From: Chromatiales bacterium
GTDB taxonomy: Bacteria; Pseudomonadota; Gammaproteobacteria; Thiohalospirales; Thiohalospiraceae
Direction: 5' to 3'
Assembly (NCBI GenBank): GCA_026982395.1
Contig: JALSHD010000017.1
Location: 1 to 32,806, forward strand
Length of the DNA stretch: 32,806 nt
Shown: piece after piece, positions 1 to 32,806 of the stretch
Position numbering within the stretch: position 1 is the stretch's first letter
How the letters are laid out: each line of letters starts with the position of its first letter
Notes under the pieces: generated by a model
What the model was told of the DNA's origin: nothing
What the model saw: only the letters and a program-made list of their open reading frames with translations
The model's database searches: none
Translations under genes and position numbers: made by a program

Positions 1-853
1 CGGCACACACCGTACCCTGCGCCCCCAGCTGATCGGTCACCCATTCAAACACTGTCTTGCTATAGTAATCCAGCCCGCGCACCAAACGCGGATTAACCTG
101 ATAGCGCACACCGGCGTCATCCAGATAGGCAAGCAGGCGCTGAAAATGTTCCCTTGATTCGCTGTCCAGATGTTCTGACAGACGGGGAGCCTGCTCCACC
201 AGCGCCTGCATCCGGGGATTCTTGCTGTCCAGAATGCGCAGTGGATTGCTTTGCAGGCGGCGCCGGCTATCTTCATCCAGTTCATCCAGATGATCAGAAA
301 AATAGTTCACCAACAGCTCCCGGTAACTGGCCCGGGACTTGGAACTGCCCAGGGAGTTGATCTGCAGAACCGTGGTATCCGCAAGCCCGATTCGCTCAAG
401 AATACGGGCGCTCATCAGGATAAGCTCGGCATCGATATCCGGCCCGGCCATACCAAATGCCTCGACTCCGAGCTGGTGAAACTGACGGTAACGCCCTTTC
501 TGGGGCCGCTCATGACGGAACATCGGCCCCTGATACCACAGCCGCTGAATCTGATTGTAGAGCAGACCATGTTCAATCCCGGCGCGTACGCAACCGGCGG
601 TTCCCTCGGGACGCAGGGTCAGACTGTCTCCGTTCCGATCGGTGAAGGTGTACATCTCCTTCTCGACGATATCGGTCACCTCACCAATGGAACGCTTGAA
701 CAGCTCGGTCTTTTCCAGGATGGGCAGACGGATCTCCCGGTAACTGTAGACTGACAGAATCTCCCGCCACACACTTTCCAGATAGTGCCAATATGGCGTT
801 TGGTCGGGAAGGATGTCGTTCATTCCCCGGATGGCCTGGATGTTTCTGGACAA
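1..853 (-). CDS. hisS: Histidyl-tRNA synthetase, partial (C-terminal part beyond window edge)
   Basis: Class II aminoacyl-tRNA synthetase that charges tRNA-His in the cytoplasm. About 284 residues are present of a family length near 420; the 3' end runs off the left edge. The N-terminus reads [15 protein letters not shown], typical of HisRS. Class II motif 2 is visible as [17 protein letters not shown], and the histidine-binding signature [15 protein letters not shown] is followed by GAQGTVCA. The start is a TTG at 853, chosen because the protein then begins exactly where HisRS proteins begin and an AAGGAG ribosome binding site sits about 6 bases upstream, overlapping the pilW stop. No ATG is available before the conserved GMND segment. 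The gene lies 11 bp after pilW and is probably translated from the same transcript. The identification is secure; the TTG start is inferred. Confidence 0.95.
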
Positions 854-864
854 CGCTGGCTCCT

Positions 865-1635
865 TCAGAGTTTTCCGTCTTTCTGGTACTGCCGCCACGG
901 AGCATAGGCGGGCCAGGAGCGTTCAAGCTGTCGCGCATACTCCTCGGCAGCCGCCTCATTCCCGTTCTGCTTTTCAATCCGGAAACCGAGCCACAAACTC
1001 TCTGCCGCAGGCGAGGCAACCGCTTCATAGCGCTGCAGATAGGCGCGGGCCGGAAGGTAGCGCTGTTGCTGATAGTTTATCTCCGCCAGCCGGTAGAGCG
1101 AATTCGGCAGCCGGGGATTCAGCTCCAGCGCGGAACGAAGATACTTTTCCGCCCTGGTATCATCCCCCGCCTGAGAAGCGCACAATGCCGCATTTTCATA
1201 TGTCTCGGCGCGCCCTGTATAAAGAGGGTTGCGCACTGCTGCAAGAAAATGGGGTTCAGCCTCATCGTAACGCCCCTGCGCACAGAGAAAGGCGCCATAG
1301 TTGTTTTGTGCCGCCGCATCATGTGGATCCAGTTGCAGCGCCCTCGCATAGTGCTTGTCCGCCAGCTCTTTTTCATCCAGACGATTGTACAGCTCGGCAA
1401 TATAGTGATGAGCACGGGCAAGTCTCGGATTCTGTCGCAAGGCGCGTTTCAGCTTCGTCAGCGCTTCGCTGAAGTTGCCCTGCCGCATGTAACCCAGCCC
1501 CAGATTGGCATTTGCCTCGGCCGCTGTTGTCGCCGTCAGGGCCGATTCGGAGCGAACGTTATTGTTTGGTGAACTGCCACAACCAGTCAGCCCGATAACC
1601 AGAAAAAACACCCCTGCTATTAACCGGAAACGCAT
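865..1635 (-). CDS. pilW: Type IV pilus biogenesis/stability TPR lipoprotein PilW (PilF)
   Basis: Outer-membrane lipoprotein of 256 residues, the pilotin-like factor that in known systems helps the PilQ secretin assemble and stabilises type IV pili. The N-terminus is a lipoprotein signal with lipobox LTGC (Cys19), followed by a short polar linker. Tandem tetratricopeptide repeats fill the rest; recognisable cores include [31 protein letters not shown] and [18 protein letters not shown]. The ATG at 1635 overlaps the rlmN stop (TGATG) and has AAGGAGG about 7 bases upstream, better placed than the two TTG codons just before it. In gammaproteobacteria this gene normally sits between rlmN and rodZ/ispG/hisS; here hisS follows directly. 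The family call is strong; a role in pili rests on homology, since no other pilus gene is in the window. Confidence 0.9.
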
Positions 1636-2738
1636 CAACAAGCCTCCTTGATTACCTTGATATCACGACTACGGCGGGTTCGATCCTGCACCTGTCCAAC
1701 CAGTTGCCCACAGGCAGCATCAATATCTCCGCCGCGGGTGCGCCGGATAATGGTAACAATGCCCTTCTCCTGCAAGATCAATGAGAACCGGTCGATAGCC
1801 TCCCGGGACGAACACTCGTAACGGCTCTGCGGAAACGGATTGAACGGGATCAGATTCACCTTGGAGGGCACGCTGCCAAGCAACCGGGCAAGTTTGCGCG
1901 CCTGCTCCGCACTGTCGTTGATCCCCTTTAACATCACATACTCAAAAGTAACCACCCGTTTGCTCTCTCCCTCAATATATTCGCGGCAGGCCTCAAGCAA
2001 CAGGGCAATCGGATATTTTCGGTTGAGGGGTACCAGTTCGTTGCGCAAAGCATCATCAGGTGCATGCAGTGATACGGCAAGACTCGCTTCGCTGACCTTC
2101 TTTAGCCGCTTCAGGGCAGGAACGACCCCGGCAGTACTGATGGTTACCCGCCGCTTTGAAAGCCCCCAGGCCAGATCGTCCATCATCAGATCCATGGCCG
2201 CCACAACGTTGTCAAAGTTAAGCAGTGGTTCACCCATGCCCATCAACACCACATTGGAGATAATACGTTCACCACGGGGATCCCGGCCCAGCGCCTGGCT
2301 GGCAACCCAGAGCTGACCGATAATCTCGGCCGCACTCAGGTTGCGATTGAATCCCTGCCGAGCGGTCGAACAGAAGGTGCAGTCTAGCGCACAACCCACC
2401 TGACTGGAGACGCACAGGGTACCGCGCTCCTTTTCAGGAATAAACACCATCTCCACACTATTGCCGCCATCCACTCTCAGCAGCCATTTACGGGTGCCGT
2501 CACGGGAGTGCTGCTGCATGAGGATCTGCGGCGCCCTGATCTCCGCCAGCTCCTGCAACCGGATCCGCAGCGCCTTGCTGATATTGGTCATGGCATCGAA
2601 ATCAGCAACCCCGAACTGATGAATCCATTTCAGCACCTGGCTGGCACGAAACGGCTTTTCGCCGATAGAGACGAAAAAATCCTCCAGCCCCTGCCGGGTA
2701 AGTCCCAGCAGATTCACTTTCTCCTGCCTGACCGTCAT
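1635..2738 (-). CDS. rlmN: Dual-specificity 23S rRNA A2503 / tRNA A37 C2-methyltransferase RlmN
   Basis: Radical-SAM enzyme of 367 residues that adds a methyl group to C2 of adenine 2503 in 23S rRNA and adenine 37 in some tRNAs. The radical-SAM cluster motif CxxxCxxC is at Cys116, Cys120 and Cys123 (CALDCTFC). Cys109 in TLCVSSQ and Cys343 in DIDAACGQL correspond to the two cysteines of the known methyl-transfer mechanism. The glycine-rich segment [16 protein letters not shown] is the usual SAM-binding part. The ATG at 2738 has AGGATT a short distance upstream and lies 8 bp after the ndk stop. The 3' end overlaps the pilW start by one base. Length and all key residues are normal. Confidence 0.96.
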
Positions 2739-2746
2739 TGCGAATC

Positions 2747-3178
2747 CTACCGGGTACGTGGACAGATCTCTTCAGGTTTGAAGAAATAGCTGATCTCGAC
2801 CGCAGCGGTTTCGGGTGCATCCGAACCATGCACCGCGTTCTCGTCGATGGACTCGGCAAAGTCTGCCCGAATGGTTCCGGGAGCCGCATCGGCAGGATTG
2901 GTTGCACCCATCACCTCACGGTTTTTGGCAATGGCACCCTCCCCTTCAAGAACCTGCACCATCACCGGCCCGGAAGTCATGAAACTGACCAGATCATTGA
3001 AGAAGGGGCGCTCTTTGTGAACCGCATAGAAACCCTCCGCCTGCTCCTTGCTGAGATGCATCATTCTGGCGGCAACGATCTTCAAACCGGCCTTTTCAAA
3101 ACGGGAATAGATCTCGCCGATAACATTTTTGGCGACTGCGTCAGGCTTGATGATGGAAATTGTACGTTCGACTGCCAT
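2747..3178 (-). CDS. ndk: Nucleoside diphosphate kinase
   Basis: Cytoplasmic kinase of 143 residues that moves the gamma phosphate of ATP to other nucleoside diphosphates through a phosphohistidine. The family signature [12 protein letters not shown] carries the catalytic His117. The N-terminus [18 protein letters not shown] and the segment [16 protein letters not shown] are also typical. The ATG at 3178 has a CGGAGT ribosome binding site and a promoter about 45 bp upstream. It is the first gene of the run ndk-rlmN-pilW-hisS, an arrangement common in gammaproteobacteria. Nothing unusual is seen. Confidence 0.97.
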
Positions 3179-3222
3179 GGTTACTCCGTAGTTCCAGTGT
3201 CAACAAATGAGATAAACGCACA

Positions 3223-3252
3223 ATTATACGCGGGCTGGCGAAACCGCGCCAA
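3223..3252 (-). promoter_or_regulatory. Sigma70-like promoter for ndk-rlmN-pilW-hisS
   Basis: On the minus strand a TTGGCG (-35, complement of 3247-3252) is followed after 18 bases by a perfect TATAAT (-10, complement of 3223-3228). It lies 44 bp before the ndk start in the 152-bp gap after serS. This suggests that the ndk group has its own transcription start. Found by motif matching only. Confidence 0.6.
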
Positions 3253-3330
3253 TATTCCGGGAACGTGCAAGTTCAGCATCAGCCCTGTCTCAACACCGCT
3301 CGAGCATATCATCGGCAGAGACTGCGCAAC

Positions 3331-4647
<1,317 letters not shown>

Positions 4648-5055
4648 TTACACGCTGTCTTCTTCCAGACGCGCTTTTTTTGCAATGCGCCAATGAATCA
4701 TGAAGACCACAATATCTATAAGCAGAATGATAATGACCTGTACCAAGGTCTGCATCCTGTCACGCCGCTCCGCACGAATGACAAGCTGATAGCTTTCATT
4801 GCGTTGCCGGGTCAACTCCTGCTCTGGCGGGCGAACTCTTTTCTCCCCTTTTCCATCAAACGGGATGGGTGGAGGAGCACTCGACCAGAAGGCATCATTG
4901 CTCTGATGCCGGTCATACTGCCATGACTCAAGGGTAAATTCGGGGTTCAACGTTCCGATCAAAGCATATAAACCCACTCCTGCAGCAATAACAAAACAGG
5001 TGATGGCTGCAAAACAGACGGCCAGGGCATAGATCTCCAGAATCGCCTTTTTCAT
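4648..5055 (-). CDS. Unrecognised membrane protein with two transmembrane segments
   Basis: A protein of 135 residues that I do not recognise. Hydrophobic segments lie at about residues 6-34 (ending GVGLYALIGT) and 103-122 (LVQVIIILLIDIVVFMIHW). Between them is a polar loop of about 65 residues with a proline-rich stretch (APPPIPFD) and many charged residues, followed by RRDRM before the second helix. The short C-terminus is basic then acidic (RIAKKARLEEDSV). The ATG at 5055 has AGGAACC just upstream and is 9 bp after the DUF190 stop, so it looks co-translated with crcB and DUF190 and probably with serS downstream. No enzyme motif is visible. That it is a real gene is supported by the ribosome binding site, tight spacing and a sensible membrane topology. 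Confidence 0.7.
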   Translation of the reverse strand: MKKAILEIYALAVCFAAITCFVIAAGVGLYALIGTLNPEFTLESWQYDRHQSNDAFWSSAPPPIPFDGKGEKRVRPPEQELTRQRNESYQLVIRAERRDRMQTLVQVIIILLIDIVVFMIHWRIAKKARLEEDSV

Positions 5056-5064
5056 GGTTCCTGA

Positions 5065-5370
5065 CTACTCGTTTATCTGCACCGGCCACCATGCCACATG
5101 GCCCGGTTTGATGTCATCCTCCAGGTGCTCGAGGATCGCCTGCACCTTTTCGTTTTCATCAAAAAACTCCACCACGATGGGCAGCTCCATGGCCAGATCG
5201 ATCAATCTGGCGCTGTGGATTTCACCATCACTGCCAAAACCGCTGATACCGCGAAACACGGTCAGCCCCCGCAGTTTTTCCCAGTCATGCAGGCGTTTGA
5301 GCAGGCTGTTGAGTTGCACCTCTCCTTCCAGCAGGTAGATACGCACCATTGTCAGTTCCCGGCCTTTCAT
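5065..5370 (-). CDS. DUF190 family protein next to crcB
   Basis: Small soluble protein of 101 residues of the DUF190 family (ferredoxin-like or PII-like fold by family knowledge). Recognisable parts are VRIYLLEGE near the N-terminus, HDWEKLRGLTVFRGISGFG in the middle and LPIVVEFFDENEKV followed by the C-terminal HVAWWPVQI. The start MKGRELTMVRIYLL at 5370 is chosen because GGAG lies about 6 bases upstream and the ATG overlaps the crcB stop (ATGA), indicating translational coupling. A longer in-frame start exists at 5415 but would lie inside crcB. DUF190 genes are often next to or fused with crcB, so a role with the fluoride channel is reasonable. The biochemical function is not known to me. 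Confidence 0.9.
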   Translation of the reverse strand: MKGRELTMVRIYLLEGEVQLNSLLKRLHDWEKLRGLTVFRGISGFGSDGEIHSARLIDLAMELPIVVEFFDENEKVQAILEHLEDDIKPGHVAWWPVQINE

Positions 5371-5741
5371 ATTGTTCTCCCAAGCAGTACACCCAGCCAT
5401 GCGCCAAACAGACACAACATAACACTGAGCAAAATATTCATCAGCGCCTTGAACAGCGCACCATCCTCAATCAGGTTGAGGGTTTCGATAGAGAAGGTGG
5501 AAAAGGTGGTAAATGCACCCAGCAAACCAACCAGCAGCGCAGCGCGCCATACAGGAGGAACACTCAAACGTTCAATCAGCAGAATATACAGCAGCCCCAT
5601 TAACAGCGAGCCCGCCACATTGACCGCCAGGGTTCCCCACGGGAACTCTCTTCCCAGCCGTGTATAAACCCAGGTGGATACCCAGAAGCGCAACAGGGCT
5701 CCAATCGCCCCGCCACCTGCTATGGCTATGGTCTGAATCAA
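5367..5741 (-). CDS. crcB: Fluoride-specific ion channel CrcB (Fluc)
   Basis: Inner-membrane fluoride exporter, active as an antiparallel dimer in studied relatives. From the TTG at 5741 it has 124 residues, the normal family length, with four hydrophobic segments. Signatures: GGGAIGALLRFW at the N-terminus, FPWGTLAVNVAGSLLMG in helix 2 and LGAFTTFSTFSIET, the conserved polar track of helix 3. The TTG is preferred over an ATG at 5870 because family members begin at this point (MIQTIAIAGG) and an AGAGGAGT ribosome binding site lies about 9 bases upstream; the extra 43 residues of the longer form look nothing like CrcB. It is the first gene of crcB-DUF190-membrane protein-serS. I saw no convincing fluoride riboswitch upstream. 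Confidence 0.92.
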   Translation of the reverse strand: MIQTIAIAGGGAIGALLRFWVSTWVYTRLGREFPWGTLAVNVAGSLLMGLLYILLIERLSVPPVWRAALLVGLLGAFTTFSTFSIETLNLIEDGALFKALMNILLSVMLCLFGAWLGVLLGRTI

Positions 5742-6911
5742 TGGTTTGTACTCCTCTGCTCCTGTATCCCCGGATTGAACGGCTATCAAATCAAAGGGTT
5801 GATTGTATTCGCCAGACAGCTGCCAGTACAGCCATTCCACCGCAATACTGCAAACGGTGACCAATGCCAATTGTTAACCCGACAGCAATATGCATCGTAT
5901 TCAGCCAGAGCTTGACAAGGGAACAACTCTTGCCTGCGCACTGTGCATTGATCCGGCGCCCACCTGAAGCTCTGAATACGACATATATTCTTGACCAGTA
6001 CATTCTTCGGTTTCAGAAAAACTTGAAATTGAGTTGATGTTGGCTATCTGTTCATCTCCTGCTTCTGGTACAGGGAAGTCGCAGCGGCATTTTTCTTTTG
6101 CCAACAACATACCTCTTTAGACGAAAATGGTTCTTGTTCTCATTTTATCAAAAAGGCTTATAGGCGATAGGTTTCAGCTAACCAGCTGATGGGTTTAATA
6201 AATTATTGGATAAATCATCTATCCGAATGTTTACGCAGTAAATCACAACATCAGCAAGCAGGATTGGCTCAATTGCAGGCAAGTATTACCCAACAAAAAA
6301 ACAAGAATATCCTGTTTCTCTAAAGCTCTTTGCACCTGCGCCGACAATGAGGTTATGCCGGTAGTGGTAAGGATGTCATGTCTGGAGCCATTCTCGGCTA
6401 TTGGTGCAGGTGAACGAGAGAAAGATAGAGATAATTTCCGGGTTGCCGGTTGATGAGGCAAGTCGAACAGAGATCATCGGTTAATAAAAACGCAAAGGAT
6501 AAAAGAACAGATGTACTCCCAGCTTCTAGACATCAGATCTTCAGATTTTCAGCCACGTCAAAACCTACCTTACTCAGGTAAAGAGCACCTGCCCCAGTAT
6601 CACCGACAACTGAAAACTGACCCACCCGTCACTGGACTAGTCCCCCACAACAATATGGAGGAGCGGGCGCTAACGAAGAAACGGGCTAAGGGGAAAAGAT
6701 ATCACACCACTCAGGAGTCAGTATCCAAGAGATCACCCGGCAGCGCCGGGTATTGAATGACTAATGCCAACTTGATTAACAGGGGATAAGTTTCAAAACC
6801 GCAGACTTCAGTTTTTGATAAGTGGGCTCGATTGGATTCATCGATCGTTCTTGGGTTGCTTGGGGCAGAAAAAATAATGGCTTTTCTTGAAATTGTTAAG
6901 GGAAACTTGAA
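5742..6911. other. Long region without a convincing gene between crcB and the chemoreceptor
   Basis: About 1.17 kb between divergent genes, AT-richer than the flanks. Open frames of 60-80 codons exist on both strands but none resembles a known protein or has good start signals. Visible structures: an inverted repeat TCAGCT-AACC-AGCTGA at 6174-6189, and a 7-bp stem with a 3-base loop (ACCCGGC-AGC-GCCGGGT) at 6735-6751. The string TGAAAACTGACCCACC at about 6611-6626 resembles terminal sequence of IS21-type elements and may be a scar. It must contain the promoters of crcB and the chemoreceptor. Otherwise I see nothing in it. Confidence 0.5.
6795..6821 (+). promoter_or_regulatory. Weak candidate flagellar sigma28 (FliA) promoter before the chemoreceptor
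   Basis: AAAA (6795-6798), a 15-base spacer and TTTGATAA (6814-6821) loosely match the FliA consensus TAAA-N15-GCCGATAA (GATAA conserved), about 90 bp before the chemoreceptor start. Chemoreceptor genes are commonly FliA-controlled, which is the only reason to report such a partial match. Confidence 0.2.
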
Positions 6912-8528
6912 ATGAGTGTATTTAGAAGCAGAAGGCTGGACACACGTTTTCTCCTGCTGATCGTCTTGTTGGCAACCATTCTCGTCATAAAAAGCGGCGT
7001 AATCATAGTGGATAGCATGAAAATCTCTGATCAATCCACCCAATTGGCTGAAAGCAGAATCCCGATTCTTACCAAGGCACACGAGCTGAAGTTGTCAGTG
7101 GTCCAGGTACAACAGTGGCTGACTGACATCAGCGCCACGCGAGGCCGTGATGGGCTGAATGACGGTTTTGATGAGGCGGAGAATAATGCCGGAAAATTCA
7201 GATCACTGGTAGACGAACTCATAGCGCTTGACAGTGAACATGCAGCACGTTACCAGGCAATGCTTCCCGTTTTCAATGCCTATTATGATGTCGGGAAACA
7301 GATGGCCCAAGCCTATATCGATGAGGGGCCAGTCGGCGGCAATCAGATGATGGCACAGTTTGATGAAGTGGCCGCAAAGATCGCGGAAGAGGTGGATGGC
7401 TTCCTCGCGGGTGTTACAGAGGAAACAGCGTCCGCACTGTCTGCACAACAGGAGATGGCAACATCAACCGGACGTTCTGCCGTCATCGGCTCCTTGATCG
7501 TCCTGCTGGGAATCGGTCTCGTTTATTTCATCATATCACGGGCATTGGCCTGCCTGCCCAAGGTGGTGGGGGAGCTACAACGGGTGGCTGACGGGGATCT
7601 GACATCCTCCATCGACGTAACTCGCGAAGACGAAATCGGTGATCTAATGCGAGGACTGCAGGCCATGCAAAAGCGGCTCCGGGAGATGATCTCTCACATC
7701 ACCAACACTACGGCTCAACTCTCTGCAGCAGCGGAAAAGATGTCCGTGGTGACCAGACAAACCAGTAACACTATCCAGCAACAGCAGTCAGAGACCGGCC
7801 AGGTTGCTACCGCAATGAACGGGATGACCGTTACGGTGCAGGAGGTAGCCAGGAATATTGCCGATACTGTTCATGCGACCAATGACGCCAACAGCGAAAC
7901 CTCTGCTGGCGGCAAGGTAGTGGAGCAAACAATACAATCAATACAGCAACTCGCCGAGCAGATTGAGACTGCCTCAAAAGTTATACACCAGGTGGAACAG
8001 GACAGCGACAGCATCAGCACCGTACTGGACGTCATCAAGAGCATTGCCGAGCAAACCAATCTGCTGGCATTGAATGCGGCCATTGAGGCTGCACGTGCCG
8101 GTGAGCAGGGGCGCGGCTTCGCCGTGGTAGCAGATGAGGTACGGACATTAGCCAGCAGAACCCAGGAATCCACTGAAGAGATCAATCAAATGATCGATAA
8201 GCTCCAGTCCGGTTCCCGGCAGGCGGTTAAAGTAATGAGCCTGAGCCAAGAGCAGACCCAGTCTGCCGTTGAGAAAGCATCCGCAGCAGGCACCTCCCTA
8301 GCGACCATCGCCGACACTGTAGGGAGAATAAATGATATGAGCATCCAAATCGCCAACGCGGCAGAAAAGCAAAGCGCCGTATCAGAAAAAATTGGCCACA
8401 ATATTGTAAAGATCAGCGATATGTCAGCTGAAACAGCGATGGGCTCTACCCAAACTGCAGAGGCAAGTCAGGACCTTGCCGTAATGGCCACACAACTGCA
8501 AGCGCTGGTAGAAAAATTCCGGGTATAG
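6912..8528 (+). CDS. Methyl-accepting chemotaxis protein
   Basis: Transmembrane chemoreceptor of 538 residues that signals to CheA/CheW. A first transmembrane helix (about residues 12-34) is followed by a periplasmic, mostly helical sensor region of about 150 residues that looks like a four-helix bundle. The second transmembrane helix is at about 189-209, then a HAMP domain (about 210-262, with [12 protein letters not shown] and [10 protein letters not shown]). The cytoplasmic coiled coil contains the highly conserved tip [20 protein letters not shown] followed by [15 protein letters not shown] (about 377-415). The protein ends LVEKFRV and lacks the CheR/CheB-binding pentapeptide. The ligand cannot be read from the sequence. 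The ATG has AAGGGA about 8 bases upstream. The porin gene starts 44 bp after its stop with no visible terminator between, so the two are probably one transcript. Confidence 0.95.
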
Positions 8529-8572
8529 ACCAAGAAATACCAGCTCGAATAGTTGTGACTGAGGAGCATATT

Positions 8573-9916
8573 ATGGCTGTTGATTTTGATAACCGGGTTC
8601 AATTAATACCACAGGATCCAGCCAGTTACCGGAACAACAAACCGATCGGACACACTAACCCGAAAATCTCTCCCGTACCACGGGAAAGCAGCGTCAATCC
8701 TTTCCGGGATGTTAGAAAATTTCTCATTGGCACCGCTCTGGCTCTTGGCAGTACCGCTCTCCTGGCCGAGGAGATGCATTTATTGAGTGGACTGGATGAG
8801 CCACGCCGGCATTTGGAGGAACGTGGTATGGTTGCTGAAGCCATTTTGACCACTGATACCATGTACAACGTTGATGGAGGGATCGAGCGGGATGGCACGC
8901 TTCTCGGAAATCTGGATTTAACCCTTGAGATCGATACCGGAAAGGCCGGGCTCTGGAAAAATGGGACATTTTTAATCTACGGCCTGGGAAATTTCAATAC
9001 CGGCAAACTGCTTACCGAAATTGTTGGTGATTTTCAGGCCACAAGCAACATTGAAACTGATAGGGGGTTCAAGCTATATGAGGCCTGGTATGAACACCGA
9101 TTCGGTGATGATGCCTCCCTGCTGTTTGGCCTGCATGATTTCAACAGTGAGTTTGACGTAGTGGAGTATGGGGGCATATTTCTCCATAGCTCCTTTGGTA
9201 TATCAGCAGATATCTCCCAGAACGGGCCGTCTATTTTTTCTGTTACAGCCCTGGGTGCCCGCCTGAAGGTCTGGCCTACAGAGAGCACCTATATTATGAC
9301 GGCACTCTATGACGGCGTGCCGGGTGATCCGACGAATCCGACCCATACCTCGATCCAGCTTGATAAAGGTGATGGCCTGTTTGGCGCACTGGAGATAGGG
9401 CATACCGTAGGTATTCCAGGCAGTCTGGAGTATTTCAAATATGCCATGGGGACATGGATGCTTACAGCGGAGGTTGAGAACTTTGCCGGCACCATTCAGG
9501 ATGAGAATAGCGGTATCTATTTTATCGGCGAGAAAACCCTCTTCGAAGATGATGCTGGCCGCGGCAGCCTGGGCGCCTTCGTACAGCTTGGTTTTACCCA
9601 CGCCGACCGCAACCAGGTTGATCACTATTGGGGCGCAGGTCTCAACTACACCGGATTGATCCCCTCCCGCTCGGAAGATATCGCCGGGTTGGCCTTGGCC
9701 AACGCCAGAAATGGTTCTAACTTCATACGCTACGCCAGAGACGTAGAAGGGCTGTCCGTGGATCATACGGAAACTGCTATCGAGCTGACCTACATGGCCA
9801 TAGTCCAACCCTGGTTAACCATTCAGCCAGATCTGCAGTATGTCATCAACCCGGGGATGGACAGCTCACTGGATAATGCGCTGGTAGCAGGAGTGCGTGT
9901 TGAAGTGGCATTTTAG
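8573..9916 (+). CDS. OprB-type carbohydrate-selective porin with a long N-terminal leader
   Basis: Outer-membrane beta-barrel protein of 447 residues. The body resembles OprB porins: an early NLDLTLEIDT segment, alternating amphipathic strands, LYEAWYEHRF, a late LQYVINPGMDSS and a final strand ending in Phe (RVEVAF), the usual barrel end signal. A signal peptide is clear (FRDVRKFLIGTALALGST, cleavage probably after ALLA near residue 65) but begins only at about residue 44. The start ATG at 8573 has GAGGAG 6 bases upstream, and no ATG, GTG or TTG occurs in frame between it and the signal peptide, so the long polar leader appears real. It follows the chemoreceptor by 44 bp. The substrate is presumably a sugar or other small solute; that is family inference. 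Confidence 0.85.
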   Translation: MAVDFDNRVQLIPQDPASYRNNKPIGHTNPKISPVPRESSVNPFRDVRKFLIGTALALGSTALLAEEMHLLSGLDEPRRHLEERGMVAEAILTTDTMYNVDGGIERDGTLLGNLDLTLEIDTGKAGLWKNGTFLIYGLGNFNTGKLLTEIVGDFQATSNIETDRGFKLYEAWYEHRFGDDASLLFGLHDFNSEFDVVEYGGIFLHSSFGISADISQNGPSIFSVTALGARLKVWPTESTYIMTALYDGVPGDPTNPTHTSIQLDKGDGLFGALEIGHTVGIPGSLEYFKYAMGTWMLTAEVENFAGTIQDENSGIYFIGEKTLFEDDAGRGSLGAFVQLGFTHADRNQVDHYWGAGLNYTGLIPSRSEDIAGLALANARNGSNFIRYARDVEGLSVDHTETAIELTYMAIVQPWLTIQPDLQYVINPGMDSSLDNALVAGVRVEVAF

Positions 9917-9935
9917 CGCAATTTTTGGTGACCTT

Positions 9936-10184
9936 TTATTGCCCCCTGTTTTCTGAAGTTTCTTTATGCGTGTGCCTATACCTTAGGCTTTGGAATCTCA
10001 GTTTTCGGAAACGATTGTCTGCATTTTCCTTGGCAGCACCTGAAGCACCGGCAGCGGGACTTTGGGTAACCGGCGTTGGAGCTGTACCAGCCTCAGCTGA
10101 ATCTGCAACGCGCATCTTGCTTGTACTGCAACCAATGGATAGAGCTGCGAACATAATCAAACACATAGTAGTCAACTTTTTCAT
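9936..10184 (-). CDS. Small predicted lipoprotein of unknown function
   Basis: A protein of 82 residues with a standard lipoprotein signal: MKKLTTMCLIMFAALSIGC, lipobox LSIGC with Cys19 as the lipidated residue. After it comes a low-complexity Ala/Pro/Thr/Ser stretch and then a basic C-terminus (RFRKLRFQSLRYRH). No family is recognised. The ATG at 10184 has AGGAGCG about 6 bases upstream. It ends 19 bp from the convergent porin gene. Its upstream leader contains a small hairpin at 10229-10244 (ATCAGC-TATT-GCTGAT). The signal peptide and ribosome binding site support it as real; the odd basic tail could mean a shifted frame near the end, but nothing shows where. Confidence 0.65.
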   Translation of the reverse strand: MKKLTTMCLIMFAALSIGCSTSKMRVADSAEAGTAPTPVTQSPAAGASGAAKENADNRFRKLRFQSLRYRHTHKETSENRGQ

Positions 10185-10384
10185 AATGCTCGCTCCTGAA
10201 TGATATGCCTCTATAAATTATTCAAATAATCAGCTATTGCTGATATTAATTCAACATCAACAGGAGTATATTTGCCGATTTGTAACTATTCGGCTGAAAT
10301 AATCAGAAAAAGTTCTTGACAAGATTTTTCTGAAATTTTGCCAATCTCTGTAGCATGCCCTGCCTATTATTATAGATGATGAAA

Positions 10385-10412
10385 TAAAGCCTGCTGATGA
10401 CTTGTCACCAGC
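10385..10412 (-). terminator. Probable terminator after the CARDB lipoprotein gene
   Basis: On the minus strand GCTGGTGAC-AA-GTCATCAGC forms a 9-bp stem (10393-10412, one G-T pair) followed by AGGCTTTATTT. It lies about 20 bp after the stop at 10434, where a Rho-independent terminator would be expected. The T stretch is interrupted, so strength is uncertain. Confidence 0.45.
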
Positions 10413-10433
10413 ATACAAGCATGCAGAAAGCAA

Positions 10434-11350
10434 CTACTCTGTGGCGCAAACATTATCAATCCAGAGCTCCTGGCCACCAATCCTGAGTCTTTGAACAGGG
10501 CCGGTGAGAACCCCTGTGCCACTCTTCCCGCCGGGAATGGGAGTCGATGATACATTAACGTGGATCCCGGCAATTGGTGATGGAACTGCTATAAGCTCAC
10601 CTGCATAGACCGGCGCAGGTTGTCCGTTGATACTGAAGTTCTCAAAGCCACCCAGATCCAGGTATTGAAAACTCACCTTCGAAACAGGAAAAGCTACACC
10701 GCTGAAATCAAACTCGAGATTAATGTTGTTAGCGCGAATCGTCTGCCCCCCCCGAATGGCTGTGGGGGAATTTCAATGCGTGCCTGGTTGAATGTTCCAC
10801 CTCCACTGACCCATCTGAAATCATGTACAGCCATTTTTATGCCGCTTGAAGATACAATCACTACATCACCCGGAACATTGCCAACAGGACTACCATACTC
10901 TGTGCCGGCAACCGGTGGCGGGCCGAAGTCAAAACATGCTACGCCGTGCGAGACTGGGACAGTTTTGGCGTTATTCTCTTCATTGGATTCCTTCACCATA
11001 TTTTTGGGATCAACTAATACCGAGATCTGATAAACATTCCCTAAGTTTTGATTATCGGGATGCGCAAGTGGTGCAAAATCCGCCTCCAATATAATCAAAC
11101 CCCCTTTACTGAGACCCGGCACACTATGGCTTACTTGTGGCCTGTGGTTTGACGACACCGGGTTCTCGTCTCCATTAAAGTAGACCAAAAAATTTTCCGC
11201 ATCCTTATTCCCAATATTGGCAATCTCGGCTTTTGCCTTTTTATTTGCGTCGTCCCAGGTTACATCCAAATTCTTCACAGTCAGATCTGGCGCACATCCC
11301 GCTAAAGCAAATGCCAAAAGAATGAACACAAGCATGATTAGACTCTTCAT
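10434..11350 (-). pseudogene. CARDB-domain lipoprotein, frameshifted at a G8 tract (broken or phase-variable)
   Basis: A surface or periplasmic lipoprotein interrupted by a one-base shift. The first part (from 11350) has a lipoprotein signal ending ALAGC (Cys19), then a CARDB-like adhesion domain with VDPKNMVKESNEENNAKTV, then CFDFGPPPVAGTEYGSPVG. After PQPFGG, at eight consecutive G on the minus strand (10746-10753), the frame runs into a stop at 10694. With nine (or six) G the reading continues as QTIRANNINLEFDFSG, then FQYLDLGGFENFSINGQP, and ends IDNVCATE at 10434, giving about 305 residues. Both halves fit one coherent extracellular protein. The start has AGGAGAAGG upstream. The shift may be a pseudogene, reversible slippage of the G tract, or a sequencing error; the sequence alone cannot tell. 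Confidence 0.8.
10746..10753. repeat. Homopolymer tract C8/G8 at the frameshift of the CARDB lipoprotein
   Basis: Eight C on the plus strand lie exactly where the two halves of the lipoprotein change frame. Poly-G/C tracts of this length are prone to slippage; one added base restores a 305-residue protein. Confidence 0.9.
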
Positions 11351-12100
11351 AACCTTCTCCTCAATCCTTGGTAATTAAGCATAAAACCAACTATCAACTA
11401 TTTGAGAAAAGCAGAGCTCCAGATACACAGACACAAATATCACCTCGTTACAGATATTCGCCTGAAAGCAGGTGGAACGATAGGATAAAAATGACAACTC
11501 GATTTTTTGCAATCGCTTCTTCCCGAACATAATCCATTCCAGATAGCGCCTTTAACTCATTTAGAGAATAGATGAGAATACACGTGAGTGGTTAGGATTT
11601 TTTTGCAACCCAGCGGTACTTTTTTCAATGCTGTTTGTCCCACTCGGAAAAACAGCGTCCCAATTGGAGATTACAATCAGGGATATAACCCTCTCACTTA
11701 CCTTCAGGAAGTGACAGCAGCGTAGAAAAACCGGAAAGAAGTGATTTTTTAACCCTCAATTGATTACCAAGCAATACAGGGAGCGTGGCAATAGATTAAT
11801 TGTTGTTTATCTGTTTTCCTATTCTGCCCAAGCTGTTTTCCCGACGACCAAATAAATCTCCCGCCTGGTAAAATAGCGCATAGTGCACGTACTATTGCGT
11901 GCATGGCTTGCAGGCAGATGCCACCCCGAAAATAGCGTGTTCACTATAGTCCTTCCCCGTATTAGACTATCGCGGATAGTCTTCCGTAGAGGGGAGTTCC
12001 AGATAAAATGGATGAGGACGTAAAAGCAGGTGTGGGCGTTGGGCGTGGTACAGCGCTCGCAAGAAGACAACTCACCCAACAAACCACTCAACTGGATAAC
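11351..12100. other. Region without a convincing gene before mobA; two hairpins
   Basis: About 750 bp between the divergent lipoprotein gene and mobA, AT-rich in its first half. No open frame resembles a protein. Two hairpins occur close together: TGCACG-TACTATTG-CGTGCA at about 11884-11903, and an 8-bp perfect stem with a 3-base loop, AGACTATC-GCG-GATAGTCT, at about 11963-11983. They are in the likely 5' leader of mobA. They do not match the molybdenum-cofactor riboswitch pattern as I know it. Confidence 0.45.
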
Positions 12101-12700
12101 ATGCCAACAGACTTAGATATCACAGCAATCATCCTGGCCGGAGGTCAGGCAACCCGCATGGGCGGTGAAGACAAGGGGCTGATCCTGCTTGATGGACGCC
12201 CGATGCTGGAACATGTGCTGGAGCGGATCCGTCCACAGGTGGATCAGATTATCATCAATGCCAATCGCAACCAGGAAACCTATGATGATTTTGGTTGGCC
12301 GGTGATCAGTGACAATGACCGTGACTACCGCGGCCCGTTGTCCGGTATCGCCGCGGTGATGCAATTAGCCGCCAGTCGCTATTTTGTCAGTGTGCCGTGC
12401 GATGCCCCGCTACTTCCCAGGGATCTGACCGGACGGCTCCATGATGCGCTGGAAGGTACCAGTGCCGTATCTGCCGTAGCTGACAGCGGGGAGTCGATTC
12501 AACCGGTGTTTGCGCTGTTCAAAAAAAGCGCTGAACCGGCACTCAAGCATTTTATTCAGGCCGGCGAAAGCAAGGTTCGCCTCTGGCACCGTCAGAACAG
12601 CAGCATTGTCGTGGATTTCTCCGATACGCCAGAGGCGTTTCTCAACATCAACACGCCCAAGCAGCTGCACGCCATCGAAGCGCGGTTAAGAAACCGCTGA
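12101..12700 (+). CDS. mobA: Molybdenum cofactor guanylyltransferase MobA
   Basis: Cytoplasmic enzyme that joins GMP from GTP to molybdopterin-Mo to make the bis-MGD cofactor of DMSO-reductase-type enzymes. From the ATG at 12101 it has 199 residues, close to family length. The nucleotide-binding signature AIILAGGQATRMGGEDKGL is at the N-terminus, followed by DGRPMLEHVLERI, then GPLSGIAA and VPCDAPLLP, all typical. An upstream in-frame ATG at 12008 would add 31 residues unlike MobA; neither start has a strong ribosome binding site, so the start is chosen by family length. ispG follows after 44 bp. No other molybdenum gene or molybdoenzyme is in the window. Confidence 0.92.
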   Translation: MPTDLDITAIILAGGQATRMGGEDKGLILLDGRPMLEHVLERIRPQVDQIIINANRNQETYDDFGWPVISDNDRDYRGPLSGIAAVMQLAASRYFVSVPCDAPLLPRDLTGRLHDALEGTSAVSAVADSGESIQPVFALFKKSAEPALKHFIQAGESKVRLWHRQNSSIVVDFSDTPEAFLNINTPKQLHAIEARLRNR

Positions 12701-12744
12701 CAATGGGTTAAAATACCCCCTGTTACCAATTATAGAAGAGCACT

Positions 12745-13974
12745 ATGTCCATCCCCAACAGAAAACGCCATCACACCGTGCCGGTAAAAGTTGCCCATGT
12801 CGCCGTCGGCGGCGATGCGCCGGTGGTGGTGCAGTCCATGACCAACACCGATACAGCGGACAGTGAGGCCACCGCCCGCCAGGTCGCCCAGCTGGCTGAA
12901 GCCGGTTCGGAGCTGGTACGCATTACGGTCAACAACGCCGAGGCGGCAAGCCAGGTGGCAAACATCCGCGAGCGGCTCGACAGCATGGGAGTGGACACTC
13001 CGCTGGTAGGGGATTTTCATTTCAACGGCCACAAGCTGCTGACGGATTTTCCGGAGTGCGCCGCGGCCCTGGCAAAGTACCGTATCAATCCCGGCAATGT
13101 GGGACGCGGTCAACGGGGTGACGACCAGTTCGCCGCGATGATTGAGATCGCCTGCAGATATGACAAACCGGTGCGTATCGGGGTCAACTGGGGCAGCCTG
13201 GATCAGGAGATGTTGAGCCGTCTGATGGATGAAAACGCCCGACTTGCGGAACCGAAACGACCCACCGAGGTGATGCATGAGGCGCTGATTCAATCTGCGC
13301 TGGAGAGCGCTGCCCGGGCCGAACAGCTGGGGCTGGGCCATGACCGGATCATTCTCTCCTGCAAGATGAGTGGCGTGCAGGATCTGATCAGCGTCTATCG
13401 TGAACTAGCCAGCCGTTGCGACTATCCCCTGCACCTGGGCCTGACCGAAGCGGGCATGGGCTCCAAGGGGATCGTTGCCTCCACGGCGGCGCTGTCCATC
13501 CTGCTGCAGGAGGGAATCGGCGACACCATCCGCATCTCCCTCACTCCGGAACCGGGCGGCTGCCGCACCGGTGAGGTGACTGTTGCCCAGGAGATCCTGC
13601 AAAGCCTGGGATTGCGTGCATTCACCCCGATGGTAGTTGCCTGCCCGGGCTGCGGCCGCACCACCAGCACCTTCTTCCAGCAGTTGGCCGGGGATATCCA
13701 GCAACATATCCGCCAACAGATGCCAATCTGGCGCCAGCGCTATCCCGGTGTTGAAAAAATGAATGTGGCAGTGATGGGCTGCGTGGTCAACGGCCCGGGA
13801 GAGAGCAAACACGCCGATATTGGCATCAGCCTGCCCGGTACGGGAGAGATACCCGTCGCGCCGGTCTACATCAACGGAAAAAAAACCGTGACACTGAAAG
13901 GGGATTCAATCGCCAAAGAGTTTCAGCAGATGGTAGATGAGTATGTGCATACCCGCTACAGTAACAAATCATAA
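12745..13974 (+). CDS. ispG: 4-hydroxy-3-methylbut-2-enyl diphosphate synthase IspG (GcpE)
   Basis: [4Fe-4S] enzyme of the MEP isoprenoid pathway that converts methylerythritol cyclodiphosphate to HMBPP using reduced flavodoxin or ferredoxin. It has 409 residues; the TIM-barrel half begins [18 protein letters not shown] and carries [12 protein letters not shown] and INPGNVG. The C-terminal cluster domain has the three ligand cysteines Cys300 and Cys303 (CPGCGR) and Cys346 (GCVVNGPGE). It is longer than the roughly 370-residue E. coli form, the extra length lying mostly between TSTFFQQLA and MNVAVMGC. The ATG has AGAAGAG just upstream. ispG usually lies between the pilW/rodZ region and hisS in gammaproteobacteria, so here it has been moved. 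Confidence 0.96.
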
Positions 13975-14083
13975 GAGAATATAGCCCCCCTCTTTTTCCC
14001 TTTCATGGTGAATAATTCTCTTTGTAGTATACTTGCCTGTTCAGCAATGCCCCGTTGGTTTACTAATGATCCGGAGTTTACGT

Positions 14084-16147
14084 ATGACACTATCCAGTTC
14101 AGTGGTCGATTTTGAAGAGATAGAACGTTACGAATCAGGTCTGCAATCTTTTCTGGACGGCAGCATGGATGCCGACCGATTCATGGCATTTCGTCTGCAG
14201 CACGGTATTTATGGACAGCGCCAGCCGGGGCTTCATATGGTACGCATCAAACTTCCCGGAGGGCAGCTTGTCCCCCCCCAGCTGGATGCCATTGCCGACA
14301 TCGTGGAGCAATATTCCGGGCATGACAAGGCCGACATAACCACGCGCCAAGACATTCAACTCCACCACGTCCCGGTTGCCGATACAGGCAAGGTAATGCG
14401 TAAACTGGGAGAGGCCGGACTAACCACTCGCGAAGCTTGTGGAAACACGGTTCGAAACATTACCAAATGCCATCTGGCAGGCGTCTGCCCCAAAGAACAT
14501 GTGGATGTGGAACCATTTGTTCAGGCCGCGCTGCGCCGCTTTCTGCGTAACCCGCTCACCCAGGCCATGCCGCGCAAATTCAAGTTCAGTTTCTCCGGCT
14601 GTGAGCAGGATTGCGCACAAGGGATGATCAACGATATCGGCATCATCGCAACAAGAAAAGATGGCCGCCCCGGTTTCAGAATTCTTGCAGGCGGTGGACT
14701 GGGACACAAACCACGCCACGCCATCGTTCTTGAAAATTTTATTGAAGAAAGCGAACTGCTGCCAACCGTCGAGGCCATTCTCGCGCTTCACAATCGTTAT
14801 TCTGATCGAAAACGCCGCGCCAAATCAAGGCTCAAATTCCTGGTCGAGCGGTTTGGTGAAGCCGGGTTTCTGGAAAAGTACCGGGAGGAACTTTCCCGCA
14901 CCCGCGCTGCATTTGAAAATGAAGCCATGCCTGCCGGTAACTGGTCGGAAGCAGGCGACGGCAACCAGCCAATACCTCAGGTCAACCTGAGAACGGTAAT
15001 GGAACAGAAACAGACCGGGCTTTTTGTTTTCCCCATCAGTGTTCCGCTGGGCGAACTTAACATCGGGCAGCTGCGTGGTATTGCACAATACGCTACGGAA
15101 CTTGGAGTTGAAGACATTCGTTGTACCCAGGAGCAGAATCTGTTGCTGGTCAATGTTGCCGAAACTGCTGTTGAAGAACTGCGCAACCGAATCGCGACAC
15201 TTGAACTGGGTGAACCCAGGGCGGGAGACAACATCGTCTCCTGCCCGGGCACCTCAACCTGCCGGCTTGGCATTACTGCTTCAAAAAAAGCCGCTCCCAA
15301 ACTGAGTGGAGGCAGTCATGATCTGCGGCTGCGGGTCAGTGGTTGCCACAACGGTTGCGCCCAGCCGGAAACAGGTGACATCGGAATCTATGGCGAAGGA
15401 AAACGCATTCAGGGACGTCTGATCCCCCACTACCAGATCTATTTTGGCGGTGACGGAAGCGGTAACGGCGAACTGGGTATCAAGGGACCAACCATCCCCG
15501 CCATGCTGATTGGGACCGCAGTAAGGAGAATGCATCAGACCTATGATCGGGAGCGCGAGCAAAACGAAACATTTTTTACCTGGAGCAGACGCAAAGGCGC
15601 AGAGTTTTTTGCCAACCTGCTAAGCGATCTCAAAGAGATTACCGCCGATGATCTGGATTTTCTGGCACGGGACCATGGCGAAAGCGAACAGTTCCGGGTG
15701 GAACAGTTCGGTGGTGGCGAATGTGCCGGCGCAGATCAGGGCGTCGTTGCTGCCAACTTTGCAGAAGCTGCCCACGAGCGCAACTACCGTATCGCCTTTG
15801 TGATGCAGCGTAAATATGATGACGCTATCGAGTGTGCAGAGCAGATGCTGCGTCTGCTGGGCAGGTCGCTGCAGTTTCTTCTTGATCAGCCTCAATCCGA
15901 TACCCTGGAGGAGATTGCCGCACAACTGCAGGAAGGTCCACCAGAGGCTGCAGAAGCGGGTAAGGAGTTGATTGGAATCGTCGCTGAACTGGACGCACTG
16001 AAAGGCGACTCATTTGATGAGCCCAGGTTTGGTCAATTAACCGAACGGATGGACGGATGGATGTGGAAAGCAGCCGGGATCTGCCAGAAGCTGGATCCAC
16101 AACTGGACCTGGCCGCTACACTGCCAACACCGATTGGTCACAAATAA
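14084..16147 (+). CDS. Siroheme nitrite/sulfite reductase with extra helical C-terminal domain
   Basis: Assimilatory-type reductase of 687 residues that reduces sulfite to sulfide or nitrite to ammonium at siroheme coupled to a 4Fe-4S cluster. It has the two-fold repeat of ferredoxin-like and NIR_SIR halves. The second half carries the complete cluster motif: Cys387 and Cys393 (CPGTSTC), Cys421 and Cys425 (SGCHNGCAQ). The first half keeps a degenerate counterpart: Cys119 and Cys129 (ACGNTVRNITKC), Cys173 and Cys177 (GCEQDC). From about residue 540 an extra helical domain contains QFGGGECAGADQG and AFVMQRKYDDAIECAEQML, perhaps HEPN-like. The ATG at 14084 has CGGAG about 7 bases upstream. Substrate cannot be decided; no cys or nir partner genes are adjacent. 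Confidence 0.88.
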   Translation: MTLSSSVVDFEEIERYESGLQSFLDGSMDADRFMAFRLQHGIYGQRQPGLHMVRIKLPGGQLVPPQLDAIADIVEQYSGHDKADITTRQDIQLHHVPVADTGKVMRKLGEAGLTTREACGNTVRNITKCHLAGVCPKEHVDVEPFVQAALRRFLRNPLTQAMPRKFKFSFSGCEQDCAQGMINDIGIIATRKDGRPGFRILAGGGLGHKPRHAIVLENFIEESELLPTVEAILALHNRYSDRKRRAKSRLKFLVERFGEAGFLEKYREELSRTRAAFENEAMPAGNWSEAGDGNQPIPQVNLRTVMEQKQTGLFVFPISVPLGELNIGQLRGIAQYATELGVEDIRCTQEQNLLLVNVAETAVEELRNRIATLELGEPRAGDNIVSCPGTSTCRLGITASKKAAPKLSGGSHDLRLRVSGCHNGCAQPETGDIGIYGEGKRIQGRLIPHYQIYFGGDGSGNGELGIKGPTIPAMLIGTAVRRMHQTYDREREQNETFFTWSRRKGAEFFANLLSDLKEITADDLDFLARDHGESEQFRVEQFGGGECAGADQGVVAANFAEAAHERNYRIAFVMQRKYDDAIECAEQMLRLLGRSLQFLLDQPQSDTLEEIAAQLQEGPPEAAEAGKELIGIVAELDALKGDSFDEPRFGQLTERMDGWMWKAAGICQKLDPQLDLAATLPTPIGHK

Positions 16148-16163
16148 GCCTGGCTTTCCACTC

Positions 16164-16191
16164 TGCTGGATGGTGCTTGCGCCATCCAGCA
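16164..16191 (+). terminator. Probable terminator after the nitrite/sulfite reductase gene
   Basis: TGCTGGATGG (16164-16173) pairs perfectly with CCATCCAGCA (16182-16191) around an 8-base loop, followed by CTTCCTTTG. It starts 17 bp after the stop codon. The stem is strong; the T tail is short and interrupted. Confidence 0.6.
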
Positions 16192-16311
16192 CTTCCTTTG
16201 ATTAGCCCCAAAATCTGCAACACAAATCCAGCCATCTGGCAACGTTCCATTTTTGCCGAATAAAACACAGCACTATCCTCTCCGGTTTGTAAAAAAATAT
16301 TAAAGAACCAA

Positions 16312-16349
16312 ATTTGCCTGCCGATATCAAAGGGCATAGGCAAGCAAAT
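16312..16349 (+). promoter_or_regulatory. Imperfect dyad upstream of transaldolase
   Basis: ATTTGCCTGCC (16312-16322) and GGCAAGCAAAT (16339-16349) are inverted copies with one mismatch, separated by 16 bases, 33 bp before the transaldolase start. It could be an operator or an mRNA leader hairpin. No known regulator site was recognised. Confidence 0.35.
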
Positions 16350-16381
16350 ATTGGTGTCACACAACCGGAGCATGATAGACA

Positions 16382-17530
16382 ATGAAGAACAACCCCATTA
16401 AAGCCCTGCCCTCTCTGGGCCAAAGCATTTGGTATGACAACATCCAGAGGAGCATGTTGCGTTCCGGTGAGTTGAACCGGTTAATTGAGGAAGATGACCT
16501 GCGTGGTGTCACTACCAACCCTGCAATCTTCCAGAAAGCGATCGCCGAAAGCAATGACTACGATGACTCGCTGGCTCACCTCTGCCGTGAATTCCCCGGT
16601 CAGTCGTACGAAGAACATTTTGTCTCTCTGGCCATTGAAGACATTCAGGAAACAGCCGATATCCTGCGTCCAGTTTATGACCGCACCCAGGGCGAAGATG
16701 GCATGGTCAGCATTGAGGTCTCACCACTTCTGGCCTATGACACCGATGGCAGCATCGCGGAAGGAAAAGAGCTGTTTGCCCGCATTGGCCGTCCGAATGT
16801 GATGATCAAAATCCCTGCCACCAAGGCGGGAATTCCTGCCATCGAAGAGTTGATTGCATCCGGCATCAATGTCAACGCTACCCTGCTGTTTTCCGTCGAG
16901 CGTTATGTTGAAGTTGCCGAGGCCTATATCCGGGGCATCAGAAAGCGCTACGAAAAGGGAGCGGATATCAGCAGAATCGCCTCTGTGGCCAGCTTTTTCG
17001 TCAGCCGTGTTGACGCGGCTGTGGACAAGGCGCTGGCAGAACGCACCACCACCGCCAATAGCTGGGAACGCACCAAACTTGACTCACTGGGCGGAAAGGT
17101 CGCCGTTGCCAACGCAAAAATCGCCTACCTGCGTTACCAGAAACTGTTCTCTGAGTCCCACTTCGGTGACCTGCATAAGGCAGGCGCATTGAATCAGCGC
17201 CTGCTGTGGGCCAGCACCGGTTCCAAAAACCCGGCCTATAGTGACATTCTCTATGTCCAGTCACTGATTGGACCTGACACCGTAAATACCGTTCCACCTG
17301 CAACCTATGAAGCTTTCAAGGATCACGGCAGAGCCGAATCCACGCTGCTGCAGGGAATCGGTTATGCGGAAGATGTGCTCAATCAGGTGAAGGAGTTTGA
17401 TATTGATATGGATACCATCACCAGGCGCCTGGAAGAGGAAGGGGTTGCCGCTTTTGCCAAGGCATACAACGAACTGCTTGCTGCAATCGGCGAGAAGGGC
17501 GCCTTGCTGATACATAACAAGGCGTCATAA
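16382..17530 (+). CDS. tal: Transaldolase
   Basis: Pentose phosphate pathway enzyme moving a dihydroxyacetone unit from sedoheptulose 7-phosphate to glyceraldehyde 3-phosphate. It has 382 residues, the longer type typical of cyanobacteria, actinobacteria and many proteobacteria rather than the roughly 317-residue E. coli type. The Schiff-base lysine is Lys143 in VMIKIPATKAG. GVTTNPAIFQKAI near the N-terminus and SIEVSPLLAYDT are family signatures, as is SVASFFVSRVDAAVDK. The ATG at 16382 has CGGAG upstream with a rather long spacing of about 11 bases. It stands between a terminator and the PilZ gene. Complete and with normal active-site residues. Confidence 0.95.
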   Translation: MKNNPIKALPSLGQSIWYDNIQRSMLRSGELNRLIEEDDLRGVTTNPAIFQKAIAESNDYDDSLAHLCREFPGQSYEEHFVSLAIEDIQETADILRPVYDRTQGEDGMVSIEVSPLLAYDTDGSIAEGKELFARIGRPNVMIKIPATKAGIPAIEELIASGINVNATLLFSVERYVEVAEAYIRGIRKRYEKGADISRIASVASFFVSRVDAAVDKALAERTTTANSWERTKLDSLGGKVAVANAKIAYLRYQKLFSESHFGDLHKAGALNQRLLWASTGSKNPAYSDILYVQSLIGPDTVNTVPPATYEAFKDHGRAESTLLQGIGYAEDVLNQVKEFDIDMDTITRRLEEEGVAAFAKAYNELLAAIGEKGALLIHNKAS

Positions 17531-17556
17531 CAGAGGCGACAGACTATCTAACTAAT

Positions 17557-17590
17557 GGGCACCTCCAAAAAAGTACTTTTGAGGTGTCCC
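17557..17590 (+). other. Strong hairpin between transaldolase and the PilZ gene
   Basis: GGGCACCTC (17557-17565) pairs with GAGGTGTCCC (17581-17590) with one bulged base, and the inner AAAA and TTTT can extend the stem around AAGTAC. It lies 27 bp after the transaldolase stop and about 25 bp before the PilZ start. No T run follows, so it could be an RNA processing or stability element rather than a terminator. Confidence 0.55.
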
Positions 17591-17614
17591 AATGCCTGCT
17601 ACAGGAGGGGGCAT

Positions 17615-17941
17615 ATGGAGCATCGCAGAAGCATACGCCATGAGTTCGAACTTACTGTCGGGATCTATCATCGTGGCACCTGGGTGGGAACATGCCAAAC
17701 CAAAGATATCAGTACCGGTGGCATGTTCCTGAGAACCAAACCGGAATCTCTGAAAAGAAATTCCCTGATTGAAGTCACCTTTGACAGACCAGGAAGTAAC
17801 GGTGCAAAACGCTACCGGTTGCCATCTCTGGTTGTTCACGGAACAAATGGCGGTGTTGGTGTTATGTTCCGCAGCCAGAATACAGAAGCCCACGCAGCTC
17901 TTCGACAGCTCATCGCCAGAGAGGCTACACCACAACACTAA
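17615..17941 (+). CDS. Single-domain PilZ protein (putative cyclic-di-GMP receptor)
   Basis: Protein of 108 residues made of one PilZ domain. The c-di-GMP binding pattern is present: the basic motif as RRSIRHE (residues 4-10) and the second motif as DISTGGMFL. Later strands include LIEVTFDRPG and VVHGTNGGVGVMF. By family knowledge it would bind cyclic di-GMP and change motility, adhesion or polysaccharide output, but no partner is identified. The ATG at 17615 has AGGAGGGG immediately upstream, much better than an in-frame ATG at 17555 inside the hairpin. No diguanylate cyclase or phosphodiesterase gene is in the window. Confidence 0.88.
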   Translation: MEHRRSIRHEFELTVGIYHRGTWVGTCQTKDISTGGMFLRTKPESLKRNSLIEVTFDRPGSNGAKRYRLPSLVVHGTNGGVGVMFRSQNTEAHAALRQLIAREATPQH

Positions 17942-18119
17942 GTCCTCCCCGCACATGGAAGTGCCCTTTCCCTCCGCCATCACCGGATTGCGGGCATCAT
18001 AACGTCCGCCTGTCAAAAAATCCTTTTCCAACCTCTTGTTTTCCACCCGGGGCATGCTCATATATATAGGTGCATTGGCTTTATTGTACGGGCAAAAAAC
18101 AATTCAAGAGGAAAGAAGA

Positions 18120-18617
18120 ATGCGTAACTACCTTGTAGTGGCAGCCGACGGGGCAAGGACTCGTTTTTTCAAGCTGGTTCCTGCCGAGTTTCCGGAACTG
18201 GAATCGGGTCCCAATCTCGTTGAGCTCGAGGATCTTGTCAATCCCGAGATAGATGAAAAGGGACGGGAACTGTGGAGCGATCTGAAAACCGGCCGCGGCA
18301 AGGCACCGGGAGAGGGTCCCGCCCACGGTTACGATGACCATCGCGACCGTCACAGGGATGAGATTGAAAGGCGCTTCGCCCGGCTGACGGGCGAGGAGAT
18401 CATCAACAGAACCACCCGGCAAAAGGTGGATGTGCTGATAGTCGCGGCGGAAAGCAGAATGTTGGGAATGCTGCGCGATACCTTCGAAAAAAAACTGCCG
18501 GCGGAGACGAGACTGACAGAGCGCGCTGAAGATCTCAGCAAACTGGACTCTCTGGAGCTCCACGCCCATTTGGCAAAAGAGGGCCTGTTGCCTCCCCGCA
18601 AGCCGCCCCAAGGTTGA
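18120..18617 (+). CDS. Host_attach family protein
   Basis: Cytoplasmic protein of 165 residues similar to the family named after an Agrobacterium protein required for attachment to host cells. The family opens MRNYLVVAADGARTRFFKL and has a central acidic/basic linker (DDHRDRHRDEIERRF), then VDVLIVAAESRMLGMLRD and a C-terminal helix. The fold resembles release-factor-like domains; the biochemical activity is not established. The start at 18120 has AAGAGGAAAG upstream and a longer in-frame start at 18036 adds a segment without similarity. It ends one base before the convergent radA stop. An isolated gene; symbiosis should not be concluded from the family name. Confidence 0.85.
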   Translation: MRNYLVVAADGARTRFFKLVPAEFPELESGPNLVELEDLVNPEIDEKGRELWSDLKTGRGKAPGEGPAHGYDDHRDRHRDEIERRFARLTGEEIINRTTRQKVDVLIVAAESRMLGMLRDTFEKKLPAETRLTERAEDLSKLDSLELHAHLAKEGLLPPRKPPQG

Positions 18618-18618
18618 G

Positions 18619-19989
18619 TCAAATGGAATCCACTGCGTCACTGAGACGCTGAACCGCTACCACCTCCAGCCCCTCGATGCTCTTTTTGGGGGCATTGGCC
18701 TTGGGTACGATAGCACGGCTGAAACCGTGGCGGGCGGCTTCCCGCAGACGATCCAGACCACTGGGAACGGGGCGCACCTCCCCCGCCAGCCCGATCTCGC
18801 CAAAAACAATCAGATCATGAGGCAACGGTCGGTTACGCAGGCTGGAGAGTACTGCCAGCAACACCGGCAGATCGGCGGCGGTTTCAGTGACGCGCACTCC
18901 GCCAACCACATTGACGAACACATCCTGATCATAGGTCGCCACCCCGGCATGACGATGGAGCACCGCCAGGGACATGGCGAGCCGGTTGTGCTCCAGGCCC
19001 AGCGTGACCCGGCGTGGATTGCTCAGGTGGCTCTCATCCACCAGCGCCTGCACCTCCACCAGCAGCGGCCGGCTCCCTTCACGGGTCACCATGGTGACAC
19101 TGCCCGCCACCGGCTCTTGGTGGCGTGACAGAAAGATTGCCGAGGGGTTGCTTACCTCGCGCAGCCCCTTCTCCGTCATGGCGAATACGCCCAGTTCATT
19201 GACCGCGCCAAAGCGGTTTTTGACCGCCCGAATCACCCGGAAGCTGCTACTGCTCTCTCCCTCGAAATAGAGTACGGTATCCACCATATGTTCCAGCACC
19301 CTGGGCCCGGCCAGCTGCCCCTCTTTGGTGACATGACCGACCAGAAACATGGCGATGCCGCTCTGTTTGGCAAAACGCACCAGCTGGGCGGCACTCTCCC
19401 TCACCTGGGCAACCGAGCCGGGCGCCGACTGGAGCAGTTCGGTATGAATAGTCTGAATGGAGTCGATCACCATCACCTGCGGACGCTCTTTTGCCGCCAG
19501 AGCGATGATGCGTTCCACCTGGGTCTCGGTCAGCAGTCGCACTCCCTCCAGTGGCAGATCCAGCCGTTTGGCGCGCAGGCTGATCTGCTGGGGTGACTCT
19601 TCGCCGGTAACATAGAGGGTGCTGATCTGCTGTGCCAGCGTGGCCAGAGTCTGCAGCAGAATGGTCGATTTTCCGATGCCGGGGTCACCACCGATGACCA
19701 CCACCGAGCCCGGCACCAGGCCGCCACCCAGTACATGATCCAGCTCGGACAGTCCGCAGGGAATGCGGCGGGTCTCTCCCCCGCTCTTCACCTCGGCCAG
19801 CGAGGTTATGGTCAGTTCGGAGGTCACACCGGCATAGCCGCCGAAACGGCTGCTGCGCCCTTTCTCTGCTGCCGGAGCCACCACCTCGATCAGCGTGTTC
19901 CAGGCCCCGCATTCACCACACTGCCCCGCCCATTTGGGAGACTGGGCACCACATTCGCTGCAGCTGTAGAGGGTTTTCTGTCTGGCCAA
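18619..19989 (-). CDS. radA: DNA repair protein RadA (Sms), branch-migration ATPase
   Basis: RecA-like ATPase that drives branch migration of recombination intermediates. From the TTG at 19989 it has 456 residues. The N-terminal C4 zinc finger reads CSECGAQSPKWAGQCGECG. Walker A is GGDPGIGKST; VMVIDSIQTI is Walker B. The RadA-specific KNRFG motif is present (AVKNRFGAVNELG). The C-terminal Lon-protease-like domain contains DLIVFGEIGLAGEVRPV. The TTG gives the usual opening MARQKTLYSCSECG and lies one base after the stop of the upstream gene, suggesting reinitiation; an ATG at 20022 would add 11 residues inside that gene. Neither has a clear ribosome binding site. Confidence 0.95.
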   Translation of the reverse strand: MARQKTLYSCSECGAQSPKWAGQCGECGAWNTLIEVVAPAAEKGRSSRFGGYAGVTSELTITSLAEVKSGGETRRIPCGLSELDHVLGGGLVPGSVVVIGGDPGIGKSTILLQTLATLAQQISTLYVTGEESPQQISLRAKRLDLPLEGVRLLTETQVERIIALAAKERPQVMVIDSIQTIHTELLQSAPGSVAQVRESAAQLVRFAKQSGIAMFLVGHVTKEGQLAGPRVLEHMVDTVLYFEGESSSSFRVIRAVKNRFGAVNELGVFAMTEKGLREVSNPSAIFLSRHQEPVAGSVTMVTREGSRPLLVEVQALVDESHLSNPRRVTLGLEHNRLAMSLAVLHRHAGVATYDQDVFVNVVGGVRVTETAADLPVLLAVLSSLRNRPLPHDLIVFGEIGLAGEVRPVPSGLDRLREAARHGFSRAIVPKANAPKKSIEGLEVVAVQRLSDAVDSI

Positions 19990-19990
19990 T

Positions 19991-20539
19991 TCAGTCGTCC
20001 AGAAGATGGGTAGGCAGACCATCGATACTGGTCTGGTTGTTTCTCAACCAGTAGTCACGGATCCCCTTCTCACCCTTCTTCTCCGCCCAGTTCTTCAAGG
20101 TATCACGTTCGCGCATCAAGCCCTCCACCACGGGAACGCCGTAGCCGCAGGAGGTCTGCGCAGAATCGACCTCCAGCAGGATAATCTGCCGTTCACCGGG
20201 CTGGGCGGGGAAATGGGCATGATACTCCTGCCAGGCATCATCCTGCTGCCGGATCACCCTTCCCCGGCCATACAGTTTCAGGATCAACGGCTTCTCCGAG
20301 AAGCTGCAAAACATAATGGTCATTCGGCCGTTCTGCGCCAGATGGGCAGCGGTTTCATTGCCGCTGCCGGTGACATCGAGATAGCCGACATTGCGCTCAT
20401 CCAGACAGCGGAAACTGTCCATCCCCTTGGGAGAGAGATTGATGCGCCCCTCCTGCGGTGCCGTGGCGACAAAGAATATCTTTTGCGCAGCAATAAACTG
20501 CTGCAGATCCGGGGTCAGCGTGTCATAGAATTTTGCCAT
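19991..20539 (-). CDS. PNPOx-like (pyridoxamine phosphate oxidase family) flavoprotein
   Basis: Protein of 182 residues with the split-barrel fold that binds FMN or F420 in relatives. Recognisable segments are FFVATAPQEGRINLSPKGMD near the N-terminus, TGSGNETAAHLAQNGRMTIM in the middle, and KLYGRGRVI. The C-terminal third has SCGYGVPVV and RDTLKNWAEKKGEKG, which match a subgroup often annotated only as pyridoxamine 5'-phosphate oxidase family. Real PNPO activity is not implied. The ATG at 20539 has AGGAGAGAG upstream and overlaps the end of alr by 17 bases. It sits between alr and radA; since Alr uses pyridoxal phosphate the position is suggestive but not evidence of function. Confidence 0.85.
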   Translation of the reverse strand: MAKFYDTLTPDLQQFIAAQKIFFVATAPQEGRINLSPKGMDSFRCLDERNVGYLDVTGSGNETAAHLAQNGRMTIMFCSFSEKPLILKLYGRGRVIRQQDDAWQEYHAHFPAQPGERQIILLEVDSAQTSCGYGVPVVEGLMRERDTLKNWAEKKGEKGIRDYWLRNNQTSIDGLPTHLLDD

Positions 20540-21620
20540 TGTCTCTCTCCTGGGTTTCGCTGTAACGCACCCGCTTGCGGGTCACGCCACACAGCAGCTC
20601 GTAGGCGATGGTACCGGCATGTTCGGCGACGGTCTCAACCGGCAGTCCCTCACCCCACAGAACAACCGCATCCCCGATACCGGCCTGCGGCTGACTGCGC
20701 AGATCCACGGTGATCATATCCATGGATACGCGGCCGATGAGTGGCACTGTTTTTCCATTGACCAGCACCGGAGTACCCGGCTGCGCATGGCGCGGATAAC
20801 CGTCGCCATAACCGATGGCAACCACACCCACCGGCATCTCCTCGGGACATCTCCAGCTGCCGCCATAACCGATGGGATCACCACGCTGGCGACGGTTCAC
20901 CGCGATCAGTGTCGATCGGAGGGTCATTACCGGTTGTAACTGCCAGGACTCCCCACCCCCGGTCACAAAGGGAGAGGCTCCATACAGCATGATACCCGGC
21001 CGCAGCCAGCCCCGCCGTGCCTGCGGCCAGCCAAGAATTGCGGCAGAACTGGCGATACTGCAATCTCCAGTGGCAACTGCATCAAACCGTGCCAGCTGCT
21101 GAGTAGTGGTCTGATCTGCACGATCATCGGCACAAGCCAAGTGGGTCATCTCGGTGACCGGCCCCGCAACACTGCTGCAGGCCGCCAGCCGCTGCCTCGC
21201 GGCAGGAATCTCTTGCGGTGAAAAACCGAGACGGTGCATGCCGCTGTCCATCTTGAGCCAGACCCGGATTGGTGTCGCCAACCTTGCCTGCTCCAGCGCC
21301 CTCAGCTGCCACGGGTGATGAATGACGGCTGTCAGATTGTATCTGGCAATAGCCTCCAGCTCTGCGGTATCAAAAAATCCCTCCAGCAACACAACAGGAA
21401 GGGTAAAGCCTGCCTCCCGAAGCTGCAGCGCCTCCTCGATGCAGGCCACCGCAAAGGCATCCGCCTCTGACAACGCCCCCGCTACCCGGATCAGGCCGTG
21501 ACCGTAACCATCCGCCTTGATCACCGCAGCAACCGGGCAGCCGGGGGCCAGCTCCCTGACTCGATTCAGGTTATGCTGAAGTGCAGCAGGGTTGATCTCG
21601 GCGACAACGGTTCGACTCAT
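20523..21620 (-). CDS. alr: Alanine racemase
   Basis: Pyridoxal-phosphate enzyme of 365 residues that makes D-alanine for peptidoglycan. The PLP lysine is Lys35 in AAVIKADGYGHGL. The TIM-barrel half has KMDSGMHRLGF, and the C-terminal half has the catalytic-tyrosine region AIGYGDGYPRHAQPG and GRVSMDMITVDL. The ATG at 21620 overlaps the dnaB stop as ATGA, so translation is probably coupled. The stop at 20523 is inside the start of the next gene. dnaB-alr is a common gammaproteobacterial arrangement. Complete and normal length. Confidence 0.97.
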   Translation of the reverse strand: MSRTVVAEINPAALQHNLNRVRELAPGCPVAAVIKADGYGHGLIRVAGALSEADAFAVACIEEALQLREAGFTLPVVLLEGFFDTAELEAIARYNLTAVIHHPWQLRALEQARLATPIRVWLKMDSGMHRLGFSPQEIPAARQRLAACSSVAGPVTEMTHLACADDRADQTTTQQLARFDAVATGDCSIASSAAILGWPQARRGWLRPGIMLYGASPFVTGGGESWQLQPVMTLRSTLIAVNRRQRGDPIGYGGSWRCPEEMPVGVVAIGYGDGYPRHAQPGTPVLVNGKTVPLIGRVSMDMITVDLRSQPQAGIGDAVVLWGEGLPVETVAEHAGTIAYELLCGVTRKRVRYSETQERDNGKIL

Positions 21621-23011
21621 GATGGCTCATACGCACCATCATGAATAAAGTTGTCAAACCGGGTATATTTTCCATGGAAGGTCAGACGCACAGTTCCTAT
21701 GGGACCGTTACGCTGTTTGCCAATAATGATCTCGGCGCTGCCCTTGTCGGGGCTGTCTTCGTTGTAGACCTCATCACGATAGATGAACACGATGAGATCG
21801 GCATCCTGCTCGATGGCGCCGGATTCGCGCAGATCGGACATGACCGGTCTTTTGTTGGGCCGCTGCTCCAGAGAGCGGTTGAGCTGTGACAGTGCGATAA
21901 CCGGAACATCCAGCTCCTTGGCCATCGCCTTGAGGTTACGCGAGATCTCCGAAATCTCGGTAGCCCGGTTTTCGCGGCTGTTCCCGGAACCCTGCATCAG
22001 CTGCAGATAGTCGATAACCACCAGCCCCAAACCATGCTCCCGCTTGAGACGGCGGGATCGGGCGCGGATCTCGCTGGGGGTCAGCGCCGGTGTGTCGTCG
22101 ATATAGATGGGAGCATCCTGCAGAAACCCGGTGGCAGAGGTCATGCGCGGCCAGTCGTCGTCATCCAGATTGCCGGTACGCAGTTTGCGCTGATCGATAC
22201 GGCCCACCGCTGACATCATGCGCATGGTCAGCTGTTCACCGGGCATCTCCATACTGAAAACAGCGACCGGGATCTTTGTCTTGATCGCCACATTTTCCGC
22301 GATATTCATCGCAAAGGTGGTTTTTCCCATGGAGGGCCGACCGGCAACAATAATCAGGTCGGAGTTCTGCAGACCACAGGTGGCCTTGTCAAAATCAGTA
22401 AAACCGGTAGGAACACCGGTAATGGGATCGCCCCGTTCAAACAGGGCTTCAATTTTTTCGATGGTACTGCCCAGCAGATCCTGCATGCTGACAAAACCGC
22501 GCCGCCCTCGCGAACCCTTTTCCGCTATCTCGAATACCAGCCTTTCGGCATGATCCAGCAGTTCGGCGCTGTCCCGCCCGTCGGGGTTGAAGGCGCTGTC
22601 GCCAATCTCGTTGGCCACCCGAATCAGTTGGCGGATAATGGAGCGTTCCCGGACAATGGCGGCGTAGGCCTTGATGTTGGCCGCTGTCGGGGTGTTTTTC
22701 GCCAGCGTTCCCAGATAGGCCAGCCCCCCGCCCTCTTCCAGCTGTCCTCTCTGCTCCATCCACTCAGACAGGGTGATGGCATCAAACGGAGTATTACGCT
22801 CGGCCAGTTCATGCATGGCCGTGTAGATCAAGCGGTGATCGCGGCGGTAGAAATCTTCTTCGTGCAGCAGATCGGCAACCTGATCCCAGGCTTCACTGTC
22901 CAGCATCAGCCCGCCCAATACAGACTGCTCGGCTTCAATAGAGTGCGGCGGCACCTTAAGGGCTTCGGCCGCCGCCTCCATCTCGTTCACAGGATAAGCG
23001 AGATCCGGCAT
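21617..23011 (-). CDS. dnaB: Replicative DNA helicase DnaB
   Basis: Hexameric helicase of 464 residues that unwinds the chromosome ahead of the replication fork. The N-terminal helical domain begins KVPPHSIEAEQSVLGGLMLD and has DFYRRDHRLIYTAMHEL. The RecA-like C-terminal domain carries Walker A in IIVAGRPSMGKTTFAMNIAE, Walker B in LVVIDYLQLM, and the motif VIALSQLNRSLEQRPNKRP. The end GTVRLTFHGKYTRFDN is typical. The ATG at 23011 has GGAGGGAG directly upstream. It follows rplI by 62 bp and is coupled to alr. No intein or other insertion is seen. Confidence 0.98.
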   Translation of the reverse strand: MPDLAYPVNEMEAAAEALKVPPHSIEAEQSVLGGLMLDSEAWDQVADLLHEEDFYRRDHRLIYTAMHELAERNTPFDAITLSEWMEQRGQLEEGGGLAYLGTLAKNTPTAANIKAYAAIVRERSIIRQLIRVANEIGDSAFNPDGRDSAELLDHAERLVFEIAEKGSRGRRGFVSMQDLLGSTIEKIEALFERGDPITGVPTGFTDFDKATCGLQNSDLIIVAGRPSMGKTTFAMNIAENVAIKTKIPVAVFSMEMPGEQLTMRMMSAVGRIDQRKLRTGNLDDDDWPRMTSATGFLQDAPIYIDDTPALTPSEIRARSRRLKREHGLGLVVIDYLQLMQGSGNSRENRATEISEISRNLKAMAKELDVPVIALSQLNRSLEQRPNKRPVMSDLRESGAIEQDADLIVFIYRDEVYNEDSPDKGSAEIIIGKQRNGPIGTVRLTFHGKYTRFDNFIHDGAYEPS

Positions 23012-23073
23012 ACTCCCTCCAGCCGTGTTTTTCCAATTTTACTCCACCGCACAGGGCGCAGTAACTGAAGGAG

Positions 23074-23520
23074 CTACTCGGCTTCGATTATAACCTTGAT
23101 TTTCTGGGTCAGCAGTGAGTGAAGCTGAATATCAACACTGTATTCACCGGTCATACGCAGTGGCCCTTCGGGCAGGCGCACCTCTTTGCGGGTGATCTCG
23201 ACACCTGACCTGGTTACTGCATCGGCAATATCCGTGGTACTCACCGAGCCAAACAGTTTTCCACCCTCGCCTGCCTGGTGAGTGATAGTAACCGCAACAT
23301 CGGCCAACTGATCCGCGCGTGACTGCGCTGCTGCCAGCGATTCCGCAGCTTTTTTCTCAAGCTCCGCGCGCCGCTCTTCGAATGAAGCAACATTTGCCGC
23401 CGTTGCAGGAATCGCCTTGCCTTTCGGGATCAAAAAATTACGTCCGTAACCTGCCTTGACCTCAACCTTCTCACCCAGGTCGCCCAGATTACCTATTTTT
23501 TCCAGAAGAATTACTTCCAT
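23074..23520 (-). CDS. rplI: 50S ribosomal protein L9
   Basis: Large-subunit ribosomal protein of 148 residues. It opens [19 protein letters not shown] and has the L9 signature [18 protein letters not shown] long connecting helix rich in Ala, Glu and Lys follows (about residues 48-75), then the C-terminal RNA-binding domain with [16 protein letters not shown]. The ATG has GAGG about 8 bases upstream. It lies between the DUF2232 gene and dnaB. Complete. Confidence 0.98.
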
Positions 23521-23592
23521 CTTGCTTACCTCAAAAAATTAACAACCATTTACCCGTCATTCTATACCTGTCGCAGAAAACAAACAGATATT

Positions 23593-24492
23593 TCAGGAAA
23601 CATCCGCCTTGATGCGGGAGCGATAATCCAGCCAGGTGTCGGTAAACCCGAGCCCGGCCACTAACATAACCGCCTGCGGCAAAATCAGCAGCAGCGCATA
23701 AAGCCCTACCAGCCAGGCCACGCTCAAACCACGGCGATAAACCAGATTATGGATCACACTCAGCCCCTGCAACAGATAGAGCAGCAGCATCACTATCAGC
23801 AGATCAGCCGCAAACGTCTGTACCGAACCGCCTGTAAACCAGGCAATTGTGACAACGACCACCGCAACCCACACCAACCTACCCGGCAGACGCAGCTCCT
23901 GAAACTCTTTACGCCACCCCCCGGGATTGTATAGCAGCGCCTGCCACCAGCGAGCAATAAACAGGCTGAGCAGCGGCGTTATCATTACCGCTGCCGCCAG
24001 CATTGCGGTCATTGCACCCGCCAGCGTGGTGAGGTTGGCCTCCACATCCGCCGAACTCCAGCCTGCTTCGGTCAACATCGGCCGCAACAGTTCCAGCTTG
24101 GCGCGCCACCACTCCGCCGGATCGGCAAGCACACCATGAACAACCGCTACGCAGATTACACCAAACGACGCCGCAACAAGAATGGTTGTAGACAATGAAA
24201 CCGTCTGGCGCAATACGACTGCCAATACCCATACCGGCATCCATATGACGGCGCCAAAAATGACAACCACTCCCGAGCTCCCCGAAAGGAGTGCGGGCAA
24301 AGCGATGAGCAAACCGGCAATCCCCAGCACGGTCAACCCTTCACGGCTGCCGTGACGCAGGGTAACCAGCCCGGCTACCGCGCCACTAAGATAGCTCAGT
24401 GGCGGCAACAGCAAAGAGAGAACTGCCGTTGCAACAGCGACCAACACCGCCGAGGTGCGGTTGCGCATGATGTAGGTGGCCAGGAAATTCAT
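23593..24492 (-). CDS. DUF2232 family multi-spanning membrane protein
   Basis: Inner-membrane protein of 299 residues with about eight hydrophobic segments. It begins NFLATYIMRNRTSAVLVAVA and ends GFTDTWLDYRSRIKADVS. Recognisable parts are the LPPLSYLSGAVAGLVTLRHG segment near the N-terminus and the repeated Val/Leu-rich helices. Many gammaproteobacteria, including pseudomonads, carry a DUF2232 gene between rpsR and rplI, and position supports the call as much as sequence does. The function is unknown; some relatives have transporter-like folds. The ATG at 24492 has only a weak GAGCGG upstream, and it is 80 bp after rpsR. Confidence 0.8.
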   Translation of the reverse strand: MNFLATYIMRNRTSAVLVAVATAVLSLLLPPLSYLSGAVAGLVTLRHGSREGLTVLGIAGLLIALPALLSGSSGVVVIFGAVIWMPVWVLAVVLRQTVSLSTTILVAASFGVICVAVVHGVLADPAEWWRAKLELLRPMLTEAGWSSADVEANLTTLAGAMTAMLAAAVMITPLLSLFIARWWQALLYNPGGWRKEFQELRLPGRLVWVAVVVVTIAWFTGGSVQTFAADLLIVMLLLYLLQGLSVIHNLVYRRGLSVAWLVGLYALLLILPQAVMLVAGLGFTDTWLDYRSRIKADVS

Positions 24493-24572
24493 CCGCTCAC
24501 AACCGGAATTGATTCATCAGGGTCTGTCGGCAATGAACACCGGTCAGACTTGTTGACAAACCCGATAATTGC

Positions 24573-24797
24573 TCAGTGGTGATCACAATATGGCAGCAAT
24601 GCCAGATAGCGGGCCCGCTTGATTGCGGTTGCCAGCTGACGCTGATAACGCGCCTTGGTTCCCGTAATACGGCTCGGAACAATCTTGCCTGTTTCACTGA
24701 TGTAGTTTTTCAGGGTAACGATATCCTTGTAATCGATCTCTTTGGTACCCTCGGCCGTAAAACGGCAAAATCTTTTGCGACGAAAATAGCGACTCAT
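24573..24797 (-). CDS. rpsR: 30S ribosomal protein S18
   Basis: Small-subunit protein of 74 residues that binds 16S rRNA together with S6. The sequence [17 protein letters not shown], then [20 protein letters not shown] and the basic [20 protein letters not shown] are diagnostic. The ATG at 24797 has GAGGAG about 6 bases upstream, right after the priB stop; an in-frame start at 24815 would add six residues and overlap priB. Part of rpsF-priB-rpsR-rplI. Confidence 0.98.
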
Positions 24798-24811
24798 AAT
24801 GAACTCCTCGA

Positions 24812-25114
24812 TCAAATTATTTCAATGTGCTGCCCATGCAGCACCAGACGGTATTCACCCTGGCGGTTGTTTGCGCGGCTGATAAAACCACCGATACGAA
24901 CATTGCTCCCCTGCTCCAGCCCTTGCACCTTGTCCTGCAACTCTTCACCGGAAATCATCACCTGAAGAATACAGATCGCTTCACGCGAATGACCTGCCTC
25001 CTGTTGAACGGATCGATGCTGCAAGCAAAAAGAGGTTATGGGGATACCCGCCGGGGTATAACGGGTCTGCGGTCTGTCCCGCACCTCTCCCGCCAATACC
25101 AGATGATTATCCAG
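24812..25114 (-). CDS. priB: Primosomal replication protein PriB, apparent CTG start
   Basis: Single-stranded-DNA binding OB-fold protein that works with PriA and DnaT in restart of stalled replication forks. Read from the CTG at 25114 it has 100 residues and opens [13 protein letters not shown], which lines up residue for residue with the E. coli start MTNRLVLSGTVCR. Further matches are [21 protein letters not shown], close to the E. coli segment, and [17 protein letters not shown]. No ATG or GTG lies between the rpsF stop and the conserved region. The CTG has GAGGAG exactly 6 bases upstream, formed by the last codons of rpsF. A TTG at 25096 is the only standard alternative and would remove the first beta strand. 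The family call is strong; the CTG start is inferred. Confidence 0.88.
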
Positions 25115-25117
25115 CAG

Positions 25118-25552
25118 CTACTCCTCGCTGGCAGTAGCCTCAGCCTCAGCAGCCTTCTCTTCTTTTTCAGCCGCTGGTTTGGCCGGTTCTGCCGGCTTGC
25201 GGGACTCCGGCCGGCTTGCCCGCTCCTCTTTCTCCCTGGCCTGCGCCATGGGAGACTCTTCAGTAATTGCCTCCTTGCGTGACAGGATCAGGTTGCGGAT
25301 AACGGCATCATTGAACCGGAAAGCACTTTCCAGCTCTTCCAGTGCCTCGGAGGTGCATTCGATATTCATCAGCACATAGTGTGCCTTGTGAATCTTGTTG
25401 ATGGGATAAGCGAGCTGACGGCGCCCCCAGTTTTCCAAACGGTGAATAGCCCCGTTGTCGCTTTCGATGATGGTGCGATAGCGTTCGATCATCGCAGGAA
25501 CCTGCTCGCTCTGATCAGGGTGGACCAGAAACACGATTTCATAATGACGCAT
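25118..25552 (-). CDS. rpsF: 30S ribosomal protein S6 with charged C-terminal tail
   Basis: Small-subunit protein of 144 residues that pairs with S18. The ferredoxin-like core (residues 1 to about 100) has [39 protein letters not shown] and [17 protein letters not shown] tail of about 40 residues follows, made almost only of Ala, Glu, Lys and Pro; such acidic/basic tails are known in S6, and E. coli S6 has Glu residues added enzymatically. The tail ends SEE, whose Glu codons form the ribosome binding site of priB. The ATG at 25552 has AAGGGG upstream and lies behind a structured leader. Confidence 0.98.
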
Positions 25553-25574
25553 AGATACCCCTTATGGATTATGC

Positions 25575-25607
25575 AGCCTCCCGTTTCCACGGTAAGGCAA
25601 GGAGGTT
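25575..25607 (-). promoter_or_regulatory. Probable S6:S18-binding leader hairpin (autoregulation of rpsF operon)
   Basis: On the minus strand CCTCC (complement of 25601-25605) pairs with GGAGG (complement of 25577-25581). Inside, CCG and CGG form a short upper stem with loop TGGAAA, with an unpaired TTGCCTTA on one side. A CCG next to an asymmetric internal loop, just before rpsF, is the known pattern of the mRNA element bound by the S6:S18 complex. The match was made by eye. Confidence 0.55.
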
Positions 25608-25616
25608 AGAACCAAA

Positions 25617-25642
25617 GTCGGCGAGCCTGTCGACTCGCCGAC
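25617..25642 (-). promoter_or_regulatory. 9-bp perfect hairpin in the rpsF leader
   Basis: GTCGGCGAG and CTCGCCGAC form a perfect 9-bp stem around an 8-base loop, followed on the minus strand by TTTGGTTCT. It lies between the candidate promoter and the S6:S18-like hairpin. It could be an attenuator, an mRNA-stabilising stem, or the terminator of the beta-propeller gene upstream. Confidence 0.5.
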
Positions 25643-25657
25643 CGATGTAAAAGGCGA

Positions 25658-25686
25658 ATTTTACGCAGTTTCAACCTGTCGCGCAA
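25658..25686 (-). promoter_or_regulatory. Candidate sigma70 promoter of rpsF-priB-rpsR
   Basis: On the minus strand TTGCGC (complement of 25681-25686), a 17-base spacer and TAAAAT (complement of 25658-25663). Spacing is ideal and the -10 matches five of six. It is about 105 bp before the rpsF start, leaving room for the two leader hairpins. Confidence 0.5.
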
Positions 25687-25711
25687 ATTACCGGCTGAAA
25701 CAGGATTTGCA

Positions 25712-27868
25712 CTATTGTGGCCCAACCATTGAATCAGGCTCATTCCAGCTTGCTGACCAAACGCTGTCACCATGCAGATAGTGCACCCCGTCTCCTTTCA
25801 ACAACGCACGATCCCCCAGCGGGTAGTAGCGACGATAGTCTGTATCTGCGGCTGACTCGACAACCATCCGTCCTCGCTCAACGATACCGGGCATCCTCTT
25901 TTCGGGACCACTGCCATCATAAATATCAAACAGGTAGAGTCCGGTATGCATCCAGGGATAAAATTGCCACGGCTCCAGAGGAATACGGGTATCACCGCCA
26001 GCATGCAGATTGATTGGCAATGCCAGCCGGGCCGGACGCCCCTGCTCCGGATCTGCCGGAAGCCAGGTCACCGCATGATGGTTGTATAATGAATCCGAGT
26101 CTGTTCCGCGCGCGCCGATTTCAATACTGTTAACCTCTTTCGGCAGCTGCGGATTACTGACATCAAACAGCGCCAGCTTCAACCCCTGATACCACGCACC
26201 ACGACCATCGCCCCAGTCGCTGTCCGCCGCAATAGCAGATTTTCCGATCCCCAGCAGCATATTTTCATTCACCGGATGAAGGTAATCGGAATAACCGGGA
26301 ATTTTCAGGCTGCCGGCGATAAAAGGATCGGCTGGATCGGAAAGATCCAGCACATAAAGCGGATCCGTCACCCGAAAGGTAACCAGATAACCGCGTTCAC
26401 CGAGAAAACGTGCCGCATACAGGCGCTCACTTGGCAAACCGATGGCCTCAGGCCGTTTTTCATTCGGCAAATGCGCCACCGTCCGCAAACGGCGGGTATC
26501 ACCGGTTTGATCCTCGGACAGCACCGTCAACCGGGTAGTGGCACTGCCGTTCCAGGATTCGCCGAGGGAGGTCGCAATAAACAGTACATCATCACGCTCA
26601 CCCATCCGGAATGATTTCTTGCCCTGCTCCCAGCCAAGATGCCCCCTGACCGTGGCTGAGCCGCGGTAGTCCGGCCCTCCGGTGGCAAGTGCAAATTTGT
26701 GAATCTCTGTTGTCTCTTCTGGCGGATAAACCACCATGTCCCGAGCCAGACGTTCGTTTGTCTGAATTACATAACGGTGGCGGGTAGTGGCCAGGTATAA
26801 CGACTGCTGGCTCACGTAGACCGTTTCCGTGGGCCCGACAATACAGCGTGCCGACGGCCTGCCGGATGGCTTGCGCAGATCAATGGCGATAATACTGATC
26901 ACATCTGCACTGACATAGCCCTCTTCAGCGGGAGGCAAGTAGCAGCTCTTTGCTGAAGTCAGATAGTCCTGCTTCAAACCATCGTCAACCTGCCATTTGG
27001 GTAACAAATCAGCCAGCGTGGCTTTATCAAGCAGCTGTTCATTCTCTTCCTTCTGAACACTGTCCCGGGGCCAGGGAAGATAACCTTTAACCCAGGGATA
27101 GTGTCGTGTCACCAGATAGAGCATCTCACCTATACGCCGGCTGGCCACCAGATGACCATCAAAAGCAAGCCTGGTCTGATGCTGTGGTTCGGCGGGATTA
27201 TCCACGTCAATGAAGCTGACATAGGTCATGCCGGAGCGCCATGACCAGGGAGTAAACCAATCTACTGCATAGAGATAATCATCTTTGCGGCCCAACACCA
27301 CCAGCAGATCGTTGCTATCTCCTTCACGTCCGGTAACCAGATAGGTACCATCAGCCCGCATACCCTTATGCAGCTCCAGCGAGGCAACTTCTTTGGCCGA
27401 GTGGGGGTTTTTACCCAATTCAAGCACGCGAATACGGTATGTAACCGGTTGTGGAACAGCAATCGAAATCGGCTTTGTCTCCGACGGAGCCGTTATGAGT
27501 TCCTGCTGTACCAGCACATACAGAAAACGGCCGTCACTTTTAAGCCGGTCCGCCTCATCTACTCCCGACTCCTGCAGGTTTGTGGTGGAAAAATCACCAC
27601 TACGGGGGCCGGAAGTATCATTTTCAATGCCCTGTGGCGCCTCTTCGAGAAGCACTTTATCGTAAGAGGATAATGTATACTGCTCCCGGATTGCCTTCTT
27701 CAGATGCTGTTCAAGCTGCTGTGCCGTAGCAAATTCAGTCAAAGCCTCCGAAACATCGCTCCCGTTTCCGGACGAATCCACCCATGGGTAAGATTCGTCC
27801 CCGCAAGCCGATAATAGTAACAACCCCCCTGAGATACCCAGGGATAAAATAAATCCGGTACGCCACAT
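25712..27868 (-). CDS. Beta-propeller domain lipoprotein (COG4880-like)
   Basis: Large predicted lipoprotein of 718 residues. The signal ends LLLLSAC with Cys22 as the lipidated residue, followed by a Ser/Gly/Asp linker. The body matches the secreted beta-propeller family distantly related to WD40 repeats: TTNLQESGVDEADRLKSDGR is its hallmark, then repeated blades such as YLVTGREGDSNDLLVVLGR, MTYVSFIDVDNPAEP, YLVTFRVTDPLYVLDLSDP and LKLALFDVSNPQLP. The function of the family is not established. The ATG at 27868 has GGAGG about 8 bases upstream. It stands alone between purF and rpsF with 188 bp before and about 160 bp after, so it is probably transcribed on its own or by read-through from purF. 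Confidence 0.88.
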   Translation of the reverse strand: MWRTGFILSLGISGGLLLLSACGDESYPWVDSSGNGSDVSEALTEFATAQQLEQHLKKAIREQYTLSSYDKVLLEEAPQGIENDTSGPRSGDFSTTNLQESGVDEADRLKSDGRFLYVLVQQELITAPSETKPISIAVPQPVTYRIRVLELGKNPHSAKEVASLELHKGMRADGTYLVTGREGDSNDLLVVLGRKDDYLYAVDWFTPWSWRSGMTYVSFIDVDNPAEPQHQTRLAFDGHLVASRRIGEMLYLVTRHYPWVKGYLPWPRDSVQKEENEQLLDKATLADLLPKWQVDDGLKQDYLTSAKSCYLPPAEEGYVSADVISIIAIDLRKPSGRPSARCIVGPTETVYVSQQSLYLATTRHRYVIQTNERLARDMVVYPPEETTEIHKFALATGGPDYRGSATVRGHLGWEQGKKSFRMGERDDVLFIATSLGESWNGSATTRLTVLSEDQTGDTRRLRTVAHLPNEKRPEAIGLPSERLYAARFLGERGYLVTFRVTDPLYVLDLSDPADPFIAGSLKIPGYSDYLHPVNENMLLGIGKSAIAADSDWGDGRGAWYQGLKLALFDVSNPQLPKEVNSIEIGARGTDSDSLYNHHAVTWLPADPEQGRPARLALPINLHAGGDTRIPLEPWQFYPWMHTGLYLFDIYDGSGPEKRMPGIVERGRMVVESAADTDYRRYYPLGDRALLKGDGVHYLHGDSVWSASWNEPDSMVGPQ

Positions 27869-28056
27869 AAGCCCTTCCTCCGGTACTTCGAGCCAGACCT
27901 TCCCATCTATGCCCTATACCCCCCAAAAGACCTTATATAGCACAAGCAAAACTACAATTCCTGCTACTATTTCACACAACAATTATTCGGGGAAATAGAC
28001 AGCGCTGAGATAGTGCGTTTCAGGAGCAAGCTGAGTAGTTACCCTGCCACAAGGCT

Positions 28057-29568
28057 CTATTTCGTGTTGTAAAGCTCAATCACAACATCATCATCAACAT
28101 TGCACAGGGTTTTGGCGCCATCATTACGCTGCTGCTCAAGCTGTTCAAGATATTCCCGGGTAACATCACCTGTCACATAGTTACCATCGAAGCAGGAAGT
28201 ATCGAAACGGGTAATCTCCGGATTACCTTTCCCCACCGCCTGAAGCAGGTCATCAAGGTCCTGGTATACCAGCCAGTCAGCACCAATGGCCTCCGCAATC
28301 TGCTGCTCGTCACGCTCATGGCCGATAAGCTCTTTTACCGATGGCATATCGATACCGTAAACATTGGGATAACGGACGGGGGGAGCCGCAGATGCGAAAT
28401 AGACCTTTCTGGCACCAGCATCACGCGCCATCTGGATAATCTGTTTTGATGTGGTGCCTCGAACAATGGAGTCATCTACCAGGAGGATGTTTTTGCCCCT
28501 GAATTCCAGATCGATGGCGTTCAGTTTCTGGCGCACTGATTTCTTGCGCTGCTTCTGTCCGGGCATGATGAAGGTACGACCGATATAGCGATTCTTGATG
28601 AATCCCTCGCGATATTTCACTCCCAGTTCATAGGAAAGCTGCAAAGCCGTAGTACGGCTGGTATCCGGAATCGGTATGACAACATCGATATCGTGGTCGG
28701 GAAAAACCTGCAGTATCTTGCGGGCCAGCATATCCCCCATGCGCAACCGTGATTTATAGACCGAGATTCCGTCGATAAAGGAGTCGGGCCGGGCGAAATA
28801 GACATGTTCGAAAATACAGGGCGCGCAGGAGGGGTTTTCCGCACATTGACGGGAATACTGGTTTCCATCCAGATCGATGAAAATCGCTTCGCCGGGGGCG
28901 ATGTCACGCACCCGCTCAAAACCCAGTGAATCCACCGCAACGCTTTCCGAGGCGACAACCCACTCTGCCCCGGAGTTGCTTTCCCTCTTTCCAAATACCA
29001 CCGGACGAATGCCGTACGGATCGCGGAAACCAACAATTCCGTAACCGGTGATCATCGCCACTACGGCATAGGCGCCACGGCAGCGCCGGTGCACGCCGGC
29101 AACGGCATTGAAAATGTCATCCTTGTCAACAGTCAGCTTGCCACAAGCCTGCAGTTCATGGGCAAAAACATTCAATAACACTTCCGAATCGGAATCGGTA
29201 TTGATATGTCGGAGATCTTCGCGAAACAGCTCCTCCTTTAGCTGCTCCACGTTGGTCAGGTTGCCATTGTGGGCCAGGGTAATACCGTACGGAGAGTTGA
29301 CATAAAAGGGTTGTGCCTCGGCAGAAGATGAACAACCCGCTGTCGGGTAACGCACATGACCGATCCCCATGTTGCCCTGCAGGCGAATCATGTGGCGCGT
29401 GTGGAAAACATCCCGTACCAGGCCATTGTCCTTGCGAAGAAAAAGCCGGCCATCATGACAGGTAACGATACCTGCCGCATCCTGCCCCCGATGCTGCAGC
29501 ACCGTCAGGCCATCGAACAGGGATTGATTGACTTCCCGGTGGGCAACAATACCGATAATTCCGCACAT
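28057..29568 (-). CDS. purF: Amidophosphoribosyltransferase
   Basis: First enzyme of de novo purine synthesis, making phosphoribosylamine from PRPP and glutamine; 503 residues. The N-terminal glutaminase uses Cys2 ([13 protein letters not shown]) as nucleophile with no propeptide, as in E. coli. [19 protein letters not shown] and AHNGNLTN are typical of the glutamine domain. The PRPP-binding loop is [17 protein letters not shown]. The start follows the cvpA stop by 8 bp; only a weak ribosome binding site is visible, so coupling with cvpA is likely. cvpA-purF is a conserved pair in gammaproteobacteria. Confidence 0.97.
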
Positions 29569-29576
29569 AATTCAAA

Positions 29577-30080
29577 TTAGCCTGCAGGCTGCTGATAAGA
29601 GAAATACTGGGCCGCGTCGGCCGGGAGGAAACCACGCATCCAGGTTGCCAGCTCCTGGAAATGAGGCATGAACAACGACTGCCCCCACCACTCATCCTGT
29701 GGCAACGGTGTCAGACCGGCCAGGAAGACCAGTATCCCGACAATAAATACGCCACGAAGAATACCAAACAGCATGCCGATTGCCCGATCAGTTCCCGTCA
29801 GCCCGCTGGTTTTTACCAGCTTGACCAGCAGATGATTGATCACCGCCACTACCAGCAGGGAGGCGACAAACAGCAGCATAAAGGCCGCGACAAGCCGGAT
29901 GGAGGGGGTAGTAATAAAAGGCTCGAGCATTACCGCCAGCGTTTTGGAGAAGCTGATCGCCACCCAGATGGCTATCGCCCATGCCGCCAGCGCAAGTGCT
30001 TCACGAACAAACCCGCGGGTCAGGCTGATAAGACCCGATACCGCGAGAACGATAAGTACACCGTAATCAAACCAGTTCAC
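29577..30080 (-). CDS. cvpA: CvpA family inner-membrane protein
   Basis: Membrane protein of 167 residues with four hydrophobic segments, opening MNWFDYGVLIVLAVSGLISL and then RGFVREALALAAWAIAIWVA, both typical of CvpA. In E. coli CvpA is needed for colicin V production and bile resistance; the molecular role is unknown. It starts at GTG (30080), which overlaps the dedD stop as GTGA, with AAGGAT about 8 bases upstream. It sits directly before purF, as usual. Confidence 0.93.
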   Translation of the reverse strand: MNWFDYGVLIVLAVSGLISLTRGFVREALALAAWAIAIWVAISFSKTLAVMLEPFITTPSIRLVAAFMLLFVASLLVVAVINHLLVKLVKTSGLTGTDRAIGMLFGILRGVFIVGILVFLAGLTPLPQDEWWGQSLFMPHFQELATWMRGFLPADAAQYFSYQQPAG

Positions 30081-30751
30081 TGTTTTTTATCCTTGTGAGG
30101 AAAAATCATTCCGTTGAGATTAAATACCTTGCGCAGTTTTTCCTGTAATGCCTCAGCCTTGGCACGGGTACGCTCGGGGCCCACCCGCACACGGTAAATT
30201 GTACCTTTGCCGGTAGCAACCGCCTCGACGTATGCTGGATATTTTTTTGTCCTGATCCGGTCCCGTAGCACCATAGCATTGGCCCGCTCGGAAAAACTGC
30301 CCATCTGTACAACCCAGGCCCGGGTTTCCTCCGCCACTGTGCTCTTTGCCGGTTTGGCCGGTTTCTTTTCTGCCACCGGAGGCTTCTCTACCGGTTTGCT
30401 GCGCGGCGCAGGGGCCGCTTTTTCTGACAGCTCTGCATCGACAACGGCCTTCTGCTTATCTTCAGGTCTGGCCGGTACAAAATTCTCCGGCAACTCCCCG
30501 GTGTATTCATCAACCACCACAGTGGTTACCGGTTTCTTCTCCGGTCGAGGAGGAACTTCATGAAGGGGAATTTCCACGACCCGGCGACCCTCCTCCGGCT
30601 TGGGAGGAATATTGCTTGAGGTAATAAGCTGATCGAAACCGCCCTTGCCACCCAGCATCATGGGGATAAAGATCACCGCCAAGGACACCAGCACAACAGC
30701 ACCCACCAGGCGCTGTTTGAGACGGTTGTCTGATGTTGGCTGTTTCGCCAT
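30077..30751 (-). CDS. dedD: DedD-like SPOR-domain cell division protein
   Basis: Bitopic inner-membrane protein of 224 residues. A single transmembrane helix lies at about residues 14-33 (LVGAVVLVSLAVIFIPMMLG). A long Pro/Lys/Glu/Ala-rich periplasmic linker follows, and the C-terminal SPOR domain (from about residue 145) contains AWVVQMGSFSERANAMVLRD and IYRVRVGPERTRAKAEAL. SPOR domains bind denuded peptidoglycan at the septum. The ATG at 30751 has AGGGA about 6 bases upstream. Position between folC and cvpA matches E. coli dedD, which supports the symbol. It is translationally coupled to cvpA. Confidence 0.92.
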   Translation of the reverse strand: MAKQPTSDNRLKQRLVGAVVLVSLAVIFIPMMLGGKGGFDQLITSSNIPPKPEEGRRVVEIPLHEVPPRPEKKPVTTVVVDEYTGELPENFVPARPEDKQKAVVDAELSEKAAPAPRSKPVEKPPVAEKKPAKPAKSTVAEETRAWVVQMGSFSERANAMVLRDRIRTKKYPAYVEAVATGKGTIYRVRVGPERTRAKAEALQEKLRKVFNLNGMIFPHKDKKQ

Positions 30752-30793
30752 ATGTTTCCCTTACCCCCGGATTCCGCTACTGGAAAACGGCAA

Positions 30794-32056
30794 TTATACC
30801 GCCTCGGGCAGAACCTCCGCCACTGTAAAAAATGATCCGAACACAACAACCCGGTCTCCCGGCCGGGCGTCACGAACTGCCTGCCGGTAAGCCGCGACCA
30901 CATCGCTGAAACAGCGGACAGAACTGTTCCCGCATGTCTGCGCGACAACCCGGGAAAGCTGCTTGCCGCTGGCGCCGCGGGGCACATGCAGATCCGCCGC
31001 ATACCACTCATCAACAACGGGGCAGAGCTCGGCAATTACCCCCTCGTGATCCTTGTCGGCCAGCATCCCCACTACGGCCAGGGTACGCCCGGATGAAGGT
31101 TGCTCAGCCAGCGTCCCGGCCAGCACGGCTGCGGCATGGGGATTGTGTCCAACATCGAATATCCGGCTCACCTCGCCGGGGAAAATCTGAAATCGTCCCG
31201 GCAGGGAGGCGCCGGCCAGCCCCCGGTGCAGCCCATCCTCATTCACGGGGAACCGTTGTTTCAGCAACGTCAGCACCATCAACACCGCAGCCGCATTGCC
31301 CAGCTGAAATTCACCACTCAATGCCGGCAGGGGTAAAGCCGCGTGGCGCTGACCGGCTCCCCACCAGCTCCAGCCGCCCTCAACTCGTTCATATCCAAAA
31401 TCCTGCCCGGCACAGTAGAGGGTGGTTCCCAGTTGTTGCGCATGTTGCAGCAGTACCGCAGGGGGGGCCGGATCACCACATACGGCCGCACGCTCGGGAC
31501 GAAAAATGCCCGCTTTTTCCCAGCCGATAGATTCGCGATCACTCCCCAGCCACTCCTGGTGATCGATGCCCACGCTGGTAACCAGTGCGACTTCACTGTC
31601 CAGGACATTGACCGCATCAAGGCGTCCACCCAATCCCACCTCGAGAATGGCGACATCCAGGTTCTGGTCAGCAAAAATGTCGATAGCGGCGAGGGTACCG
31701 AACTCGAAATAGGTCAGCGCGACATCGCCACGGGCCTGGTCAACCCGCTGGAAGGCGGTACACAATCGGGTATCACTGACCTCACTGCCCAGAATGCGGA
31801 TCCGTTCGTTGTAACGCAACAGATGAGGAGATGTGTAGCTGCCAACACGGTAACCACCGGCCAGAAGGATGGATTCCAGCATGGCGACCGATGACCCTTT
31901 GCCATTGGTACCGCCAACCGTAATAACAGTAAAAGGGGGATGGGTCTGTCCCAGCCATTCCAGAACCGTTCGCACCCGTTCCAGACCCAGCTCGATGCCG
32001 GCGGGATTGAGGGTCTCCTGCCAGTTCAGCCACTCGGCCAACGACTTGAAACGCAC
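30794..32056 (-). CDS. folC: Bifunctional folylpolyglutamate / dihydrofolate synthase
   Basis: Mur-ligase-like ATP enzyme of 420 residues that makes dihydrofolate and adds glutamates to folates. The P-loop is VGGTNGKGSSVAMLE; GSYTSPHLLRYNERIRI, LEVGLGGRLDAVNVLD and VGIDHQEWLG are family signatures, and FDVGHNPHA is in the C-terminal domain. The start is GTG at 32056; an in-frame stop lies four codons upstream, so no longer form is possible, and no clear ribosome binding site is seen. It follows accD by 33 bp and precedes dedD by 42 bp, the normal accD-folC-dedD order. Confidence 0.96.
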   Translation of the reverse strand: MRFKSLAEWLNWQETLNPAGIELGLERVRTVLEWLGQTHPPFTVITVGGTNGKGSSVAMLESILLAGGYRVGSYTSPHLLRYNERIRILGSEVSDTRLCTAFQRVDQARGDVALTYFEFGTLAAIDIFADQNLDVAILEVGLGGRLDAVNVLDSEVALVTSVGIDHQEWLGSDRESIGWEKAGIFRPERAAVCGDPAPPAVLLQHAQQLGTTLYCAGQDFGYERVEGGWSWWGAGQRHAALPLPALSGEFQLGNAAAVLMVLTLLKQRFPVNEDGLHRGLAGASLPGRFQIFPGEVSRIFDVGHNPHAAAVLAGTLAEQPSSGRTLAVVGMLADKDHEGVIAELCPVVDEWYAADLHVPRGASGKQLSRVVAQTCGNSSVRCFSDVVAAYRQAVRDARPGDRVVVFGSFFTVAEVLPEAV

Positions 32057-32089
32057 GGCGTCAGTTCAGCTGGATAGATGAAGAGAGGA

Positions 32090-32806
32090 TCAATTTTCCC
32101 CTTCGGCAGTTTCGTCCGGAACAGCGTCTGGAGCAGGCGGATGTTCGACAGTAGCATCAGCAGCGGCGCTCCTGTGAGTCAAAATAGCCAGGATATTGGC
32201 CACCCTGTCACGCATCTCCCGGCGATCGACAATCATGTCGATGGCGCCGTGGTCGAGCAGAAACTCACTGCGCTGAAACCCCTCGGGCAACGTCTCGCGT
32301 ACTGTCTGCTCGATGACCCGTGGCCCCGCAAAGCCGATAAGGGCGCCGGGCTCCGCGATATTGATATCGCCCAGCATGGCAAAGCTGGCCGACACGCCAC
32401 CCATGGTGGGATCGGTAAGCACGGAGATAAATGGAATCCCCCGCTTGCTGAGACGCTCCAGCGCGGCACTGGTCTTGGCCATCTGCATCAGGGAGAACAG
32501 CGCCTCCTGCATCCGCGCCCCGCCGCTGGCAGAGAAACAGACCATGGGAATCCCTTCCTTCAGGCAGCGATCAACGCCACGGACAAAACGCTCGCCCACC
32601 ACGGAGCCCATCGACCCCCCCATGAAACCAAACTCGAACGCCGCCGCCACCAGCGGGATCTCTTTCAGTTGGCCGCGCATGACCACCAGCGCATCCTTCT
32701 CCCCGGTATTTTTCTGGGCTTGATTGAGGCGGTCCCGGTATTTCTTGCTGTCCTTGAACTTGAGAATATCCACCGGCTCCAGATCGGCGCCGATCTCCTC
32801 CCGCCC
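32090..32806 (-). CDS. accD: Acetyl-CoA carboxylase carboxyltransferase subunit beta, partial (N-terminus outside window)
   Basis: Beta subunit of the carboxyltransferase that with AccA transfers CO2 from biotin to acetyl-CoA, the first step of fatty acid synthesis. The C-terminal 238 residues are present; the N-terminal zinc finger is beyond the right edge. The crotonase-like core has [55 protein letters not shown] and [20 protein letters not shown], all diagnostic. A GTG at 32773 is internal and not the start, since the frame stays open with accD-like sequence to the edge. The tail after about 200 visible residues is Ala/Pro/Glu-rich and poorly conserved, as in other AccD proteins. Confidence 0.96.

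Follow-up and report, generated by a model that had tools for sequence, protein, structure and literature searches.

Slipped-strand switches have been studied mostly in host-associated bacteria. Pathogenic Neisseria possess established poly-G switches (PMC3786947, PMC5320596), with the haemoglobin receptors, e.g., hmbR, as examples (PMC3786947), and Orsi et al. described poly(A) and poly(T) tracts near gene starts as the general inactivating kind in prokaryotes (PMC2831843). In the GeneTack study, phase variation is the class for clusters in which the homologues are frameshifted and a repeat lies close to the site, and a frame change in one genome with intact homologues was attributed to a recent indel or a sequencing error (PMC3711429).

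The split lipoprotein gene found in the window (the whole stretch of DNA that was analysed, 32,806 nucleotides from a Chromatiales bacterium) shares with the Neisseria loci (PMC3786947) a G run that lies within the open frame of an exported-protein gene and in which one base sets the frame. Unlike in those loci, its run is not conserved, comes without known length variants, lies late in the gene and is unenriched. It differs from the tracts of Orsi et al. (PMC2831843) in being poly(G) and in lying two-thirds along the gene. Like the GeneTack singletons (PMC3711429), it is shifted in one genome, has intact homologues elsewhere and shows no conserved shift site; it differs from them in that the break lies within a long homopolymer, making both the slip site and its direction plain. 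Four readings fit the bare sequence, i.e., a young frameshift, a consensus error, a contingency switch and recoding. We tentatively favour, with rather less than even confidence, a young truncating frameshift that arose by slippage in the cell, with no evolved switch. The split gene is an ordinary case and matters little as it stands; together, a G run that arose by chance and a single slip can produce a convincing picture of phase variation.

The features are collected in Table 1. An earlier note on this DNA had described two halves of one CARDB lipoprotein in different frames, switching exactly at eight G, and the open frames and the intact relatives bear this out. The two frames read ...RIEIPPQPFGGG (first) and QTIRANNINLEFDFSG... 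(second); taken alone, the open frames place the switch between about 10775 and 10694, and homology with the relatives pins it to the G8 run, the sole homopolymer of eight or more within the gene, and to a change of one base. Adding one G gives a protein of 305 residues, in agreement with the roughly 305 predicted for nine G, with the run at residue 200. The second frame proved open to its own stop, as claimed, with no second stop or frameshift past the run, and the terminator that had been called plausible corresponds to a terminator-like hairpin, of which a consensus scan lists 4 such sites in the region versus 1.0 in shuffles. The G+C content of the split gene is 48%, versus 54% for the window.

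Table 1. Coordinates of the split gene, its parts and neighbours in the window, and the related loci
Feature	Positions	Strand	Remarks
Split lipoprotein gene, first open frame	10694-11350	-	ATG 11350, stop 10696-10694, 218 aa
Second half, -1 frame: remainder of domain 2, conserved in relatives	10434-10772	-	Open from 10772, stop 10436-10434
G8 run, frame-change site; nine bases in relatives (Gly-[Ser/Thr/Ala]-Gly)	10746-10753	-	
Terminator-like hairpin, about 20 bases past the second stop	10392-10413	-	Consensus scan only
Domain 2	10437-10772	-	About 165 aa
Small lipoprotein-like frame	about 9955-10185	-	MKKLTTMCLIMFAALSIGCSTSK...
OprB-type porin	8555-9916	+	
MobA	12008-12700	+	
L065, L067			Nitrospirota, full length
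L066			Desulfobulbaceae, full length
L068			Bacteroidales, full length
L069			Gammaproteobacteria, full length
L070			Phycisphaerae lipoprotein, CARDB part only

The expected product of the first frame comprises a putative signal peptide, a lipobox-like motif, CARDB and the start of domain 2, followed by an out-of-frame tail. CARDB is matched by its Pfam model at residues 20-130 (E 1.5e-12, 48 bits against a cut-off of 22.7); the remainder of the 305-residue protein is not covered by any model of Pfam or NCBIfam. A lipobox-like L-A-G-C stands at residues 16-19, its G-C invariant across six sequences, and the Pfam lipoprotein motif LPAM_1 scores 9.6 bits, below its cut-off of 20. Of the description "surface lipoprotein" in the earlier note, the first word is presumptive and the second probable. 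In a structure model of L067 (mean pLDDT 80), N-terminal beta strands that correspond to CARDB are followed by another part that is all beta. The site of the run, three codons long, maps between strands 190-194 and 207-210 (L067 numbering), i.e., to a loop in domain 2, so that according to the model the split would halve domain 2 and leave CARDB whole.

Among 369 genomes of the class, one relative of the gene turned up, identical with the L069 gene, and scanning a single genome for each species gave six loci, L065-L070. The five full-length ones (L065-L069) share the lipobox-like motif, CARDB and the second domain with the window gene at 50-72% identity over the full length; L070 lacks the second domain. 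All five are unbroken, in contrast to the window gene, and all have nine bases at the site (GGC ACG GGC, GGT TCC GGG, GGT GCA GGG, GGA TCA GGA and GGT TCA GGG), so the window is one base short. None of the five carries a run of even six G there, and the run most likely arose in the lineage of the window only, judging from these sequences. Conservation does not drop past the run: amino-acid identity to L067 is 75% in the part that follows it and 73% in CARDB, with 0.142 and 0.171 non-synonymous differences per site, respectively, and identity to L065 is 71% and 69%, synonymous sites being near saturation in both parts. This indicates that the break is either very young or a consensus error. Together with a run that is not kept in the relatives, is not part of any enrichment and lies late in the gene, the freshness of both halves leads us to favour these two readings, which the earlier note had listed jointly as an alternative (recent pseudogene or homopolymer error) and for which the intact nine-base relatives and the lack of decay after the break speak.

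The course of events under the favoured young frameshift would be as follows. A two-domain lipoprotein gene (CARDB plus an all-beta domain), present in this species alone among the congeners searched, would have had the codons of a Gly-x-Gly loop drift to a run of nine G, and polymerase slippage would then have removed one base and with it the latter half of domain 2. Such a loss would be very recent, i.e., a young disabling or truncating mutation, and the expected product would be a lipoprotein of 218 residues with CARDB intact and domain 2 halved, which would presumably lack the function of domain 2. The frame change falls on a run that covers 8 of the 917 bases of the gene, so this coincidence is not chance, though the run itself is ordinary.

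That the base was lost in the cell and not in sequencing is our supposition, since an error that drops one base of the run from the consensus yields the identical sequence. The cell may thus possess an intact nine-G gene from which sequencing or assembly dropped one base, which we consider possible, although less probable than a loss in the cell. Exactly one base is missing, within the only homopolymer of such length in the gene, both halves are fully conserved, and the genome is a draft (2.72 Mb, 193 contigs, 97% complete). Moreover, a single-genome frameshift with intact relatives matches the expectation of PMC3711429 that frameshift singletons confirmed by BLASTp are sequencing errors rather than genuine indels, which counts against a loss in the cell. 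On the other hand, at least 29 other runs of 8-10 G or C, some of them of length 10, stand in unbroken coding frames, which suggests that errors at such runs are uncommon and that this assembly does not generally lose bases there.

The genome contains 59 distinct runs of 8-10 G (44 of them eight, 9 nine and 6 ten bases long). A codon-usage test assigned the same frame on both sides to 29 of them and flagged one frame change (L037). The same test placed the run of the split gene itself in its "one side" class, so some breaks in genes whose codon usage is unusual escape it. When 14 runs were read by eye (L037 and 13 that were unclear), L037 alone was clearly broken. The few broken frames among the genic runs argue against a widespread error problem and equally against a genome-wide switch system. 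L037 itself (G000:C116:2722-2729) shows a frame change exactly at a G8 in an IS3-like transposase, a name given from reading the sequence; a second full copy of this transposase is absent from the assembly.

The earlier note had proposed that the gene may toggle on and off and is here in the off state. In the form considered here, slipped-strand mispairing at the G run would act as a contingency switch that turns the second domain of the presumed surface lipoprotein on and off. The break exactly at the G8 in a probable lipoprotein gene, both halves of which are intact, and the Neisseria precedents cited above are consistent with such a switch, and the locus has the in-frame homopolymer whose length sets the frame that is expected of a contingency gene. 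However, contingency tracts would be expected to be kept in orthologues, over-represented and concentrated in surface genes, and here the site in the five full-length relatives is without such a tract. The window holds 2 G8 runs versus 2.37 in shuffles, and the genome holds 80 overlapping eight-G matches against roughly 200 expected (scaled from the window shuffles), so that G runs are, if anything, avoided in the genome rather than enriched; in the seven congeners, the count of such matches per genome ranges from 49 to 166. The runs of 8-10 G lie mostly in intact frames, including those of some housekeeping-type genes, with a resemblance to proB and gspH rather than to surface genes. Furthermore, with the run so late in the gene, the "off" product would be long and keep its putative signal peptide, lipobox-like motif and CARDB. 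The G8/G9 variants for which sister genomes were to be compared did not appear, as the five relatives have no G run and no orthologue turned up in the seven draft congeners, and further inactivating mutations in relatives, named in that note as the sign of a dead gene, were likewise absent from the five. Toggling is thus without support from the run counts, the relatives or the position of the run, and we regard a switch as unlikely. Its fuller version, in which an uncultured environmental gammaproteobacterium would toggle an unnamed beta domain while CARDB is kept in both states, we consider more doubtful still. Should reads show mixed lengths, this would make the gene a contingency locus of an environmental lineage, away from the host-associated bacteria.

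Recoding, by which slippage of the ribosome or RNA polymerase at the G8 would yield some full-length protein, is very improbable. The shift needed is -1, which equals one extra G in the mRNA, G GGG GGC could serve as a slip site, and both halves are conserved; the relatives, however, need no frame change, the slip site is not conserved, and the RNA structure is not beyond chance (z -0.33 at the run and +1.47 downstream). Two separate adjoining genes, the second half being a protein of its own, are the least credible reading and were rejected: the Phycisphaerae locus L070 does show that the domains can occur apart, but the frame change falls midway through domain 2 and not between the domains, the second frame has neither a signal peptide of its own nor a conserved start, and the full-length relatives read straight through.

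The split lipoprotein gene lies between the genes for an OprB-type porin and MobA, among chromosomal housekeeping genes. It was unmatched in the seven congeneric species and four other genomes of the family, all of them drafts, in 44 further genomes of the class and in the viral contigs searched. MobA and IspG are adjacent in the six congeners read, as in the window, and past MobA no OprB or lipoprotein gene occurs in those congeners whose contig extends there. None of the tested window genes to the left of MobA is present at the congener locus, save for a weak MCP-like match in L083, and the contig of the genome closest by DNA (G005, 94%) ends at this point. The neighbour genes of the relatives have nothing in common with the window, and among the relatives synteny exists only between L065 and L067. 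As the relatives belong to several phyla, the gene likely arrived by horizontal transfer. Downstream of the split gene, on the same strand, lies a small lipoprotein-like frame.

The model shows domain 2 as all beta; the domain is without a Pfam match and is present in lipoproteins of several phyla. In a fold comparison, solved structures matched the whole length only poorly, with TM-scores not exceeding 0.25 of the query, so domain 2 is placed in no fold family, and the sole solved relative in the profile search, the cell surface protein 2l0d, aligned over the CARDB part. By itself, the domain 2 part matches a frame of 373 residues without CARDB in another genome of the class (G604), which marks it as a movable module. 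Domain 2 is a possible candidate for a new domain family, and such a family, without a Pfam match and scattered over phyla, may merit its own name. Conversely, L070:1124-1531 is about 70% identical to the CARDB part of the window gene and ends cleanly before domain 2.

One further G8 run of the genome (L008; G000:C21:31344-31351) encodes glycines ahead of a C-terminal hydrophobic segment and a basic end (GGGGSLNPLYVVLLSMLFLLRMAGRSKRK...), an arrangement that resembles a GlyGly-CTERM sorting signal.
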